Part shown: positions 1 to 64,000 of the stretch, piece after piece
How the letters are laid out: every line of letters begins with the position of its first letter
Numbering within the stretch: the stretch's first letter is position 1
NCBI GenBank assembly: GCA_017466405.1
Contig: JAFTUF010000012.1
Location: 1 to 64,000 of the forward strand
Direction: 5' to 3'
DNA: 64,000 bases
From: Bacteroidales bacterium
Lineage (GTDB): Bacteria; Bacteroidota; Bacteroidia; Bacteroidales; F082
Translations under genes and position numbers: made by a program
Notes under the pieces: model-generated
The model's database searches: none
What the model saw: the letters and a program-made list of their open reading frames with translations, nothing else
Told to the model about the DNA's origin: nothing

Positions 1-1
1 T

Positions 2-172
2 GTCGACAAAGTGCTCCGTATGGCAAAAACAATCACGACTTTGCAGATAAAACTTCCTCTTAACAACGAAGTCATCTCCAAAGTCATGATTATGAAACGT
101 CACAAGGCAATCGAAAGATTGTTCGATGAAAAATTTTGGGGGTACGCAATGACGAAGTCAGGAAAAAGTTAA
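2..172 (+). CDS. C-terminal fragment of a probable transposase (5' end outside window)
   Basis: An open frame enters from the left edge and stops at 170-172, giving about 56 residues that begin VDKVLRMAKT and end near FDEKFWGYAM. The pattern of an ITT-hydrophobic stretch, a basic patch and a terminal FDEKFW-like segment resembles the tail of IS1634/IS4-type transposases of Bacteroidales. That assignment is from memory of the family and is not secure. No inverted repeat is visible downstream before the terminator at 221-255, so I cannot tell whether the element is complete to the left. Confidence 0.4.
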   Translation, partial: VDKVLRMAKTITTLQIKLPLNNEVISKVMIMKRHKAIERLFDEKFWGYAMTKSGKS

Positions 173-220
173 AAATAGTTAAAAATGAGGGAGTTAAAGT
201 AATAAAAAATTAACATAATA

Positions 221-255
221 AAAAATCGCGAGACTATATAATCCCGCGATTTTTT
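221..255. terminator. Bidirectional rho-independent terminator
   Basis: The arms AAAAATCGCG (221-230) and CGCGATTTTT (245-254) pair around a 14-base loop, with A-rich and T-rich flanks on the two sides. It lies between the convergent transposase fragment (+) and aldo/keto reductase gene (-) and can serve both. Confidence 0.8.
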
Positions 256-282
256 ATTGAATATAGGTATATCTACACCTTA

Positions 283-1296
283 TTATATAAACGTTTTGAA
301 ATCTTCGTAATTTCTCTTCAGGAGATTCGGCGTGTCAAGGCCGTATGGACATCTGCTCTTACATAAATTACAATGCAGACAATTTTCAATTCGTTTCATT
401 TTCTCTTTCCATTCGTCGGCGAGATAAACGCTGTGTGGAGCACGACGCAAGAACAAACTCATTCTCGCGCAGTCGTTAATCTGGATTCCAGCTGGACATG
501 GCATGCAATAACCACAGCCTCTACAGAAATCTCCCGCTAGTTCTTCTCTGTCTTTCTTTACCTTAGCCCAGCGTTCTTCTGTCATGACAGGCGGATTTTC
601 CTGATATGAGATAAACTCGTCTAATTCAGTTTCTCTTTGGATTCCCCAGATTGGAAGAACATGTTCATATTGATTGAGGAAAGCGTAAGCACAAGCTGAG
701 TCGGTAATCAATCCGCCTGATAATGCCTTCATACATACGAAACCTATCTCTCTTTCCTTACTCATCTGAACGAGTTCCAACTCTTTTTCCGAACTGATAT
801 ATGAAAACGGAAATTGTAATGTCTCATAAAGTCCTGATTCGATGGCCTCCTTAGCGACATGATGACGATGGTTTGTCAATCCGATATGACGTATCATACC
901 TTTTTGTTTTGCTTCGAGCATCGCTTCATAAACGCCGCTTTCGTCGCCAGGCTTAGGACAGAAACTCGGATTATGGAACTGATATAAGTCGATATAATCT
1001 GTCTTCAACAAGCCAAGACTTGTCTCCAAATCTTTCCAGAAAGCAGTTACATTGGTCGCTGCTGTCTTAGTAGCGATGATGACTTTATCGCGTATGTCGC
1101 TCAATGCATAACCCATCTTCTCCTCACTATCTGTATAGAAACGGGCTGTGTCGAAATAAGTGATTCCGTTGTCAAAAGCTTTACGAAGAAGATAAGCAGC
1201 GTCTTCTTTGGAGATGCGTTGTATCGGCAATGCACCGAAACCGTTTTTATTTACTACAAATCCTGTCTTTCCTAATGTAACTTTTTGCATAGCCAT
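283..1296 (-). CDS. Aldo/keto reductase with C-terminal 4Fe-4S ferredoxin domain
   Basis: A 337-residue cytoplasmic oxidoreductase. The N-terminal TIM-barrel carries the aldo/keto reductase tetrad D49, Y54, K77 and H108. The last 90 residues hold a cysteine-rich ferredoxin-like region with CRGCGYCMPCP followed by CLHCNLCKSRCP, as in the anaerobe-specific ferredoxin-linked AKR subfamily. The substrate is unknown. The iron-sulfur tail suggests electrons can come from ferredoxin-type carriers as well as NAD(P)H, which suits an anaerobe. Only 12 bases separate it from the upstream membrane protein gene, so co-transcription is likely. Either of two close methionines (1296 or 1290) could be the start. 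Confidence 0.9.
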   Translation of the reverse strand: MAMQKVTLGKTGFVVNKNGFGALPIQRISKEDAAYLLRKAFDNGITYFDTARFYTDSEEKMGYALSDIRDKVIIATKTAATNVTAFWKDLETSLGLLKTDYIDLYQFHNPSFCPKPGDESGVYEAMLEAKQKGMIRHIGLTNHRHHVAKEAIESGLYETLQFPFSYISSEKELELVQMSKEREIGFVCMKALSGGLITDSACAYAFLNQYEHVLPIWGIQRETELDEFISYQENPPVMTEERWAKVKKDREELAGDFCRGCGYCMPCPAGIQINDCARMSLFLRRAPHSVYLADEWKEKMKRIENCLHCNLCKSRCPYGLDTPNLLKRNYEDFKTFI

Positions 1297-1308
1297 TTAA
1301 GTTGAAAG

Positions 1309-2451
1309 TTAGAATATCATTGATAGAAGTACGTAGGCCCAGTGAGCTACAACACCTGCTACGAGGCCGCCGATAGTATGAGCGAGGATTGCTTTTGAAG
1401 TGAGGCTGCGGAATCCGAGTGAGTCGAGCATTGCGGTGTGAGTGCTGAGATAACCGCTCCAGCACATACCCATAGCTGTGAACACTGCGATAGCATTACC
1501 ATCGATGATACCTTCTTGGATGAAACGAGGAATCAAACCGAGAGCTGCTCCTACTGCACCGAGAGCTGTGATTGGGAATGAAACCAACTGTGGATTTTCA
1601 AAACCAAATAACCACTTGAACACGAAGTCAATCTTATCGGCGAGGAAAGGCAACAAGGCTATGCCTTCGTAAGCAGCGCCTGTATAAGTACCGTCAGATG
1701 AAGGTCCGAATGTGAGCATCATAACTACTGTCGAGATAATAAGAACACCAGGAATGATAGCGAGGCCAATATCGACACCCGACTTACCGCCATCGAGGAT
1801 TGCATTCAAGAAACGTAAGAAAGCGCTGCCTTCCGACTTGAAAGAAATCTTCTCTTCGTCACCTTCTTCACTGCTTATATCTACATTAAGTTCAGGATTA
1901 GACTTCAAGATGAAACGCTGCATCAAACGAGTCGATACTATACTTCCAACGACGGCACCGAGCAAACCCACCAAAGCTGCTGGAAGGAAGCCTTTACCCA
2001 TCATAAACATAATCACGACGAGACCCATACCGAAAGCTGTACCGAAGTTCGTCAATGAAATAAGTTGATATTTCTTGAAGTAACGTGCGAAGTGAGCGTC
2101 TTTTGAAAGACTGATGATTGCTGGATTGTCTGACAAGAATGTCATCACGCCGCCGAGAGCAGCGACACCTGGGAGGTTGTAGAGAGGTTTCATAAGAGGA
2201 CGAAGAACAACTTCTATCAATCGGACGACACCGAATTCTACGAGTAAGTTACCCAAAGCACCTGATACCACAGTAATCGCCATGATGTAGAAGACTGTCT
2301 CTAACAAAAGACTATAAGCAGTCTGCATAATAGTGTTCATCATGTTGGGCAATCCCATCTTGCTTCCTAAGAAGCCGAAGAAGCCAAAGAAGACGATTAA
2401 GAAAATCAAGGCTTCAACACGTCGTTTTGCTAAAAATTTCATACCTTTCAT
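1309..2451 (-). CDS. Nucleoside-recognition (gate) domain membrane protein, CD0519/CD1768-like
   Basis: A 380-residue polytopic inner-membrane protein with about nine to ten hydrophobic segments. Two gate-like halves (about residues 50-180 and 220-370) contain the polar motif FLSDNPAI and GMCWSGYLSTHTA, as in the SpmA/SpmB and nucleoside-recognition (Gate) superfamily. It resembles the CD0519/CD1768 family of uncharacterised transporters. The substrate cannot be read from the sequence. It sits between the phosphate porin gene and the aldo/keto reductase on the same strand. A second methionine at residue 4 is an equally good start. Confidence 0.75.
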   Translation of the reverse strand: MKGMKFLAKRRVEALIFLIVFFGFFGFLGSKMGLPNMMNTIMQTAYSLLLETVFYIMAITVVSGALGNLLVEFGVVRLIEVVLRPLMKPLYNLPGVAALGGVMTFLSDNPAIISLSKDAHFARYFKKYQLISLTNFGTAFGMGLVVIMFMMGKGFLPAALVGLLGAVVGSIVSTRLMQRFILKSNPELNVDISSEEGDEEKISFKSEGSAFLRFLNAILDGGKSGVDIGLAIIPGVLIISTVVMMLTFGPSSDGTYTGAAYEGIALLPFLADKIDFVFKWLFGFENPQLVSFPITALGAVGAALGLIPRFIQEGIIDGNAIAVFTAMGMCWSGYLSTHTAMLDSLGFRSLTSKAILAHTIGGLVAGVVAHWAYVLLSMIF

Positions 2452-2486
2452 TTTTCTCTAATTTTATTTGTTGTTTTTTTGATTAA

Positions 2487-3542
2487 TTATTTTGCGAAGT
2501 CAATTCTCCAAGTTACGCCAAGATTAAATTGCAACGACAATGGAGATGATGAGTTAGGATTTAACATTTCATCTGTTGGCTCGTTCAATGAATTCATTGC
2601 GAGGAATCCATGAAGTCTGACATTCTTATTTCCTTTGTAAGGATAAGCTTCAAAACCTAAGCCTGCAAATGTATATTCAACGCCAGGTTTCACTGTCATA
2701 TCGAATGGAATTGGCTGTGGCAAACCATTTTCATAATCCAAATAGCTGTGTTTGTTCCTGTCGTAACCGCCTTTTGCCATAAGGGTGAACTTATCTGTAA
2801 AAGCATATTTCACTTCACCGATGAGAGTGAAATCACCCAAGAAGAAATCTTTCTGGTTCAAGAAGCCTCTGTTCATGAAGTCGATAAAGAAATCCAATTT
2901 ATCGAAGTCGAAAGCATTTCCTAAAGCTATATAATTAATGTATTCGCCTTTACTTTGACCTATCATATTTATGGAATATGATGTTGAGAACGCTCCCATT
3001 CTACCGTACCAAATAAGGTTGTAGGCATATATTCCTTGGAACTTTTCCTTTGTGAATGTTGAGTTTGTCACTTGGAAAATGATGTCGTGATTTCCGTCGT
3101 TTGTATGATATTCGACCTGACCGCCCACGTCGTAGCAGTCGAAGGTATTCCAGAAGTTAGAAGCGAAATAAACGTCTATAGGAGCGAGGTCATATTCCCA
3201 GCCGCCTACTGCGAGAGGCATCTTACCTGCTGTGAGAGAGAAATTCTTGCCTGCATGATAAGAAAGAATCATATAGTCGGTTTTTGAACTTCCGTGATAC
3301 ATATCAATTCTCTGGCGCACGCGATATGAGAAGTCTTGAAGAAAAGAGCCCTTCATCTCAAAATTAAAATATTTGCCGTCAATACCTGAGGTTGAAGTTC
3401 CATCTTCATTAAAATAATCGAAGTCGGCGCGACCTTCTATCGATAACTTATCGATTGTAAAGTTTTTTTCCTGCGAGAATGCGATTCCCGAGAAAAGCAT
3501 CATCGACAAAAACAAAAGTGTTAAATTTCTGTAATTTTTCAT
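2487..3542 (-). CDS. Outer-membrane porin, probably phosphate-selective (OprO/OprP-like)
   Basis: A 351-residue protein with a signal peptide (cleavage near FSQ|EKN, residue 24) and alternating amphipathic strands ending in an aromatic-rich terminal strand (TWRIDFAK), typical of a beta-barrel. The pattern of RQRIDMYHG, then GKMPLAVGGWEYD and FDCYDVGGQVEY matches OprO/OprP-like porins, in which arginine and lysine residues guide anions. It lies directly downstream of the PiT phosphate transporter on the same strand, with 36 bases between them, so the two probably form an outer- plus inner-membrane phosphate uptake pair. Phosphate specificity is inferred from this context. Confidence 0.75.
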   Translation of the reverse strand: MKNYRNLTLLFLSMMLFSGIAFSQEKNFTIDKLSIEGRADFDYFNEDGTSTSGIDGKYFNFEMKGSFLQDFSYRVRQRIDMYHGSSKTDYMILSYHAGKNFSLTAGKMPLAVGGWEYDLAPIDVYFASNFWNTFDCYDVGGQVEYHTNDGNHDIIFQVTNSTFTKEKFQGIYAYNLIWYGRMGAFSTSYSINMIGQSKGEYINYIALGNAFDFDKLDFFIDFMNRGFLNQKDFFLGDFTLIGEVKYAFTDKFTLMAKGGYDRNKHSYLDYENGLPQPIPFDMTVKPGVEYTFAGLGFEAYPYKGNKNVRLHGFLAMNSLNEPTDEMLNPNSSSPLSLQFNLGVTWRIDFAK

Positions 3543-3578
3543 TTTTAATTATTACTATTTCTTTGTAATTAGTTATTT

Positions 3579-5801
3579 CTATTCATTAAATTTCGCTTCG
3601 CTACGTAAAAGGTGTCGCATCTCGGTAACAATCTCCGACGATTCTTGAATGATATTCAGATACAATAGGGCGAGGTCGATATTTTCCTTATCGTGTTGTA
3701 TTCTGTTCATTTGTTCGTGAGTCATCTCGACGAGTTCGTCTTCTCTCACCTTGATACGTTCCATCACTGCTTCAACATCTTTGTATTCCGAAGAGAACAC
3801 TGTGATGTCGGCTGCGTCGATAGACCATAAGACTTTCTCTTTCAAGGTCTCTACTTCAGGGAGATATTTCTTGTCCAATGGAGTGAAACTGTTATCGACA
3901 TATTCCTTGCAAGGGTCGCACACTCTTCGCAAGGAATAAAGCACCTGTTCTATGCAGTTGTAAGAGAGATGGAACCAAGTATTCTTATTCATCATTTTAT
4001 CGTCTAAGCGACGCATAATCATGATTTCTTTTCTCTTAAGAACCTTCATCTTTTCCTTTGCATCGCGGCAGTCGTTCGACACCTTTTTCAAAGTCTTGAT
4101 GTCTTCCTTGATGAAAGCGTTCACCGTATTGACATAAATATCTTTAGCGATATTAACCAATGTGTTGATACTTTCTTTGTTATGTTGAACGAGAGACTGA
4201 TAGATGACTTCCTGGTCGTTGGTGTTAACAGCCTTTTCGAAGAGGTCGTCATTATCTTCGTTTTTGTTTGTCTTAGCTCTGTTTTTGATTATGATGTAGA
4301 TAGCGAGAGCTATCATGAGGAGCATTGCCACCACGCCGCCGTAATAGAACAATATCGCTATCACGAAGCATATCAAGAAGGCGACTATAGCTGTGATGAA
4401 CCAGCCTCCGATGACGGAGAACATACCTGTCACACGATACACTGCGCTCTCTCTCGACCATGCACGGTCCGACAAAGAAGCACCCATGGTCACCATGAAA
4501 GTGACGTAAGTCGTTGACAAAGGAAGTTTCAATGAAGTTCCAAGAGCGATGAGCATTGAGGCTAGCACGATACTCACAAGACCTCTGATAAGGTCGAAGG
4601 CAGCGTTTTCTTCGAGAATCATCTCTCTGTTATCGAAACGTTTTTCTATCCAAGCCTTAACTTTTGCAGGCAAGATGCTATCCACTGTGCTTACCATATT
4701 ATTTGTAAAACGCACCAATCCGCGGGCGATAGCCGATGAACCGAACGACTCGTTGCCGCCGTTTTGTTTCGACAAGTCGAGGGATGTCTGCAAAACTATC
4801 TTAGCTTTCTTTGATGTCAACAATGTGACAGCCATGATAAGACCTGCTAAAATGATATATATTGTATTAGCTGCCGACATGGTATTGAGCGAGCCCATTG
4901 TAAGAGCGTCCATTGGCACGCCGCTGTTCCTAACATCGAGATATGTGTCGAGACCTGCGAGAGGCACGCCGATGAAGTTAACCAAGTCGTTGCCGGCGAA
5001 AGCCATCGCGAGAGCGAATGTTCCGATAAGAACGACGAGCTTCAAGACGTTAACTTTGAGGAAATATAATATCTGCATGAGGACAGAAAAAAAGACGAAA
5101 CATAATGCGAGAAGTAGCAAAGTGTTTTCGTCTATCCAAGAGTGAACTTCTTCAGTGATGAAGGCTGCTCCTTTCATGCCTTTGATGAGCATGAAATAAA
5201 CTAAAGCTGTCGTTGCCAAACCGCTGAAGATACCTATCTTCCATTTTAGATTCTTTTCGTAATTGAAGGAAAATATCAAACGCGTGATGTATTGTACTAT
5301 GATACCGAAGATGAAAGCGATAGCTACCGAGAGGAAGATACCTACAATCATTGTCAGGGCTTTATCAGTGTTGATAAGTTCGGCAAGACCTACGTTTATA
5401 TCTCCATTGTGCATCTTTATCATCGCGATAGCGACTGTTGCTCCGAGCAATTCAAACACAAGCGACACTGAGGTCGAAGTCGGCAAACCGAGAGTGTTGA
5501 AGACATCGAGGAGAATGAGGTTCGCTATCATCACAGCTAAGTATATATATATTATTTCGTTAGCGAAGAAATACTGCGGCGACAGCACTCCGTTTCGAGC
5601 TATCTCCATCATGCCGTTACTCATAAGAGAGCCTATTACTATACCGAAGGCGGCGATGATAGTCACAGTTCTATAAGTTGCTGATTTGGTTCCTACTGCT
5701 GCCGACATGAAGTTTGTTGCATCATTACTAACGCCTGCCACAATACCCATGACTGCCAAGATAAAAATAAATGCAATTACGATTGGAAGAAAAGTTTCCA
5801 T
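3579..5801 (-). CDS. Inorganic phosphate transporter, PiT family, with C-terminal PhoU-like domain
   Basis: A 740-residue membrane protein. Residues 1-340 and 380-520 hold the two PiT repeats, with signature-like motifs GVSNDATNFM and LGLPTSTSVSLV, then AGNDLVNFIGVP and KLPLSTTYVTFMV. PiT proteins carry phosphate with a proton or sodium ion. Residues of about 540-740 are a soluble helical PhoU/DUF47-like domain, a common fusion in Bacteroidetes that probably regulates flux. It heads a likely operon with the porin gene at 2487-3542. A -7 promoter element is at 5831-5838. Confidence 0.9.
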   Translation of the reverse strand: METFLPIVIAFIFILAVMGIVAGVSNDATNFMSAAVGTKSATYRTVTIIAAFGIVIGSLMSNGMMEIARNGVLSPQYFFANEIIYIYLAVMIANLILLDVFNTLGLPTSTSVSLVFELLGATVAIAMIKMHNGDINVGLAELINTDKALTMIVGIFLSVAIAFIFGIIVQYITRLIFSFNYEKNLKWKIGIFSGLATTALVYFMLIKGMKGAAFITEEVHSWIDENTLLLLALCFVFFSVLMQILYFLKVNVLKLVVLIGTFALAMAFAGNDLVNFIGVPLAGLDTYLDVRNSGVPMDALTMGSLNTMSAANTIYIILAGLIMAVTLLTSKKAKIVLQTSLDLSKQNGGNESFGSSAIARGLVRFTNNMVSTVDSILPAKVKAWIEKRFDNREMILEENAAFDLIRGLVSIVLASMLIALGTSLKLPLSTTYVTFMVTMGASLSDRAWSRESAVYRVTGMFSVIGGWFITAIVAFLICFVIAILFYYGGVVAMLLMIALAIYIIIKNRAKTNKNEDNDDLFEKAVNTNDQEVIYQSLVQHNKESINTLVNIAKDIYVNTVNAFIKEDIKTLKKVSNDCRDAKEKMKVLKRKEIMIMRRLDDKMMNKNTWFHLSYNCIEQVLYSLRRVCDPCKEYVDNSFTPLDKKYLPEVETLKEKVLWSIDAADITVFSSEYKDVEAVMERIKVREDELVEMTHEQMNRIQHDKENIDLALLYLNIIQESSEIVTEMRHLLRSEAKFNE

Positions 5802-5830
5802 AATAACTATAATAATTTAAATTAATGTGA

Positions 5831-5838
5831 CAAAGATA
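5831..5838 (-). promoter_or_regulatory. -7 promoter element for the phosphate transporter operon
   Basis: TATCTTTG on the minus strand matches the Bacteroidetes -7 consensus TAnnTTTG. A TTG triplet at 5860-5862 lies 21 bases upstream, where the -33 element is expected. The start codon of the PiT gene is 30 bases downstream. Confidence 0.65.
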
Positions 5839-5880
5839 CTGATTTTTTCAAGCCATTTACAAGCCCGATAAAAATAAAAA

Positions 5881-6525
5881 TCAGTCTAAGAGATTAGCTA
5901 CATCGCTGAAAAATCTGACAAATAATTTAGCTCCATTTTCTTCCAAAAACTCTCTTTTGCGATAGCCCCACAAGACAGATATACAGAACACTCCGGCGTT
6001 TTCTGCTGTTTGAATATCCACTTCAGAGTCGCCGAAGAAGAGGGCGTCTTCAGGTTCGGCATCATACATCTTAAGAATCTTATTGATTCCATCGGGAGCC
6101 GGCTTGCGACGGCACTCCTCGCTCTCACCTATCACCACATCGTAGAGTCCTTTGAAATAATGTTCGCATACTTCTTCAGCGGCTTTTTGAAACTTATTGG
6201 AGACGATGGCAATCTTAATGCCTTTCTTCTTTATTCTCTTCAAGGTATAAACAGCGTCTGTATATGGACGCGTCTTATCACAACAATGCTGCGAATAATA
6301 TTCCTTAAAACAAGCGAAGCATTGTTCAAAGTCGCTCTCGCTTATCCCTTTCGGAACGGCGCACTCCATCAGATGACGGACGCCATTACCTACGTACGAC
6401 AATACTTCTTCAAGAGTTTTGGTCTCATAACCATATACTTTCAAAGCGTGATTTACACTATCGGCGAGATCCTCTATCGTATAGAGCAACGTGCCATCGA
6501 GGTCGAATATAACTACTTTTCTCAT
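5881..6525 (-). CDS. gph: HAD-family hydrolase, phosphoglycolate phosphatase-like
   Basis: A 214-residue soluble protein. HAD motif I is DLDGTLL (residues 8-14), with the alpha-helical cap inserted after it. Motif II (VSNKF) and the GESEECRRKPAP and FFGDSEVD motifs supply the lysine and acidic residues. This is the subfamily IA arrangement of phosphoglycolate phosphatases, which remove phosphate from 2-phosphoglycolate, a product of DNA 3'-end repair. Other phosphomonoesters cannot be excluded. It has its own -7 element at 6542-6549, separate from the phosphate operon downstream. Confidence 0.8.
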   Translation of the reverse strand: MRKVVIFDLDGTLLYTIEDLADSVNHALKVYGYETKTLEEVLSYVGNGVRHLMECAVPKGISESDFEQCFACFKEYYSQHCCDKTRPYTDAVYTLKRIKKKGIKIAIVSNKFQKAAEEVCEHYFKGLYDVVIGESEECRRKPAPDGINKILKMYDAEPEDALFFGDSEVDIQTAENAGVFCISVLWGYRKREFLEENGAKLFVRFFSDVANLLD

Positions 6526-6541
6526 TTTCTATTTTTTCTTG

Positions 6542-6549
6542 CAAATATA
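6542..6549 (-). promoter_or_regulatory. -7 promoter element for the HAD phosphatase gene
   Basis: TATATTTG on the minus strand, 17 bases upstream of the start codon at 6525, so the leader would be very short. No clear -33 element is visible. Confidence 0.55.
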
Positions 6550-6632
6550 ATGAAAAAATCAATGCCAAGTTACAGAATGAATCACTAGCAAATTAGTGAA
6601 TTTTGTTTTGGTTCTCTCAAATCATAAGTAAA

Positions 6633-6664
6633 AAAAGTCGCGAAGATTTCTCTCCGCGACTTTT
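6633..6664. terminator. Bidirectional rho-independent terminator
   Basis: Arms AAAAGTCGCG (6633-6642) and CGCGACTTTT (6655-6664) around a 12-base loop. It probably ends the minus-strand transcript of the thioredoxin/DUF6029/Omp28 operon. Confidence 0.75.
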
Positions 6665-6688
6665 TAATTTACAATTATCCAATAAGCA

Positions 6689-6706
6689 GTCACACGTCCG
6701 TGTGAC
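6689..6706. repeat. Short perfect palindrome
   Basis: GTCACAC and GTGTGAC flank the four bases GTCC, followed by CTACGAG. Its core resembles the GTAGAGACG-type hairpins seen at 46302-46322 and elsewhere. It lies downstream of the Omp28 gene, before the terminator at 6633. Confidence 0.5.
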
Positions 6707-6735
6707 TCTACGAGAAACACTGCTCTTATTTAATT

Positions 6736-6768
6736 GTCAAAGTCAGTGTCAATTGTCAATGTCAATTA
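6736..6768. repeat. Degenerate hexamer tandem repeat (TGTCAA-type)
   Basis: Units such as TGTCAA and AGTCAG alternate immediately downstream of, and touching, the Omp28 stop codon. Same repeat style as in the M20 gene at 11233-11296. Confidence 0.6.
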
Positions 6769-7596
6769 CTTTATCTTCTTCTCGATAACTTGAAGAACTT
6801 CTTTTGTACCAGCATTAGCGACGTAAGCTATGATATAGCATTGATCTGCATTATAAGCTTCGTTCAATGTTGCTGTGTATGACTTAGCGAATTCTTCCTC
6901 AGGAGCTACTGCTGCTTGGTTGAGTTCTTCGCCCCATGCACCGTTCATTGTTGTACGGAAGACGTGACGATGGACGTAATCGCTGATGTTACCTTCAGGA
7001 GTTACTTGTGTTCCAACGATACTATCTTCCATAATGCAAACTGTGAGGCTGTATGTGTCAGGCATTTCTGCCAAGAACTTAGAAGCGACATCAACTTTCA
7101 ACTCACGATTTGCATCGTTGTAAGTCACTTCAGCACTCATATCTACTGTTGCTTCTTCTTGAATAGCTTCTGCTACTGCTTCTTCCCATGATGGAGAATC
7201 GAAGGCATAACCACCGTTGACCATCTTACGGTTTATTGTTCCAATTGGATTTTGTTGGAAGCTAAAGAAGTTCCACCATTCATCACCTTCAGGTGTTTTA
7301 AGATTGAAAGGAGGGAATGTTGCCAAGTCACCGGCATGAACGCTAAGAACAACAACTTTATGATCGTATCTTTCTTGGATTTCAAGAGCGAGCTGACCTG
7401 CTGCTGGACAGTTAACACATCTAACACCAGTATAGTCTTCCAAAAGAACATGTTTTACAACTTGGTCTGGAGTTTCACCACCAGAATTTCCACCACCGCC
7501 ATTATTTTCTTTTTTGTAAGGTTCTTCTATAATATCACATGCAACCACTCCCATCATGAGGAATGCCATTGCTATTATAAATGATAATTTTTTCAT
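6766..7596 (-). CDS. Omp28-related outer-membrane lipoprotein
   Basis: 276 residues from the ATG at 7594-7596. The open frame extends further upstream, but that part overlaps the DUF6029 gene in another frame and lacks a signal peptide. The chosen start gives MKKLSF, a hydrophobic stretch and the lipobox VVAC, then a glycine-rich linker (GGGGNSGG). The mature part contains LEDYTGVRCVNCP, a thioredoxin-like fold signature with a CVNC motif, as in the Omp28 family. Function in the family is poorly known. It is last in a three-gene operon with a TlpA-like thioredoxin and a DUF6029 barrel, which suggests a shared role in envelope assembly or redox. Confidence 0.8.
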   Translation of the reverse strand: MKKLSFIIAMAFLMMGVVACDIIEEPYKKENNGGGGNSGGETPDQVVKHVLLEDYTGVRCVNCPAAGQLALEIQERYDHKVVVLSVHAGDLATFPPFNLKTPEGDEWWNFFSFQQNPIGTINRKMVNGGYAFDSPSWEEAVAEAIQEEATVDMSAEVTYNDANRELKVDVASKFLAEMPDTYSLTVCIMEDSIVGTQVTPEGNISDYVHRHVFRTTMNGAWGEELNQAAVAPEEEFAKSYTATLNEAYNADQCYIIAYVANAGTKEVLQVIEKKIK

Positions 7597-7607
7597 CTTT
7601 TTAATTT

Positions 7608-9344
7608 TTAGAATGATGTTGTAATAGATAATGAAACACCGCTTGAAGCAGGAACGACGCGACAAACACCGCCAACGCAAACCATACCTTCGCTCTGACG
7701 ACCTCCGGTAAGAACTATTCTTGTTGACTCGTGAATGTAACCAACTGATGCTGTGTAATAATGATCGCGGTTGTCTGCTATAGGATTGCCATAGTTGTAT
7801 TTGTCGCCGAGAGAGACGAACCATTTTGCGCCAACTGAATACTCAACTAAAGCAGCTGCCCAGTTACCTCTTTTCTTGTAAACATCTTCATGACCAACTG
7901 TTGCTGATTCATCAGTGTTGCTCTTGTTGATGTTATCCCAAAGATGTTGGAGTTCAAAACGGATGCTTTGTTTGCTTGTGATTCTGTATGACAAGTCAAC
8001 GAAACCAATGTTAGCTTTTACAACTTCTGCGCCTGGGTGGTTTTCGATGGTTTCCATATCGTAATACAAGTTGATGTATTGAGCGATAAGTTTCCATTTC
8101 TTGCTGAGACGTCTTTCAATTTCGATATTGAAATCGTGGAAGAATTTACGGTCGCCGACAGCGAAGAATGGTGATGTATAACCGAGAGTTCCGTCATAAC
8201 CTGAGATATGTGTTGGAGCTTCTTGACCTTCTTCAAGTATATAATTTCTCTTGATGTCATTAACTTGGCTGAAGTCTAAAGTAATCTTTGTTCCATATTT
8301 ACCACCGAGGATGGTTTTCTTTGGAATTGTGTAGTTTACTTGTAACTGCATTGCCATTTCACCGAGAGGCTGTGTAGCGTATGTGTAAATTGCTGGGAGG
8401 CTGTGAGTGTGAGTATAGTTGATTGGAGGGATGAAGTTGATGTCCAAATCGTTTTTCACACCTTTATAGTCTGATTTAAAACTCATGTTATCAACGCGTT
8501 TCACTTGCAAGATAGCACCAAATCCTTTTTGAGAATATGACAATGATGACAAGAGAGCTTGACCTTCATGATATGTATAGTTGTTAAATGCAGAAGGGTC
8601 GTTGATTTTATAAGCGTATTCTGTGGTGAAAGCGAAACGACCGTAACCCAAGTTAACACGTCCGTCGAAAGCGCCTACGTTCTCTGGGATGTTATAAGTT
8701 GAGTTGGTGTTCTTTTGGTATTTGCTTACGAAGCTACCACCTACAGAAGCTCTGAATTTAGAGTCGTTCATTGCTTTGAAGCTTTGGTTGAGATCCCATT
8801 CGCCGTCGATACCGCGGACGAGGCCTCTGCTTTCTGTTGCAGCGTATGAAGCCCAGTAGAATCTTTGTTTACCATAAACAGCTTTCAATGTTACACCTGC
8901 TGTTGGACGATAGATGACTCTCATACCACGTAATGAGTTATCGAAACCGAGTGACCATTCTTCGTATGTTCTGAAGATGAAACCATTACCGAATTGGTCG
9001 TAGATGTCACCTAATGTTACACTGATTGTTCCGTTGTCGTATGATGCATAATAGTTAGCTAAACCTACGCCTTGTAATCTTGTATCGAAACCTGACATTG
9101 GAGGCAAGTAAGCTTCATAACGGATACCTGCTGTGAAGTTACCTAATGAATAGTTAATCTTACCGAAGCCGTTGATGCCGAATTTATTTCCCTTAATATT
9201 TTCTTGGGTGATACCTATGGCTTCATCAACTTGATAATATTGTCCGTCAACTTGAAAACTGCCGTTAACCTGTGCGTTTTCAACTTGAGCAAACAATCCT
9301 GTGGCACATAATATTAATGCCAAAGATAATAAAAAACGTCTCAT
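7608..9344 (-). CDS. DUF6029 family outer-membrane beta-barrel protein
   Basis: 578 residues with a signal peptide (cleavage near LFAQ|VEN). Repeated amphipathic strands run to a C-terminal strand ending SITTSF, with the terminal phenylalanine typical of outer-membrane barrels. The segment GDIYDQFGNGFIFRTYEEW and the following lines match DUF6029 proteins of Bacteroidales. The ligand is unknown. The gene starts 14 bases downstream of the thioredoxin stop and ends just before the Omp28 start. This conserved trio suggests the barrel and the lipoprotein act together at the outer membrane. Confidence 0.8.
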   Translation of the reverse strand: MRRFLLSLALILCATGLFAQVENAQVNGSFQVDGQYYQVDEAIGITQENIKGNKFGINGFGKINYSLGNFTAGIRYEAYLPPMSGFDTRLQGVGLANYYASYDNGTISVTLGDIYDQFGNGFIFRTYEEWSLGFDNSLRGMRVIYRPTAGVTLKAVYGKQRFYWASYAATESRGLVRGIDGEWDLNQSFKAMNDSKFRASVGGSFVSKYQKNTNSTYNIPENVGAFDGRVNLGYGRFAFTTEYAYKINDPSAFNNYTYHEGQALLSSLSYSQKGFGAILQVKRVDNMSFKSDYKGVKNDLDINFIPPINYTHTHSLPAIYTYATQPLGEMAMQLQVNYTIPKKTILGGKYGTKITLDFSQVNDIKRNYILEEGQEAPTHISGYDGTLGYTSPFFAVGDRKFFHDFNIEIERRLSKKWKLIAQYINLYYDMETIENHPGAEVVKANIGFVDLSYRITSKQSIRFELQHLWDNINKSNTDESATVGHEDVYKKRGNWAAALVEYSVGAKWFVSLGDKYNYGNPIADNRDHYYTASVGYIHESTRIVLTGGRQSEGMVCVGGVCRVVPASSGVSLSITTSF

Positions 9345-9358
9345 TTTATGTACGAGAT

Positions 9359-9847
9359 TTATTTGTTAAGTTTTAAGATTTCTTGATAAAGTTCTTCTTC
9401 AGCACCTTCGAAGTAACCTGTGTGTTGATAAACCATTTTACCGTTACCGTCGAATAAGAAAGTGTGAGGAGGATTGCTTACGTTCATAGCTCTTGCGAGG
9501 TCTTTATTGACATCGAGTAATACGTCGAATTCCCAGCCTTTACCTTCTACGAAAGGTTTGATACGTGGTGTTGAACGTGAGTCGTCAATAGTGACTGCAA
9601 AGATCTTAACACCTGTTTCTTCTTGCCAATCTTCATAAACTTCGCTTAAAGCGTTGTGTTCTTTAACGCATGGTCCGCACCATGTAGCCCAGAATGTCAT
9701 TACGAATGGTTTTCCATCGTTGTTCAATTCTGTGATGTTAACTGTTTCGCCGTCTAAGTTTTTAAGTGTTACGTTTGGCAAATCTGATTGAGCCTTAGCG
9801 CCTAAGAAGAGCACGCTCAAAAATAACAATACTAATGTCTTTTTCAT
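9359..9847 (-). CDS. TlpA/ResA-like periplasmic thioredoxin
   Basis: 162 residues with a signal peptide (residues 1-19, ending AKA). The active site is WCGPC (C57, C60) and the segment NPPHTFL supplies the cis-proline region. Such proteins reduce or exchange disulfides in the periplasm. It is first in the operon with DUF6029 and Omp28, whose CVNC motif is a possible partner. Partnership is inferred from context only. Confidence 0.88.
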   Translation of the reverse strand: MKKTLVLLFLSVLFLGAKAQSDLPNVTLKNLDGETVNITELNNDGKPFVMTFWATWCGPCVKEHNALSEVYEDWQEETGVKIFAVTIDDSRSTPRIKPFVEGKGWEFDVLLDVNKDLARAMNVSNPPHTFLFDGNGKMVYQHTGYFEGAEEELYQEILKLNK

Positions 9848-9865
9848 AGTTTAATTTGATTAAAG

Positions 9866-10855
9866 TTATACAATATACACTTCTAATAATTTACAATCTT
9901 CATTAGCGATGATTTCCACCTTATTGATAACATTAGGCACCAAGATACATTCGCCAGCCTTTATCATCTCGTTTCCGCCTTCGTATGAAAGGAAGAACGA
10001 ACCTGAGACGCTCATCAGAATCACGAACGAATCTAACTCTGAGTAGTCTTTTTTCAAGGCTGCTTCTGCATCTAACTTAATTACGTTTGTTGTAAAATAA
10101 GGGCAACTCACCACATTGACGGTTTCGTTTTTGGCTTTCTTATCGTAGTTAACTTTGCCGCTATCTTCTTTCTTGAAGTTGATTGTTGCGAGAGCTTCAT
10201 CGATATGCAACTGGCGCTGCATTCCATAGCGGTCAATTCTATCCCAGTCATAAACTCGATATGAGGTATCGCTAGTTTGTTGAATCTCTGCCACCATACA
10301 ACCTGCTCCAAGAGCATGGATTTTTCTTGCCGGGATGAAGAACACATCGTCATCTTGAACTTTCTCGTAATTCAACATGTCTTCTATGTTCTTGTCTTTG
10401 ATAGCCTGTTCAAATTCTTGTGGAGTGACATCTCTGTTGAAACCGGAAACTAACTTCGCTCCTTTGTCGGCATGCATCACATACCACATCTCGGTCTTTC
10501 CATTGTAAAGACCTATCTTCTGAGCGAGTTCATCGTCAGGATGTACTTGGATAGAGAGATTATCCAAAGGATCAATCACCTTAATTAATAGTGGGAAACG
10601 TTCGCCGTATTTGTTGAAGACCTCATCACCTACAAGGTCACCCATGAAGGTCTCTATCAAATCGTTTATCTCATCGCCAGCGAAATCGCCATTGCAAACC
10701 ACGCTGTTCTGACCTTCGAGACCTGATAACAACCAAGCCTCACCACAATTCATCAAATCACCATAGTCTTGATTGAGAATCGTTTTAATATGCTGTCCAC
10801 CCCATATTTTTTCAAAATATGCCGGACTAAACTTTAAAGGATATAAAACACTCAT
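9866..10855 (-). CDS. manA: Mannose-6-phosphate isomerase, class I
   Basis: 329 residues from the ATG at 10855; an upstream TTG (10864) would add three residues. The zinc-dependent cupin enzyme interconverts mannose 6-phosphate and fructose 6-phosphate, supplying GDP-sugars or using mannose. Visible hallmarks are LSIQVHPDDELA (zinc-binding Q and H), a second conserved block FFIPARKIHALGAG, and YRVYDWDR. Length fits the short Bacteroidetes/Firmicutes ManA type. It lies 18 bases downstream of the thioredoxin operon start on the same strand, but has its own -7 element at 10875-10882. Confidence 0.9.
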   Translation of the reverse strand: MSVLYPLKFSPAYFEKIWGGQHIKTILNQDYGDLMNCGEAWLLSGLEGQNSVVCNGDFAGDEINDLIETFMGDLVGDEVFNKYGERFPLLIKVIDPLDNLSIQVHPDDELAQKIGLYNGKTEMWYVMHADKGAKLVSGFNRDVTPQEFEQAIKDKNIEDMLNYEKVQDDDVFFIPARKIHALGAGCMVAEIQQTSDTSYRVYDWDRIDRYGMQRQLHIDEALATINFKKEDSGKVNYDKKAKNETVNVVSCPYFTTNVIKLDAEAALKKDYSELDSFVILMSVSGSFFLSYEGGNEMIKAGECILVPNVINKVEIIANEDCKLLEVYIV

Positions 10856-10874
10856 TGACGTCAAATTGAGAGTA

Positions 10875-10882
10875 CAAAGATA
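10875..10882 (-). promoter_or_regulatory. -7 promoter element for manA
   Basis: TATCTTTG on the minus strand, 19 bases upstream of the manA ATG. No obvious -33 TTG at standard spacing. Confidence 0.6.
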
Positions 10883-10966
10883 ATACTTTTCTTTTTTGAT
10901 GGCTTATTTTATCACATGAAAATTTTTCATATTTTTGAGAACGTCAAGACATTATATTTATTTAAA

Positions 10967-12178
10967 ATGAAAGCACTTGAATCACTAAGACTTAAATTAC
11001 ATAAGAATGCTGAGCTGTCGGGTCAGGAAAAGGAAACTAATAAGATTTTGAATAATTTCTTGGAGAAGACAAATCCCGACATTCATCTGAGAAAAATCGG
11101 CGGCTACGGAATACTTGTCGTCTTTAAGGGAAAGAATGAAGGAAAAAACATTCTGCTGAGAGCCGACATCGACGGATTGAATATTCCAATGTGTGAATGT
11201 CAACAGTCAACAGACAACAGTCAACAGACTTTGTCAAAGTCAGAGTCAATGTCCAAGTCAGAGTCAATGTCCAAGTCAGAGTCAATGTCCAAGTCCCCAC
11301 GTCAATTTTCTCATCGTTGCGGTCATGACGGTCATGCTGCCATTTTATGTGGATTGGCGAAAGCTTATTCCAAGGAGCGTCCTGAGCGCGGCAATGTGAT
11401 ACTACTCTTCCAAGCTGCCGAAGAGACAGGTGAAGGAGCGCAAGCCATCCTCGACGACCCACTCTTTCAAGAGTTTAAAATAGACGCCGCCTTTGCATTG
11501 CACAACCTCCCCGGATATGCAAAACATCAGATAGTGCTGAAGAAAGAATGCTTCGCCTCTGCATCGCAGGGACTGAAACTCATCTTCGATGGAAAGACAT
11601 CGCACGCCTCGCAACCTGACAAGGGCAACAACCCGCAACAACTCATCACGACATTGTTAGATGCCTTTCAGAAAAAATACGAGAGTCTTAGAAGAGATAA
11701 ATACCGCACCATCCTCACTGTGACACACGTCGTTATAGGCGAAGAGACATTCGGAGTCACACCTGGTCACGCTGAGATTTGGATGACGCTGAGAAGTCAG
11801 AACGACAAGTCGTTACAAAACCTGACAGAAAGCACGATAGCATTATGCGAATTCGCCGCCAAAGAGTCGGACTTGGATTTCACCTACAGCATACACGAGG
11901 CTTTTGCAGCGACGATAAATTCAAGTAGAGAAACCGACATAGTAGAGAAATCCGCACAAGAATTAAAATTGTCGGTCAACATGATAAAAGACGCTTTCCC
12001 TTGGTCGGAAGATTTCGGACGTTTCGGAAGTATATGTCCTATTTGTCTTTTCGGTTTAGGCTGCGGCTTAGAACACGAGCCTCTTCATAGCCCGAGATAT
12101 GAGTTTGAAGACGAAATCATTGATACGGGAGTTGACGTATTTAAGAGAATAGTAAAAATTGAGAATCTGAAAAATTGA
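10967..12178 (+). CDS. M20 family amidohydrolase (peptidase/aminoacylase type) with repeat-derived insertion
   Basis: 403 residues from the ATG at 10967. The open frame reaches 10916, but the family begins at the LRLKLHKNAELSG motif. Metal-site motifs are RADIDG (65-70), CGHDGH (118-123), EETGEGA and EHEPLHSP. Such enzymes hydrolyse N-acyl amino acids or related amides. Between DIDG and HRCGHD, where relatives have about 20 residues, residues 79-110 are QQSTDNSQQ followed by three copies of SKSESM, encoded by a heptamer repeat and an 18-base tandem repeat. The frame and catalytic residues are intact, so activity is probably kept. The C-terminal tail IENLKN and the stop also come from repeat-like sequence. 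Confidence 0.85.
   Translation: MKALESLRLKLHKNAELSGQEKETNKILNNFLEKTNPDIHLRKIGGYGILVVFKGKNEGKNILLRADIDGLNIPMCECQQSTDNSQQTLSKSESMSKSESMSKSESMSKSPRQFSHRCGHDGHAAILCGLAKAYSKERPERGNVILLFQAAEETGEGAQAILDDPLFQEFKIDAAFALHNLPGYAKHQIVLKKECFASASQGLKLIFDGKTSHASQPDKGNNPQQLITTLLDAFQKKYESLRRDKYRTILTVTHVVIGEETFGVTPGHAEIWMTLRSQNDKSLQNLTESTIALCEFAAKESDLDFTYSIHEAFAATINSSRETDIVEKSAQELKLSVNMIKDAFPWSEDFGRFGSICPICLFGLGCGLEHEPLHSPRYEFEDEIIDTGVDVFKRIVKIENLKN
11198..11298 (+). repeat. In-gene repeat: heptamer block plus 18-base tandem repeat
   Basis: 11201-11227 is a CAACAGT/CAACAGA-type heptamer block identical in sequence to 12288-12314 and 16205-16231 (reverse complement). It is followed at 11233-11296 by an 18-base unit (GTCCAAGTCAGAGTCAAT) in about three and a half copies. 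The block lies wholly within the M20 gene and keeps its frame. Confidence 0.9.
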
Positions 12179-12191
12179 AAATTTAAAATTT
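12158..12191 (+). repeat. TTGAGAATCTGAAAAATTGAAA-type octamer/heptamer run at a gene end
   Basis: A short degenerate run of TTGAGAAT, CTGAAAAA and TTGAAAA units. It encodes the last residues of the M20 protein and provides its TGA stop. Confidence 0.5.
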
Positions 12192-12192
12192 G

Positions 12193-12250
12193 TAGAGACG
12201 CGCCAATCACACCTATGAAAAATTAACAAGAATGTGATTGACACGTCTGA
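12193..12250. repeat. Palindromic element, GAGACG-CAATCACA family, copy 1
   Basis: The left arm contains AGACG, CAATCACA and the right arm TGTGATTG, CGTCT, around a 17-20 base A/T-rich loop. The element sits just after the M20 gene and upstream of the LOG-family gene. Two further copies are at 12942-12997 and 45757-45809. Confidence 0.75.
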
Positions 12251-12287
12251 AAGTTGAAAATGATTCACGACAGTAATTCAAAAAAAT

Positions 12288-12316
12288 CTGTTGACTGTTG
12301 TCTGTTGACTGTTGTC
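12288..12316. repeat. Heptamer tandem repeat (CTGTTGA/CTGTTGT units), intergenic copy
   Basis: Four degenerate 7-base units. 12288-12314 is identical to the reverse complement of the in-gene block at 11201-11227. It lies immediately upstream of the -7 element of the LOG-family gene, in the -33 region. Confidence 0.85.
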
Positions 12317-12322
12317 TTTTAT

Positions 12323-12330
12323 TATCTTTG
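12323..12330 (+). promoter_or_regulatory. -7 promoter element for the LOG-family gene
   Basis: TATCTTTG, 20 bases upstream of the ATG at 12351. The region where the -33 element should lie is occupied by the heptamer repeat, which itself offers TTG triplets (for example 12298-12300, 22 bases upstream). Confidence 0.65.
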
Positions 12331-12350
12331 CAATCTAAACATTTACACTG

Positions 12351-12938
12351 ATGAAGATATGTGTGTTTTGCGGAAGCAGCATGGGTAACGACATCCGATA
12401 TCAGGAGGCTGCTGCCCGACTTGGCGAGGTGCTCGCTCAAAACGACTGCACTTTATATTATGGCGGAGGAAATGTCGGCCTTATGAAAGTCATTGCCGAC
12501 AAGATGATTGAGCGAGGGAAAGAAGTCATTGGCGTGATGCCGAACCTTATCCTCGAGATGGAGATTGGTCACGACGGAATATCGAAGATGGTAGAAGTCG
12601 ATTCGATGTCGGAAAGAAAGACCATATTAATTAATGAGTCGGACGCCTTCATCGCCATGCCAGGAGGTTTCGGAACATTAGACGAACTTTTTGAGATAGT
12701 AGTCTTAAATCAATTACGCATCACCGACAAACCAGTCGCTCTTTACAACACACTGAATTATTACGACAGTTTGATAAATTTCATCGACCACGGAGTAAGT
12801 CAGGGTTTTATTCGCAAAGAACACCGCGACAACATCATCGTCAGTGATAATCCGGAGACATTATTTCAAGAATTAAGCAGACATAAATCCATCGATATCA
12901 AACAATGGATTGAAGATATAAAAGAAGAAAGCAAATAA
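12351..12938 (+). CDS. LOG family protein (TIGR00730), Rossmann-fold nucleotide phosphoribohydrolase-like
   Basis: 195 residues. The family signature PGGFGTLDE is present (MPGGFGTLDELFE), preceded by the GGGNVGLM loop that binds the nucleotide phosphate. Proteins of this family (LOG, formerly called lysine decarboxylase-like) release the free base from cytokinin or nucleoside 5'-monophosphates; the bacterial substrate is uncertain. The gene is monocistronic-looking, flanked by two copies of the GAGACG palindromic element. Confidence 0.85.
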   Translation: MKICVFCGSSMGNDIRYQEAAARLGEVLAQNDCTLYYGGGNVGLMKVIADKMIERGKEVIGVMPNLILEMEIGHDGISKMVEVDSMSERKTILINESDAFIAMPGGFGTLDELFEIVVLNQLRITDKPVALYNTLNYYDSLINFIDHGVSQGFIRKEHRDNIIVSDNPETLFQELSRHKSIDIKQWIEDIKEESK

Positions 12939-12941
12939 AAG

Positions 12942-12997
12942 TAGAGACGTATCAATTACACCAATAAAATAAACAATCTGTAATTGCAGCGTCTCAT
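12942..12997. repeat. Palindromic element, GAGACG-CAATTACA family, copy 2
   Basis: Left arm GAGACG, CAATTACA; right arm TGTAATTG, CGTCTC; loop of about 17 A/T-rich bases. It begins three bases after the LOG-family stop codon and could act as a transcript-ending hairpin. Compared with copy 1, one base pair differs on both arms (C-G there, T-A here). Confidence 0.75.
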
Positions 12998-13024
12998 TTA
13001 ATTAAGAATTCAAACGACAACAAT

Positions 13025-14062
13025 ATGAACATCATAGGAATCACAGGAACATTAGGAGCAGGCAAAGGAACAATCGTAGATTATCTCGTCAAGGAGAAAG
13101 GCTACGTCCATTATTCTGTTCGTTCTTTCATAGCTGAAGAAATAAAGAAAAGAGGTTTAGAAGTGAACCGCGACACTCTCACTGAAGTTGGCAACGACTT
13201 AAGAGCAAAGCATTCGCCTAGTTATATTGCGACGCAACTTTATGAAAGAGCCTTTGCTACAGGCAAGAACGCCGTCATTGAAAGCATACGTGCTATAGGC
13301 GAAGTCAACGCGCTCCGTTCAAAAGGCAACTTCTATCTCTTCGCCGTTGACGCTGATAGAAAGACACGTTATCAACGTATTAGTGAAAGAAAGTCAGAGA
13401 CTGATGCCGTTTCTTTCGACACCTTCGTCGCCAATGAAGAACGCGAGATGAACTCCGACGACCCTAACAAACAGAATATCGCTGCTTGCATCAAAGAGGC
13501 AAACTACGTTTTTATGAACGACGGCAGCATTGAAGATTTGCATAAGAAAGTTGAAGAAGTCTTGCAGAAGATTGGAGAGACCGAATACAAGAGACCTAGC
13601 TGGGACGAGTATTTCATGAATTTAGCCGACACTGTCGCTGAGAGAGCTACATGTAACAGAGGACGTAGCGGCTGCGTCATAGTGAAAGACCGTCAGATTT
13701 TGGTGACAGGTTATGTCGGAGCTCCGACAGGATTGCCACACTGCGACGAGGTCGGTCACCTTTTCAAGAAGATGATTCATGAAGACGGACATATAACGCA
13801 ACACTGTGTCAGGACAGTTCATGCTGAGCAGAACGCCATTGCACAGGCAGCGCGCAGAGGCATCGCTTTGGAAGGTAGCACCTTATATTGCAGGATGACA
13901 CCATGCAGAACATGCGCTATGTTGATAATAAACTGCGGAATCAAGAGAGTCGTTTGTCAGAGAAAATACCACGACTGTGCCGAATCGGAACAGATGTTCA
14001 AGATGGCTGGAATACAATTAGAATACATCTACGAAGAGGTGCAGCAATATGATAGACAATGA
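13025..14062 (+). CDS. Fusion protein: P-loop nucleotide/dephospho-CoA kinase-like domain plus dCMP deaminase
   Basis: 345 residues in two domains. Residues 1-185 are a P-loop kinase-like domain with Walker A GTLGAGKGT (8-16), resembling dephospho-CoA or nucleoside monophosphate kinases. Residues 190-340 are a zinc-dependent cytidine-deaminase fold with H266-A-E268 and PCRTC (C294, C297), of the dCMP deaminase (ComEB) type, which converts dCMP to dUMP for dTMP synthesis. Yeast dCMP deaminase also carries an N-terminal P-loop region, so the arrangement has a precedent. The role of the kinase domain is unknown; nucleotide sensing or monophosphate phosphorylation are possible. No thymidylate gene is adjacent. 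Confidence 0.85.
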   Translation: MNIIGITGTLGAGKGTIVDYLVKEKGYVHYSVRSFIAEEIKKRGLEVNRDTLTEVGNDLRAKHSPSYIATQLYERAFATGKNAVIESIRAIGEVNALRSKGNFYLFAVDADRKTRYQRISERKSETDAVSFDTFVANEEREMNSDDPNKQNIAACIKEANYVFMNDGSIEDLHKKVEEVLQKIGETEYKRPSWDEYFMNLADTVAERATCNRGRSGCVIVKDRQILVTGYVGAPTGLPHCDEVGHLFKKMIHEDGHITQHCVRTVHAEQNAIAQAARRGIALEGSTLYCRMTPCRTCAMLIINCGIKRVVCQRKYHDCAESEQMFKMAGIQLEYIYEEVQQYDRQ

Positions 14063-14100
14063 CATTGACTGTTGACATTGACGTTGACTATCGACAGTGA
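14058..14100. repeat. Degenerate TGACATTGACTGTTGAC-type repeat
   Basis: Runs of TTGACA, TTGACT and TTGACG units fill the whole spacer between two convergent genes. Confidence 0.6.
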
Positions 14101-14544
14101 CTATCTTTTTCGCTCAAAGAAATCTTTTAACACTTTAAGGCATTCATCATAGAGGATGCCTTTTTGTGTTTTTGTCTTAGGATGAAGAAGGTTGCCATAT
14201 TTACTGAAGCCGTTTTTCTTATCGTCGCAGGCCCACACCACTCTACTGATATGCGAATGAGCCAGAGCGCCCGCACACATCACGCAAGGTTCCAAGGTGA
14301 CATATAAGGTACAGTCGTCAAGATATTTGGCTCCCATAGTATTGAAGGCCGATGTCAGTGCCAACATCTCGGCATGCGCTGTGACATCGTTCAGCTGTTC
14401 AACCTGATTATGCGCTCTCGAGATTATCTTATCGTTGCACACTATAACAGCGCCAACAGGCACTTCGTCACTCTCTTCTGCTTTGAGAGCTTCGTTAAGT
14501 GCCTGTTGCATATAATATTCATCAGAAAAAACCGACAGTTTCAT
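14101..14544 (-). CDS. tadA: tRNA-specific adenosine deaminase
   Basis: 147 residues with zinc-site motifs HAE (57-59) and PCVMC (86-90), the TadA/Tad2 arrangement. It converts A34 to inosine in the wobble position of tRNA-Arg(ACG). Length and the basic C-terminal helix (LKDFFERKR) fit TadA rather than a free-base cytosine or guanine deaminase, though the two subfamilies are close. Last gene of a likely operon with the MORN lipoprotein (1-base gap), dihydroorotase and glycosyltransferase. Confidence 0.85.
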   Translation of the reverse strand: MKLSVFSDEYYMQQALNEALKAEESDEVPVGAVIVCNDKIISRAHNQVEQLNDVTAHAEMLALTSAFNTMGAKYLDDCTLYVTLEPCVMCAGALAHSHISRVVWACDDKKNGFSKYGNLLHPKTKTQKGILYDECLKVLKDFFERKR

Positions 14545-14545
14545 C

Positions 14546-14974
14546 TCAGTCTCTGTTTACTTCATACATAAAGTTACCTTCTTCGTCGTAGAACTTCCAG
14601 ATGCCACGTTCAACGCCATTCTCATAGACGCCTTCATATCTCACTTTTCCATTCTCATGATAAACAGTAGCTTTACCGACTCTCTTTCCATCGATAAATT
14701 CTCCTCTGCTCATCACTATACCCGACTTGAAATACGACTCAAAAATACCATTTCTTTTTCCATCTGCAATAGGTCCGTCAAGATATTTCATTCCCTCTTC
14801 GTAGTACCAAGTCTCCCTTACGCAAGTCTTGCTTCCGTCTTCATTTACTTTATGATAACGAACTTCTTTCTTGTTTCCATTTTCGTGTTTAGTTATGACT
14901 TCCTCTACGAGTTCATTCTCTGAACATGAAAAGAACGCGAACATCATCAAAAAGAACAATGCTATCTTCTTCAT
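14546..14974 (-). CDS. MORN-type repeat lipoprotein (YwqK-like)
   Basis: 142 residues. The N-terminus has a lipoprotein signal ending FFSC. The rest consists of repeated G-x-x-x-G-x-(Y/F)-x-x-(Y/F)-x-x-G units, seen as GPIADGKRNGIFESYF, GEFIDGKRVGKATVYH and GVYENGVERGIWKFYD, which is the MORN-like repeat annotated as YwqK-family. The annotation name antitoxin for this family is unreliable, and no toxin is adjacent. It probably sits on the periplasmic side of a membrane; function unknown. It is packed between dihydroorotase and tadA. Confidence 0.75.
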   Translation of the reverse strand: MKKIALFFLMMFAFFSCSENELVEEVITKHENGNKKEVRYHKVNEDGSKTCVRETWYYEEGMKYLDGPIADGKRNGIFESYFKSGIVMSRGEFIDGKRVGKATVYHENGKVRYEGVYENGVERGIWKFYDEEGNFMYEVNRD

Positions 14975-14977
14975 AAT

Positions 14978-16339
14978 TTATCTGTTAAATGTTAATCGTT
15001 CGCCTCTGTAATCTTCCTTAAAATCGCCATTATGATATACCAGTTCACCATTGACGAAAGTATGTGTCACGCTATTACTCAACTTCATTCCAGAGTAAGC
15101 TGTCCAACCGCATTTATAATAAACGTCAGCATTAGTGACAACATGCTCATGATTTGGATTTATAAGAACCAAGTCGGCGTAATAACCTTCTCTGATAAAA
15201 CCTCTCTTGTTGATTCTATACAATATTGCAGGATTATGTGAGAGAAGTTCCACCACTTTCTCTATCGTCATGACACCTTTCTTAGCGAGTTCCAAAGCTC
15301 CTAAGAGAAGATGCTGAATTGATGTTCCACCTGAAGGCGCTGAGAAATAAGGTTTGTTCTTTTCTTCAAAAGTATGAGGCGCGTGGTCGGTAGCCAATAT
15401 ATCGATATGATTATCAATACAGGCTTGTATCAACGCCAGCTTATCGCTTTCGGTCTTGACAGCAGGATTGCATTTCAGGAGATTTCCTTTCGATTGATAA
15501 TCTCTTTCGTCGAACAAGAGATAATGAAGACAAGTCTCAGCTGTTATTTTTTTATCTTTAAGAGGAATATTGTTTGAGAACAATCCTATTTCCTTTGCTG
15601 TAGAAAGATGTAAGATATGCAGCTGTGTTCCATATTTAGATGCGAGTTCAGCAGCTTGCGACGAAGTTTTATAACAAGCCTCAGCGCTGCGTATCAATGG
15701 ATGCACTGATGCAGGAGCAGCGTCGCCATATTTCTCCTTGAAGATTTCCATGTTTCTGCGAATTATATCTTCGTCTTCGCAATGTGTAGCGATGAGACAT
15801 GGAGCTTCTTGAAAGAGTCGCTGCAACGTTGCGCTGTTGTTAACCAACATATTACCAGTGCTGGAACCCATAAACACCTTGATACCGCAGACATCTTTAG
15901 GATTAGTCTTCAGCACCTCATCAATATTGTCGTTAGAAGCTCCCATGTAGAAAGAATAATTCGCCATGGAGCTATCTGCTGCTATATCGTATTTATCTTG
16001 CAAGAGTTGCTGTGTCAATGTATTAGGAACTGTGTTAGGCATATCCATGAAAGAAGTCACGCCGCCTGCTACGGCAGCTCTGCTTTCAGAAGCGATATTG
16101 CCTTTATGCGTCAAGCCAGGTTCGCGGAAATGCACCTGATCGTCGATAGCTCCTGGTAATAAAAGAAGTCCATTTGCATCTATAACTTCATAGTTATCAT
16201 ATATCTGTTGACTGTTGTCTGTTGACTGTTGACCATCAACAGGAATAATCTTTTCTATAATGCCATCTGAAATGACAACACTTGCCAAGAAAGACTTACC
16301 TTCATTGACAAGTGTTGCATTTTTAATTAAGTAATTCAT
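14978..16339 (-). CDS. pyrC: Dihydroorotase with repeat-derived insertion
   Basis: 453 residues, metallo-dependent amidohydrolase of pyrimidine synthesis (carbamoyl aspartate to dihydroorotate). Hallmarks are DDQVHFREPG (residues 66-75), GIKVFMGSSTGN with the lysine that is carbamylated in the family, HCEDED, HILHLS and the ATDHAPH catalytic aspartate. The first histidine of the usual HxH pair is glutamine (QVH), the form I recall as normal for Bacteroidetes. Residues 37-45 are QQSTDNSQQ, encoded by the heptamer block at 16205-16231, in the loop before VIDANG where relatives are shorter. Its start overlaps the glycosyltransferase stop by four bases. Confidence 0.92.
   Translation of the reverse strand: MNYLIKNATLVNEGKSFLASVVISDGIIEKIIPVDGQQSTDNSQQIYDNYEVIDANGLLLLPGAIDDQVHFREPGLTHKGNIASESRAAVAGGVTSFMDMPNTVPNTLTQQLLQDKYDIAADSSMANYSFYMGASNDNIDEVLKTNPKDVCGIKVFMGSSTGNMLVNNSATLQRLFQEAPCLIATHCEDEDIIRRNMEIFKEKYGDAAPASVHPLIRSAEACYKTSSQAAELASKYGTQLHILHLSTAKEIGLFSNNIPLKDKKITAETCLHYLLFDERDYQSKGNLLKCNPAVKTESDKLALIQACIDNHIDILATDHAPHTFEEKNKPYFSAPSGGTSIQHLLLGALELAKKGVMTIEKVVELLSHNPAILYRINKRGFIREGYYADLVLINPNHEHVVTNADVYYKCGWTAYSGMKLSNSVTHTFVNGELVYHNGDFKEDYRGERLTFNR
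16205..16233. repeat. In-gene heptamer repeat inside dihydroorotase
   Basis: On the plus strand it reads CTGTTGA/CTGTTGT units; in the gene sense it is the CAACAGT strand. 16205-16231 is the exact reverse complement of 11201-11227 and encodes the same nine residues, QQSTDNSQQ. Confidence 0.9.
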
Positions 16340-17073
16340 ATTTTCTTAGGTTTTATTTTACCAATCATTCCTCTCCATCTTAAATTTATGACGCCGAAGA
16401 TAGCTTCTTTGAAAATGCCTTTCGACATTTTCGATGTTCCTTCAGCGCGGTCGGTGAAGATGATAGGAACTTCTTTAATGTTGAAACCGAGTTTCCACGC
16501 GGTATATTTCATTTCAATCTGGAAAGCGTAACCGATAAACTTAACCTTATCCAAATCTATTGTCTCCAACACTTTCCTTGTGTAACACACAAATCCGGCT
16601 GTTGTGTCTCTGGTCTTCATACGTGTCACGAAGCGTACGTATGCCGATGCGTAATACGACATCAAGACGCGACCCATTGGCCAGTTGACGACATTAACAC
16701 CAGTGATGTAACGAGAACCCACGGAGAGGTCAGCGCCATCAGCACATGCATCGTGAAGTTTCATGAGGTCATCTGGATTGTGAGAGAAGTCGGCATCCAT
16801 CTCAAACACATATTTATAATCACGAGCCAAAGCCCATTTAAAACCATGGATATATGCTGTTCCTAATCCCAACTTTCCTTTTCTCTCTTCAATAAAAAGA
16901 CGTTCTGGAAATTCCTGCATCAACTTCTTGACAATGTCGGCTGTACCATCAGGACTATTATCCTCAATGATAAGAATGTCGAACGACATTGGCATTTGGA
17001 AAACATAACGAATAATTCTTTCTATATTTTCCTTTTCGTTATATGTTGGTATTATAACTAAATTCTCTGACAT
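16336..17073 (-). CDS. Polyprenol-phosphate mannosyltransferase-like glycosyltransferase (GT2)
   Basis: 245 residues. The GT-A fold begins IIPTYNEKENIERII, with LIIEDNSPDGT, the acidic motif EMDADFSHNP and VGSRYITG, as in dolichol/polyprenol monophosphate mannose synthases. No C-terminal membrane domain is present, so it is the soluble catalytic form. It would transfer a hexose from a nucleotide sugar to a polyprenyl phosphate for envelope glycosylation. First gene of the operon leading to pyrC and tadA; a -7 element and an inverted repeat lie upstream. Confidence 0.85.
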   Translation of the reverse strand: MSENLVIIPTYNEKENIERIIRYVFQMPMSFDILIIEDNSPDGTADIVKKLMQEFPERLFIEERKGKLGLGTAYIHGFKWALARDYKYVFEMDADFSHNPDDLMKLHDACADGADLSVGSRYITGVNVVNWPMGRVLMSYYASAYVRFVTRMKTRDTTAGFVCYTRKVLETIDLDKVKFIGYAFQIEMKYTAWKLGFNIKEVPIIFTDRAEGTSKMSKGIFKEAIFGVINLRWRGMIGKIKPKKI

Positions 17074-17099
17074 ACTTTTATATTTATCTGTTACGGCTA

Positions 17100-17107
17100 C
17101 AAATTTA
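17100..17107 (-). promoter_or_regulatory. -7 promoter element for the GT2-pyrC-tadA operon
   Basis: TAAATTTG on the minus strand, 27 bases upstream of the start at 17073. Confidence 0.5.
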
Positions 17108-17116
17108 ACAATTAAT

Positions 17117-17141
17117 CATGTATCATTGTTAACGATACATG
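17117..17141. promoter_or_regulatory. Perfect inverted repeat, possible operator
   Basis: CATGTATC and GATACATG flank nine bases. The element covers the expected -33 region of the GT2 operon promoter and is not followed by a T-run on either strand, so a protein-binding site fits better than a terminator. Confidence 0.4.
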
Positions 17142-17192
17142 AAAAAATATATTATCTTTTTTTAACAAAAAATCCAAAGATTACAAACTTAT

Positions 17193-19703
17193 TTATTCTT
17201 GAAAATAAATACGTTTCACTCTCTGTGATATGCTTGTCAGAATCTCGTATGGTATCGTATCACACACTTCTGCTATCCTCTCCACAGAGTAGTTCTCATC
17301 GAACAATATAGCCGTGTCGTTTTCCTTGCAATCTATTCCCGTCAAGTCAATCATACACATGTCCATGCATATATTTCCGATAATAGGAGCAGCTTTCCCA
17401 TTAACATAAAAACTAATCGCTCCATTGCCGAGTTGTCTCTTTAATCCGTCGGCATAACCAATAGGCACAACGCCAATCCTCGACTTTTTATTTATCACGC
17501 CGCGTCTGCTGTAGCCTATGGTCTCGCCCACCTCATATTCTTTAATCTGTACTATTGTCGTCTTCAAAGAAACAACGGTTTTCAGTTTTCCACGGTCTTC
17601 CTCACAAGGCGGGATACCATAAACACCGATACCTAATCTAACCATATCATATTGATACTCCGAGAATCGACTGATACCTGCGCTATTTAGGATATGACGA
17701 AGAATCTTATATGGCAAGGCTGCTACGATCTTGGAGCTCATCGCCTCGAAATTATCCAACTGTTGCTTAGTGAAATAATCAAAGTCTTCACTGTCGCTAC
17801 CTGCGAGATGAGAATACGCACTCTTAACAATTATATTCTTATTATTATTCAAGCGCTTCAAAAGTTCATCTATCTCTTCCGGCAGAAAGCCAAGACGATG
17901 CATTCCTGTATCGAGTTTAATGTGAATTCCTATTGGCGAAGTCAAGGGTGAATCTAACTTCTCTATCGCTTCTTCGAGCAACGACAGACATCTGAAGCTA
18001 TAAATATCAGGCTCAAGATTATTCTTTATGATAGTTTCAAAGGTATTGATTTCCGGCGTCATCACCATGATTGGAAGATTGATTCCTCTACGCCTAAGTT
18101 CTACGCCCTCATCGGCATACGCGACGGTGAGATAGTCGGCACGGTGAAATTCAAGGACATTAGATACTTCAAAATTACCGCTTCCGTATGCAAATGCCTT
18201 CACCATCACCATCAACTTAGTATCGTTCTTCAATTTGGAACGATAGTAGTTCATATTCTTAACGAGATTATTAAGATTTATCTCAAGAACCGTCTCATGA
18301 GCCTTTTCTTGTAAGACCTTACTAATCTTCTCAAACTCAAAATCACGAGCTCCTTTTAAGAGAATCAAATAATTATGAAAGGCATCCAGTTGATGTTTGA
18401 TCAAAAACTCACTGGTGTTTTTATAAAAAGCCTTCTCAACATCAAATTTATCTTTCTGTCTGCTGATAGCTTCTCCTATTCCTATCAACTTATTAACGCC
18501 TTTGTTTTTAAGAAGTTGCGCTATTTTCTCATATAACTCTTCTTCCTTCAACTCACTTTGCAAAATATCCGACAATATAACAACACGCTCTTTGTTGTGA
18601 TACTGCTGATTCATAAAATCAAGAGCTATCGTAAGCGAATTGAAATCAGAGTTATAACTATCGTTGATAATCTCGCAGTTGTTGATTCCCGACTTAAGCT
18701 CCATCCGCATCGCGATAGGACTTAAATATCGCATCTTCTTTCTTATAACATCCTCCGACACATTAAGTATCAAAGCTGCGAGCCAACAATGTATTGCATT
18801 TTCAATAGAAGCGTCATCGGTGAAAGGAATTCTTATTTCATGAGACTGAGAAACTGAGAAACTGAGAAACTGAGAAGTATTGAAGACAGCTGATATTACC
18901 GTTTCTTCTTCATCTTTTTCTATTGAAGAAATTTGCACGTCAGCATTTTTATCGTTACGGCTCCATGAAAAAGCTTTGATTCCTAAACTATTTACAGCTT
19001 CTTTTATCTCTTTATAATCAGAACAATATATTAATGTATCAACATCATAGAAGAGTTTTAACTTCTCCTCAACTTTAACATTTATATTTTCAAAGTTCTT
19101 TCCATGAGCCTGACCTATGTTGGTAAAAATACCGATAGTAGGCTGGATAATATCTTTCAGATTTTGCATCTCATTCGTTCTGGATATGCCAGCTTCAAAA
19201 ATCGCAATATCATGCGTCTCATTTAGTTGCCATATTGAAAGAGGAACTCCTATCTGAGAGTTGTAGCTTTTAGGACTTCGAGCGACAGCCTTTTCTGGAC
19301 TTAATATCTGATAAAGCCACTCCTTTGTTATTGTTTTTCCGTTGCTACCTGTTATGCCTATTATTGGAATATTGAAATTGTTTCGATGATATGTCGCTAT
19401 ACACTGAAGCGCTTTCAAGGTATTATCGACTATGATAAAAGCAGCGTCGTTTCTGGTTTCATATAAATTTCGGATATATGGAGAATCTTCCACCACGAAA
19501 GATCTTACGCCTTTGTCATATAAATCTTCTATGTATTTATCGCCGTTATTACGATGTGTTTTCAAAGAAAAAAACAATGTATTTTCAGGAGAAAGGAGCA
19601 AGCGGCTATCAAAAAGTAACTCTCTGACGACAAGAGATTTGCCTTCTTTCGACAATAAATTTCCATTAACTATCGACGCTATTTTTTCTACAGTATATAT
19701 CAT
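17193..19703 (-). CDS. Bifunctional UDP-N-acetylmuramoyl-tripeptide--D-Ala-D-Ala ligase / alanine racemase
   Basis: 836 residues combining two peptidoglycan enzymes. Residues 1-465 are MurF, with the ATP-binding loop GITGSNGKTITKEW (116-129) and NDSYNSD. Residues 470-836 are a PLP-dependent alanine racemase with the cofactor lysine in VKAFAYGSG (K502) and a C-terminal domain containing GYSRRG. The fusion supplies D-Ala and uses D-Ala-D-Ala in one chain and is common in Bacteroidetes. Residues 277-287 (SQFLSFSVSQS) are encoded by an octamer repeat and look inserted in the MurF middle domain. The start ATG nearly coincides with the predicted transcription start, so the mRNA may be leaderless. 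Confidence 0.93.
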   Translation of the reverse strand: MIYTVEKIASIVNGNLLSKEGKSLVVRELLFDSRLLLSPENTLFFSLKTHRNNGDKYIEDLYDKGVRSFVVEDSPYIRNLYETRNDAAFIIVDNTLKALQCIATYHRNNFNIPIIGITGSNGKTITKEWLYQILSPEKAVARSPKSYNSQIGVPLSIWQLNETHDIAIFEAGISRTNEMQNLKDIIQPTIGIFTNIGQAHGKNFENINVKVEEKLKLFYDVDTLIYCSDYKEIKEAVNSLGIKAFSWSRNDKNADVQISSIEKDEEETVISAVFNTSQFLSFSVSQSHEIRIPFTDDASIENAIHCWLAALILNVSEDVIRKKMRYLSPIAMRMELKSGINNCEIINDSYNSDFNSLTIALDFMNQQYHNKERVVILSDILQSELKEEELYEKIAQLLKNKGVNKLIGIGEAISRQKDKFDVEKAFYKNTSEFLIKHQLDAFHNYLILLKGARDFEFEKISKVLQEKAHETVLEINLNNLVKNMNYYRSKLKNDTKLMVMVKAFAYGSGNFEVSNVLEFHRADYLTVAYADEGVELRRRGINLPIMVMTPEINTFETIIKNNLEPDIYSFRCLSLLEEAIEKLDSPLTSPIGIHIKLDTGMHRLGFLPEEIDELLKRLNNNKNIIVKSAYSHLAGSDSEDFDYFTKQQLDNFEAMSSKIVAALPYKILRHILNSAGISRFSEYQYDMVRLGIGVYGIPPCEEDRGKLKTVVSLKTTIVQIKEYEVGETIGYSRRGVINKKSRIGVVPIGYADGLKRQLGNGAISFYVNGKAAPIIGNICMDMCMIDLTGIDCKENDTAILFDENYSVERIAEVCDTIPYEILTSISQRVKRIYFQE
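18840..18877. repeat. In-gene octamer tandem repeat (ACTGAGAA units) inside murF-alr
   Basis: Four to five copies of ACTGAGAA on the plus strand. In the gene sense (TTCTCAGT) the repeat is stop-free and encodes the cyclic peptide FSVSQFLS. Confidence 0.9.
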
Positions 19704-19707
19704 ACTG

Positions 19708-19715
19708 CAAATTTA
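19708..19715 (-). promoter_or_regulatory. -7 promoter element for murF-alr
   Basis: TAAATTTG on the minus strand, ending five bases before the ATG (19701-19703). Transcription would start at or within a base or two of the start codon. Confidence 0.5.
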
Positions 19716-19771
19716 CATAAAAATTTATAAATTCATGCTCCAGCTTTTCAAAAAAAGATTAGGGTTTGTCG

Positions 19772-20797
19772 TCAGATGATATTATTCAATCTGTTTTTCA
19801 ATACGTCGATGGCGAGATAGATGGCATGACGGAACGAATCTGGATTTGCAATGTTTTTATTTGCAATGTCATAGCCTGTTCCGTGGTCGGGTGCAGTTCT
19901 TATCACCGGAAGTCCTGCCGTGAAATTGACGCCGCCATCTACAGCCAGCGTCTTGAAAGGAATCATGGCTTGGTCGTGATACATACACAATATTCCGTCA
20001 TATTTAAGCCATGCAGCCGAGCCAAAGAAACCGTCAGCAGAGAAAGGACCGAACACAAGAATGCCTTTTTCCCTAGCTTCTTTAATGGCTGGCGTTATCA
20101 TATCCAATTCCTCCCTGCCATAAAGTCCGCCATCACCGAAGTGAGGATTCAAGCCCATGACAGCGAGACGTGGATAAGGAATATTGAAATCTTGCTGCAA
20201 TGTTTTGTTAAACACTTCCAGCTTACTGACAATTAAGTCTTTAGTTATCATAGCGGGAACCTCTTTTAAAGAGACATGATTGGTAACGCTACCAATACGC
20301 AGCTTATTCCAAATCATAAGCATGAGAGGAGTGTATTCTGGACAAAACGAACAGATATATTTTTTCTGACTCGAGAAATGAAACTGCTCCGACTGTATAT
20401 TTTTCTTATTGACAGGTGCTGTCACCAATACGTCAATATTATTTCTATATAAATCATTGACAGCCAATTTCAACGCTTCAAATGAGGCTTTTCCTGAAAT
20501 ATCGGTAGAGACACCCGGATCTATTTTCAACTCCGAATCGGTGTGGTTTATGATATTAATTCTTCCCTCCTGAGCCTGACGGACATCTCTAATCACAGCG
20601 TATGAAAGATCCTCCATATTGAAGTTTTTCTTGTAATAGGAAAAGACTTTCGATTGCCCATATATGACAGGAGTAAAAGATTCAAGGACTCGACTGTCGC
20701 ATAAAGTCTTTAAGATGATTTCGTATCCTATACCATTGATGTCACCTTGTGTAATACCTACTACGGGCAATTTGTTGGAGTCTTTCTGTGCTAGCAT
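19772..20797 (-). CDS. pdxA: 4-hydroxythreonine-4-phosphate dehydrogenase
   Basis: 341 residues. PdxA oxidises 4-phosphohydroxy-L-threonine in pyridoxal phosphate synthesis. Hallmarks are GITQGDINGIGYE at the N-terminus, TAPVNKKNI, metal-binding histidines in TNHVSLKEVP and MYHDQAMIPFK, and the terminal block RTAPDHGTGYDIA. Length is as usual. It has its own -7 element at 20821-20828 and ends about 70 bases before murF-alr. The downstream racemase uses PLP, a loose functional link. Confidence 0.93.
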   Translation of the reverse strand: MLAQKDSNKLPVVGITQGDINGIGYEIILKTLCDSRVLESFTPVIYGQSKVFSYYKKNFNMEDLSYAVIRDVRQAQEGRINIINHTDSELKIDPGVSTDISGKASFEALKLAVNDLYRNNIDVLVTAPVNKKNIQSEQFHFSSQKKYICSFCPEYTPLMLMIWNKLRIGSVTNHVSLKEVPAMITKDLIVSKLEVFNKTLQQDFNIPYPRLAVMGLNPHFGDGGLYGREELDMITPAIKEAREKGILVFGPFSADGFFGSAAWLKYDGILCMYHDQAMIPFKTLAVDGGVNFTAGLPVIRTAPDHGTGYDIANKNIANPDSFRHAIYLAIDVLKNRLNNII

Positions 20798-20820
20798 AAC
20801 GTATTAGTTTTGAGAGACTT

Positions 20821-20828
20821 CAAAGGTA
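20821..20828 (-). promoter_or_regulatory. -7 promoter element for pdxA
   Basis: TACCTTTG on the minus strand, 23 bases upstream of the start codon at 20797. Confidence 0.5.
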
Positions 20829-20888
20829 TAAAAAAAATATTAAAAATCAAATATAATGTATATTTTTTAAAATATTTTTCAATAATTT

Positions 20889-22127
20889 TTACAATCCTTT
20901 ATAAATCAACAAATTAAGATTATTGCTATTAAATATTTCATTTGCAACATCCAATATATCAATAGAATTAAGATTTCTAATTTTTCTTATTGTCTCCGAC
21001 AGAGGTTCTATACCTTCTTGAGAAAAGGCAGCTCTTGTCATTGCCAGCAGTTCCCCTAATCCCGATTCGCTGCTCAACGCCAATTGTCCGACAAGCTGAT
21101 TCTTAGCATTCGATAGTTGTATCGTTCCCAACTTGTTGTTTTTCAGCTTATCAAGTTCCTTATATACCAGACTTATAGCCTTATCCAAGGAATGAGGATC
21201 TACGCCCATATATATGGAGAAATTTCCAGTATCAGAATATGCATTGTATTGAGACTCTATAGTATATGCAAAACCATATTTCTCTCTGATATTAAGATTC
21301 AGCCTCGAGTTCATTCCCGGTCCGCCCAAGATATTGTTCAACAGCACCATCTGCATCTTCTTTTGACTATCGATATTGTACGACAAGCCTCCTATTATGC
21401 AATGCGAAAGGTGACTGTTTCTTTCCTGAATCTCAGTAAACGCCGGCAAGCTATCAAATTGACTACGATGATATTTCGTTTCATGACATTTAAATCCACC
21501 GAAGTAAGAAACAATCTTGCTCTTGAATTTCTCGAAGGAAATATCACCTATAGTGGCAATGACCATTCTGTTGGTGGAATAATTATTCTTCAAGAAACGA
21601 CATAAGTCATCACGAGTGAATCCACTTACTAGTTCTGTTGTTCCAAGTATGTTTCTTCCCATCTCGTGGCCTTTATAAAGATTATTCTCGAAGTCATCGA
21701 AAATCTCTTCTGCCGGGCTGTCGCGGTATGAATTTATCTCATCGAGAATCACCTCTTTCTCTTTCTCGAGTTCATTCTCAGGATAGACACTATTGAAAGC
21801 CACATCGGAGATAAGTTCAATAGCTTTATTATAATATTCCTTTAAGAAAGAAGCGTGGATACAGGTCTCCTCTTTGGTTGTATATGCGTTGAGTTCGCCT
21901 CCGACATTTTCGAGGCAACTCAACACATGATAGGCTTTACGTTTTTTTGTTCCTTTGAAAAGCATGTGCTCAATAAAGTGAGCCAGGCCGTTTTCATTTT
22001 CTGCTTCATCGCGCATTCCAGTGTTCACCATCAGCGAGAGATGAGCCACAGCACCGCTGCGATGTTTATGTAATATCTTTATGCCGTTAGGCAATATGTA
22101 TTCCGAAATCTTTTCTTCTTCAAACAT
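20889..22127 (-). CDS. M16 family zinc metallopeptidase (processing peptidase-like)
   Basis: 412 residues. The inverted zinc motif HFIEH (H50, E53, H54) is followed by the conserved downstream glutamates in KEKEVILDEI. The second half has the M16 inactive-domain pattern with GGPGMNSRLNLNIREKYGFAY. No signal peptide, so it is probably cytoplasmic, as for the YmxG/PqqL-like short members. It starts three bases after the lipoprotein gene and is probably co-transcribed with it. Confidence 0.9.
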   Translation of the reverse strand: MFEEEKISEYILPNGIKILHKHRSGAVAHLSLMVNTGMRDEAENENGLAHFIEHMLFKGTKKRKAYHVLSCLENVGGELNAYTTKEETCIHASFLKEYYNKAIELISDVAFNSVYPENELEKEKEVILDEINSYRDSPAEEIFDDFENNLYKGHEMGRNILGTTELVSGFTRDDLCRFLKNNYSTNRMVIATIGDISFEKFKSKIVSYFGGFKCHETKYHRSQFDSLPAFTEIQERNSHLSHCIIGGLSYNIDSQKKMQMVLLNNILGGPGMNSRLNLNIREKYGFAYTIESQYNAYSDTGNFSIYMGVDPHSLDKAISLVYKELDKLKNNKLGTIQLSNAKNQLVGQLALSSESGLGELLAMTRAAFSQEGIEPLSETIRKIRNLNSIDILDVANEIFNSNNLNLLIYKGL

Positions 22128-22130
22128 TAT

Positions 22131-23195
22131 TTATTTCATCCACATTTTAAACAATTCCTCGTCTTTGCCGAGCGACTTGTCTTTTACTGTTCCCCTCTTT
22201 GATAACCAATTGTTTTCTTCTGCCAATCCATCTTCATCTTTCAAAACACGGAATGAATTCTTTGGTTGTAAATCCGGATTGCCACTAGTTTCAAGTAATA
22301 CTACTGCTGTGTGGAAGTCTTCAAGACCGGCATCAGTTTTCTTACCGCTGAAGATAAACGACTGCTGAGCATAATAACCGCCAGGATAACCATCAACAAC
22401 ATAATAACATGTGAAATAGTCGTTCTCGCCTGTTATCTTCACGCCGTATGAAATAACCTCATCATATACATCATTTTGTTCGTCAATCAATTGCTTACCG
22501 TAGAAATTCATTTGTTTGCTGTCATAAACGAAACCCATATAACGGTCGTTGAAATATTGTACTGAGTCAGGATTATCAGACCATGATTCATATATCAAGA
22601 TGTGAGGTGATGACACATATTCGCCCGACATATCAGGAGGAGTAACACCTGAATATACAGGAAAATATTCTGTTACAGCGTCATATATCTCTTCTGGAAG
22701 TACGTATTCTGGAAGTACATGTACCAAATTATTCTCATCTTTTATGTTAAGGCTTCCTTTGTAATAGCCTTCAACCTTATTGCTATACTGGTCGGTGCAT
22801 TCTATTTCAATAATATAACCATCACCAGATCTGTCAATTATAAGGCTTCCAGAATTGATGTTACCCATATTGGTATAACTTCCGCTTGATGTATAACCTT
22901 CAACCCATGAACCTTCAATATCTGTAAATGTTCTCAATGGAAGTTTCTCTGCTTGAGGAGATAAAATATTGAAATTTATAAAGTCTGCTCCCGATTCTGT
23001 GTAGAGACGCAAGCTCAGATTAAATCCGCCGTCTTCATTCTCACCATTGTTAATTATAGTTCCCGAATTAATCTCATATACTTTGTCGCCAACTTTGAAA
23101 TAATGCTTTGGCAATTTTCCGCCGCCACATGAGACAAATAAAACGACTAAAATCATTGCGCTAATTGCGAGTAAGTTTGATGTACGTAATTTCAT
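22131..23195 (-). CDS. Lipoprotein of unknown function with a domain shared with the protein at 45166-45654
   Basis: 354 residues. The signal peptide ends in the lipobox LFVSCGGG. I do not recognise the family. Residues 32-150 begin YFKVGDKVYEIN and match the whole mature part of the smaller lipoprotein at 45166-45654 (YFQIGETVYNIN) in order and spacing, including a GSW/GAW block and a final YKGSLNI/YEGRIQV strand. The remaining 200 residues are extra and rich in aromatic residues and prolines. Probably surface- or periplasm-exposed. The M16 peptidase gene follows immediately. Confidence 0.75.
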   Translation of the reverse strand: MKLRTSNLLAISAMILVVLFVSCGGGKLPKHYFKVGDKVYEINSGTIINNGENEDGGFNLSLRLYTESGADFINFNILSPQAEKLPLRTFTDIEGSWVEGYTSSGSYTNMGNINSGSLIIDRSGDGYIIEIECTDQYSNKVEGYYKGSLNIKDENNLVHVLPEYVLPEEIYDAVTEYFPVYSGVTPPDMSGEYVSSPHILIYESWSDNPDSVQYFNDRYMGFVYDSKQMNFYGKQLIDEQNDVYDEVISYGVKITGENDYFTCYYVVDGYPGGYYAQQSFIFSGKKTDAGLEDFHTAVVLLETSGNPDLQPKNSFRVLKDEDGLAEENNWLSKRGTVKDKSLGKDEELFKMWMK

Positions 23196-23217
23196 AACTA
23201 TTCAATTTATTTTTTTG

Positions 23218-23225
23218 CAAATGTA
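23218..23225 (-). promoter_or_regulatory. -7 promoter element for the lipoprotein-M16 operon
   Basis: TACATTTG on the minus strand, 22 bases upstream of the start at 23195. Confidence 0.5.
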
Positions 23226-23313
23226 AAAATTATTTTTTTCTGAATGACATTTTTAACATTAATTAACATATAAATATTTTTCTTAATAATAACACAGACA
23301 TAGAAACGTTTAT

Positions 23314-23321
23314 TATATTTG
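23314..23321 (+). promoter_or_regulatory. -7 promoter element for the outer-membrane protein / waaA operon
   Basis: TATATTTG followed by CAAATAAAA, 23 bases upstream of the ATG at 23345. Confidence 0.6.
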
Positions 23322-23344
23322 CAAATAAAATTTTTCGGTTTAAG

Positions 23345-24112
23345 ATGAAACTAAGACATTTATTTTTATCGATACTTTTCCTGACGCCTTTTTTCATTCA
23401 GGCTCAGAAAGATATTACGAAAGAATGCATCCCTACCGCTATGTTTAGCGCGACGTATTCGTACCAGTTTCCAGGTGCAGACACCAAGACTCTTTACGGG
23501 AACAACTCCACTGTTGGCGCAAGTATTCATTACAAGACAGATAAAAACTGGCTTTGGTCAGTCAACGGCAATTTCATTTTCAGCGATGGGATAAAAGCAT
23601 CTCGCGAGGAGATATTGGGAATCATCTTAGACCATAACGGACAGCTGATAACAGGCGACGGCATCTACGGCAGTTACGCCATGTTTGAAAGAGGCTTTCA
23701 CTTCAACGCCAAATTCGGAAAGATATTTAACATTTTGGCGCCTAATCCTAATAGCGGATTTTTCGTAAATGGAAGTTTAGGTTATCTTCTCAACAGAGTA
23801 AGAATAGAATTCTCTTCCAACGCATCACCACCGCAAAACTTAGCCGGTGACTATCGTTACGGATACGATAGAATGCGCGGCGGTTTCGCTTATTCCGGAG
23901 AAATCGGTTATCTGTATATGAGCAGCTCAAGAGTGTTTAACTTCTCACTCTCAATGGAGTTCGTCCAGGCTCACACTAAGTCGCTGCGTGAGTGGGACTT
24001 CAACCTCATGGGACCAGATCTAAAGTCTTATATCGACAGATATTTCGGAATAAAGTTCGCCGTCTATATCCCGACTTATAAAAGAATGCCTTCAGAATAT
24101 TATTACTACTAA
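23345..24112 (+). CDS. Outer-membrane beta-barrel protein, unknown function
   Basis: 255 residues with a signal peptide (cleavage near IQAQ|KD). The mature part has alternating-pattern strands (ASIHYKTDKNWLWSVNGNF, GFFVNGSLGYLLNRV, GYLYMSSSRVFNFSLSMEF) and glycine-aromatic turns, indicating a small outer-membrane barrel. I do not recognise a named family. It lies nine bases upstream of waaA, so a link with LPS or envelope assembly is plausible but inferred from position only. Confidence 0.7.
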   Translation: MKLRHLFLSILFLTPFFIQAQKDITKECIPTAMFSATYSYQFPGADTKTLYGNNSTVGASIHYKTDKNWLWSVNGNFIFSDGIKASREEILGIILDHNGQLITGDGIYGSYAMFERGFHFNAKFGKIFNILAPNPNSGFFVNGSLGYLLNRVRIEFSSNASPPQNLAGDYRYGYDRMRGGFAYSGEIGYLYMSSSRVFNFSLSMEFVQAHTKSLREWDFNLMGPDLKSYIDRYFGIKFAVYIPTYKRMPSEYYYY

Positions 24113-24121
24113 TTACTAATC

Positions 24122-25342
24122 ATGAGACTGTTATATTCTCTTGCCATAAGATGCTATAGCGGCGCAATAGCTCTTGCTTCTTTGTTCGGAAACAAGAAAG
24201 CCGCTTCATGGTGGAAAGGAAGAAAACATCAGTGGGATAATTTAAAATCTTTTAACATTAACGATAACTGGCTCTGGATTCACGTCTCCTCATTAGGAGA
24301 ATTCGAACAGGGACTTCCTCTCATAGAGAAATTACGACAGAATTACCCCGACCATAAACTATTATTGACATTCTTCTCGCCTTCTGGTTATGAGTCAAAG
24401 AAGAATCTGCAACTCGTAGATAAGGTAGCATATATGCCTTCCGATACATTAGTCAACGCAAAGAAACTCATAAAGAATTTTAACATCAAGGCAGCTTTCT
24501 TCGTGAAGTACGACTTCTGGTTTAACTATATGAGCGTATTGAAAAAGAATGATATACCTTTATATTATATATCAACGCTACTGCGACCTAACCAATACTT
24601 CTTTAAACCATACGCCTTCTGGTTCAGGAAACAACTCAACAACGTAAGTCATTATTTCGTACAAAACGAGGAGACAGCCAACTTATTAAAATCTATTGGA
24701 ATAGAACGCTACACCATCACAGGCGACACTCGTTTCGACAGAGTATATCAGATAGCACAACAATCACAATCATTCCCAGAGATAGGAAATTTCATCAATG
24801 GAAGACAATGCATTATAGCAGGAAGCTCATGGCCAAGCGATGAGAAATTCCTCATTCCTTTCTTAAAGAAATTGCCAGATAACTATTGTCTCATCATAGC
24901 TCCTCACGATATATCGGATTCTCATATAAAGCAAATAACATCTCAACTTAACGATTACCAGCTTTATACAGAGTTATATCCTGATAGGAAAAACCAAGTG
25001 CTCATCATCAACACTATCGGTATCTTAAAGAAGATTTACAAATACGCTCGTTTCGCATACGTAGGAGGCGGTTTCATGAGCAGCATCCATAACACCCAAG
25101 AGGCTTTAGTATTCGGATGTCCTGTAATCATAGGACCTAAATATCATAAGTTCGTCGAAGCCGTCGATTTAGTTGAGAAAGGCGGAATGTTCTCTGTCAA
25201 CAATCAAGAAGAATTTGATGAGATTTTCGAAAAACTCATAAACGATGAGAATTTCTATAACAAAGCATCAGGCATCTGCCAAGATTATATACAACTTAGC
25301 ATCGGAGCCACGGAGAAGGTTGTTAAGAAACTGAGAATCTGA
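24122..25342 (+). CDS. waaA: 3-deoxy-D-manno-octulosonic acid (Kdo) transferase
   Basis: 406 residues, GT30 family, inner-membrane associated, adding Kdo to lipid A. Hallmarks are the N-terminal anchor region (LYSLAIRCYSGAI), WIHVSSLGEFEQGLPL with the catalytic glutamate, the FFSPSGYE block, ITGDTRFDR, IAGSSWPSDE and the C-terminal YVGGGF and PVIIGP motifs that bind CMP-Kdo. The final residues KKLRI and the TGA stop are already inside an octamer repeat (CTGAGAAT). kdsD, needed to make Kdo, is elsewhere in the window (49005-49961). Confidence 0.93.
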   Translation: MRLLYSLAIRCYSGAIALASLFGNKKAASWWKGRKHQWDNLKSFNINDNWLWIHVSSLGEFEQGLPLIEKLRQNYPDHKLLLTFFSPSGYESKKNLQLVDKVAYMPSDTLVNAKKLIKNFNIKAAFFVKYDFWFNYMSVLKKNDIPLYYISTLLRPNQYFFKPYAFWFRKQLNNVSHYFVQNEETANLLKSIGIERYTITGDTRFDRVYQIAQQSQSFPEIGNFINGRQCIIAGSSWPSDEKFLIPFLKKLPDNYCLIIAPHDISDSHIKQITSQLNDYQLYTELYPDRKNQVLIINTIGILKKIYKYARFAYVGGGFMSSIHNTQEALVFGCPVIIGPKYHKFVEAVDLVEKGGMFSVNNQEEFDEIFEKLINDENFYNKASGICQDYIQLSIGATEKVVKKLRI

Positions 25343-25383
25343 GAAGTTGCTGAGTTACTGAGTTACTGAGTTGCTGAGAAGTT
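25328..25383. repeat. Octamer tandem repeat (CTGAGAAG/TTACTGAG units) at the waaA end
   Basis: Units GTTACTGA and GTTGCTGA follow CTGAGAAT units. The run overlaps the waaA stop codon and occupies the spacer between convergent waaA and mfd. Confidence 0.8.
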
Positions 25384-25399
25384 CTTGGCGGTTTCATTC

Positions 25400-25462
25400 C
25401 TGTCCCCATCTCCCGCTCCTGTCCCCATCTCCCGCTCCCGTTTCCCGTTCCCGTTTCCCGTT
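25400..25462. repeat. Hexamer-type repeat (GGGAACGGGA on the minus strand)
   Basis: Plus-strand CTGTCCCCATCTCCCGCT twice, then CCCGTTTCCCGTT units. The same GGGGAC/GGGAAC family occurs at 30106-30177 (in the rhomboid gene) and 41671-41757. It abuts the mfd stop codon. Confidence 0.8.
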
Positions 25463-28400
25463 ATAGATTCATTATATCATTGACGATTTTAAGGGCTTCG
25501 CCTACGTCTTTGACATGCTCCACATTGAAGATGTTCTTGCCGTTCAGTTCCTTCACCTTGCAGCGATTTTTATGTATTGAAGCATAACGTATTATCTTCA
25601 TGAAGATGTCGGTTTGATAATATTCCGACTCTTGATTAGACACGAGATGCACAGTCATCTCTTTATGTCGCAAAATTATCTTTTCAAAACCGAGGTCACG
25701 CGACAGCCAACGTAGTCTCATGCTGTTTAGCAGATCTTCTGTCTGCGGAGGAATCTTACCAAAACGGTCGATAAGGTTATTAGTAAAACGTTGCAATCCT
25801 TCTTCGTTCTGAATATGATTGAGTTCAGTATAAAGACTAATACGTTCAGCCGATGAATCGACATATTCCAATGGTATCAGAATCTCCAAGTCAGATTCAA
25901 AAACGCAATCGCTGACATATTTCTTCTCTTTCAATTCCGACTCGAAGATATCTTTAAATTCCGTTTCTTTAAGTTCTAAAATAGCCTCATCTAAGATTCT
26001 GTGGTAAGTCTCAAAGCCGATGTCATTGATGAAGCCGCTCTGCTCCGCTCCTAAAAGGTTGCCTGCTCCACGAATGTCCAAGTCGCGGAGAGCGATATTG
26101 AAACCGCTACCAAGATCGGAGAAATCTTCCAAAGCACGAAGTCGCTTCTGAGCCTCATCAGATAAGACAGAAAGCGGAGGCGACAAAAGATAACAGAACG
26201 CTTTTTTATTAGAGCGTCCCACTCTACCTCTCAGCTGATGTAAATCGCTAAGACCGAAGTTCTGAGCCTCATTGATAATAATAGTGTTAGCGTTAGGTAT
26301 ATCCAAACCAGCCTCAATGATTGTCGTCGATAGTAAGACATCATATTTCTCATCGATGAAGTCGAGCATTATCTTCTCTAACTTGCTTCCTTCCATCTGA
26401 CCATGAGCAACACCCACTCTTACGCCAGGCACGTAACTGGTAATCATATCGCAGACATTCTGTATGTTCTGCACTCTGTTATGAACAAAGAACACCTGTC
26501 CGTCGCGAGCGAGTTCATATTGAATGGCATCACGAATTATCTCTGGATTGAAAGTATGAAGTTCCGTTTCAACAGGTTGTCTGTTCGGTGGCGGAGTCTT
26601 GATGATACTCATATCACGAGCGCCCATCATAGAGAATTGTAGCGTCCTTGGGATAGGCGTTGCAGTGAGTGTCAAAGTATCGACATTGGTCTGAAATTGT
26701 TTGAGTTTCTCCTTTGCAGAAACGCCGAATTTCTGTTCCTCGTCGATGATAAGAAGACCCAAGTCTTTGAAAGTAACGTTCTTTCCGATGATACTATGTG
26801 TACCTATTAATATATCTACGCGACCGTTCTTCAAATCTTCCAATGTCTTCTTCTGTTCCTTGGCAGATTTGAAACGATTGATGTAATCTATATTGACAGG
26901 AAAACCTTTCAGTCGCTTGCTAAATGTCTGATAATGTTGTATTGCTAACACTGTCGTCGGTACTAAGACTGCCACCTGCTTTGAATCGCAGACTGCTTTG
27001 AAGGCGGCGCGGATAGCTATTTCTGTCTTGCCGAATCCCACGTCGCCGCATATCAGACGGTCCATCGGCGTTTCCGATTCCATATCGCGTTTCACATCGA
27101 CGGTGGCTTTGAGTTGGTCGGCGGTATCTTCATACATAAATGAAGCCTCAAGTTCCGTCTGAAGATAGGTGTCGGGCATATATTGGAAACCCTTGCTGTT
27201 CTTTCGCTGCGCATATAACTTAATTAGCTCGCGAGCTATATCTTTGACACGACTCTTCGTCTTCTCTTTCAGCTTATTCCATGAGTTAGAGCCAAGACGA
27301 CTCAACGTCGGCTGCGAACCATCTTTACTCGAATATTTTGAGATACGATGCAAAGAGTGAATGCTGACATGTAACAAATCGCCGTTCTGATAAATTAGAC
27401 GCATAGCTTCCTGCTGCTTGCCGTTATTTTCAATTATCTCCAAACCATCGAAGCGTCCTATACCATAATTAATATGTGTGACGTAATCGCCAGGTTTCAA
27501 ATCATACAACTCTTTTATCGTCAAAGCCTGACTCGAAGCGAATCCCTCACGAAGTCGGAATCGATGATAACGCTCGAAAATCTGATGGTCGGTATAACAA
27601 CAAATCTGCAAATCTTTGTCGATAAAACCCGACTGTATGGAATGATTCACCGCGATGAAATTCTCGTGATCCTCATCAAGATGTTGAATATCATTTAAGA
27701 TACTTTGGATACGCTGCAACTGTTTCTTACTCTCCGAGAAAAAGAAGATGGAATATTTCTTCGACTTCAGTTCCTTAATATCATCCAACAACATCTCGAA
27801 GTTCTTACTGAAAGCGGGCTGAGGCGATGTGTTGAAATCTATAGAAATTCTTTCATCATTATTGATAAAATTACCAAACACTATCGTCTTGAAATCATCT
27901 AATTGAGAGACGACTTCTTCTCCGTTGGCAAAAACTGTCTCCGGTTCTTCGGCAATATCTTCTCTCTCATTATAAATCTCCACTGCCTTAGCATATTCCT
28001 GCTCAATCTTTTCTTCGAGAGAATGTTCGTCTTCAATCCATATCACCGAGTTATTTTTCAAATACTGAAATATCGTCTCCCTCTCCTCGCTTATGCTGTT
28101 ATCCTGAAGGTTAGGAATTATTATCACGTTTTTAAGGCTCTCCACCGAAAGCTGGTCGATAGGGTTGAAACTTCTTATCGAATCAATCTCGTCTCCAAAA
28201 AACTCAATACGATAAGGATAGTCGTTAGAAAAAGAGAACACATCGACGATGCCGCCTCTTATCGCGAATTGTCCTGGCTCCACAACAAAATCAACATGCT
28301 CGAAATTGAAATTTACCAAAGCATCGGTGAGACTATCCATTGAGATATTTTCGCCCACAGAAATTTTATACGTATTCTTACTCATCACCTTACGAGTGAT

Positions 28401-28850
28401 AACTTTTTCACTCAATGCCTCAGGATAAGATACTATTATAGTTTTTCTGTTGCTCGTAGAGATACGCTGAAGCACCTCAGTACGTGAAAGGATATATGTG
28501 TTGTCAGGTTTTTCAGGCTGATAAGGACGTTTATAAGATGTTGGATAGAAGAGCACCTGCTTCTTGCTGTAGTCTAAGTCCTTCTCTCCTAATATATTTT
28601 CGATATCGTTATAGAAATACGCGGCGCGTTCCTTATCGCTGCAAATAATGAAGTTATGTTTGCCTATTATCGACGCTGCTGTGACAACAACGTACGCCTT
28701 CGACGAACCGGCGAGTCCGTGACAACAGAGACGCTTGTTTTCGTCGAGCGTTTCAACTAAGTTCTTGATAATTGGACTTTTAGAATATATCTTTTTAATC
28801 TGTTCTTCCACGTCTTTAAAAATGCTCCTTCGCAGTGAATTTTTTTTCAA
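25461..28850 (-). CDS. mfd: Transcription-repair coupling factor
   Basis: Up to 1129 residues. Mfd removes stalled RNA polymerase and recruits UvrA. Domains in order: UvrB-homologous region with GLAGSSKAY, the RNA polymerase interaction (CarD-like) domain near KPGDYVTHINYGIGRFDG, and the RecG-like helicase with GDVGFGKTE, IIDEEQKFG, TLTATPIPRTL and GRVGRSNKKA, then the TRCF C-terminal domain. The degenerate Walker A at the N-terminus is normal for Mfd. The start is uncertain: a TTG at 28850 or a GTG at 28811 (residue 14), with no ATG available. uvrC is also in the window. Confidence 0.95.
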   Translation of the reverse strand: MKKNSLRRSIFKDVEEQIKKIYSKSPIIKNLVETLDENKRLCCHGLAGSSKAYVVVTAASIIGKHNFIICSDKERAAYFYNDIENILGEKDLDYSKKQVLFYPTSYKRPYQPEKPDNTYILSRTEVLQRISTSNRKTIIVSYPEALSEKVITRKVMSKNTYKISVGENISMDSLTDALVNFNFEHVDFVVEPGQFAIRGGIVDVFSFSNDYPYRIEFFGDEIDSIRSFNPIDQLSVESLKNVIIIPNLQDNSISEERETIFQYLKNNSVIWIEDEHSLEEKIEQEYAKAVEIYNEREDIAEEPETVFANGEEVVSQLDDFKTIVFGNFINNDERISIDFNTSPQPAFSKNFEMLLDDIKELKSKKYSIFFFSESKKQLQRIQSILNDIQHLDEDHENFIAVNHSIQSGFIDKDLQICCYTDHQIFERYHRFRLREGFASSQALTIKELYDLKPGDYVTHINYGIGRFDGLEIIENNGKQQEAMRLIYQNGDLLHVSIHSLHRISKYSSKDGSQPTLSRLGSNSWNKLKEKTKSRVKDIARELIKLYAQRKNSKGFQYMPDTYLQTELEASFMYEDTADQLKATVDVKRDMESETPMDRLICGDVGFGKTEIAIRAAFKAVCDSKQVAVLVPTTVLAIQHYQTFSKRLKGFPVNIDYINRFKSAKEQKKTLEDLKNGRVDILIGTHSIIGKNVTFKDLGLLIIDEEQKFGVSAKEKLKQFQTNVDTLTLTATPIPRTLQFSMMGARDMSIIKTPPPNRQPVETELHTFNPEIIRDAIQYELARDGQVFFVHNRVQNIQNVCDMITSYVPGVRVGVAHGQMEGSKLEKIMLDFIDEKYDVLLSTTIIEAGLDIPNANTIIINEAQNFGLSDLHQLRGRVGRSNKKAFCYLLSPPLSVLSDEAQKRLRALEDFSDLGSGFNIALRDLDIRGAGNLLGAEQSGFINDIGFETYHRILDEAILELKETEFKDIFESELKEKKYVSDCVFESDLEILIPLEYVDSSAERISLYTELNHIQNEEGLQRFTNNLIDRFGKIPPQTEDLLNSMRLRWLSRDLGFEKIILRHKEMTVHLVSNQESEYYQTDIFMKIIRYASIHKNRCKVKELNGKNIFNVEHVKDVGEALKIVNDIMNL

Positions 28851-28888
28851 AAATAAAGATTTTTTTCCAATAAAAATTCAGTAATGAT

Positions 28889-28896
28889 TATCTTTG
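28889..28896 (+). promoter_or_regulatory. -7 promoter element for purE
   Basis: TATCTTTG followed by CAAAAAAG, 16 bases upstream of the purE ATG at 28913. Confidence 0.65.
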
Positions 28897-28912
28897 CAAA
28901 AAAGAAATTATC

Positions 28913-29416
28913 ATGAATCCAATAGTAAGCATTATCATGGGAAGCACTTCAGATCTTCCTGTTTTAGAAAGTGGCATCAAGTTTTTAGACGAGATGGGTA
29001 TTCCTTTTGAAATGAACGCCTTAAGCGCTCACCGCACTCCTGAACTCGTTGAGGAGTTTGCTCGCAACGCACAAGGACGCGGCATCAAAGTCATTATCGC
29101 TGCTGCTGGCATGGCAGCTCATCTTCCAGGCGTCATCGCCGCTATGACACCAGTGCCTGTCATCGGAATACCAGTGAGAACCGCCATGGAAATGGACGCT
29201 CTCTTCTCTATCGTTCAAATGCCTCCTGGAATACCAGTCGCGACAGTAGGTATCAACGCCTCTCTCAACGCAGCGATATTGGCAGCTCAGATGTTAGCCG
29301 TCGCCGACGAAGAGATAGCAAAGAAAGTCGTTGATTATAAAGAAGGTCTTAAGAAAAAAATAGCTAAAGCAAACGAAGACCTCAAAGAGATAAAATATAA
29401 TTTCAAGACAAATTAA
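28913..29416 (+). CDS. purE: 5-(carboxyamino)imidazole ribonucleotide mutase
   Basis: 167 residues. Class I PurE moves the carboxyl group of N5-CAIR to give CAIR in purine synthesis. Signatures are IIMGSTSDLPV (residues 6-16), LSAHRTPE with the catalytic histidine, AAAGMAAHLPGV and PVIGIPV. No purK is adjacent. Followed by a block of inverted heptamer repeats before the rhomboid gene. Confidence 0.95.
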   Translation: MNPIVSIIMGSTSDLPVLESGIKFLDEMGIPFEMNALSAHRTPELVEEFARNAQGRGIKVIIAAAGMAAHLPGVIAAMTPVPVIGIPVRTAMEMDALFSIVQMPPGIPVATVGINASLNAAILAAQMLAVADEEIAKKVVDYKEGLKKKIAKANEDLKEIKYNFKTN

Positions 29417-29422
29417 TAATGA

Positions 29423-29494
29423 CAACAGTCAACGGACAACAGACAGCAGACTTCGTTCTCACAAACTGTTGACCGTTGACTGTTGACCGTTGAC
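29423..29494. repeat. Heptamer repeats in inverted arrangement
   Basis: CAACAGTCAACGGACAACAG (29423-29442) faces CTGTTGACCGTTGACTGTTG (29466-29485) and continues to 29494. The two arms are complementary over much of their length, so RNA from either strand would fold into a hairpin between purE and the rhomboid gene. Confidence 0.8.
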
Positions 29495-29502
29495 TCTAAA
29501 AC

Positions 29503-30246
29503 ATGGAAACTCAAGACGACAAACGGCTTCTGAAAAACAGTATCATCGTTCCGATTATATTGGTTCTGACAATGTTGTTGGTCGAGATTATTGAAGCTGT
29601 CTTTCATCTTGATTTTTCTTTCTTAGGCATCAAGCCTCTCTCTGTAGAAGGTCTCCCCGGAATATTTCTCTTTCATTTCCTTCATGGCGACTGGGAACAT
29701 CTTTTCGCCAATTCAATACCGATACTCGTCTTAGGCTCATCCTTATATTATTTCTATAAGCCGATAGCGAATAAGATTCTGCTCATACTGATGTTTTCCA
29801 CAGGTTTAATCACCTGGTGTTTGGCAAGAAGCGGCGTACATATAGGAGCCAGCGCCTTGGTTTATGGACTGACATTCTTCTTGATGCTCAGCGGTTTCAT
29901 CAGGAGGGAGAAAAAAACAGTTATCATATCACTGATTGTAGTCTTTCTTTATGGAAGTCTCGTATGGGGATTATATCCAAAATACGCCATCGAGAACAAT
30001 ATCTCGTGGGAAGGACATCTCTCCGGTTTCATAATGGGAATAGTGTTAGCATTCTTCTACAGAAAAGAAGGACCTCAACGGGAAGAACACGTTTGGGAAG
30101 AGGAGGACGAGGACGGGGACGGGAACGAGAACGGGGACGGGGACGGGAACGGGGACGGGGACGGGGACGGGAACGAGAAACCGTATTGGGATATTCCAGA
30201 GCCTGATAAAGACGAACTTACGGTAATTTATCGGTTTAGAAAATAG
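29503..30246 (+). CDS. Rhomboid-family intramembrane serine protease with repeat-derived tail insertion
   Basis: 247 residues with about six membrane segments. The rhomboid motifs are HGDWEHLFAN (H66, N70), the nucleophile S117 in GASALVYG and the paired histidine H172 in EGHLSG, so it should be an active protease cutting substrates within the membrane. Residues 202-225 are an acidic glycine-rich run made of DG, NG and NE pairs encoded by a GGGGAC hexamer repeat; the ordinary tail resumes with KPYWDIPEPDKDE. The insertion is on the cytoplasmic tail, away from the catalytic core. Confidence 0.88.
   Translation: METQDDKRLLKNSIIVPIILVLTMLLVEIIEAVFHLDFSFLGIKPLSVEGLPGIFLFHFLHGDWEHLFANSIPILVLGSSLYYFYKPIANKILLILMFSTGLITWCLARSGVHIGASALVYGLTFFLMLSGFIRREKKTVIISLIVVFLYGSLVWGLYPKYAIENNISWEGHLSGFIMGIVLAFFYRKEGPQREEHVWEEEDEDGDGNENGDGDGNGDGDGDGNEKPYWDIPEPDKDELTVIYRFRK
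30106..30177 (+). repeat. In-gene hexamer repeat (GGGGAC/GGGAAC units)
   Basis: About twelve degenerate six-base units within the rhomboid gene, encoding alternating Gly and Asp/Asn. The length is a multiple of three, so the frame is kept. Confidence 0.9.
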
Positions 30247-30303
30247 CGAATATATTTTGGTATTTTTTTGTTTTTTAATAGTCTGAGTTTCAAAAAAAGA
30301 TAG

Positions 30304-30311
30304 TATCTTTG
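30304..30311 (+). promoter_or_regulatory. -7 promoter element for a probable small RNA
   Basis: TATCTTTG, with no open reading frame downstream before the terminator at 30410-30470. This is one of the best matches to the consensus in the window. Confidence 0.6.
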
Positions 30312-30316
30312 CAGAT

Positions 30317-30470
30317 GGAAATTAAGTCGATGTTATGTGCTATTTCCGCGTTGCAAAAGTCCTCGCCGGAGTAGCCTACAATGGAAACACAGGCATCGCT
30401 TTCTGAGGCAAAAATCCTATTGGTTGGAGCGGCTTAAACAATAAGCCTATAATATCCAATAGGATTTTTT
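30317..30470 (+). ncRNA. Probable structured small RNA (about 150 nt), class unknown
   Basis: The stretch has a strong -7 element, no supported ORF and extensive self-complementarity. CGATG (30328-30332) pairs with CATCG (30393-30397), GTG with CAC, and TTTCC with GGAAA further in, giving a rod with internal bulges and a small loop around CTCGCCGGAG. A long terminator hairpin follows. It is on the plus strand with the next gene on the minus strand, so it is not a leader or riboswitch for a neighbour. The rod shape and length are compatible with 6S RNA, but I see no decisive 6S, SRP or tmRNA signature. Boundaries are estimates. Confidence 0.5.
30410..30470. terminator. Long bipartite terminator hairpin
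   Basis: Outer arms AAAAATCCTATTGG (30410-30423) and CCAATAGGATTTTT (30456-30469) are perfectly complementary. Inside, GGCTTA (30431-30436) and TAAGCC (30442-30447) form a second stem. Poly-T follows on the plus strand and poly-A precedes, so it can end both the small RNA and the HhH gene. Confidence 0.8.
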
Positions 30471-30486
30471 ATTCTTTTTCTTACTT

Positions 30487-31212
30487 TCAGAACTCCAAAT
30501 ACCATCTTAATCTTTTATCAATATCTTCTCGTTCCACGACTTTAAGATACGTCTCCCAATCTTTTATCATTCCTTTGCTCTCTCGATGATTCACAACCTT
30601 CTTAACATCTTCGTATTCGATATATGGATGTTTTAAAATAGTTTTAAAATCATCATAATTAATTCGTATCTTTCGAATCGTAACACTATCGATATTAATA
30701 AAAGGTGCTATTATCTCTAGTCGAATGGAATCGAAGCCATAAACCTCAAGCAGCTGCTCCTTATCGATATAGCCTCCTAATTTTTCTCTATAATCGACGA
30801 TGTTTCTTGCGAAGAACGCTCCTATCTCGGGGAGCTGCATCAACTCTAAAGTATCTGTCGTATTGAGATTTACTATATGAATCTCTTTCTTCATAACGCT
30901 ATTTTCTTTCTTCACTTCTTTCTTCTTAAAATCGGGTTTCTTAGGTTTCTGAAGTTTCTTCTTCTCACGTTCTTCTCTTATCTTTTTATTTCGCGCCTCT
31001 CGTTCCATCTGTTCGGCAAGTTCTCTAGCTTTCATGTCATCGACAGCTTCCTCATGAAGCGCGATGATAGAATCCAAATTATGTAAAGATTTATTAACAT
31101 TTGGCTTATGGTTCATCACAAAAAAATTAGCAGCGATGATGAGAAGTATCACCGCTGCTAATATTATAATCGCTGTTCGTTCACCCTTAGTGAACGTCAT
31201 AAAATCACTCAT
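30487..31212 (-). CDS. Helix-hairpin-helix (ComEA-like) protein with N-terminal membrane anchor
   Basis: 241 residues. One membrane segment (residues 12-32) is followed by a charged helical or coiled region rich in E, K and R (residues 50-105), then HhH motifs: NTTDTLELMQLPEIGAFFA and DYREKLGGYIDKEQLLEVYG, with a third near IEYEDVKKVVNHRESKG. The arrangement resembles ComEA, which binds DNA at the membrane during uptake, but no other competence gene is nearby. It begins 17 bases after the NSS transporter stop, suggesting co-transcription. Confidence 0.8.
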   Translation of the reverse strand: MSDFMTFTKGERTAIIILAAVILLIIAANFFVMNHKPNVNKSLHNLDSIIALHEEAVDDMKARELAEQMEREARNKKIREEREKKKLQKPKKPDFKKKEVKKENSVMKKEIHIVNLNTTDTLELMQLPEIGAFFARNIVDYREKLGGYIDKEQLLEVYGFDSIRLEIIAPFINIDSVTIRKIRINYDDFKTILKHPYIEYEDVKKVVNHRESKGMIKDWETYLKVVEREDIDKRLRWYLEF

Positions 31213-31229
31213 ATTTATACTTTGAGTTC

Positions 31230-32576
31230 TTAACCATTTATCAACTGATTGATGAATATCGCTATGATAACGAAAGGAGCTACGTATTTAATAATGAAGA
31301 AAACGAATCCTTTCACAGCAATCTTCAATGTATTTTGATTTGTTATTTCGTCGTAGAAGCTTTCTTTCTTCATCTTCCAAGCCACGAATATCACGATGAG
31401 CAATGCGCCGATTGGTAACAAGATATTGGCAGAGAACTTATCCATGAAGTCGAAGAATGTCATGTCGCCGAACACGAACACCGAGTCTTGACGGAGGCTT
31501 AAAGTACAGAATATTCCGAAGAACAAAGATACTAAAGTACCGAACCATGTAGCTGTGTTACGTTTCATGCCGTGTTCTTCTGTGAGGAAAGTAACGATAA
31601 CCTCGAGCAAGGAAATTGTTGATGTAAGAGCTGCTATCGCCAACAAGATGAAGAATATTATACAGAAGAAATAACCGCCTACCATTTTATCGAATATCAT
31701 TGGCAATGTGTTGAATGCCAATCCTACACCTGCTTCCGGTTGAATTCCGAAGCTGAACGCTGCTGGAAAAATGATGATACCTGCCAATATAGCAACCATG
31801 GTGTCAGCGACAACCACCGACAATGACGTCGTAGCGAGATTATCTTTTTTACTGATATAAGAGCCGTAAGTTATCAAGGCTCCCATTCCCAAGCTGAGTG
31901 AGAAGAATGCCTGACCCAAGGCAGCTAGGAACATCGTTCCATTGACTTTAGAGAAGTCTGGCTTGAATAAGAACTTCAATCCTTCTGAGGCGCCGTCCAT
32001 CGTCAACGACTTAACACATAATATGATAAGTATCACGAACAGAGCTGGCATAAGAATCTTGGTATATTTCTCGACGCCGTCTTTGATACCTTTGAAGATG
32101 ATGAATGCTGTCATTCCCATGAAGATGACCTGCCACATATAAGGACGGAACGGGTTGTTATGGAACTCCGTGAAACCTTGTTCTATGGCAGCTATGTCTT
32201 TGTCGGCGAAGTAGTTTGTTATCGCCTTATAGATATATTCCAAGGTCCAGCCCGAGACGGTGCTATAGAAAGCGAGCACCACGAAAGCTGCGAGTATTCC
32301 AGTGTAACCTATTAGATTCCAATGTGATTTTGGAGCTAAGGCTTTTATCGAGCCGACAGGATTCTTGCCGCCACGACGTCCGATATAAAACTCAGCCATC
32401 ATGATAGGAATGCCGAGACATAACACTATCAGCACATAAATAAGTAAAAATGCTCCACCACCATTTTCTCCGGCGAGGCAGGGGAAACGATATATATTAC
32501 CTAAACCTACTGCCGAGCCTGCCGCTGCTGCTATAGCTCCCAACTTAGAGCCAAAGCCATCTCTTTTATCATTCAT
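31230..32576 (-). CDS. Sodium-dependent transporter, NSS/SNF family
   Basis: 448 residues with about eleven membrane segments. The first helix carries the family signature GSAVGLGNIYRFPCLAGENG, which forms the sodium and substrate sites in LeuT-type transporters. Bacterial members with eleven helices usually take up amino acids such as tyrosine or tryptophan. The exact substrate is not readable. It may head a unit with the HhH gene downstream. Confidence 0.92.
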   Translation of the reverse strand: MNDKRDGFGSKLGAIAAAAGSAVGLGNIYRFPCLAGENGGGAFLLIYVLIVLCLGIPIMMAEFYIGRRGGKNPVGSIKALAPKSHWNLIGYTGILAAFVVLAFYSTVSGWTLEYIYKAITNYFADKDIAAIEQGFTEFHNNPFRPYMWQVIFMGMTAFIIFKGIKDGVEKYTKILMPALFVILIILCVKSLTMDGASEGLKFLFKPDFSKVNGTMFLAALGQAFFSLSLGMGALITYGSYISKKDNLATTSLSVVVADTMVAILAGIIIFPAAFSFGIQPEAGVGLAFNTLPMIFDKMVGGYFFCIIFFILLAIAALTSTISLLEVIVTFLTEEHGMKRNTATWFGTLVSLFFGIFCTLSLRQDSVFVFGDMTFFDFMDKFSANILLPIGALLIVIFVAWKMKKESFYDEITNQNTLKIAVKGFVFFIIKYVAPFVIIAIFINQLING

Positions 32577-32597
32577 AATCTACTGTTTTTTAATATT

Positions 32598-33524
32598 TTA
32601 AATTTTAATGAATCTGTTTGCAAATTTAAATAATCCTTTGAAATTATTGTTCCTTATTTCTGGATAAAACACTTCCTTTCCGCCAAAGCCTTTATAAAAT
32701 CTTGCAAGTCCTTCATTATCCGAGCCTTCAAAATCGAAGACAAACTGCGTCTCGCTGAATTCTCTTATCACATTATCAATAAGGAACGTCATGGCATGCT
32801 TATTTTTCTTTGTCTCGTCATTACCAGAAAATAGGAATATGATTCTGTCGTGACTGCACATAAACACAGCGCCTGCAATCAACTCACCGTCAACATCGAC
32901 AGCGCCACAAAGAAAACAACTCTCACGCGAGACTGCTGTCTCTATCAATTCCAAAAGTCGCTCGTATTCTCTATCGCCCCAATGTTTTACGTCCTTGCCC
33001 CTGTTATTTCTGAAGAGCTCAATGACTTTTTGAGGACTTATATCTTTGTGTAAGGAAAGACCAGCGGATTCAGCTTTAGCAAGGTTTCTCTTGGTATTCT
33101 TGCTGTAATTATTATAAAGTCGCTGATAGTCATAGATAAGGTCGAGCTCTACATTACGATGCGACACTATATAATCGGCTTCAGTGTTTACCTTATTATA
33201 TTCGTTAAGTCTGTAACGTACAACTTTATATTTCTCTGGTATCGACATGATGAAATTATCCACATCGTTTTTCGAGAGCAGCGACTGTGAATAAATGCCA
33301 AGTTGTTGTACGAAGAAAGGCTGAAACAGATAAGATATTCCAAGTTTCTTGCTGCCGCATATCGGCATCACGCGTTCGTAGTCGTTTTCTACCAAAGCGT
33401 CCCATTTAGGATGAACGATGTCGAGATACCACGACCAGGCATAGGCGCTGCCATTGAACGACTTAGCGATACATTCATCCCAGCGTCTCTTGTCTATCTT
33501 ATCGTATGTCAGGTACTTTATCAT
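32598..33524 (-). CDS. GNAT/FemAB-like acyltransferase
   Basis: 308 residues. Residues 130-290 fit the BioF2-like GNAT/FemAB fold: NTKRNLAKAESAGL, then AGAVFMCSHDRIIFLFSGN and MTFLIDNVIREF, a pattern seen in proteins that ligate amino acids or acyl groups to cell-envelope precursors. No signal peptide. The stop of the polysaccharide deacetylase gene is one base from this start, so the pair is probably translated together, pointing to polysaccharide or lipid modification. Confidence 0.7.
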   Translation of the reverse strand: MIKYLTYDKIDKRRWDECIAKSFNGSAYAWSWYLDIVHPKWDALVENDYERVMPICGSKKLGISYLFQPFFVQQLGIYSQSLLSKNDVDNFIMSIPEKYKVVRYRLNEYNKVNTEADYIVSHRNVELDLIYDYQRLYNNYSKNTKRNLAKAESAGLSLHKDISPQKVIELFRNNRGKDVKHWGDREYERLLELIETAVSRESCFLCGAVDVDGELIAGAVFMCSHDRIIFLFSGNDETKKNKHAMTFLIDNVIREFSETQFVFDFEGSDNEGLARFYKGFGGKEVFYPEIRNNNFKGLFKFANRFIKI

Positions 33525-33525
33525 A

Positions 33526-34842
33526 TCAATTGAGAATATAATCGAGAATCTTTCTGTAAAGAGTTATCCATCCTTCCCAACGTTTTTCTCCCGATAATGT
33601 TTCATTATGCCACAAAAGAATGAAGGTTCCATTAACATTTTTCACCTCATCGATAAGCGACTTCGCTTTCTCATACGACTCATGTACATCTAAATCGAGA
33701 TAATCGCGCATAGTGCCGTCCATCAGTGCGAAAGGATGAATATTGAGTTTTGTCTTCATATCGTTTTCTAAATCGAAGAACTGAAAGGTGTCGGCATAGC
33801 CAGCTCTGAATCCAGCCTGTGAAGCATAACCCATAGTATAATCATCAGTGATATCTAACTCTATGAGAATCTGATAACTCGAAGGAAGACTTAGTCTCAG
33901 GAAATGCTGACGGCTCATCGTGACTTCTCTTTTAAGGACATCAGAGAGACGTCTAATCTCTTCTTTGATAACGTTCTTTTTCAGATAAGAGTTAAAAGAC
34001 GGATGTATCCCGACGAGGGCATAATCTCCGATATGTTTTATTAGTTGTTGAAACTCCTTATTCTTTATCGAGATATTTTTGTCGTTGGTGTTATAGTCGC
34101 CGCAGAGGATAAAATATAATGGTTTTATTTTCAGTTCTTTTTGCAGTTCAATCTGATAGTCGAAGGTATCGAATGGGTCGATTTTTTTGTTACGCAACAC
34201 TTCCCATCTCTCTTTGATTTCTTTCTTATCGAAACGCATGACATCTCTGAAGAAAGCGAATGTAGTCCTGAAAAGTCCTTTGTTTTTATAAGCCCAAGCA
34301 GCGTCGATGTCGTATGTCGGGACGAAACGGAAGGTCTTTTTCTTTAGGTTAATTTCCGGATAACGCGCTGTGACGAGTTCGCCAAGTTCTTTAGCCCAGA
34401 TATTGATGACAGGTTTTTCTATCATCTCCATCTTATATAATATGGAGTCCTGAGGTTGGAAACGACTGTAGTTGTCGCTGACGTGAGGCAGATATTCTTC
34501 GTAGCGGCTTATTATATAAAAGGAGGCAGCGAAGATGTCGAAAGGCAGCATTGACTTTTCGTTAAAGACCTGATATATAGCCTTCGACTCTCCATAACTA
34601 AAAATCTTAAGGTCTTGGTCGTAGATGTCGCGCTCAAATAGGAGTTTCACCGACTGCTGATATAAGCCAGGTTCTTCCTCCAAAGGATATTTGTCGTAAT
34701 GAAATTTCGGACCTTCGTATGAAAGGAACTTTTCCTTATCTGTAGTAAATTTGAAATCTATGCCAAGTTCCTCCTTAAACAGAAGTTCAAAGATGTAATA
34801 CAATCTGTTGGTTATCTTTGGCAAAAAGATCATCATTTCCAT
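33526..34842 (-). CDS. Polysaccharide deacetylase family protein (DUF7033-type N-terminus)
   Basis: 438 residues. The C-terminal half resembles the NodB-like deacetylase fold: FVPTYDIDAAW (metal-binding aspartate), GIHPSFNS and a late histidine in FILLWHNETLSG. The N-terminal 150 residues resemble DUF7033. Enzymes of this group remove N-acetyl groups from surface sugars. No signal peptide is seen. First gene of a pair with the GNAT protein. Confidence 0.75.
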   Translation of the reverse strand: MEMMIFLPKITNRLYYIFELLFKEELGIDFKFTTDKEKFLSYEGPKFHYDKYPLEEEPGLYQQSVKLLFERDIYDQDLKIFSYGESKAIYQVFNEKSMLPFDIFAASFYIISRYEEYLPHVSDNYSRFQPQDSILYKMEMIEKPVINIWAKELGELVTARYPEINLKKKTFRFVPTYDIDAAWAYKNKGLFRTTFAFFRDVMRFDKKEIKERWEVLRNKKIDPFDTFDYQIELQKELKIKPLYFILCGDYNTNDKNISIKNKEFQQLIKHIGDYALVGIHPSFNSYLKKNVIKEEIRRLSDVLKREVTMSRQHFLRLSLPSSYQILIELDITDDYTMGYASQAGFRAGYADTFQFFDLENDMKTKLNIHPFALMDGTMRDYLDLDVHESYEKAKSLIDEVKNVNGTFILLWHNETLSGEKRWEGWITLYRKILDYILN

Positions 34843-34877
34843 AAATCCTCCTATTTTTTCTCAGGCTAAATAATATG

Positions 34878-34885
34878 CAAATTTA
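34878..34885 (-). promoter_or_regulatory. -7 promoter element for the deacetylase-GNAT pair
   Basis: TAAATTTG on the minus strand, 35 bases upstream of the start at 34842. Confidence 0.5.
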
Positions 34886-34984
34886 AAATATAAATCGATT
34901 TGAAAAAGTTAAAAATTGTTAAAAATACAACTGACTTGAACATAAGAGAAGAGCTTGTTGTTTAGACAGCAAAAATCAATATTT

Positions 34985-35566
34985 ATGAAAACATACGATT
35001 TATACGAACGTGCCATGGAGCCTGTCAGACATTGGTGGATGTACTTGATAATTGGCGTATTGGCTTTCATTTTAGGAGTGTTCATGTTGACAAATCCAGC
35101 CATCACCTACGAGATGATGACCTTGCTGTTAGGATTAGCATTGGTTGTCTTCGGTATCATCGAGATGATTGTAGGCATTTTCAGCAGGAACTTTTTCGTC
35201 TCACGAGCAGCTGTCATAATAGGAGCTGTGCTTAACATAGTGTTAGGCGTACTTCTCGCAGCTAACCCTGGCATCGCAGCTCTAACCCTACCACTCATCT
35301 TAGGAATGTGGATGCTTTATCAAAGTTTCATGATGATAAGCTATGCTGGCGATCTCAAAGGTTTCAAAGTCAAGGGTTATGGTCTCACTCTCTTCTGCGG
35401 AATAGTGCTGCTGGTACTCTCTGTACTCATACTGCTCCGACCTGTCACCATCGGTATGATGACCGTCGCAATCTACATCGCGCTTTCATTCATAATCTAC
35501 GGACTCTCAGAGATAGTATCAGCCTTCCGCTTGAAGTCGATACACCACATCGTGGAAGAAAGTTAA
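34985..35566 (+). CDS. HdeD family membrane protein (DUF308)
   Basis: 193 residues from the ATG at 34985; a start at 34955 would add ten residues without a hydrophobic or family match. Six membrane segments come as three DUF308 pairs, with WWMYLIIGVLAFILGVFML typical of the first. HdeD contributes to acid resistance in E. coli, but the molecular role is not known and many bacteria carry paralogs. Ends at a strong hairpin terminator. Confidence 0.85.
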   Translation: MKTYDLYERAMEPVRHWWMYLIIGVLAFILGVFMLTNPAITYEMMTLLLGLALVVFGIIEMIVGIFSRNFFVSRAAVIIGAVLNIVLGVLLAANPGIAALTLPLILGMWMLYQSFMMISYAGDLKGFKVKGYGLTLFCGIVLLVLSVLILLRPVTIGMMTVAIYIALSFIIYGLSEIVSAFRLKSIHHIVEES

Positions 35567-35590
35567 AAACTCAGAACTTGAGAATCTCAG

Positions 35591-35626
35591 AAATTCAGAG
35601 CCTCGGAATAATGAGACTCTGAATTT
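35591..35626. terminator. Terminator hairpin built from CAGAG/CTGAG-type repeat sequence
   Basis: AAATTCAGAG (35591-35600) and CTCTGAATTT (35617-35626) pair around 16 bases and are followed by TTGAG. The preceding CAGAACTTGAGAATCTCAG is of the octamer-repeat type, so this terminator seems derived from those repeats. Confidence 0.75.
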
Positions 35627-35666
35627 TTGAGATAAACAACAGCTCCTCTTCTATTTATATGTTCTA

Positions 35667-36095
35667 CTAATTCTTCATTTTTTCAACCATCACTTCCTCG
35701 TATTTCACAAAGAGAGGATAATATACATTTATAATATTGTCAACAATTTTCTGAGCTGTATCGTCATCATAATGATGCGAGGTAACATTACGATCTTTTA
35801 TTGTATCCATCCAACGTTCATCATCGACAGCGCCTAATCTCAAACCATATCGTATCGCATCTCGAGGACCATATATTTCTGTAATACCTTGATATTCCGC
35901 ATAATCTTTCATAACTTTCCAAGCAAGTTCGTGAGAAAACTCGAAGCATTGTATCAGTCCTTCCCTAATAATATTGTATTGATGCTCCAAATAAAGTTTC
36001 TTTGAGACTATCTCAACCGCATCTGTAAGCTGCTTTAATGCACGATGGTAATTACTAAAACGCCGCATCCATCTGACATCTTTTTCTGTTTCCAT
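35667..36095 (-). CDS. HepT/HI0074-like HEPN protein without a visible MntA partner
   Basis: 142 residues, all-helical, matching the HI0074 nucleotidyltransferase substrate-binding family. It contains R102-x4-H107-x-Y109 (RNVTSHHYD), the motif of HepT toxins in MntA-HepT modules, where the nucleotidyltransferase MntA adds AMP to the tyrosine and blocks the HEPN RNase. No nucleotidyltransferase is present on either side: upstream is a 217-base spacer and downstream the HdeD gene on the other strand. It could be a solitary regulator, a remnant, or work with a partner elsewhere. Confidence 0.8.
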   Translation of the reverse strand: METEKDVRWMRRFSNYHRALKQLTDAVEIVSKKLYLEHQYNIIREGLIQCFEFSHELAWKVMKDYAEYQGITEIYGPRDAIRYGLRLGAVDDERWMDTIKDRNVTSHHYDDDTAQKIVDNIINVYYPLFVKYEEVMVEKMKN

Positions 36096-36134
36096 AATTA
36101 TTTTGATTATTGGTTAAACGTAAATTATTTTCCA

Positions 36135-36142
36135 CAAAATTA
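36135..36142 (-). promoter_or_regulatory. -7 promoter element for the HepT-like gene
   Basis: TAATTTTG on the minus strand, 39 bases upstream of the start at 36095. Confidence 0.45.
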
Positions 36143-36243
36143 CAACAGAATAAAATATTAAGCAAGAGAAAAAAACATAAAAAATATTAACATAACCAAA
36201 TCATAACTTATTATCGCAGAACAAAAACAGGAATTCTACAAAT

Positions 36244-36277
36244 CAAAAAAGGAGCTACTTCAATCCGTAGTAGCTCC
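36244..36277 (-). terminator. Rho-independent terminator of the C25 protease gene
   Basis: On the minus strand GGAGCTACT (36277-36269) pairs with AGTAGCTCC (36259-36251) and is followed by a six-T run (36250-36245). It lies about 35 bases after the protease stop. Confidence 0.8.
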
Positions 36278-36312
36278 CTTACCTTTAGACTTTAGTCTTT
36301 AGTCATCAATTG

Positions 36313-39300
36313 TTAATTCTTAATCACCTTCACGACATTTCCATCAACATTGAAGAAATAAACTCCAGGGACATAGTCGGAAATATTTATCTCTACATTA
36401 TCAGTGTTGACTTCAATTTCATCTATCAATAATCCCATGACATTATAAATCTTCACCACTGATGAATTGCTGCCGTTTAAAACCTTGACAAAATCTTTTG
36501 TTGGATTAGGATATACTTCTACTCTATTTTCGACTATTGTTTCAACATCTAAGATTACTGTCGTTGGAGGGAACTTGATGTTATCCAAGAAAGCGCAGTC
36601 CAAGCCATTCGAAACAGAATAGTCTTTCGTATATGTCCATTCCAAAGTATGCTCGCCTGCTGTCAGACTGACTTTCTCTTCCGACCAATCGACTTCGCCA
36701 GACCATTCGCCTATCTCATCGCCATCGACAAAGAAAACCAAACCGTCATAACCGCTCTCCGACGACACCTTCTTGAAGAAACTCATCTCTGAGTCGGATT
36801 GTACGTCCAACACTATCTTAAGAGTTGCCTCACTCATATTATCGACTTCACCCGACTTCACAGAATATTGTCCCGCATAGACATTGTCAGTCGTAATCTC
36901 CCATGATGGATTTCCTTCCAACACCCAGTCGAATTTCGTGAAGTCGCCAGTCTCGAAATCTTCAGTGATATTGCCTGCTACCACATAACAAATCTCCTCA
37001 GCGATATAACTTCCTGAATAAGCGAAGACTTGTACCTCGTATGCTGCTCCAACAACAGCGCTCTCCGACAAAGTGAACGGCATACTTACCTCAGCTTCTG
37101 TTCCTGCTTCTATAACAGCAACATTGACCTGACTTTGGTCGAACATGACATCTTCAGAAGCGAAGACTACAAACGCCACATTCTCTGCCTTGCTGTTACC
37201 AACGTTAGCGAGTTTGAAATCTATAGTGGCATTCTCTCCAGGATTGAGTTCTGTCGATGAAGGAGGTGTCACAATCTCGAACTCAGGAGCGTTCAATGTG
37301 AGGCTGAATTTGCTTGTCCATGTGTCGGTGCCATCGCTGCAAGTGACAAAGAATCTGACATTAGTTCCGTCTGGCACGCTGTCGCAAACGGTGAAGGCAA
37401 ATGCGTCTTCGATAGTTATCTCTCCTTCAGCGTTGAGGTCACCTACCTCAGCGTCGGCATCGGTGATATTTACATATTGAGATGTCTCGCATGATAAGAC
37501 AGCCGTCACATTTCCAGCAGCGACACTTCCGAAGTTCTTAAACTTCATATCAATAGTCGCTGTTTCTTTATAATCGACTTGGTTGTTTGCATCGGCATCG
37601 TTGATGACATAACTGTCATACATAACGTAAGCCACATCGTTAGGCACTGATGTCATATCTAAGACAAGAGGGAAAGCGTTGAGACCTGTGATATAAAGTT
37701 TCAACTCGCCAACCGATGTAAGTCCGCCCTCGAAGCTAATCTCCGCTGCGCCATTCTCATCGGTGATGCCAAAGCCAAGGAGCTCTCCGTCTTTCACTAT
37801 GCTGCAACGGAATCCCTTTTGCGCGACATTATCTTCATCTTTCACAACGATCTCTGTCGATTGCATTCCTATGAAGAGCTGCTCATCATAATCGACGTTT
37901 GGATTGAAAGGCTCGTCTAACCAAGGTCTTACTGCCACGTCACCGAGGACGTTGAGGTCGTAGAAATTCCAGCGTAAAGCACCTTCCTCCCATTGACCAG
38001 GAGCGTTGACGAAAGGAGCAGTCTGACATTTGCCTTCAGAGAGATGCATTCCTAAGAACGGGATGCGTTCGTGATATTGAGCGTCGGTCATCTCGCGATG
38101 CAAGTGAGGAGCAGGACCTTCTGTCTGACCTTCGTTGAACCATCCGTAGCGTGAGTTGCCTATCGCAGCGACGGCGAAGTTCTGTATCGTCACCATTCTC
38201 TCCATGATGCAGTCGTCTTCGAAGGAACCGCAGACGCAGCCATGAGAATGGAAGAAGGTGTAGTTATGATCAACGCCATTGGCACCGCTGAAGTTATTAT
38301 CAGTGATGTCGCTGTTATACCACTCAGCGACGGTATTTGTATTAGCGTGACCTACGTGGTGAACATATTGAGTTCCATTGTTGATGGTGTTTCTCAACTG
38401 TGTAGGTCCCCAAGTTCCGTCTTCAGCATAATGACGTGTGAAGTTATAGTCTTCAGGGATTCCTATGGTGGTATATCCGTTGTCGTCGTGTTCGCCGATT
38501 AATAATTCCATGTAATCGCTGCCCCATGTCTCCGGATTATCGTAGAGCCATTCGCCTGCCAAGGTAACGTCTCTAAACTCACCCAACACAGGCTCGCGTT
38601 GATACTTCAAAGTCTTGTTAATCATATTAGCTTGCTTGCTAGCGTTGTTGAACGACATACGAGCGATGCCTATCTCAGGAAGCAAGTCGTCTTCGCCAAT
38701 CTCGCCCCATCTGTTGTTGCCGTTGTCGTTCCATGTTCCGTCCAAAGCTGAGAAATAAAGGTCGGCAGGAATGTTGTTGTCTTCATGGTCGCTGCTGGAG
38801 TCAACATAGCAATAGAATCCGCGATAAGGAACGATGTTGACGTCGCCGCCGAGAAGTACCATAATGATACCGTTGTTGGTATATTCATTAATAATATAGT
38901 TACGAATCTTCTCCGGGTTGTCGCTTCCTTCTGTAGAAGAATAAATCTCATCAGTAGTAACGATTTCATTACGTACGCCTATGCTCTCATAATATTCTAC
39001 ATACTCATCGAAGCCAGCCACATAGTCGGCGCCGGTGATGATAAGCATATCATAACCCGATACGTTTTTGCCTCTTGTCTTGTAAGAATCAATCATCTCC
39101 GGGTTATCAGCCAGCGACTTAACTCTCTCATTAACAGAAGCTGTGTTCCATAACATGGCGGAGTTGTCTTTCTTCGCAGATGTGAGTTTCACCTTGACGG
39201 TGGCTGTCTTGGCATACATCAACTTGCCCGATGAAGGCATATATTTCACAGGAGTGAAAGAAGTGAAAGCGAAGGCATGACCGTTGAGATAATGCGTTGT

Positions 39301-39690
39301 CAACTCGCCGTGACATTCTGCAGGATAGAATGATTTTGAAGAATATACATCTTCGTTTTTCATAAACTGCTTACGTTCCGGTTTGGAATAAGGTCGCGAT
39401 GCCTGATAAGGAAACAGCTGTTTCTCTACGCTTATCTCTTCAAAATCGGAAAGAACCACCTCGACCGACTCAGCCTCTGAACCGTAAGGAAGCAAGAGAC
39501 TCACAGCCTTATATGGCAACGAAGGATTACCTTCTACGGCAGTCTGCATACAACCAGCCAACTGCACCTGATTATACGATTGAATCTCTGTCACGACAGG
39601 ATTATCAAAAAAATAAGTTTGTTCGACAACCTGAGCTGATACAAACAAACTTACGAATGTTAAAAATAGTAAAGATGTTAATTTTTTCAT
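36313..39690 (-). CDS. Gingipain-like C25 cysteine protease with T9SS sorting domain
   Basis: 1125 residues. Signal peptide 1-19, then a C25 propeptide-like region (20-200) and the caspase-like catalytic domain (about 210-560). H448 in VGHANTN and C485 in HGCVCGSF align with the catalytic His and Cys of Arg-gingipain, and GGDVNIVPYRG is conserved. Middle Ig/CARDB-like repeats (690-910) and a jelly-roll-like stretch (about 930-1040) follow. The last 70 residues begin YPNPTKDFVKV and end in a type A T9SS sorting domain, so the protein crosses the outer membrane and is anchored or released there. The gene stands alone, with its own -7 element and terminator. No other T9SS gene is in the window. 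Confidence 0.9.
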   Translation of the reverse strand: MKKLTSLLFLTFVSLFVSAQVVEQTYFFDNPVVTEIQSYNQVQLAGCMQTAVEGNPSLPYKAVSLLLPYGSEAESVEVVLSDFEEISVEKQLFPYQASRPYSKPERKQFMKNEDVYSSKSFYPAECHGELTTHYLNGHAFAFTSFTPVKYMPSSGKLMYAKTATVKVKLTSAKKDNSAMLWNTASVNERVKSLADNPEMIDSYKTRGKNVSGYDMLIITGADYVAGFDEYVEYYESIGVRNEIVTTDEIYSSTEGSDNPEKIRNYIINEYTNNGIIMVLLGGDVNIVPYRGFYCYVDSSSDHEDNNIPADLYFSALDGTWNDNGNNRWGEIGEDDLLPEIGIARMSFNNASKQANMINKTLKYQREPVLGEFRDVTLAGEWLYDNPETWGSDYMELLIGEHDDNGYTTIGIPEDYNFTRHYAEDGTWGPTQLRNTINNGTQYVHHVGHANTNTVAEWYNSDITDNNFSGANGVDHNYTFFHSHGCVCGSFEDDCIMERMVTIQNFAVAAIGNSRYGWFNEGQTEGPAPHLHREMTDAQYHERIPFLGMHLSEGKCQTAPFVNAPGQWEEGALRWNFYDLNVLGDVAVRPWLDEPFNPNVDYDEQLFIGMQSTEIVVKDEDNVAQKGFRCSIVKDGELLGFGITDENGAAEISFEGGLTSVGELKLYITGLNAFPLVLDMTSVPNDVAYVMYDSYVINDADANNQVDYKETATIDMKFKNFGSVAAGNVTAVLSCETSQYVNITDADAEVGDLNAEGEITIEDAFAFTVCDSVPDGTNVRFFVTCSDGTDTWTSKFSLTLNAPEFEIVTPPSSTELNPGENATIDFKLANVGNSKAENVAFVVFASEDVMFDQSQVNVAVIEAGTEAEVSMPFTLSESAVVGAAYEVQVFAYSGSYIAEEICYVVAGNITEDFETGDFTKFDWVLEGNPSWEITTDNVYAGQYSVKSGEVDNMSEATLKIVLDVQSDSEMSFFKKVSSESGYDGLVFFVDGDEIGEWSGEVDWSEEKVSLTAGEHTLEWTYTKDYSVSNGLDCAFLDNIKFPPTTVILDVETIVENRVEVYPNPTKDFVKVLNGSNSSVVKIYNVMGLLIDEIEVNTDNVEINISDYVPGVYFFNVDGNVVKVIKN

Positions 39691-39727
39691 ATCGTTATCT
39701 TTGAAGTTTAAACATTAATTTACTCGC

Positions 39728-39735
39728 CAAAGATA
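39728..39735 (-). promoter_or_regulatory. -7 promoter element for the C25 protease gene
   Basis: TATCTTTG on the minus strand, 37 bases upstream of the start at 39690. Confidence 0.6.
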
Positions 39736-39745
39736 AGATTTTATT

Positions 39746-39979
39746 TTAATGTCCTAAAAGATTTCGAGTGTTTTTTTTATCATTTGCCGGCAACGGTATA
39801 ACCGAGGCAACTATAATACATACCATGAGATATTTGTTTGGTTTATGATTATGCTTTTTGAAGTATGTCACGTCATCGAAATACAAATGCTCCTCATGAT
39901 TATCTTGAGCGTATGACGATGACACACATGATATGACTAACAGTAAAATTATGTATTGAATATTTCTCAAATCTTTCAT
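39746..39979 (-). CDS. Small putative secreted or membrane protein, unknown
   Basis: 77 residues. A plausible signal peptide (YIILLLVISCVSSSYA|QDN) is followed by a short charged segment and a second hydrophobic stretch (YLMVCIIVASVIPLP). A good -7 element lies 25 bases upstream, which supports expression. There is a run of eight T on the plus strand (39771-39778) within its 3' part, so a frameshift or a decayed gene is possible. I recognise no family. Confidence 0.5.
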   Translation of the reverse strand: MKDLRNIQYIILLLVISCVSSSYAQDNHEEHLYFDDVTYFKKHNHKPNKYLMVCIIVASVIPLPANDKKNTRNLLGH

Positions 39980-40003
39980 GGCTTATTTCAATTTCAGCAG
40001 CCA

Positions 40004-40011
40004 CAAAGATA
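40004..40011 (-). promoter_or_regulatory. -7 promoter element for the small gene at 39746-39979
   Basis: TATCTTTG on the minus strand, 25 bases upstream of its start codon. Confidence 0.55.
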
Positions 40012-40020
40012 ATGATTTTA

Positions 40021-40160
40021 GTTTAGGGTAGAGAGTTTAGAGTAGTTAAAAGTCGAATATCTAAAGATGAAAGTCTAAAGGTGAAGATAATCAATAAACT
40101 TGTCAACTACAAACTCTAAACTTCAAAACTACTCTACACTCTAAACTATAAACTCTACAC
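40021..40160. repeat. GTTTAGAGTAG / CTCTAAACT-type repeats, partly inverted
   Basis: GAGAGTTTAGAGTAGT near 40031 faces ACTACTCTACACTCTAAACT near 40129, with AAACTCTAAACTTC and AAACTATAAACTCT units between. It fills the spacer next to the antiporter stop codon. The same A/T-rich unit type recurs at 49962-50085 and 58880-59003. Confidence 0.7.
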
Positions 40161-40161
40161 T

Positions 40162-41619
40162 TTACTTCTCCCAATGGAAAGGTTGAATCTGAGCGTCTTT
40201 ATCTTGCCATGACGGTTTCCGCAGCGCGTATATTATGAACGGTACTGCCACGAAGACGATGCATCCGCCGAACATCACGCCGAACCACACAGCATTGCTT
40301 CCCGTTGCGATTTGACTTGGCGGTATGAAACTTAAGACGAAAGCGAGTAAAGAACCTGCGAAACCGAGTCCTGATATCACCCACATCAGGAAGTTGCCTT
40401 TCTTGCCTATTCTGAATGAACGCTCAGCGTCTTTCATGCTGTAGCGTAGATAGATGGCCGCTGCGAACATCAAGAGGTACATTATGAGATATAGTAACAC
40501 TGTCATCTGCGACAAGATCTGATAGAAACTCTGCACCGATGGCATCACCACGAAGAGAAGACTTAAGATGGTGACGATGACACCTTGTATTATCAAGATG
40601 TTGCTTTGTACGCCGAGTTTGTTGGTCTTCTGGAAGAAAGGAGGAAGATAGCCCGCCTTACCCACTACGAGCAGACCTTTGGAAGGACCCGACACCCATG
40701 TAAGAACGCCGGCGAGGACGCCGAAAGCGAGAGCTACCGCTATGACAGGCGACAGCCATGAGGCGTTGATGTATTTGAAGTAGTTGTCGAATCCGATGAG
40801 GAGACTCTGCGTAAGGTTGATGTTATCCTTAGGGATGATGAAACCGAGCGAATATGTGCCGAGTACGAAGATAAGCACCGTGATGGCAGCGCCGATGAAG
40901 ACAGCTCGCGGGTAGCTCTTGCTCGGGTTGTCCATCTCCTTGACGTGGACGCCGGTCATCTCCATACCTGCGTAGAAGAGGAAGATACCCGATGCGAGGA
41001 CGAGGTTATCTAACTTAGCAAGGTCGGGGAGGAAACTGCCGCTGAGGTCCATCTGTATCTTGCCGCCGGTCGCGACGTAATATATTCCAAGGAGTATCAA
41101 CAGACCGGCGGGGATGATTGTTCCTATCATACCGCCAATCTTAGAGATCTTTCCAACCCAGCCAAGACCTTTCATAGCGATGAAAGTGGCAAGCCAGTAA
41201 ATCACGAGAACAACGATCAAGGTGTAAATTCTGTTGTTGGCCATCGCCATGTCGGCGGTAGGGTTCATGCCGATGAAAGCCAGCGACACCGCGCCGAAGG
41301 TGAGGATGGTAGGATACCAGATGGTGTTTTGGAACCACTGCAGCCATATCGCAAGGAAACCGAGACGTTTGCCGAAGGCCTCGCCCACCCAACGGAAGAC
41401 ACCGCCTTCTTTGTTAGAAAACATAGAAGCCAACTCCGCCGCCACCAATGAGGTAGGGATAAGAAACACTATGGCGGCAAAAAGATAGTAAAACGCCGAA
41501 CTGAGTCCATACTCAGCCTCGGCAGGAAGTCCGCGCAACGACACCACCGCCGTCACGTTCATGATAGCTATAGTGAAGACACTTAGCTTAGCGATAGATT
41601 TTGTTTTGTTTGAATCCAT
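40162..41619 (-). CDS. APC-family amino acid antiporter, GadC-like
   Basis: 485 residues with about twelve membrane segments. The first helices read FTIAIMNVTAVVSLRGLP, the signature of the glutamate:GABA antiporter (GadC) group of the APC superfamily, and EMTGVHVKEMDNPSKSYPRA is conserved in the middle. GadC exchanges glutamate for GABA in acid resistance. No glutamate decarboxylase gene is nearby, so another amino acid pair remains possible. No clear -7 element is seen upstream; the spacer there is filled by repeats. Confidence 0.85.
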   Translation of the reverse strand: MDSNKTKSIAKLSVFTIAIMNVTAVVSLRGLPAEAEYGLSSAFYYLFAAIVFLIPTSLVAAELASMFSNKEGGVFRWVGEAFGKRLGFLAIWLQWFQNTIWYPTILTFGAVSLAFIGMNPTADMAMANNRIYTLIVVLVIYWLATFIAMKGLGWVGKISKIGGMIGTIIPAGLLILLGIYYVATGGKIQMDLSGSFLPDLAKLDNLVLASGIFLFYAGMEMTGVHVKEMDNPSKSYPRAVFIGAAITVLIFVLGTYSLGFIIPKDNINLTQSLLIGFDNYFKYINASWLSPVIAVALAFGVLAGVLTWVSGPSKGLLVVGKAGYLPPFFQKTNKLGVQSNILIIQGVIVTILSLLFVVMPSVQSFYQILSQMTVLLYLIMYLLMFAAAIYLRYSMKDAERSFRIGKKGNFLMWVISGLGFAGSLLAFVLSFIPPSQIATGSNAVWFGVMFGGCIVFVAVPFIIYALRKPSWQDKDAQIQPFHWEK

Positions 41620-41670
41620 AAGCTTTATATTTTTTCCTCACAGAAACAACAACAGATGGAAAAAGTTCAA

Positions 41671-41757
41671 AATGGGAACGGAGGACGGGGAGCGGGGAAT
41701 GGGGACGGGGAATGGGGACGGGGACTGGGGACGGGGAATGGGGACGGGAGCGGGGAG
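41671..41757. repeat. Hexamer tandem repeat (GGGGAC/GGGGAA units)
   Basis: About fourteen degenerate units alternating GGGGAC, GGGGAA and TGGGGAC types in the spacer between the divergent antiporter and hpt genes. Same family as 25400-25462 and 30106-30177. Confidence 0.9.
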
Positions 41758-41789
41758 TCTGTTGTCTGTTGACCGTTGTCTGTTGTCAT
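41758..41789. repeat. Heptamer repeat (CTGTTGT/CTGTTGA units), intergenic
   Basis: Four units directly abut the hexamer block. Orientation is the stop-containing strand relative to the downstream hpt gene. Confidence 0.8.
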
Positions 41790-41790
41790 T

Positions 41791-41812
41791 AAAAAATACC
41801 GAAGTATTTTTT
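41791..41812. terminator. Short A/T hairpin
   Basis: AAAAAATAC and GTATTTTTT pair perfectly around CGAA. It follows the repeat block and precedes the hpt promoter, and may end readthrough. Confidence 0.5.
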
Positions 41813-41832
41813 AATACAATAGATTAAATTCG

Positions 41833-41840
41833 TATATTTG
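41833..41840 (+). promoter_or_regulatory. -7 promoter element for the hpt-adk-malQ unit
   Basis: TATATTTG followed by CGTTCG, 40 bases upstream of the hpt ATG. Confidence 0.6.
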
Positions 41841-41880
41841 CGTTCGATATTATTTTATTTTAAATTCAATAAAAATAGAT

Positions 41881-42417
41881 ATGGACACTATAAAAGTGCT
41901 TGATAAAGAGTTCAAACTTTATATACCTCAGGAAGATATAGAAACCGTCATTAAAGACATGGCAAATCAGATAAATGAAGAATACAAAGACAAGAATCCT
42001 TTGTTTCTCGTGATGCTCAACGGAGCTTTCATGTTTGCCTCACAACTTTTCAAAGAACTCACTATCGATTGTGAGACTTCTTTCGTCAAATATTCTACCT
42101 ACGACGGAACACAAAGCACTTGCGAAGTGAAAGAACTCATCGGACTCAACTCCTCCTTGGAAGGTCGCGATGTAGTTATCGTTGAAGACATCATCGACTC
42201 AGGCTTCACCATGAAATGCCTCCTCGAGAAACTTCATTCCATGAAAGTGTCGAGCGTCAAAATCGCCACCATGTTATTCAAACCTAACGCATTCAAATTC
42301 GACTATAAGATCGACTACATCGGAATGAACATAGGCAACGAATTCATCGTCGGCTACGGTCTCGACTACAATCAACATGGAAGAAACTATGGCTCAATTT
42401 ATAAGGTCATAGAATAA
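41881..42417 (+). CDS. hpt: Hypoxanthine phosphoribosyltransferase
   Basis: 178 residues. The PRPP-binding loop is VVIVEDIIDSG, with FVKYSTYDGT earlier and FIVGYGLDYN near the C-terminus. It salvages hypoxanthine or guanine to IMP or GMP using PRPP. It is followed after 31 bases by adk, a sensible purine-salvage pairing. Confidence 0.93.
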   Translation: MDTIKVLDKEFKLYIPQEDIETVIKDMANQINEEYKDKNPLFLVMLNGAFMFASQLFKELTIDCETSFVKYSTYDGTQSTCEVKELIGLNSSLEGRDVVIVEDIIDSGFTMKCLLEKLHSMKVSSVKIATMLFKPNAFKFDYKIDYIGMNIGNEFIVGYGLDYNQHGRNYGSIYKVIE

Positions 42418-42448
42418 TGAAATATCTAATCGTTAATTTTTACTAAAA

Positions 42449-43021
42449 ATGCTAAACATAATAATTTTCGGACCTCCTGGTGCCGGCAAAGGAACTCAAT
42501 CGACTTTCATCAAAGAACGCTACGACTTAACATATATCTCCACAGGTCAGATATTGCGTCAGGAGATGGCAGCCGGAACAGAGATTGGTCTGCATGTGAA
42601 GGAAATCATCAACAAAGGCGGCCTCGCCTCCGATGAAATCGTCACCTCTATCATAGAGAAATTCATCGTCAACCATCGCGACTCCAAAGGATTCCTCTTC
42701 GACGGCTTCCCAAGAACGACACAACAGGCTATAATCCTCGACGAACTCTTCAAGAAATATGATATGAAATTAGACGGCGTGCTCAGCTTAGAAGTACCAG
42801 AAGAGATGCTCATCGAAAGAATGCTTAAACGCGGATTGACAAGCGGTCGCGACGACGATAATATCGAATCGATACATTACAGATTCATAGAATATAACAC
42901 AAAAACTAAACCCGTCCTCGATTATTACCAAAACAAAAACATACTCCATGACGTTAATGGAATCGGCGAAATTGAAGACATCTTCGCTAACATCTGCAAG
43001 ATAATCGACAGCATCGCCTGA
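42449..43021 (+). CDS. adk: Adenylate kinase
   Basis: 190 residues, the short form with a reduced lid. Walker A is GPPGAGKGTQ (residues 8-17), with DGFPRTTQQA for AMP binding and ERMLKRGLTSGRDDDN in the lid region. It interconverts ATP plus AMP with two ADP. Follows hpt. Confidence 0.95.
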   Translation: MLNIIIFGPPGAGKGTQSTFIKERYDLTYISTGQILRQEMAAGTEIGLHVKEIINKGGLASDEIVTSIIEKFIVNHRDSKGFLFDGFPRTTQQAIILDELFKKYDMKLDGVLSLEVPEEMLIERMLKRGLTSGRDDDNIESIHYRFIEYNTKTKPVLDYYQNKNILHDVNGIGEIEDIFANICKIIDSIA

Positions 43022-43052
43022 GTTTTTGGTTTTTAATTAATAATCGAGATTT

Positions 43053-45095
43053 ATGAGACAAGTCGTTTTTAACACCAAGGTTTTTACCGATGTATTATCC
43101 AACGAAAAACCTTTCGTCGAAGGCAAATGGAAAGCCGCCGGAGTGGCGGTTCCTGTTTTCTCCCTTAAAAGTGGAAACAACTTCGGGACTGGTGAGTTCA
43201 ACGACTTGAAACTCCTCGCCGACTGGTGCCACAAGGTAGGACTGAAGATGATTCAGATTCTCCCTATCAACGACACTCGCACCGACGGATCTTGGAGTAA
43301 CTCCTATCCATATAAGGCAATATCGACAAAAGCCCTACATCCTATATATCTCAACCTATCGTCGATGGGAACGCTTTACGACGAAGGCGACAAAGAATAC
43401 TTCGAAAAACAACGCAGTCTCCTCAACTCTAAAGACTACGTCGATTATCCAGAAGTGATGAGGATAAAAAACCTCTTCTTCGAGAAACTCTTCTCACAGT
43501 CGTGGCACGAAACGAAAAACAGATTCGACTACATAGAATTCTTCAGAGAAAATGAAGAGTGGCTCGTGCCTTACGCCGCTTTCTGTTTCCTATGTTCTCA
43601 TTATCAGACAAGCGATTTCTCACTCTGGGAAGATTATTCCGTTTTCGATAAAGACAAGATAGAACGTCTCGCTCAGAACGACAAATACCGTGAAAAGATA
43701 GAGTTCCATTACTTTCTTCAATATCATCTCGACAAACAACTTAAAGACGCTGTCCATTATCTGCACGAACAAGGCGTTGCTTTGAAAGGTGACATCCCTA
43801 TAGGTATAGGACGTCATAGCGTAGAGGCGTGGACCTCGCCAGAGCTCTTCAATCTCAACGCTCAGGCTGGCGCTCCTCCAGACAGCTTCGCCATTGAAGG
43901 TCAGAACTGGGGATTCCCAACTTACAACTGGGATGTCATGGCAAAAGACAACTACAAATGGTGGAGAGAACGACTCGCTCAGATGAGCCGCTACTTCGAC
44001 GCTTATCGCATCGACCATATTCTCGGATTCTTCCGTATCTGGGAAATTCCTTACAATAACACACAAGGTCTGATGGGTTATTTCAGTCCCGACAAAAGCT
44101 TGGAACTTCATCTCGACAAGAATCAGATTGACAGATATACAAAACCTTATATCAGAGGTCATTTCCTTAATGAAATATTCGACATCTTCACCGATGAGGT
44201 AAGAGAGAAATATCTCAACGAAACGTCATTCAGTTATTTTGAATTGAAGCCTGAGTTCGACACTCAGAGGAAGATAACTGATTATTTCTCAGAAAACCAT
44301 CTCGATAATCCAGAGAAAGAAGATAAGATAAAAAAAGGACTTCTCTCTTTATGTGCCGAAGTCATTTTCTTGAAAGACGATAAAAAGGAAAACTCCTACC
44401 GACCGAGAATCGCACTGCAATTCACACATTCATATAACGAGCTTTCCAACGAGGAGAAAGATAATATAAATAAATTGTACGACGATTATTTCTACCATCG
44501 TAACGAAGAGTTATGGAAAGAAGAAGCGATGAAGAAACTTCCGCAACTTCTCTCCGCAAGCAATATGATGGTATGTGGTGAAGACCTTGGAATGGTTCCG
44601 AAATGCGTCCCTGAGACAATGCAGCAGCTCGGCATTCTCAGTCTGGAAGTACAAAGGATGCCTAAGAATCCTAGCGAGACTTTTGTCAATCCAAAGTCTA
44701 ACAATTACCTCAGTGTTGATACCACTTCAACACACGACACATCTACATTAAGAGGATGGTGGGAAGAAAACGGCGAGACGACAAACCGCTTCTACAGAGA
44801 GATGTTAGGTCATCAAGAAGGAGCGCCTTTCTTTGCCGAGCCTTACGTTTGTCAAGAGATAATAAAACAACATCTCGACTCTTCTTCGATGTGGGTCATC
44901 TTACCTATTCAAGATTATATCGCTATGGACGGCGAATATCGTTGGGACCAGACACAGCGCGAACAGATCAACGTGCCTGCCGACCCCGACAATCACTGGT
45001 GCTATAAAATGCATCAAAGCCTCGAATCTCTTAACGAGAGACAAGGCTTTAACGATATGCTTTCCGCTATGATAAAAGAATCTAAAAGAAACTGA
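43053..45095 (+). CDS. malQ: 4-alpha-glucanotransferase, GH77, DPE2-like without starch-binding domains
   Basis: 680 residues. It transfers alpha-1,4-glucan segments in maltodextrin or glycogen metabolism. GH77 motifs are AYRIDHILGFFRIW (nucleophile Asp), CGEDLGMVP (acid/base Glu) and STHDTSTLRGWW (third acid). Many Bacteroides MalQ proteins are near 890 residues with N-terminal carbohydrate-binding modules; this one starts directly at the catalytic domain. It is 31 bases downstream of adk, and its end runs into a repeat block shared with the convergent lipoprotein gene. Confidence 0.92.
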   Translation: MRQVVFNTKVFTDVLSNEKPFVEGKWKAAGVAVPVFSLKSGNNFGTGEFNDLKLLADWCHKVGLKMIQILPINDTRTDGSWSNSYPYKAISTKALHPIYLNLSSMGTLYDEGDKEYFEKQRSLLNSKDYVDYPEVMRIKNLFFEKLFSQSWHETKNRFDYIEFFRENEEWLVPYAAFCFLCSHYQTSDFSLWEDYSVFDKDKIERLAQNDKYREKIEFHYFLQYHLDKQLKDAVHYLHEQGVALKGDIPIGIGRHSVEAWTSPELFNLNAQAGAPPDSFAIEGQNWGFPTYNWDVMAKDNYKWWRERLAQMSRYFDAYRIDHILGFFRIWEIPYNNTQGLMGYFSPDKSLELHLDKNQIDRYTKPYIRGHFLNEIFDIFTDEVREKYLNETSFSYFELKPEFDTQRKITDYFSENHLDNPEKEDKIKKGLLSLCAEVIFLKDDKKENSYRPRIALQFTHSYNELSNEEKDNINKLYDDYFYHRNEELWKEEAMKKLPQLLSASNMMVCGEDLGMVPKCVPETMQQLGILSLEVQRMPKNPSETFVNPKSNNYLSVDTTSTHDTSTLRGWWEENGETTNRFYREMLGHQEGAPFFAEPYVCQEIIKQHLDSSSMWVILPIQDYIAMDGEYRWDQTQREQINVPADPDNHWCYKMHQSLESLNERQGFNDMLSAMIKESKRN

Positions 45096-45100
45096 AAAAT

Positions 45101-45178
45101 TAAAAATCTGAGAACCTGAAATTTCTCAAGTTCTCAAATTCTCAAGTTCTCAAATTCTCAAGTTCTCAAATTCTAACT
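45101..45178. repeat. Octamer repeat (TTCTCAAG/TTCTCAAA units) between convergent genes
   Basis: About six TTCTCAA-type units, preceded by a GAGAACCTGA arm that can pair with them as a hairpin. On the minus strand it supplies the last two codons and TGA stop of the lipoprotein gene. Confidence 0.8.
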
Positions 45179-45654
45179 TGTATCCTTCCTTCATAATCAG
45201 CTTTGACATTGTTATTATTGATGTCTTTGCAGTTGATATGTATTATATATTTTTCATTACTCTTTGTCACTTTGATAGTTCCTGCAACAAACACTCCACC
45301 TTCAGTGTCGCCTACAAGCCATGCGCCGCGTTTGAACTTATGTTCGAAGTCGTTATCATATAAATAAGGTGTATAGATAGCACTCGGCAGATATGTATTC
45401 ACCTCAGAATAAAACAAGACATTGATAGAATGGAAGTCGTTATGACTTGTATTGTCTAAAGTAAGACGCAGCTGATACAAGTCGCTCTCTTCGTCATAAC
45501 CTAAATCTGTCAGACTTGCCTCATTGATATTATATACCGTTTCGCCTATTTGGAAATAACCTTCATCAGGGAAGTCGTTTTCTCCGCATGATACAAAAGA
45601 CAATGTCACGACAGCAATAATTATCAGACTTAAATGTGTAAAAAATCTTTTCAT
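45166..45654 (-). CDS. Small lipoprotein sharing a domain with the protein at 22131-23195
   Basis: 162 residues from the second methionine (45654); a start at 45660 adds two. Lipobox LSFVSCGEN. The mature part (YFQIGETVYNIN to YEGRIQV) corresponds to residues 32-150 of the larger lipoprotein at 22131-23195. Family unknown. It is alone on its strand between malQ and OsmC. Confidence 0.75.
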   Translation of the reverse strand: MKRFFTHLSLIIIAVVTLSFVSCGENDFPDEGYFQIGETVYNINEASLTDLGYDEESDLYQLRLTLDNTSHNDFHSINVLFYSEVNTYLPSAIYTPYLYDNDFEHKFKRGAWLVGDTEGGVFVAGTIKVTKSNEKYIIHINCKDINNNNVKADYEGRIQVRI

Positions 45655-45728
45655 AAGCATTTTAATTTTAGAATGTAAAAATACTATTTTTTCTCAATCT
45701 TTAAGAAGAAGGCAAAACATTTTTTTCG

Positions 45729-45736
45729 TATCTTTG
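45729..45736 (+). promoter_or_regulatory. -7 promoter element upstream of OsmC
   Basis: TATCTTTG, about 160 bases before the OsmC start. The resulting leader would contain the palindromic element at 45757-45809. Confidence 0.5.
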
Positions 45737-45756
45737 TTAAGTTTATTGTCTATAGT

Positions 45757-45809
45757 CAAGACGCAGCAATTACACCTTGTTTATTTTCCATTGGTGTAAT
45801 TGATACGTC
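45757..45809. repeat. Palindromic element, GAGACG-CAATTACA family, copy 3
   Basis: Left arm AAGACG, CAATTACACC; right arm GGTGTAATTG, CGTC; loop TTGTTTATTTTCCATT. Longest arms of the three copies. It lies in the presumed OsmC leader. Confidence 0.75.
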
Positions 45810-45811
45810 AC

Positions 45812-45856
45812 TACCAAAGTTAACTTGGTGACTCGGTAACTTGGTGACTTAAAACA
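45812..45856. repeat. AACTTGGTGACTCGGT-type tandem repeat
   Basis: Two to three degenerate 16-base units (AACTTGGTGACTCGGT, AACTTGGTGACTTAAA) follow the palindrome. Confidence 0.6.
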
Positions 45857-45898
45857 AGCATATACATTTTTTATATTATTAACTTAAAACAAATTATT

Positions 45899-46288
45899 AT
45901 GGCAACAATATCAGGAAAATATTTAGGCAATTTAAGCAGTGAATTAGTTCACAACGAATCAGGTGTTAAGATTAATGTCGATGGTCATGGAAAGAGTTTC
46001 TCCCCTGTCGATCTGACAGCAGCTTCCTTAGGAGCATGCATGATGGCGATGATGGCATATACAGCCGAAAGCAAGGGTATCAACCTAGAAGGCATGAGCG
46101 TTGAAATCGATAAGGTGATGGCTGACGCTCCTCGAAGAATAGGCGAAATCAACATCGTAGTCAACTTCACTCAGACATACACCGACAAAGAAAAGATATT
46201 ACTCCAGAAATCGGCGGAGACATGTCCTGTCAAGAAGACTTTGAGCAGTGAGTGTAAGATTAACGTAACGATGAATTTCCCGAGTTAA
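45899..46288 (+). CDS. OsmC family protein
   Basis: 129 residues. The OsmC/Ohr fold is indicated by SPVDLTAASLGACMMAM with the first cysteine and by ETCPVKKTLS with the second. These two cysteines form the peroxide-reducing pair in the family, so it may reduce organic hydroperoxides. Length fits the short YhfA-like branch. Ends at a hairpin terminator. Confidence 0.88.
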   Translation: MATISGKYLGNLSSELVHNESGVKINVDGHGKSFSPVDLTAASLGACMMAMMAYTAESKGINLEGMSVEIDKVMADAPRRIGEINIVVNFTQTYTDKEKILLQKSAETCPVKKTLSSECKINVTMNFPS

Positions 46289-46301
46289 TGAATATCATGT
46301 A

Positions 46302-46328
46302 GAGACGCACGGACGTGCGTCTTTTTTT
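46302..46328. terminator. Rho-independent terminator, GTAGAGACGCAC hairpin
   Basis: AGACGCAC (46302-46309 approx.) and GTGCGTCT pair around GGAC and are followed by eight T. It sits between convergent OsmC and DUF4296 genes, and its TAGAGACG start resembles the palindromic element family. Confidence 0.8.
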
Positions 46329-46675
46329 TATTTCTGCATTCTCTTGAAGTTTGCATTTACCGAATCCATGACTCTTTTCATCATGACAGGATTGTCGTTA
46401 TAATAATCCAGATTCTCCATAAAGATGGAATCGGTGATACCATAATGAGTGAATATTGCATCGAAGCCTTTGGTCTTTAGGTTCGTTGTCTTATATCCTT
46501 TTCCTCTGCGATGGTTGATGGCATTCTCCATTATCTGTACGTCGGTCATCACCTCCACCATCTGAGTCTCGGATAACAAAACAGTCGGTGTTGTCACTTC
46601 CGATTTCTTATTGTCGCACGACAGCAGAAGTAACAACACCGATAATGTTAATATTTTTAAGCTTTTAGTTACCAA
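46328..46675 (-). CDS. DUF4296 domain lipoprotein
   Basis: 115 residues. Lipobox LLLLSC, then the DUF4296 helical region with [12 protein letters not shown] and [18 protein letters not shown]. Function unknown, restricted to Bacteroidetes. Its start overlaps the end of recQ by 11 bases on the same strand. Confidence 0.85.
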
Positions 46676-48884
46676 CTTCCGAGAAAAATTTAATTCGCAT
46701 CAGACGTACCTCTTCTTCTTCGTAGTCGTTAACGCCGAGAGCATCAAGAGCATCTTCCACGGTATCGGAATCAGCTTCACGGAAATATTCAAGGATGTCT
46801 TCTTGATGATATTCGTCGATATTATCTTCTATGTAATAGTTGATGTCGAGGCGTGTTCCGCTTGCAACTATACTTTCAATCTCGGTAAGGAGCTCATCGA
46901 ATCCCATGTTCTTGGAGTGAGCTATATCTTCTAACGGAATCTTTCTGTCGATATTCTGGATGATGCTTATCTTGAGAGCCGACCTGTTGACAGACGACTT
47001 AATCACCATATCGTTAGGACGAGTAATCTCGTTTTCTTCCACATATTCCTTGATAAGGTCTAAGAAAGGCTGACCGAACTTCTGAGCCTTGCCTTGTCCC
47101 ACACCGACGATCTGAGTGAGTTCGTCCATAGTGATAGGATATTGTATTGTCATATCCTCCAACGAAGGATCTTGGAAGATGACGAAAGGTGGCAGATTCA
47201 TCTTCTTAGCCATCGTCTTGCGAAGGTCCTTCAGCATAGCGAACAATGTCTTGTCGGTACCACTGTCTTTACCGAAAGCTATTCTTTCTTCATCGAAATC
47301 GTCATCATTTTCAGGATGGTCGTAATCATGGTCTTTAGCCACCATCACAGGATAAGGTTTCTTGAGGAAGTCTTTTCCTTCTTTGGTTATTTTCAGCACT
47401 CCGTATTCTTCAATATCTTTTGCAAGAAGTCCGTGTACAATGCTTTGACGTATTATTGAAGTCCAATATTTCTCGTCGTTATCATCGCCAGCACCGAACA
47501 ATTCGAGCATGTCGTGCTTAGCTGTTATGATATCGCCTGTTGCCTTACCTGCGAGGAACTCTGCAATATGTTTTGTCTTGAACAACTGTTTCGTTTCCAT
47601 CACGGCTTCGATAACGAGTTTCACGTCTTCCTTACCGTCGAACTTAATCTTAGGATTGACGCAGTTGTCGCATGAGCCGCAGTTTTCTTTATCGTAGTTC
47701 TCGCCGAAATAATGTAGCAACAGTTTATGGCGACATACCGACGACTCAGCGTAAGTCACTGTCTCGTTGAGTAATTCTCTTGCTATCTCTTGTTCAGCGA
47801 CGTCTTTGCCTTTATTAAATTTCTCGAGTTTATGAATATCTTCGTAGTCGTAGAATGCTATACATTTTCCTTCGCCTCCGTCGCGGCCAGCTCTACCTGT
47901 CTCTTGGTAATAGCCTTCAAGACTCTTAGGGATGTCGTGATGTATCACGAAACGGATGTCCGGCTTATCTATACCCATTCCGAATGCTATCGTTGCTACG
48001 ATAATATCGGCTTCTTCCATCAGGAACCTATCTTGGTTGTCGCGGCGTGTCTGGCTGTCGAGACCTGCGTGATAAGGGAGAGCGCGTATTCCGTTGGCGA
48101 CGAGCACCTCTGCAATCTCTTCAACTTTCTTACGGCTCAAACAATAAACGATACCCGATTTGCCAGGGTTGCTCTTTATATATTTAATGATGTCTCTCAC
48201 CACGTCTTTAGTCTTAGGCCTCACCTCATAATAAAGGTTAGCTCTGTCGAATGACGACTTAAATACTGTGGCGTCGAGTATCTCGAGGTTTTTCAGGATG
48301 TCTTTCTGCACCTTGACAGTCGCTGTCGCGGTGAGTGCTATCACTGGGAGTTTTGGGTTGATAGCATTGATGATTGGTCTTAGCCTTCTATATTCCGGGC
48401 GGAAATCGTGACCCCACTCTGAGATACAGTGAGCCTCGTCGATAGCTACGAACGATATTTTCAAGCTACGCAAGAACTCAACGGTGTCTTCTTTAGTGAG
48501 AGACTCAGGAGCCACATAAAGCAGCTTTGTCTTGCCACTGACCAAGTCTTGTTTCACCTGCTGCAACTCAGCCTTCGACAATGACGAGTTCATAACATGA
48601 GCGATACCTCCGTCGGCACCGAAGTTACGAATCATATCGACCTGATTCTTCATCAAGGCTATCAAAGGCGACACCACTATGGTAGTGCCTTCACATAACA
48701 AAGCAGGTAACTGATAGCACAACGACTTGCCTCCACCAGTAGGCATTAAAACAAAAGTATTGTTACCCGAAAGGATACTTTTTATGATAGCTTCTTGGTT
48801 TCCTTTGAATGATTCAAAACCAAAAACGTCTTTCAATAATTTGTGCAAACTTTTATCATCAACTTTTACCATAATCTCTTTCAA
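46665..48884 (-). CDS. recQ: ATP-dependent DNA helicase RecQ
   Basis: 739 residues. Walker [15 protein letters not shown] box [12 protein letters not shown], motif IV to VI with [10 protein letters not shown], then the zinc-binding region with [17 protein letters not shown] and a winged-helix domain. The long C-terminal part includes a likely HRDC domain. RecQ unwinds DNA with 3' to 5' polarity in recombination and repair. The start may be either 48884 or the methionine at 48872. Its promoter faces that of kdsD. Confidence 0.95.
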
Positions 48885-48896
48885 CGAAATTTTATT

Positions 48897-48904
48897 TATA
48901 TTTG
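48897..48904 (+). promoter_or_regulatory. -7 promoter element for kdsD
   Basis: TATATTTG followed by CAAAGT. It faces the recQ element 12 bases further right, so the transcripts would overlap at their 5' ends. Confidence 0.6.
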
Positions 48905-48916
48905 CAAAGTTTTGTT

Positions 48917-48924
48917 CAAAGATA
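48917..48924 (-). promoter_or_regulatory. -7 promoter element for recQ
   Basis: TATCTTTG on the minus strand, 32 bases upstream of the recQ start at 48884. Confidence 0.6.
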
Positions 48925-49004
48925 ATTTTTCTTTAAGTCTCTTTGACAAAGTTATGATTTTTAATTTTAAAGAAGCAAGAAAAAAATTACTTTTTTTTAC
49001 ATTT

Positions 49005-49961
49005 ATGGAAAATATTAAAGACATCGCATTACAAGTTATTGACACAGAAGCCAATTCAATATTAGGATTAAAAGAACTTTTAAACGATAATTTCACTAAA
49101 GTAGTTGAATTGATATTAAATTCAAAGGGTAATGTGATAGTTTCCGGTATTGGAAAGAGTGCAAATATCGCACAAAAAATCGTTGCGACTTTAAATTCCA
49201 CAGGAACCACTGCTGTTTTCATGCACGCTGCCGACGCCATTCACGGCGATTTAGGCATTATCAGAGACGAAGACGTGGTCATCATAATATCGAAAAGCGG
49301 AGAGACACCGGAGATAAAAGTGCTCACCCCACTCATTAAGATAAGAAAGAACAAACTCGTCGCCATAGTCGGCAATACCAAGTCATTCCTCGCGACACAA
49401 GCTGATTACGTCCTCGACACCACAGTGCCTCATGAGGCTTGTCCTAACAACCTCGCTCCTACTGCCAGCACTACAGCTCAACTTGTCATGGGCGACGCCC
49501 TCGCAATAGCTCTCCTCAAATGCCGCGGTTTCAGCGCGCAAGACTTCGCTAAGTTCCATCCAGGCGGCGCCTTGGGAAAACGTCTCTACCTCAGAGTCGG
49601 CGACGTGTGCGTCAAAAACGCCGTGCCTATGGTGACAGAAAACGACATCATGACAAGAGTCATACTCGAGATAACAGAGAAGCTACTCGGAGCCACAGCA
49701 GTGATGGACGGCGACAAACTCATAGGTATCATCACCGACGGCGACCTCAGACGTATGCTCATGAAACATCCTAATATAGAAGAGGTGAGAGCCGCCGACA
49801 TCATGACACGTAACCCTAAGACAATAGAGAAAAACGACCTCGTCGTCAACGCCTTAGAACTTATGCAAAACAAATCCATAACACAGCTGCCTGTGATGGA
49901 AGACGGGAAATACATAGGAATGATTCATATTCATGATATAATAAAAGAAGGAATACTTTGA
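49005..49961 (+). CDS. kdsD: KpsF/GutQ-type D-arabinose 5-phosphate isomerase with CBS pair
   Basis: 318 residues from the ATG at 49005. An open frame reaches back to 48843, but that part overlaps recQ and its promoter region. The SIS domain (about 35-175) has SGIGKSANIAQK, FMHAADAIHGDLG and SKSGETPE. Two CBS domains (about 200-315) follow. It makes arabinose 5-phosphate from ribulose 5-phosphate, the first step to Kdo for LPS. waaA, which uses Kdo, is at 24122. Followed by an A/T-rich repeat block and lptB. Confidence 0.92.
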   Translation: MENIKDIALQVIDTEANSILGLKELLNDNFTKVVELILNSKGNVIVSGIGKSANIAQKIVATLNSTGTTAVFMHAADAIHGDLGIIRDEDVVIIISKSGETPEIKVLTPLIKIRKNKLVAIVGNTKSFLATQADYVLDTTVPHEACPNNLAPTASTTAQLVMGDALAIALLKCRGFSAQDFAKFHPGGALGKRLYLRVGDVCVKNAVPMVTENDIMTRVILEITEKLLGATAVMDGDKLIGIITDGDLRRMLMKHPNIEEVRAADIMTRNPKTIEKNDLVVNALELMQNKSITQLPVMEDGKYIGMIHIHDIIKEGIL

Positions 49962-50085
49962 AAGTTGAAAATTGAAAGTTGAAAACTGAAGATTGAAAGT
50001 TGAAAATTGAAAGTTGAAAGTTGACAATGACTTTGAACTTTTAAACTACTATAAACTTTGAACTATAAACTATAAACTTTAAAAA
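49962..50085. repeat. Heptamer repeats (TTGAAAG/TTGAAAA, then AAACTAT units)
   Basis: The entire spacer between kdsD and lptB is made of two repeat types in succession: TTGAAAA/TTGAAAG/CTGAAGA heptamers, then ATAAACT/TTAAACT units. Confidence 0.85.
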
Positions 50086-50086
50086 C

Positions 50087-50824
50087 ATGATATTAAGAAC
50101 CGACAATTTAGTAAAGAAATATAACAACCGCACTGTAGTGAAGGGTGTCAGTGTTGAGGTGAAACAAGGTGAGATTGTGGGATTGCTTGGACCTAATGGC
50201 GCGGGCAAGACAACGACTTTCTACATGACTGTCGGTCTTATCAAGCCTTTCTCAGGACATGTATATCTCGACAAAGAAGACATCACGCAGTTTCCTATGT
50301 ACAAGAGAGCTCAGCTCGGAATAGGCTATCTCGCTCAAGAAGCATCGGTATTTCGCCAGCTCAGCGTCGAAGACAACATCTCCTCCGTGATGCAGTTCAA
50401 GAAAAACATGAGTAAAGAGGTCCAAAAAGAAAAATTAGAGTCGTTGTTAGACGAGTTCGGATTGCAGCACATCAGAAAAAGCAAAGGCATACAACTCTCT
50501 GGCGGCGAACGACGCAGGACTGAGATAGCACGCGCCTTGGCTGTCGATCCGAAATTCATCTTATTAGACGAGCCTTTCGCCGGCGTTGACCCTATAGCCG
50601 TGGAAGACATCCAACGCATAGTGGCAAAACTGAAAAACAAAAATATTGGAGTGCTCATCACCGACCATAACGCCAACGAGACCTTATCTATCACCGACAG
50701 AGCATATCTCGTCTTCGAAGGTCAAGTACTTAAAGCTGGAACGCCGGAAGAACTCGCTAACGACGAAGTAGTACGCTCCCATTACTTAGGAACGAATTTC
50801 GAATTGAGAAGGAAAGAGTTTTAA
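50087..50824 (+). CDS. lptB: LPS export ABC transporter ATPase
   Basis: 245 residues. Walker A GPNGAGKTT, Q-loop LAQEASVFRQLS, signature LSGGERRRTEIARAL and Walker B LLDEPFAGVDP, with a switch histidine in ITDHN, identifying LptB. It powers lipopolysaccharide extraction through LptFG. The permease gene at 52139-53581 is a probable partner. Confidence 0.95.
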   Translation: MILRTDNLVKKYNNRTVVKGVSVEVKQGEIVGLLGPNGAGKTTTFYMTVGLIKPFSGHVYLDKEDITQFPMYKRAQLGIGYLAQEASVFRQLSVEDNISSVMQFKKNMSKEVQKEKLESLLDEFGLQHIRKSKGIQLSGGERRRTEIARALAVDPKFILLDEPFAGVDPIAVEDIQRIVAKLKNKNIGVLITDHNANETLSITDRAYLVFEGQVLKAGTPEELANDEVVRSHYLGTNFELRRKEF

Positions 50825-50875
50825 GTTACTAAGTTGCTGAGTTGCTAAGTTACTAAGTTACTGAGTTGCTGAGAG
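50824..50875. repeat. Octamer tandem repeat (GTTACTAA/GTTGCTGA units)
   Basis: Six degenerate units begin at the lptB stop codon in the spacer between convergent lptB and pssA. Same family as 25328-25383. Confidence 0.85.
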
Positions 50876-50915
50876 ACTTTAGGCGTTATGATTCTTCTGT
50901 CCCTTAATAAACTTT

Positions 50916-51626
50916 TTACGCTCTAAAAGCCATCGCTTCTATCACATAGAACAATATCACGAAAGGTATAGCTGCGAATCCTAAGAAGATAAAAGCAACA
51001 AGAGCGAAAATCGCGAGTATATATATCCTAATATTTTCCTTAAATCTTAAATTCTTAATCTTCAGTGAGAAGAAAGGAATCTCGCTTACCATCAGGAAGC
51101 TGAATATCGCTATCACAGCAAGAAGAAAATAAGGATTTGTGATAAGCCCTCCCATGAAAGCGAGTGATTCATTCATCAAAGTGAAAGACAGTGACGCCAC
51201 AAAGAGTCCCATCGCTGGAGTAGGAAGTCCGATGAACGAGGTGGTCTGACGATCGTCGATATTGAATTTAGCAAGACGTAAAGCTGAAAACACTGCAAGG
51301 AAGAAAGCAGCAAAAGGCAAGACGTCGAAACCCGCTATCTCAAGCCACTGACCGTTGACTGTTGACTGTTGACTCAGATAATGATACATTATGAAAGAAG
51401 GCGCTACCCCGAAAGACACGACGTCGGAAAGAGAATCCAACTCGGCACCAAGCGGCGAATATGCCTTCAACAAACGAGCCGCAAAACCATCGAAGAAATC
51501 GAAGACAGCAGCGATGAATATCATAACGCCTGCAGCCGTCATCATGCCGTTACACGATAAGACCACAGAAATACAACCCGATAATAAATTACAACAGGTT
51601 ATCGAATTAGGAATATGTTTTATCAT
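50916..51626 (-). CDS. pssA: CDP-diacylglycerol--serine O-phosphatidyltransferase with repeat-derived insertion
   Basis: 236 residues, multi-spanning. The CDP-alcohol phosphatidyltransferase motif is complete: D43-x2-D46-G47-x2-A50-R51-x8-G60-x3-D64-x3-D68. It makes phosphatidylserine, the precursor of phosphatidylethanolamine. Residues 86-94 (QQSTVNGQW) are encoded by a heptamer repeat at 51349-51377, in the loop after the catalytic motif and before the next membrane segment, where the peptide seems extra compared with relatives. Confidence 0.93.
   Translation of the reverse strand: MIKHIPNSITCCNLLSGCISVVLSCNGMMTAAGVMIFIAAVFDFFDGFAARLLKAYSPLGAELDSLSDVVSFGVAPSFIMYHYLSQQSTVNGQWLEIAGFDVLPFAAFFLAVFSALRLAKFNIDDRQTTSFIGLPTPAMGLFVASLSFTLMNESLAFMGGLITNPYFLLAVIAIFSFLMVSEIPFFSLKIKNLRFKENIRIYILAIFALVAFIFLGFAAIPFVILFYVIEAMAFRA
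51349..51377. repeat. In-gene heptamer repeat inside pssA
   Basis: Units CTGTTGA and CCGTTGA on the plus strand. In the gene sense it is the CAACAGT strand, which is stop-free and encodes QQSTVN. Confidence 0.85.
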
Positions 51627-51687
51627 TTCTTATTTTTCAATTTTGGACGTATGCGATACGTTCCTACAAATTTTCAACTTTCAACTT

Positions 51688-52017
51688 TCATCTTATATAG
51701 TGTGGCATATTTTCAGGCAAAATGATTGAATATTCAATGAGGCCTTTAATCTCGCCATCGACATACCAAGGTGTCTGATAAATCATTTTCTTCACTTCGC
51801 CTTTTTGAATTGTGTAAACATTGGTAGCTTTCTCGTTGATGAGACGCTTTATCGTCTCCTGCGACGACTGTTTGTGACATGCCATCATGTTTTTTCCTAC
51901 CATGTCGCTGAACACGCTTTTCGATTTGTCGTTCATATATATAACATTGCCCTCTGTGTCAGAGACAGTTATACTTACATTAATTTCCTTGAAGAAGTCA
52001 AAAATATTATTTTCCAT
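51688..52017 (-). CDS. Single-domain PAS protein
   Basis: 109 residues consisting of one PAS-like domain: SITVSDTEGNVIYMNDKS at the start, a central GKNMMACHKQSS helix, then strands ending GLIEYSIILP. No output domain is fused. Possible roles are sensing of a ligand or protein contacts; the cysteine near residue 47 could be redox-active or bind a metal, but this is speculation. It lies between pssA and the lptG promoter. Confidence 0.75.
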   Translation of the reverse strand: MENNIFDFFKEINVSITVSDTEGNVIYMNDKSKSVFSDMVGKNMMACHKQSSQETIKRLINEKATNVYTIQKGEVKKMIYQTPWYVDGEIKGLIEYSIILPENMPHYIR

Positions 52018-52110
52018 GAGTTAAAATTTTAATGCAAAAAAAAGAAATATTTGTCAATAAAAATACGTTTTTACAAAAAAAATAATATTCAAAGTTTAGA
52101 GGTAAAGTGT

Positions 52111-52118
52111 TATATTTG
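52111..52118 (+). promoter_or_regulatory. -7 promoter element for the lptG-like gene
   Basis: TATATTTG followed by CAAACG, 20 bases upstream of the TTG start at 52139. Confidence 0.65.
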
Positions 52119-52138
52119 CAAACGTAATTAGAAATATC

Positions 52139-53581
52139 TTGAAGAAATTATACACATACATATTGCGTTCGTTTATCGGCACATTCTTTTTCACATTTTT
52201 TATCGCCGTATTCATCTTACTTATGCAATTTCTGTGGTGTTATTTAGACGACCTCGTCGGTAAAGGATTAGGCTTTGAAGTCTTGGGCAAACTAATGTTC
52301 TACACCTCTATCACCTTCGTTCCTATGGCTTTGCCTCTCGCGATATTACTATCATCCTTGATGTGTTTCGGTAATATGGGTGAGTTTTATGAACTCGTCG
52401 CGATGAAGGCATCAGGCATCTCGGTGTGGAAGATCATGCGTCCGCTGCTCATATTCTCCATCGTTATGAGCATCGTAGCTTTCATTTTCTCCAACAACGT
52501 GTTACCCGTGGCGACGCTGAAATCCAAGACACTCTTAAGCGACGTAAGAAAACAGAAGATGTCGTTCGACATACCGGAAGGAATGTTTTATAAGGGCATC
52601 GACGGTTACACCATCAGGGCTGGAAAAAAAGGAGCCGACGGCAACACCTTATACGACCTGATGATTTACGACCATACCGAATACAAAGGCAATATCAAAG
52701 TCACGACAGCCGACTCGGCTACCATGGCACTCTCACCAAATATGTCGGAAATCGTATTCACACTTTATAGCGGAACCAACTACAACGAAGTCATCGACGA
52801 CAAAGAATATAAGGTGAGACGACCTTTCGAGAAGATGTCGTTCGAGCGACAATATATCAGTTTCGACATCTCCGACTTCAACATGAACGAAAGCGATGGA
52901 AGTAACATCAAAGGACATCAGTCGATGCTGAACATAAGTCAGTTGTTCACAGCCATCGATTCGTTGAACATCAATGCCGATGAGAGACGCAGCTCTTATA
53001 AAAACTCTTTCAAACACAAGATGCAGCATCTATCTACAAAAGACGTGGCGAGCAGCAACGATAAGAGCAAGAAGGCTCAGCTCGACACCATCACCGTTTT
53101 CAAATGGCCTCTCTTAGACAATTTCGAAGAGAAAGAGCAACAGTCTATCGTCAACATGTCCATCTCATCAACCAAGAACCAGATAGACAACATCGAATTA
53201 AACATCAGAGACTTTGAACGTCAGGAGACAAACATAAGGAAACACGAGCAGGTGCTTCATGAGAAGTTCTCGCTCAGCATAGCATGTCTGTTGTTTTTCT
53301 TCATAGGAGCGCCCTTGGGAGCCATCATACGCAAAGGCGGCTTCGGACTTCCTATCGTGATAAGCGTGATTTTCTTCGTGATATATTACATCATCACCAT
53401 CACAAGCCAGCGCATCGCTATAGCCGGCGACATACCAGTATTCTTGGGAGTATGGCTGTCGTCGATAATAATACTTCCTGTCGGCATCTTCCTGACAACA
53501 AAAGCCACCACCGACTCGAGCATTCTCGACAGCGAGAGCTGGAAGAAGTTTTTTGGTAAATTATTTAAGAAAAGAAAATAA
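52139..53581 (+). CDS. LptF/LptG family permease (YjgP/YjgQ)
   Basis: 480 residues with three N-terminal and three C-terminal membrane segments around a periplasmic beta-jellyroll, the LptF/LptG layout. The N-terminus KKLYTYILRSFIGTFFFTF is diagnostic. It carries LPS from the inner membrane to LptB's periplasmic side. The start is TTG: no in-frame ATG lies before the conserved first helix, and the promoter element fits this start. The insertion region around residues 270-320 is rich in S, K and D and varies between species. Followed 14 bases later by glycosyltransferase genes. Confidence 0.9.
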   Translation: MKKLYTYILRSFIGTFFFTFFIAVFILLMQFLWCYLDDLVGKGLGFEVLGKLMFYTSITFVPMALPLAILLSSLMCFGNMGEFYELVAMKASGISVWKIMRPLLIFSIVMSIVAFIFSNNVLPVATLKSKTLLSDVRKQKMSFDIPEGMFYKGIDGYTIRAGKKGADGNTLYDLMIYDHTEYKGNIKVTTADSATMALSPNMSEIVFTLYSGTNYNEVIDDKEYKVRRPFEKMSFERQYISFDISDFNMNESDGSNIKGHQSMLNISQLFTAIDSLNINADERRSSYKNSFKHKMQHLSTKDVASSNDKSKKAQLDTITVFKWPLLDNFEEKEQQSIVNMSISSTKNQIDNIELNIRDFERQETNIRKHEQVLHEKFSLSIACLLFFFIGAPLGAIIRKGGFGLPIVISVIFFVIYYIITITSQRIAIAGDIPVFLGVWLSSIIILPVGIFLTTKATTDSSILDSESWKKFFGKLFKKRK

Positions 53582-53595
53582 ACAAAATATAGGTT

Positions 53596-54819
53596 ATGAA
53601 TATCTTAATGCTTTGTAACAAGTCGCCCTATCCGCCAAGCGAAGGCGGACCGATGGCAATGAACAGCATTGTCAATGGCTTGACAGAAGCCGGTCACAAG
53701 GTCAGAATACTTGCCGTCAACAGCGAGAAATATCATATCAAAGAAAAAGATATTCCTAAATCTTACAAAGAAAAGACAGGCATCGAGTTAGTCAATGTCG
53801 ATTTAAGAATCAAACCTTTAGAAGCTTTCAAGAACCTGTTCTCCGACAAGTCATATCATGTGGAGCGCTTCATCTCCGACGACTTCAAGAACAAGCTCAT
53901 CGAAATTCTGAAGAAAGATAAATTCGACATCGTGCAGTTAGAGATGATTTACATGGCTCCATACATCGAGACCATCAGAGAATATTCCGATGCCAAGATA
54001 GTGCTGCGCGCTCACAACGTGGAGCACCTCATCTGGGAAAGAATAGCGAAGAAGACCAAGTTCTTACCCAAACGATGGTATATAAATCATCTGGTGCGAA
54101 CATTAAAGAATTACGAACTCGAAGCTATCAACAAAGTCGATGGCATAGCCGCCATCACCTACCGCGACGCTGCTTTCTTCAGAGGCGAGACTGCCGTTCC
54201 AGTCATCGACATTCCTTTTGGAGTAAATCCAGAAGACTTCACTCCATCGTTTGAAGTAAGAGAGAAACCTACTTTATATCACATAGGCTCAATGAATTGG
54301 ATGCCCAACGACGAAGGAATCTATTGGTTCCTGAAAAACGTCTGGGATAAAGTAGCGAAAAGAGAGCCAGAGGTAGTCCTTAACTTAGCGGGACGTCATA
54401 CCCCTAAATGGCTGACCAATCTGAAGAAAAGAAACGTCAATGTCTTGGGCGAAGTGCCAGACGCCAAAGAATTTATCAAGAACAACGACATAGCAGTGGT
54501 GCCGCTTCTCTCTGGCAGCGGAATAAGAATCAAAATCATAGAGTCGATGGCGATGGGAAGAACAGTGGTAACCACCATGGTAGGCGCTGAAGGAATACAA
54601 TATTCGGAATACGAAAACATCATCATCGCCGACAGTCCTGCCAAGATGGTAGAGGTGATATGTAAACTCTTGAAAGACCCAATGGAAGCCAAGAGGATAG
54701 GCAGAAACGCACGCCGACTCGTAGAAGATATATACGACAACAAAAAGATTATCGACAGACTGCTAATCTTCTACGATGAGATAAACAAGACCAAGAAAGA
54801 CATAACATACATCAACTAA
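53596..54819 (+). CDS. Glycosyltransferase family 4 protein (first of a tandem pair)
   Basis: 407 residues, GT-B fold. N-terminal domain begins MLCNKSPYPPSEGGPMAMN; C-terminal domain has LYHIGSMNWMPNDEG, NLAGRHTP and the donor-binding LLSGSGIRIKIIESMAMGR, an EX7E-like motif typical of GT4. The acceptor and donor are not readable. It is ten bases upstream of a paralogous gene and follows the lptG-like gene, which suggests a role in LPS or surface polysaccharide. Confidence 0.88.
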   Translation: MNILMLCNKSPYPPSEGGPMAMNSIVNGLTEAGHKVRILAVNSEKYHIKEKDIPKSYKEKTGIELVNVDLRIKPLEAFKNLFSDKSYHVERFISDDFKNKLIEILKKDKFDIVQLEMIYMAPYIETIREYSDAKIVLRAHNVEHLIWERIAKKTKFLPKRWYINHLVRTLKNYELEAINKVDGIAAITYRDAAFFRGETAVPVIDIPFGVNPEDFTPSFEVREKPTLYHIGSMNWMPNDEGIYWFLKNVWDKVAKREPEVVLNLAGRHTPKWLTNLKKRNVNVLGEVPDAKEFIKNNDIAVVPLLSGSGIRIKIIESMAMGRTVVTTMVGAEGIQYSEYENIIIADSPAKMVEVICKLLKDPMEAKRIGRNARRLVEDIYDNKKIIDRLLIFYDEINKTKKDITYIN

Positions 54820-54829
54820 AGCACATACC

Positions 54830-56008
54830 ATGAAGATATTTGTATTGTTACCGAGAATCCCTTGGACACTCGAGAAAGGCGACAAGCTGAGAGCGTTCAA
54901 CCAGATAAAGCAGCTCGCCCAAGACAACGAGGTCGTGTTATGCGCTTTAAATGCAGAAAGCAAGGTCAACAAAGAAGAAGCCTTCAGAGCACTTCAGCCT
55001 TACTGCGTGTCTATCTCGTTCATCGACATAAAAAAGACATCCGTCTTATTCAACACATTCGCCGCATTCTTCAAAGGAATACCTCTTCAATGCGGCTATT
55101 TCTACAACAGAAAAGCTCATAAGAAAATACAGAACCTCATCAAGAAGCACAAACCCGATATGCTCTTCGGTCAGCTTCTGAGAGTGGCTCAATATATCCG
55201 TCACGAGAAAACGCCAAAGACAATAGACTATCAAGACGTTTTCTCTATGGGAATGAAGAGAAGATACGACATCGCTCCTTTCTATCTCAAGCCGTTCTTC
55301 AATATGGAATACAAACGCTTGAAACGTTACGAACGCGTCATCTTCGACGAGTTCGATGTCAAGACAATCATAAGCATCCCCGACCGTGAGTTCATCGATC
55401 ATCCTGATAAGAAAGACATTCTCATCGTTCCTAACGGTGTCGATCATGAATATTACAGTCCGATGCAGCGTGATAAGAAATACGACATCGTCTTCACAGG
55501 TAATATGGCATACGCTCCTAACGTCAATGCCGTGGAATATCTCGCCAACGAGATTATGCCTTTGGTGTGGAAAGAAATTCCTGGTGCGAAGTTATATGTA
55601 GCCGGTGCCTCGCCCGACCCACGCGTGAAGAAAGTCGCTTCCGACAAGATAATAATCAGCGGCTGGATCGACGACATGAGAGAGGCATACGCACAAAGTA
55701 AGATTTTCATAGCTCCTATGAGAATAGGAACAGGATTGCAGAACAAACTCTTGGAAGCGATGTCGATGCAGCTGCCTTGTATCACCACTCCTTTGGCAAA
55801 CGAATCTTTGCAAGCTGAAAAAGACGAGGAGATTCTAGTAGGAAACAGCGCAGAAGAACTATCAAGACATATCGTTACACTTCTGACAGATAAAGAAAAG
55901 GCCGATGCCTTGGCACAAAAAGGATACGACTTCGTTCATCGCGTCTATGACTGGAGAGAAGCGACGAAGATTATGGAAAAAGCGATGAGGACAATTCATA
56001 ATGCATAA
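54830..56008 (+). CDS. Glycosyltransferase family 4 protein (second of a tandem pair)
   Basis: 392 residues, GT-B fold related to the preceding gene: VLLPRIPWTLEKGDKLRAFN at the start, IVFTGNMAYAPNVNAVEYL and MRIGTGLQNKLLEAMSMQL at the donor site. The opening pattern resembles the TIGR03087-type group of GT4 enzymes. Tandem duplication of an ancestral gene with the neighbour is likely. Donor and acceptor unknown. Confidence 0.88.
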   Translation: MKIFVLLPRIPWTLEKGDKLRAFNQIKQLAQDNEVVLCALNAESKVNKEEAFRALQPYCVSISFIDIKKTSVLFNTFAAFFKGIPLQCGYFYNRKAHKKIQNLIKKHKPDMLFGQLLRVAQYIRHEKTPKTIDYQDVFSMGMKRRYDIAPFYLKPFFNMEYKRLKRYERVIFDEFDVKTIISIPDREFIDHPDKKDILIVPNGVDHEYYSPMQRDKKYDIVFTGNMAYAPNVNAVEYLANEIMPLVWKEIPGAKLYVAGASPDPRVKKVASDKIIISGWIDDMREAYAQSKIFIAPMRIGTGLQNKLLEAMSMQLPCITTPLANESLQAEKDEEILVGNSAEELSRHIVTLLTDKEKADALAQKGYDFVHRVYDWREATKIMEKAMRTIHNA

Positions 56009-56055
56009 TGCATAATTATGAATTGTGAATTATGAATTATGAATTAAAAAAATAT
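55999..56055. repeat. GCATAAT / GAATTAT-type repeat
   Basis: ATAATGCAT units followed by GAATTATGAATT units between the glycosyltransferase stop and ettA. It overlaps the last codons of the glycosyltransferase. Confidence 0.7.
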
Positions 56056-56060
56056 AAATT

Positions 56061-57734
56061 ATGGCAGACGACAAGAAGATAATTTTTTCGATGGTTGGTG
56101 TGAGTAAGATAATTCCACCTTCAAGACAGATTTTGAAAGACATATATCTATCATTTTTCTACGGAGCTAAGATCGGTATCATCGGTTTAAACGGTTCCGG
56201 TAAATCCACATTATTGAAAATCATTGCAGGAAAAGATAAATCCTATAACGGAGAAGTTGTTTTCTCACCAGGATATTCAGTAGGTTTGTTGGAACAAGAA
56301 CCAGAGTTGGACAACAATAAGACCGTGAAGGAAATCGTTCAGGAAGGCATTCAGGAAGTCGTTGATATTTTAAAGAGATATGAGGAAGTCAACGCTCGTT
56401 TCATGGAAGAGCTCTCCGACGATGAGATGAACGCTTTGGTTGAAGAACAAGGACGACTCACCGACCTCATCGAGCAACACGACGCCTGGGACTTAGACAG
56501 CAAGTTGGAAAGAGCCATGGACGCGCTTAACTGTCCTGACGGCGACACTCCTGTCAAGAACCTCTCCGGTGGTGAACGCCGCCGCGTGGCATTGGTTAGA
56601 TTACTTCTCCAAGAACCAGACATCCTTTTATTAGACGAACCTACCAACCACCTCGACGCAGAGGCTATCAACTGGTTAGAAAAACACTTGCAACAATATA
56701 AAGGCACCGTTATCGCCGTCACCCACGACCGCTACTTCTTAGACCATGTAGCAGGCTGGATCCTCGAACTCGACCGCGGCGAAGGCATCCCATGGAAAGG
56801 CAACTACTCATCATGGCTCGACCAGAAGACAGCACGCATGGCGATGGAAGAGAAGACAGAAAGCAAACGCCGCAAGACTTTGGAACGCGAGCTCGAATGG
56901 GTCAGGATGGCACCAAAGGCACGTCATGCAAAAGGCAAGGCACGTCTCGCTTCTTACGAGAAACTTCTTAACGAAGACGTGAAAGAAAAAGAAGAAAAAC
57001 TAGAAATATATATCCCGAATGGCGACCGTCTCGGCAACAAAGTCATTGAGGCTAAGAACATAACAAAAGCCTACGGCGATAAATTGTTGTTCGAGAACCT
57101 CAGCTTCTCGCTTCCTCCAGCGGGCATCGTCGGCGTTATCGGACCTAACGGAGCAGGTAAGACGACCTTGTTCCGTCTCATCATGGGATTGGAGAAACCA
57201 GACTCAGGAGAGTTTGAAGTTGGCGAGACAGTGAAGACAGGCTATGTCGATCAGCAGCACGCCGACATCGACCCCGAGAAGACAGTGTGGGAAGTCATCT
57301 CCGGCGGCAACGAATTGATACAACTTGGCAAACGCACCATGAACTCAAGAGCTTACGTCTCGAGATTCAATTTCGGAGGCAACGACCAGCAAAAGAAAGC
57401 AGGCGTCTTGTCGGGCGGTGAGCGCAACAGAATGCACTTGGCATTGACATTGAAACAAGAAGCCAACGTGCTTCTCCTCGACGAACCAACCAATGACATC
57501 GACGTCAATACTTTGCGTGCTTTAGAAGAAGGCTTGGAAAACTTCGCAGGATGCGCCGTCGTCATCTCACACGACCGCTGGTTCTTAGATAGAATCGCGA
57601 CACACATCCTCGCTTTCGAAGGCGACTCACAAGTATATTTCTTCGAAGGAAGTTATTCGGAATACGAAGAAAACAAGATAAAACGTCTTGGAACACAAAC
57701 GCCTAAGAAATTTAAATATAAGAAACTTATGTAA
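56061..57734 (+). CDS. ettA: Energy-dependent translational throttle protein EttA (ABC-F ATPase)
   Basis: 557 residues with two ABC domains: Walker A GLNGSGKST and GPNGAGKTT; signatures LSGGERRRVAL and LSGGERNRMHL; Walker B LLLDEPTNHLD and LLLDEPTNDID. The linker region between them is the ABC-F tRNA-binding element. EttA binds the ribosomal E site and restrains elongation at low energy. Near-standard length. Confidence 0.93.
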   Translation: MADDKKIIFSMVGVSKIIPPSRQILKDIYLSFFYGAKIGIIGLNGSGKSTLLKIIAGKDKSYNGEVVFSPGYSVGLLEQEPELDNNKTVKEIVQEGIQEVVDILKRYEEVNARFMEELSDDEMNALVEEQGRLTDLIEQHDAWDLDSKLERAMDALNCPDGDTPVKNLSGGERRRVALVRLLLQEPDILLLDEPTNHLDAEAINWLEKHLQQYKGTVIAVTHDRYFLDHVAGWILELDRGEGIPWKGNYSSWLDQKTARMAMEEKTESKRRKTLERELEWVRMAPKARHAKGKARLASYEKLLNEDVKEKEEKLEIYIPNGDRLGNKVIEAKNITKAYGDKLLFENLSFSLPPAGIVGVIGPNGAGKTTLFRLIMGLEKPDSGEFEVGETVKTGYVDQQHADIDPEKTVWEVISGGNELIQLGKRTMNSRAYVSRFNFGGNDQQKKAGVLSGGERNRMHLALTLKQEANVLLLDEPTNDIDVNTLRALEEGLENFAGCAVVISHDRWFLDRIATHILAFEGDSQVYFFEGSYSEYEENKIKRLGTQTPKKFKYKKLM

Positions 57735-57816
57735 TTTGAAATTGAGAATCTGAGAAATTGAGAAACTGAAAACTTGAGAATTTTCAGTTTCTCAGATTCT
57801 CAGTTTCTGAGATTTA
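57735..57816. repeat. Octamer repeats in inverted orientation forming a long hairpin
   Basis: CTGAGAAATTGAGAAACTGA (57750-57769) faces TTTTCAGTTTCTCAGATTCT (57781-57800) around a short spacer, so the two arms are largely complementary. It sits between ettA and thiL. Confidence 0.85.
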
Positions 57817-57841
57817 AAATTGTCCGTTGACTTTAAAAAAT

Positions 57842-58879
57842 ATGGAAAACGAAAAAATAGAATTAACTGAACTTTCTGAACTCGGTGAATTTGGCTTGAT
57901 AGACAGATTGACCAAAGACATCAAGATTCACAACAAATCAACAATAAAAGGCATTGGCGACGACGCTGCTGTCATAAATCATAGAAACGAGCAGACCTTG
58001 ATTTCTACCGACGTCTTGATTGAAGGCGTGCATTTCGACATGACATATATGCCTCTCAAGCATTTAGGTTATAAGGCTGCTGTGGTTAACTTCTCCGACA
58101 TATACGCCATGAACGGAACACCGACACAGATTGTAGTCGGGATGGGTATCTCGAGCAAGTTCTCTGTCGAGGCAGTAGAAGAAATCTTCTCAGGAATCAA
58201 GTTAGCCTGCGACACATATAAAGTAGATTTGGTTGGAGGCGACACCACCGCCAGCAAGTCGGGACTCTTCATCTCGATAACCGTCATCGGCAAAGCCAAG
58301 AAAGACGACATCGTCTATCGTGACGGAGCCAAAGCCAACGACCTTTTATGCGTCAGCGGAACACTCGGCGCAGCATACACCGGACTCCTCATCCTTGAAA
58401 GAGAGAAAGCCGCTTTCATGGCAGACCCTAACGTACAGCCAGAGCTCTACGGCTACGACTACATACTCGAGAGGCAGCTGAAGCCAGAAGCACGCAGAGA
58501 CATCATCGCACGACTCAAAGAGTTAGAGATAAAACCAACAGCCATGATCGACGTGTCGGACGGACTCGCATCAGAGATATTACATCTCTGCAAAGACTCT
58601 AAGGTCGGATGCCGCGTAATGGAAGACAGAATCCCGATGCACCAGAAAGCCATCGACGTCGCTAAGGAATTCGACATAGTGCCATGTGTGGCAGCACTCA
58701 ACGGAGGCGAAGACTACGAACTTCTTTTCACAGTGAAACAAGAAGACTACGAGAAAGTAAAAGATATGGAAGACGTGAGAATCATCGGTTTCATGACACC
58801 TGATGTCAACGTCGCGGAACTCATCACCACCGACGAACACATCATTCCAATAGAAGCACAAGGGTTTAAACATTTTTAA
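57842..58879 (+). CDS. thiL: Thiamine-monophosphate kinase
   Basis: 345 residues from the ATG at 57842; a TTG at 57827 would add five residues but lies in repeat sequence. ThiL phosphorylates thiamine phosphate to thiamine diphosphate. Motifs are LSELGEFGLIDRL, IGDDAAVI, STDVLIEGVHFD, VGGDTTASKSG, IDVSDGLASEI and NGGEDYELLFT. Other thiamine genes are not in the window. Confidence 0.95.
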   Translation: MENEKIELTELSELGEFGLIDRLTKDIKIHNKSTIKGIGDDAAVINHRNEQTLISTDVLIEGVHFDMTYMPLKHLGYKAAVVNFSDIYAMNGTPTQIVVGMGISSKFSVEAVEEIFSGIKLACDTYKVDLVGGDTTASKSGLFISITVIGKAKKDDIVYRDGAKANDLLCVSGTLGAAYTGLLILEREKAAFMADPNVQPELYGYDYILERQLKPEARRDIIARLKELEIKPTAMIDVSDGLASEILHLCKDSKVGCRVMEDRIPMHQKAIDVAKEFDIVPCVAALNGGEDYELLFTVKQEDYEKVKDMEDVRIIGFMTPDVNVAELITTDEHIIPIEAQGFKHF

Positions 58880-59003
58880 AGTGTAGAGTTGATAGTTAAT
58901 AGTTTATAGTAGTTTTTAAGTTTATAGTTTTTAAGTTTATTATAAACTTTTAAACTTAAGAACTTTTAACTTGCGAACTACTATGAACTATAAACTATAA
59001 ACC
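58880..59003. repeat. AAGTTTATAGTTTTT-type repeats with inverted arms
   Basis: AGTTTATAGTAGTTTTTAAG near 58909 faces ACTACTATGAACTATAAACT near 58978. The spacer between thiL and uvrC is wholly composed of such units, related to 40021-40160 and 50030-50085. Confidence 0.75.
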
Positions 59004-60851
59004 ATGAACGACAAAATAAAATCCATCTTAAAAACCATTCCTTCCGATCCGGGAGTGTATCAATATTTCGATGAGAAAGGTGAGATTATTTATGTCGGTA
59101 AAGCAAAAAACCTGAAACGCAGGATATCGAGTTATTTCAACAAGCAACAGCAGAGCAGAAAGGTTAGCGTCCTCGTCAGTCGCATCGCCGACATCAGATT
59201 CACCGTCGTGAACAGCGAGATGGAAGCCTTGCTTTTAGAAAACAACTTCATCAAGCAATACAAGCCACGTTACAATATCCTCTTAAAAGACGACAAGACC
59301 TATCCTTGGATCTGCGTCAAGAACGAGCATTTTCCGCGAGTCTTCCTCACGAGAAAGAAAGTCAACGACGGTTCCATTTATTTCGGCCCTTATCCTTCGG
59401 TGATGACAGCAAAGACGCTGCTCGAGATGTTAAGGCAGCTCTACCCTATCAGAAACTGCAAGTTAAATTTAAGACAAGAATACATCGACAACGGACATTA
59501 CCGACCTTGTTTGGAATATCATGTTGGTAACTGCAAAGCGCCATGCGACGGAAGCATAGCCGAAGAAGAATACCGTGAGATGATTTTAAATATCAAGAAA
59601 GTCATCAAGGGAAATATTCAGGAAGTTTTGCGAGACATGAAGGCGCAGATGATGGCGCACGCCGCAAAATTAGAATTCGAGCAAGCGCAAGTCATAAAAG
59701 ACAAATACGAGCTGCTCGAGAATTATCACGCTCGTTCTGTAGTATGCAGCAACAGCCTCTTCGACATGGAAGTCTTCTCCTACGAAGATGCCGGCAATTC
59801 GTTCTATGTCAACTATATGAAAATCGTGGAAGGCGCCATCATACAGTCGCATTCCTTCGAGATGAAAAGAAAACTCGACGAGACCGTAGAAGAACTGCTG
59901 ACACTTGCCATCGTTGAGTTACATCAGATGGATAATGACATTGACTCTAACCATGACGTTGACTCTGACTCAGACACTGACAAACGAAGGCGTATCAAAG
60001 AAATAATCGTCCCGACGGAATTAGAGATAGAACTCGAAGGCGTACGTCTTACCGTTCCTAAGCGAGGCGAGAAATTCGAGGTTTTAGAGTTATCGCAGCG
60101 TAACGCGAAACAGTATCGTCTTGAGGTAGAGAAACTCAGGACGCTCGTCGATCCGGAACGTCACAGCAAGAGAATCTTAAGCCAGATGAAAGAAGACCTG
60201 CATCTGCCGGACTTACCGAAGGTGATAGAATGTTTCGACAACTCCAACTTCCAGGGCGACTATGCCGTTGCCGCGATGACACAGTTTGTAGATGCGAAAC
60301 CTAACAAGAGCGGCTATCGTCATTTCAACATAAAGACCGTCGAAGGTCCCAACGACTTCGCCTCGATGGAAGAGATTATCTATAGAAGATACAAACGCCT
60401 CTTAGATGAAGGGCAGCGACTTCCTGATTTAATCGTCGTCGATGGCGGCAAGGGACAACTCTCATCAGCGGTGAAGGTGTTGCAGCAGCTAGGATTATAC
60501 GGCAAGATCAGCATCATAGGCATCGCAGAGAAACTAGAAGAGATATATTTCCCTGGCGACAGCATACCTTTATATATAGACAAACGCTCCGAGACATTGA
60601 AGGTGATACAACACATTAGAGACGAAGCGCACCGATTCGGCATCACCCATCACAGGAAGAAATTCGAGAAAGGCTTCATCCATTCCGAGTTAAACGACAT
60701 CAAAGGAATAGGGAAACATACCGCCGAGAAACTGATGTTAGAACTGAAATCCGTGAAGAACATCAAAGCAGCAAATTTGGAGACGTTGGAAAGGATAGTT
60801 GGCAAGGCGAAGGGGAAAATTGTGTGGGAATATTTCCATGGAAAAATGTAA
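59004..60851 (+). CDS. uvrC: Excinuclease ABC subunit C with repeat-derived insertion
   Basis: 615 residues. GIY-YIG domain: DPGVYQYFDEKGEIIYVGKA. UVR motif near AKLEFEQAQVIKDKY. C-terminal RNase H-like nuclease: IECFDNSNFQGDYAVAAM with catalytic Asp, then tandem helix-hairpin-helix DIKGIGKHTAEKLML. UvrC makes both incisions in nucleotide excision repair. Residues 310-326 (DNDIDSN then DVDSDSDTD-type) are encoded by repeat sequence at 59932-59982 and lie in a linker between the UVR and nuclease domains. Confidence 0.95.
   Translation: MNDKIKSILKTIPSDPGVYQYFDEKGEIIYVGKAKNLKRRISSYFNKQQQSRKVSVLVSRIADIRFTVVNSEMEALLLENNFIKQYKPRYNILLKDDKTYPWICVKNEHFPRVFLTRKKVNDGSIYFGPYPSVMTAKTLLEMLRQLYPIRNCKLNLRQEYIDNGHYRPCLEYHVGNCKAPCDGSIAEEEYREMILNIKKVIKGNIQEVLRDMKAQMMAHAAKLEFEQAQVIKDKYELLENYHARSVVCSNSLFDMEVFSYEDAGNSFYVNYMKIVEGAIIQSHSFEMKRKLDETVEELLTLAIVELHQMDNDIDSNHDVDSDSDTDKRRRIKEIIVPTELEIELEGVRLTVPKRGEKFEVLELSQRNAKQYRLEVEKLRTLVDPERHSKRILSQMKEDLHLPDLPKVIECFDNSNFQGDYAVAAMTQFVDAKPNKSGYRHFNIKTVEGPNDFASMEEIIYRRYKRLLDEGQRLPDLIVVDGGKGQLSSAVKVLQQLGLYGKISIIGIAEKLEEIYFPGDSIPLYIDKRSETLKVIQHIRDEAHRFGITHHRKKFEKGFIHSELNDIKGIGKHTAEKLMLELKSVKNIKAANLETLERIVGKAKGKIVWEYFHGKM
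59932..59982 (+). repeat. In-gene degenerate repeat (GACATTGACTCT/GACTCTGACTCA units) inside uvrC
   Basis: Six-base units GACATT, GACTCT, GACGTT, GACTCA, GACACT give alternating Asp. The style matches the TGACATTGAC spacer repeats at 14058-14100 and 6736-6768. Confidence 0.75.
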
Positions 60852-60907
60852 ATTAATTTTAACTGTATTATTTAACAGTTCATATTGTTTTTTCAGCCTT
60901 TTATTGT

Positions 60908-60915
60908 TACTTTTG
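60908..60915 (+). promoter_or_regulatory. -7 promoter element for the restriction-modification operon
   Basis: TACTTTTG, with TTG at 60885-60887 about 20 bases upstream as -33 candidate. It lies inside the extended open frame, which argues for a start at or after 60954. Confidence 0.55.
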
Positions 60916-60953
60916 CAATGAATAGGCAATGTAGATTTTGTAGTTTTAATCTG

Positions 60954-61877
60954 ATGAGTATGAATGCAAAACCGTTTATGAAATGGGTTGGTGGGAAAGG
61001 TCAGCTGTTATCGCAATTAGAAGCGGCTTTACCCAAATCGCTGTATGACAATGAATTTACTTATGTAGAACCATTTGTAGGCGGCGGTGCAATGTTGTTT
61101 TTCATGTTACAACAATTTCCAAATATCAAGCGAGTCATAATCAATGACATAAACACAAATTTAACAGAAGCATATAAAAACATCAAATACAAACCTAAAG
61201 AATTGATTTCTAGTCTAAAGGAAATTGAGAAGGAATATCTAAATATAATCGATGAAAATTCCAGGAAAGATTTCTATTTAAAAATGAGAAACATATTTAA
61301 CGAAGAAGATCTTTCTAGCATTGATAAAACGACATTGTTATTATTCCTTAATCGTACTTGTTTCAATGGTTTATACAGAGAAAACGCTCAAGGTAAATTC
61401 AACGTCCCTTTTGGCAAATATTCCAATCCAACTATATGTAACGAAGATGTAATATATGCTGACAGCGAATTGTTAAACAAATACGATGTTGAGATTTACA
61501 ACGATGATTTTGAAATAATGATTGAAGAAAAAGATCTAGTCTTTTATTATTTCGATCCGCCTTATCGTCCGCTAAGCGAAACATCAAGTTTCAACTCTTA
61601 TGTAAAAGGAAGTTTTGATGACAACGAACAAAAACGATTGGCTCGTTTCTGCCAGAAGTTATCTCAAAAGGATAATTGTCTGTGGATGTTAAGTAATTCT
61701 GACTGTTCCGCAAAAAATCCTGACGATTTGTTTTTCGAGAATCTTTACAACAATTTTAACATAATGAGGGTCTATGCATCACGTTCTGTGAATGCCGTAG
61801 CTTCCAAAAGAGGTAAACTTTCAGAGTTGTTAATTACAAATAATATGATAGCGGAAAACAATCTTATTTTAGTTTAA
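60954..61877 (+). CDS. dpnM: GATC-specific adenine methyltransferase, DpnM-like
   Basis: 307 residues from the ATG at 60954 (60960 is also possible); the longer frame begins with TTG at 60885 and overlaps the promoter. A D12-class (alpha) N6-adenine methyltransferase: motif I MKWVGGKGQLLSQLE at the N-terminus, motif IV DPPYR later, and the central target domain. It would methylate GATC in double-stranded DNA to protect the host from the DpnII nuclease encoded next. The gene is visibly AT-richer than uvrC upstream, suggesting transfer. Confidence 0.93.
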   Translation: MSMNAKPFMKWVGGKGQLLSQLEAALPKSLYDNEFTYVEPFVGGGAMLFFMLQQFPNIKRVIINDINTNLTEAYKNIKYKPKELISSLKEIEKEYLNIIDENSRKDFYLKMRNIFNEEDLSSIDKTTLLLFLNRTCFNGLYRENAQGKFNVPFGKYSNPTICNEDVIYADSELLNKYDVEIYNDDFEIMIEEKDLVFYYFDPPYRPLSETSSFNSYVKGSFDDNEQKRLARFCQKLSQKDNCLWMLSNSDCSAKNPDDLFFENLYNNFNIMRVYASRSVNAVASKRGKLSELLITNNMIAENNLILV

Positions 61878-61894
61878 ACAAAATAATCAAAAAT

Positions 61895-62722
61895 ATGAAA
61901 CATCATACAGAACAAGAGTTTATCACATTTATATCACAACTAAAAGAGACTAACGCGACACTTAATTTCTTCTGCGATTTCAATAAAATATCCGACAATG
62001 TTAGTGCTATTGAATTAAAACTAAACCAGTTGAATTATCTTCTTGGGAAAGACGACTTAAATAATTGCATCAAATTGTTATGGGAAGAGAACAAGAATGT
62101 ATTTGATGTATTAGAGATTTTAATCGCAGTCAGAAAAACTGATAATAAAAAAGTAATTGACAACAACGAAGTGATTAAAATATCAAGTCTTTTCAGGTCT
62201 GTTGAGGGTGTTCTAAAATTCATTCACGAGACTGGTTTAGACGAAGTATTCAAAAGTAAAAAGATTAAAAACCTTGTTGATTACGTGTTTGGCATTGAAA
62301 CAGGTCTTGATACAAATGCAAGAAAGAATAGAAGCGGACACATTATGGAGAATACAGTAGCGTCAATTTTTGACTCTCACAATATTCCATATAGGCAAGA
62401 AGTTTATTCTTCTGATTATCCAGAATTATCAATACTTGGGGAAGACGAAAAACGTTTTGACTTTGTTATTGAAACCAAAAACAAAACATATTTGATAGAA
62501 GTTAATTTCTACAGTGGAGGAGGCTCAAAATTGAACGAAACGGCTCGCGCATATACGGAACTCGCTCCAAAAATTAACGCTTTGAACAATTTTGAATTTG
62601 TATGGATAACTGATGGGCAAGGTTGGTTGTCAGCAAAGAATAAATTAGAAGAGGCTTTTTATGCAATACCTAGTGTATTTAATTTAACTTCTATTAATGA
62701 TTTTATAAACAAGATAATATGA
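61895..62722 (+). CDS. Type II restriction endonuclease, DpnII/MboI family
   Basis: 275 residues. The C-terminal half has RNRSGHIMENTVASIF, RFDFVIETKNKTYLIEVNFY and the very characteristic GGSKLNETARAY, as in DpnII. It cuts unmethylated GATC. The catalytic acidic residues (D and E of the RFDFVIE...EVN segment) are present. It starts 17 bases after the methyltransferase and overlaps the next gene by four bases (ATGA). Confidence 0.95.
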   Translation: MKHHTEQEFITFISQLKETNATLNFFCDFNKISDNVSAIELKLNQLNYLLGKDDLNNCIKLLWEENKNVFDVLEILIAVRKTDNKKVIDNNEVIKISSLFRSVEGVLKFIHETGLDEVFKSKKIKNLVDYVFGIETGLDTNARKNRSGHIMENTVASIFDSHNIPYRQEVYSSDYPELSILGEDEKRFDFVIETKNKTYLIEVNFYSGGGSKLNETARAYTELAPKINALNNFEFVWITDGQGWLSAKNKLEEAFYAIPSVFNLTSINDFINKII

Positions 62723-63252
62723 CAATAAGAAAAGACGATTCTATAGAAAGCACACTCCTCTATATTGATACTATCAGAGATAGAGCTAAATTAAGGGAAA
62801 GATTACTTTCTATTTTCATTCAGGAAGATTGTCACACTAAGTTAAGATATTTTGTAGAGATATTATCAGATGGTAAACGTATATATATTGAACGTCCTGG
62901 AAGACTTAATAAAGGATGTGATTTTGCTATATATGTAGAAGACTTATTATTACACAAAAACAATAATGACAAATGTCCTAAACATAGTGATTTGTTAGAA
63001 GATTTATCTGCAAAGAAAAACAACATGACATCCAACCACTATTCATTACTTTTAGAAGCAATTGAAGATATTTATAATTTAAATCCTTATGAAAATGCCA
63101 TTGCTAGGCTAAAAAACATTCCTGATAATATCGGATGGTCATTTGAACTAGTATTAAAACTTACTCGTTGGTTTTTCATTGAACAAGATATTACATATTG
63201 GGCTAAATCAGGAAGAAAAATGTTATATGATGTAATTATGAAAACAAAATGA
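62719..63252 (+). CDS. Uncharacterised protein inside the DpnII-type operon
   Basis: 177 residues, soluble, mixed helix and strand. I do not recognise it. It begins with a leucine-rich helix (LLYIDTIRDRAKLRERLLS) and has a basic central block ERPGRLNKGCDFAIYVED. Both ends overlap neighbours by ATGA (62719-62722 and 63249-63252), so translation is tightly coupled to the endonuclease and the second methyltransferase. That placement implies a role in the system, for example control, stability of the endonuclease, or a link to the second methyltransferase. It does not look like a C-protein. Confidence 0.7.
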   Translation: MTIRKDDSIESTLLYIDTIRDRAKLRERLLSIFIQEDCHTKLRYFVEILSDGKRIYIERPGRLNKGCDFAIYVEDLLLHKNNNDKCPKHSDLLEDLSAKKNNMTSNHYSLLLEAIEDIYNLNPYENAIARLKNIPDNIGWSFELVLKLTRWFFIEQDITYWAKSGRKMLYDVIMKTK

Positions 63253-64000
63253 TTACTCCTTATTTCAAATCCAAATCTCGCGATTTTACATTGCTTCACG
63301 GCGATTGCTTTGAGATATTATCAAATTTTGATTTTAAGTTTGATATGATATTTGCAGATCCTCCATATTTTTTATCTAATGGAGGAATAACTGTACAAAG
63401 CGGTAAAATTGTATGTGTTGACAAAGGTAATTGGGATAAAAGCATCTCGTCAGAATACATCAATGACTTTAACATAAGATGGCTTTCTCTGTGCAGAGAA
63501 AAATTAAAAGATAGCGGTACAATATGGATCTCAGGAACATATCATAATATTTTCTCCGTTGCAAATTCATTAATAGAATTAGGTTACAAAATTTTAAATG
63601 TCATAACATGGGCAAAAACCAATCCACCTCCAAATATTTCATGTAGATACTTTACTTATTCAACTGAATTTATTATTTGGGCAAGAAAAGAAAAAAAGAA
63701 GGCACATTATTTCAATTATGAATTAATGAAACTTTTAAATGAGAACAAGCAGATGACCGATGTCTGGAGACTTCCAGCAATTGCACCGTGGGAAAAATCT
63801 TGTGGGAAACACCCAACCCAGAAACCTTTATCATTGTTAACAAGAATTATTTTAGCATCCACAAAGACAAATGCCTGGATCTTAGATCCATTCTCTGGTT
63901 CTGCAACAACAGGAATCGCAGCCAACTTGATAAATCGTCGTTTCCTAGGTATCGAACAAGATTCTCAATTTATTGAAATGAGTCGAAATAGAAGATTAGA
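63249..64000 (+). CDS. dpnA: Second adenine methyltransferase, DpnA-like (3' end outside window)
   Basis: A frame open from the ATG at 63249 to the window end, about 250 residues seen. Order of motifs is that of the beta group: FADPPYFLSNGG (motif IV) near the N-terminus, TWAKTNPPPN in the middle, and DPFSGSATTG (motif I) near the end. DpnA methylates GATC, including single-stranded DNA in the pneumococcal system, which protects incoming unmethylated plasmid strands. Last known gene of the operon; whether more genes follow is not visible. Confidence 0.9.
   Translation, partial: MITPYFKSKSRDFTLLHGDCFEILSNFDFKFDMIFADPPYFLSNGGITVQSGKIVCVDKGNWDKSISSEYINDFNIRWLSLCREKLKDSGTIWISGTYHNIFSVANSLIELGYKILNVITWAKTNPPPNISCRYFTYSTEFIIWARKEKKKAHYFNYELMKLLNENKQMTDVWRLPAIAPWEKSCGKHPTQKPLSLLTRIILASTKTNAWILDPFSGSATTGIAANLINRRFLGIEQDSQFIEMSRNRRL

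Follow-up and report, generated by a model that had tools for sequence, protein, structure and literature searches.

The window, a stretch of 64,000 nucleotides from the genome of a Bacteroidales bacterium, probably an inhabitant of the ruminant gut, contains short tandem arrays of heptamers in genes as well as in spacers. The genes and features considered here are listed below, with + and - denoting the strand.

10916..12178, +: gene of an M20-family amidohydrolase, with an array in the loop preceding the CGHDGH motif
11199..11227, +: family A array in the M20 gene, four heptamer units (GTCAACA/GACAACA)
11228..11235, +: start of the tail, ACTTTGTC (consensus WCWTTGTCCAC), running into another repeat
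11232..11295, +: second repeat of the M20 loop, 3.6 copies of an 18-bp unit encoding SKSESM
12288..12314, -: family A array preceding the LOG gene, assigned to the promoter class
12323..12330, +: TATCTTTG, similar to the Bacteroidota -7 promoter element
12351..12938, +: gene of the LOG family (Lysine_decarbox), preceded by the promoter-class array
14978..16339, -: dihydroorotase (PyrC) gene, with an array near the N-terminus
16205..16233, -: family A array in the PyrC gene, four units, without the tail
18845..18876, -: octamer array, ACTGAGAA x4, in frame within a MurF-Alr fusion gene, kin of related word
29423..29442, +: family A array, three units, intergenic
29466..29492, -: family A array, four units, intergenic
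41759..41785, -: family A array, four units, intergenic
51352..51371, -: family A array, three units, within a gene of the CDP-alcohol phosphatidyltransferase family

A preliminary description of this DNA had noted that two unrelated enzyme genes and a spacer share one 27-base block, and had regarded the peptide which it gives to both proteins as a sign of a mobile repeat. The block is indeed exact at 11201-11227, 12288-12314 and 16205-16231, on the strands reported; QQSTDNSQQ is present in the translations of both the M20 amidohydrolase and the dihydroorotase, and the two enzymes are unrelated, as judged from their Pfam domains (Peptidase_M20 and Amidohydro_1, respectively). An exact-match search of the same genome revealed a fourth copy, on contig C60, and no match to the pattern read backwards, which served as a control. 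With regard to viral spread, two exact matches to a uniform 27-base version of the block were found in IMG/VR, and no Rfam match at the gathering score was obtained within the window. The identity of the peptides is, however, trivial: because 7 and 3 have no common factor, a run of about three units, if in frame with the gene, yields one cyclic heptapeptide whichever of the three frames it falls into. Nor does the exact identity of the 27-mers mark a recent copy event. Among the 58 strict four-unit arrays 46 pairs are identical; column shuffles gave 35.5 on average, and 176 of 2000 shuffles reached 46 or more, which is within the expectation from the family consensus. The copies at the three positions are members of a large family and need not be a recent trio. 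The lack of a significant excess of identical 27-mers is in itself an observation that counts against copying of whole cassettes.

This family, called A, has the consensus GW(CAACRGW)3CAACAG and is composed of the words GTCAACA, GACAACA and GTCAACG. In the sampled third of the genome (808 kb) it is represented by 104 arrays, which extrapolates to approximately 300 in the whole genome. Four units are present in 63 of these arrays, two in 23, three in 16 and five in 2, with none of the 104 reaching six or more, and the conserved tail WCWTTGTCCAC follows 35 of them. CAACGG variants occupy units 1-4 in 10, 18, 15 and 4 of 58 arrays (p 0.007), so that the unit positions are not interchangeable. Tandem arrays of this kind are beyond chance, since 461 kb of the genome contained 33 arrays of period 7 and 29 of period 8, whereas second-order Markov sequence (built from 7 of 21 stretches) contained none of either period; no tandem arrays with periods 2-5 or 9 were found in the same 461 kb. 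Period 7 accounts for 122 of the 198 tandem arrays in 808 kb. The idea that four units arose by two doublings (ABAB) was rejected, as similarity at lag 2 did not exceed that at lag 1 and, for the period-7 arrays of the own genome, 767 of 1000 permutations reached the observed value.

A pattern combining the array with its tail was matched in 11 of 99 genomes of the genus, the own genome included (384 matches in total, 106 of them in the own genome), and a control pattern had no match in any of the 99. When 393 genomes of the order were drawn, the own genome was the sole positive, the other 392 giving no match. In a separate genome search the backward control was not neutral, since the pattern when reversed again forms a heptamer array; it gave 61 matches here, and 26 in genome G081, where the forward pattern had none.

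Under a simple longest-ORF rule for gene calls, which is not an annotation, 33 of the 81 family A arrays with three or more units are located in ORFs of at least 80 aa. CAAC lies on the coding strand in 30 of the 33, and two of the three opposite cases fall at the 5' ends of probably over-extended ORFs. Among 104 arrays of all families, 52 are wholly outside ORFs, 33 inside and 19 on edges; as ORF-free DNA makes up 8.3% of the sequence and yet holds 52 of the 104, arrays are over-represented outside genes. The ORFs with family A arrays include those of an alpha-2-macroglobulin-like protein, Pol I, PyrC and the M20 amidohydrolase, and a Pfam domain was recognized in 31 of 32 scanned proteins with arrays of several families, a scan that left out six listed array-bearing ORFs.

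The loop of the M20 enzyme (residues 86-135) has pLDDT below 50 in an AlphaFold2 model and is hypervariable in homologues, with 76 distinct loops, 7-46 residues long, among 121. When the flanks of two proteins are at least 95% identical (954 pairs), the loop is identical in only 146 pairs, although loop swaps between near-identical metagenome proteins may include misassemblies. The close homologue P0003 has a shorter version of the 18-bp repeat of this loop and P0004 has none, and the Pol I linker shows similar hypervariability. In the 96 of 99 same-genus genomes that gave a match to the M20 protein, the long loop is mostly lacking, the match breaking at about residues 92 and 129. The nearest named PyrC records are Bacteroidales MAGs. 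Absence of the block elsewhere in the genome, or presence of the same peptides at the same positions in distant homologues, had been named as speaking against insertion; a genome-wide search found it at many further sites, and no such occurrence of the peptides was seen. The proposal of a copy-paste repeat that entered genes thus holds as far as the repeat is dispersed, in frame, and located at sites where relatives are short or carry other sequence, while the act of copying is something we infer.

The sister species, G107, was compared at coding sites. Twenty-five sites were queried; 12 were without an ortholog in the sampled part of G107, Big_5, read in a wrong frame, was left out, and at the 12 comparable ones the reading frame is open in both species in every case. 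Family A is kept at 6 of them, 5 bear a different or added repeat and 1 is empty. Different repeats at shared sites suggest that blocks were likely copied between places and overwritten. A tally of 25 site pairs with a crude pattern gave 12 with the same and 13 with another repeat, at least two of the latter being degenerate family A copies. Neither terminal inverted repeats nor target-site duplications, the marks of a MITE, were seen in the site pairs, for which the sister species is too diverged to provide a clean test, and no clean strain-level insertion with target duplication was seen at the compared sites. The vocabulary differs as well, TTTAGAC arrays numbering 125 in G046, 58 in G102, 10 here and 0 in G107. 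Family A arrays of G107 have two units in 25 cases, three in 14 and four in 15; they consist mostly of two units, and therefore a strict four-unit rule is weakened. For all period-7 arrays, four units were counted in 64 of 122 here and in 37 of 62 in G107, two-unit arrays being below the detection limit.

It may be asked whether each array originated where it now lies, a chance seed of one or two units having expanded by replication slippage, with nothing copied from other sites and with similar words recurring through sequence bias or selection. Steps of this kind do occur: PyrC differs from that of one relative by 21 bp, that is three units around a single-unit seed, one intergenic spacer differs from its relative by 7 bp, and two M20 proteins with 99.7% identical flanks differ by 7 residues. 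The PyrC and spacer steps, which slippage alone would yield, count against cassette copying. Octamer arrays, which reach 21 units, also behave as slippage predicts, the similarity of their units decaying with distance (0.894, 0.869, 0.853), and heptamers have been tied to the polymerase footprint in an idea put forward in PMC4679880 and PMC4692102. Heptamers, on the other hand, retain flat similarity (0.900, 0.895, 0.909) and in this genome never exceed five units, their consensus is position-specific along the array, and one word with one 11-base tail is present at about 100 places here while being absent from 88 genomes of the genus. We thus regard slippage as the sole source of the arrays as rather unlikely. 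Flat unit similarity is also expected from fast local expansion.

The explanation which we consider moderately probable is that family A is a clade-restricted heptamer family of the STRR/LSSR type, spread by copying of whole cassettes into sites tolerant of inserts, with local slippage in addition. Where replication or repair synthesis stalls or breaks, its end could re-prime on another array through short shared words; this would amount to template switching or gene conversion and would require no dedicated transposase. One-unit slippage steps might then adjust the copies locally. Selection would remove all inserts except those that are in frame and lie in loops or linkers, and genes would tolerate just the strand of the array free of stop codons, i.e. 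that with CAAC. Upstream of some genes the array may have become part of the promoter and been retained for this reason.

Alternatively, the cassette could be moved by a dedicated mobile-element enzyme, either a RAYT-type transposase acting on an imperfect hairpin at the tail end or a reverse transcriptase recopying a template RNA. The tail does pair with the adjacent unit (mean 7.1 of 10 pairs, compared with 1.7-3.9 when the register is slid), the fold is strong in one of the three elements that were folded (z about -4.7), and the other strand of the tail starts with GTGG, as do some REP elements. Full pairing of the stem is, however, found in just 3 of 60 elements, and covariation of the stem does not favour a conserved terminal hairpin (p 0.35, in the opposite direction). 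Neither enzyme is associated with carriage of the repeat: carriers had the RAYT family in 6 of 11 cases and non-carriers in 64 of 88 (p 0.29), and for RVT_1 the respective counts were 7 of 11 and 49 of 88 (p 0.75), incomplete MAGs being among these genomes; RVT_1 is missing from many-copy carriers such as G027. Both enzymes were rejected as drivers, and a dedicated enzyme appears improbable, although one from another family is conceivable. Slightly less credit still is given to a repeat-writing enzyme that makes genome-specific cassettes of 7- or 8-base words, commonly of four units, and pastes them into promoters and enzyme loops; if it existed, the repeat vocabulary of the whole genome would change from species to species.

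A separate problem is the role of the arrays upstream of genes. Twelve of the 104 family A arrays share a well conserved promoter-like frame, TGCAAAGATA..AAAAAG-array-ATTTTTTT, and TATCTTTG at 12323..12330, upstream of the LOG gene, resembles the Bacteroidota -7 promoter element. In nine relatives this position upstream of LOG is likewise occupied by arrays, with units of 7 or 8 bp and with words that differ; the word is TTTAGAC in G046 and G102, and TGTTGWC here and in G107. Promoter word and genome word were compared in these four genomes, and in the others their agreement is not clear. That frame and the conservation at LOG could indicate that arrays are functional binding or promoter elements under selection, whose spread into genes is a by-product. 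A general link between arrays and promoters was nevertheless rejected, as 7 of 66 arrays outside ORFs (all families) lie near a -7-like box, compared with a random mean of 5.96, and the functional reading leaves the copies within genes and the turnover of words unexplained; we consider it very unlikely. Least credible of all is an artefact of assembly or binning. Several contigs of this fragmented draft (69 contigs) do end at or near arrays, but the sites are in frame and preserve domains, and the repeats recur across 11 genomes as well as hundreds of proteins from metagenomes.

Bacterial heptamer arrays have been known for decades, and their mechanism has never been agreed upon. This clade offers a direct test, as its species differ at shared coding sites: where the first bears one repeat, its sister has a different one and a third species lacks any, with the frame preserved throughout. 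Fast-changing low-complexity inserts are tolerated by DNA polymerase I, PyrC, RecO, the MurF-Alr fusion and the M20 hydrolase, which bears on the origin of new loop sequence and on the 'divergent' proteins that gene prediction and protein clustering report from such genomes.

In the literature searched, comprising few subscription journals and no preprints, we found no account of family A or of in-frame arrays in Bacteroidales, and no paper contained CAACAGTCAACAG as an exact string. Rickettsia palindromic elements, to which the repeat had been likened, are also dispersed, short and in frame, and give similar peptides to unrelated proteins; according to the available part of PMC10969869 they are palindromic and about 150 bp long, whereas the elements described here are tandem heptamers of about 30-45 bp with a weak terminal hairpin at most. 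The TAACTGA repeats of Beggiatoaceae, Cyanobacteria and a few Bacteroidetes, as presented in the accessible sections of PMC4679880, are likewise direct heptamers, with a reverse orientation in ORFs that avoids stops, other heptamers mixed in, and neighbours devoid of them. Their word differs, they lie mostly immediately upstream of start codons, their in-gene copies are mainly at protein ends, and those sections contain no report of a fixed tail. Genome-wide heptamers at places shared among relatives in which the sequence varies are also known as the GGGAATC and GGGGA(C/T)T repeats of Xanthomonas and Nostoc, G-rich words whose four-unit bias was related to G-quadruplexes in PMC4692102; in family A, four units make up 63/104 arrays here and 15/54 in G107. 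The unit CAACRGW has no run of three G, and since four units are frequent in words unable to form G-quadruplexes, that explanation cannot be general. With REP sequences family A shares a short dispersed element and possibly a terminal hairpin with a GTGG end, but it differs from REP/RAYT systems in its four tandem heptamers, in a hairpin without covariation, and in that RAYT genes do not follow the element. Cyanobacterial STRR are degenerate tandem heptamers located at many dispersed places, with several words per genome, and of the comparisons made in the preliminary description this one fits best. Together with heptanucleotide LSSR, long simple sequence repeats with 7-bp units summarised in PMC4679880, they resemble family A in being degenerate, dispersed, represented by several words per genome and denser outside genes. 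Apart from its host, which belongs to Bacteroidales and not to cyanobacteria, family A differs from STRR and LSSR, as these are known, in having a conserved tail and many in-frame copies in core enzymes, and in the turnover of its words between sister species at shared coding sites.

The preliminary description placed three copies of a 27-base block in the window, and all three lie exactly at the positions it gave; the genome-wide search it proposed returned a fourth exact copy, on a different contig. The block belongs to a family of heptamer arrays, GW(CAACRGW)3CAACAG (family A), and its three copies fall in these arrays of the window:

11199..11227, forward strand, array in the M20 amidohydrolase gene
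12288..12314, reverse strand, array of the LOG-gene promoter class
16205..16233, reverse strand, array in the dihydroorotase gene (PyrC)

With up to one mismatch, a 20-base core has 97 matches in the source genome; among the further genomes searched it is present in 5 of 59 from the genus and in none of 40 from other families; its backward control was not neutral (61 matches in the source genome), because the reversed pattern is a heptamer array too. Two units followed by the family tail (up to two mismatches) gave 106 matches in the source genome and occurred in ten more genomes among 99 of the genus (384 matches over all 11 carriers), with none in 392 further genomes sampled across the order and a backward control of zero in 99/99 same-genus genomes. 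The named relatives nearest in PyrC are Bacteroidales MAGs, including some with the labels dairy cattle colon, yak cecum and water buffalo rectum, which points to a ruminant-gut Bacteroidales species as the likely host. Family A copies also lie within about 150 bases of the ends of four contigs of this genome (C3, C9, C35 and C47), so the repeats may break its assembly. A uniform version, CAACAGTCAACAGTCAACAGTCAACAG, is found on two viral contigs (L165 and L166, IMG/VR).

An 808-kb sample (33% of the genome) held 104 family A arrays of at least two units, which scales up to about 300 in the genome; 63 have four units, 23 two, 16 three and 2 five, and none of the 104 has more. The tail WCWTTGTC(CAC) follows 35 of them. 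Another 12 are framed like promoters, with TGCAAAGATA..AAAAAG at one flank and ATTTTTTT at the opposite one; none of the 104 has both tail and frame. All 8 occurrences of the strict tail in 461 kb adjoin a CAAC unit. Composition differs at some unit positions, CAACGG being found at positions 1-4 in 10, 18, 15 and 4 of 58 arrays (p 0.007).

Several array words coexist in the genome: those of family A (GTCAACA/GACAACA), TTGAAAG, AATTGACA, AATTATG, ACTATAA and others, with octamers of the AGTTGCTGA and CTGAGAAA types. At the threshold used, 461 kb contained 33 arrays of period 7, 29 of period 8 and none of periods 2-5 or 9; a Markov sequence control gave none. Arrays of all families in these 461 kb (n=104) lie outside ORFs in 52 cases, inside in 33 and on edges in 19, DNA free of ORFs making up only 8.3% of the sample. 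Four is the commonest unit number, counted with a detection limit that excludes two-unit arrays, both for period 7 (64/122 in the source genome, 37/62 in the sister species G107) and for octamers (21/64 and 16/33). Most of the spacer at window 57738-57814 is taken up by two oppositely oriented octamer arrays, which could fold into a long hairpin. A hexamer array at 30096-30179, with units GGGGAC/GGGAAC, codes for an acidic segment rich in D, G, N and E close to the C-terminus of a Rhomboid-family protein. Two spacers (12192-12249 and 12941-12995) carry imperfect hairpins starting GTAGAGACG, a sequence that elsewhere frequently adjoins arrays; G107 has a counterpart of the second spacer hairpin. 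In G117, a relative outside the clade, a CGATAAC-type array of period 7 reaches about 22 units (L161:12017-12171).

Family A arrays of at least three units lie inside ORFs of at least 80 aa in 33 of 81 cases, with CAAC on the coding strand in 30 of the 33; read on the reverse strand, CAACAGT units give TGA in all frames and CAACAGA units in none. A Pfam domain was found in 31 of the 32 array-bearing proteins scanned, all families included. Array-bearing genes include:

Pol I: family A copy between the exonuclease and polymerase parts
M20, PyrC, TatD, U32 peptidase: family A
PrmC-like methyltransferase, UDP-GlcNAc 2-epimerase, alpha-2-macroglobulin: family A
RecO, ABC ATPase, GH97, MurF-Alr fusion: octamers

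The peptide QQSTDNSQQ, taken earlier as a sign of a mobile repeat, does recur, as QQ(S/T)T(D/V)N(S/G/R)QQ, but this follows from the 7-bp unit cycling through all frames.

When M20 is compared with relatives, 96 of 99 genus genomes match, and in most of them the match is broken near residues 92 and 129, in keeping with the extra segment proposed earlier; the parts are separated by 3 to about 30 bp in the rows checked. Between the DGLNI and CGHDGH motifs, 121 proteins (the query and 120 homologues) have 76 distinct loops of 7 to 46 residues; among the 954 pairs whose flanks are at least 95% identical, the loop is shared in 146. P0047 and P0067 have unrelated loops between flanks 99.7% identical, the loops of P0094 and P0097 are one heptapeptide apart, and that of G107 is short (IPDGEKAFSH). 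Confidence in the AlphaFold2 model is modest, at a mean pLDDT of 67, and loop 86-135 lies below 50. In the spacer upstream of M20 (L151, L152), G102 and G040 have an identical long octamer inverted pair, which suggests recent exchange between the two species. In the Pol I linker, from LEFRTF(M/L) to QLDLF, low-complexity peptides vary by lineage (28 homologues aligned of 120 listed), and at the PyrC site four units in the source genome face a single unit, AGTCAACAAG, in a relative, a difference of 21 bp.

For 56 of 182 all-family arrays with usable flanks an orthologous site was found in 797 kb of G107. Of 25 coding sites compared, 12 were judgeable, and the reading frame is open in both species at all 12:

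Same family kept, 6: sulfatase, Eco57I-like, alpha-2-macroglobulin at 130, PyrC, MurF-Alr, glycosyltransferase
Different or added repeat, 5: TsaB-like, U32, PG_1098-like, alpha-2-macroglobulin at 822 and 1251
Empty, 1: M20

Genes of G107 also carry in-frame inserts of another dispersed, REP-like element (GTGCCTGAGCCTGTCGAAGGCA type, encoding VPEPVEGR), for example in L284 and L265, at sites matching L025:2609 and L256:16288; one of its copies lies within the heptamer array of a U32 peptidase gene. Peptides of the VPEHVEGK type also occur in M20 loops. One promoter carries four 7-bp units in the source genome and four 8-bp units in G107. The LOG promoter holds a 7- or 8-bp-unit array in nine relatives, in differing words, the array of G027 being degenerate; in the four genomes compared its word agrees with the genome word (TTTAGAC in G046 and G102, TGTTGWC in the source genome and G107). 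TTTAGAC arrays have 125 matches in G046, 84 in G026, 58 in G102, 10 in the source genome and 0 in G107.

Such arrays could originate by slippage, and unit-step differences between relatives, the lack of a significant excess of identical family A copies and the predominance of two units in family A of G107 (25 arrays, with 14 of three and 15 of four) speak against copying. On the other hand, a single word with its tail at many places within one clade, the position-specific consensus and the short unit numbers count for copying. Similarity of heptamer units is flat with distance (0.900, 0.895, 0.909 in 91 arrays; 0.886, 0.884, 0.896 in 47 arrays of G107), which favours copying, although rapid expansion in place with later mutation would produce it too; that of octamer units drops (0.894, 0.869, 0.853 in 26 arrays; 0.892, 0.847, 0.838 in 19 of G107). 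With arguments on both sides, spread of family A by copying is held likely rather than proven, slippage acting too. The likeliest mechanism would be template switching or gene conversion in the course of normal replication and repair. Neither candidate driver tracks carrier status: Y1 transposases (RAYT family) occur in 6/11 carriers and 64/88 others, RVT_1 in 7/11 and 49/88. The tail can pair with the unit before last at a mean of 7.1 of 10 pairs (slid registers, 1.7 to 3.9), pairing is full in only 3 of 60 elements, and the variable stem pair shows no covariation (p 0.35, opposite direction).

Of the comparisons drawn earlier, that with short tandem repeats holds in kind, while membership of the narrow, cyanobacterial STRRs and of the Rickettsia palindromic elements, which PMC10969869 summarises as lying in frame within genes, fails on the features tested, as does REP/RAYT membership. 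G-rich heptamers are reported to prefer four units, a preference tied in the part of PMC4692102 considered to G-quadruplexes, an account inapplicable to family A. Family A is in kind a set of heptanucleotide LSSR/STRR arrays, like the TAACTGA arrays described, in the portion of PMC4679880 drawn on here, from Beggiatoaceae, Cyanobacteria and five Bacteroidetes, whose in-gene copies lie mainly at protein ends.
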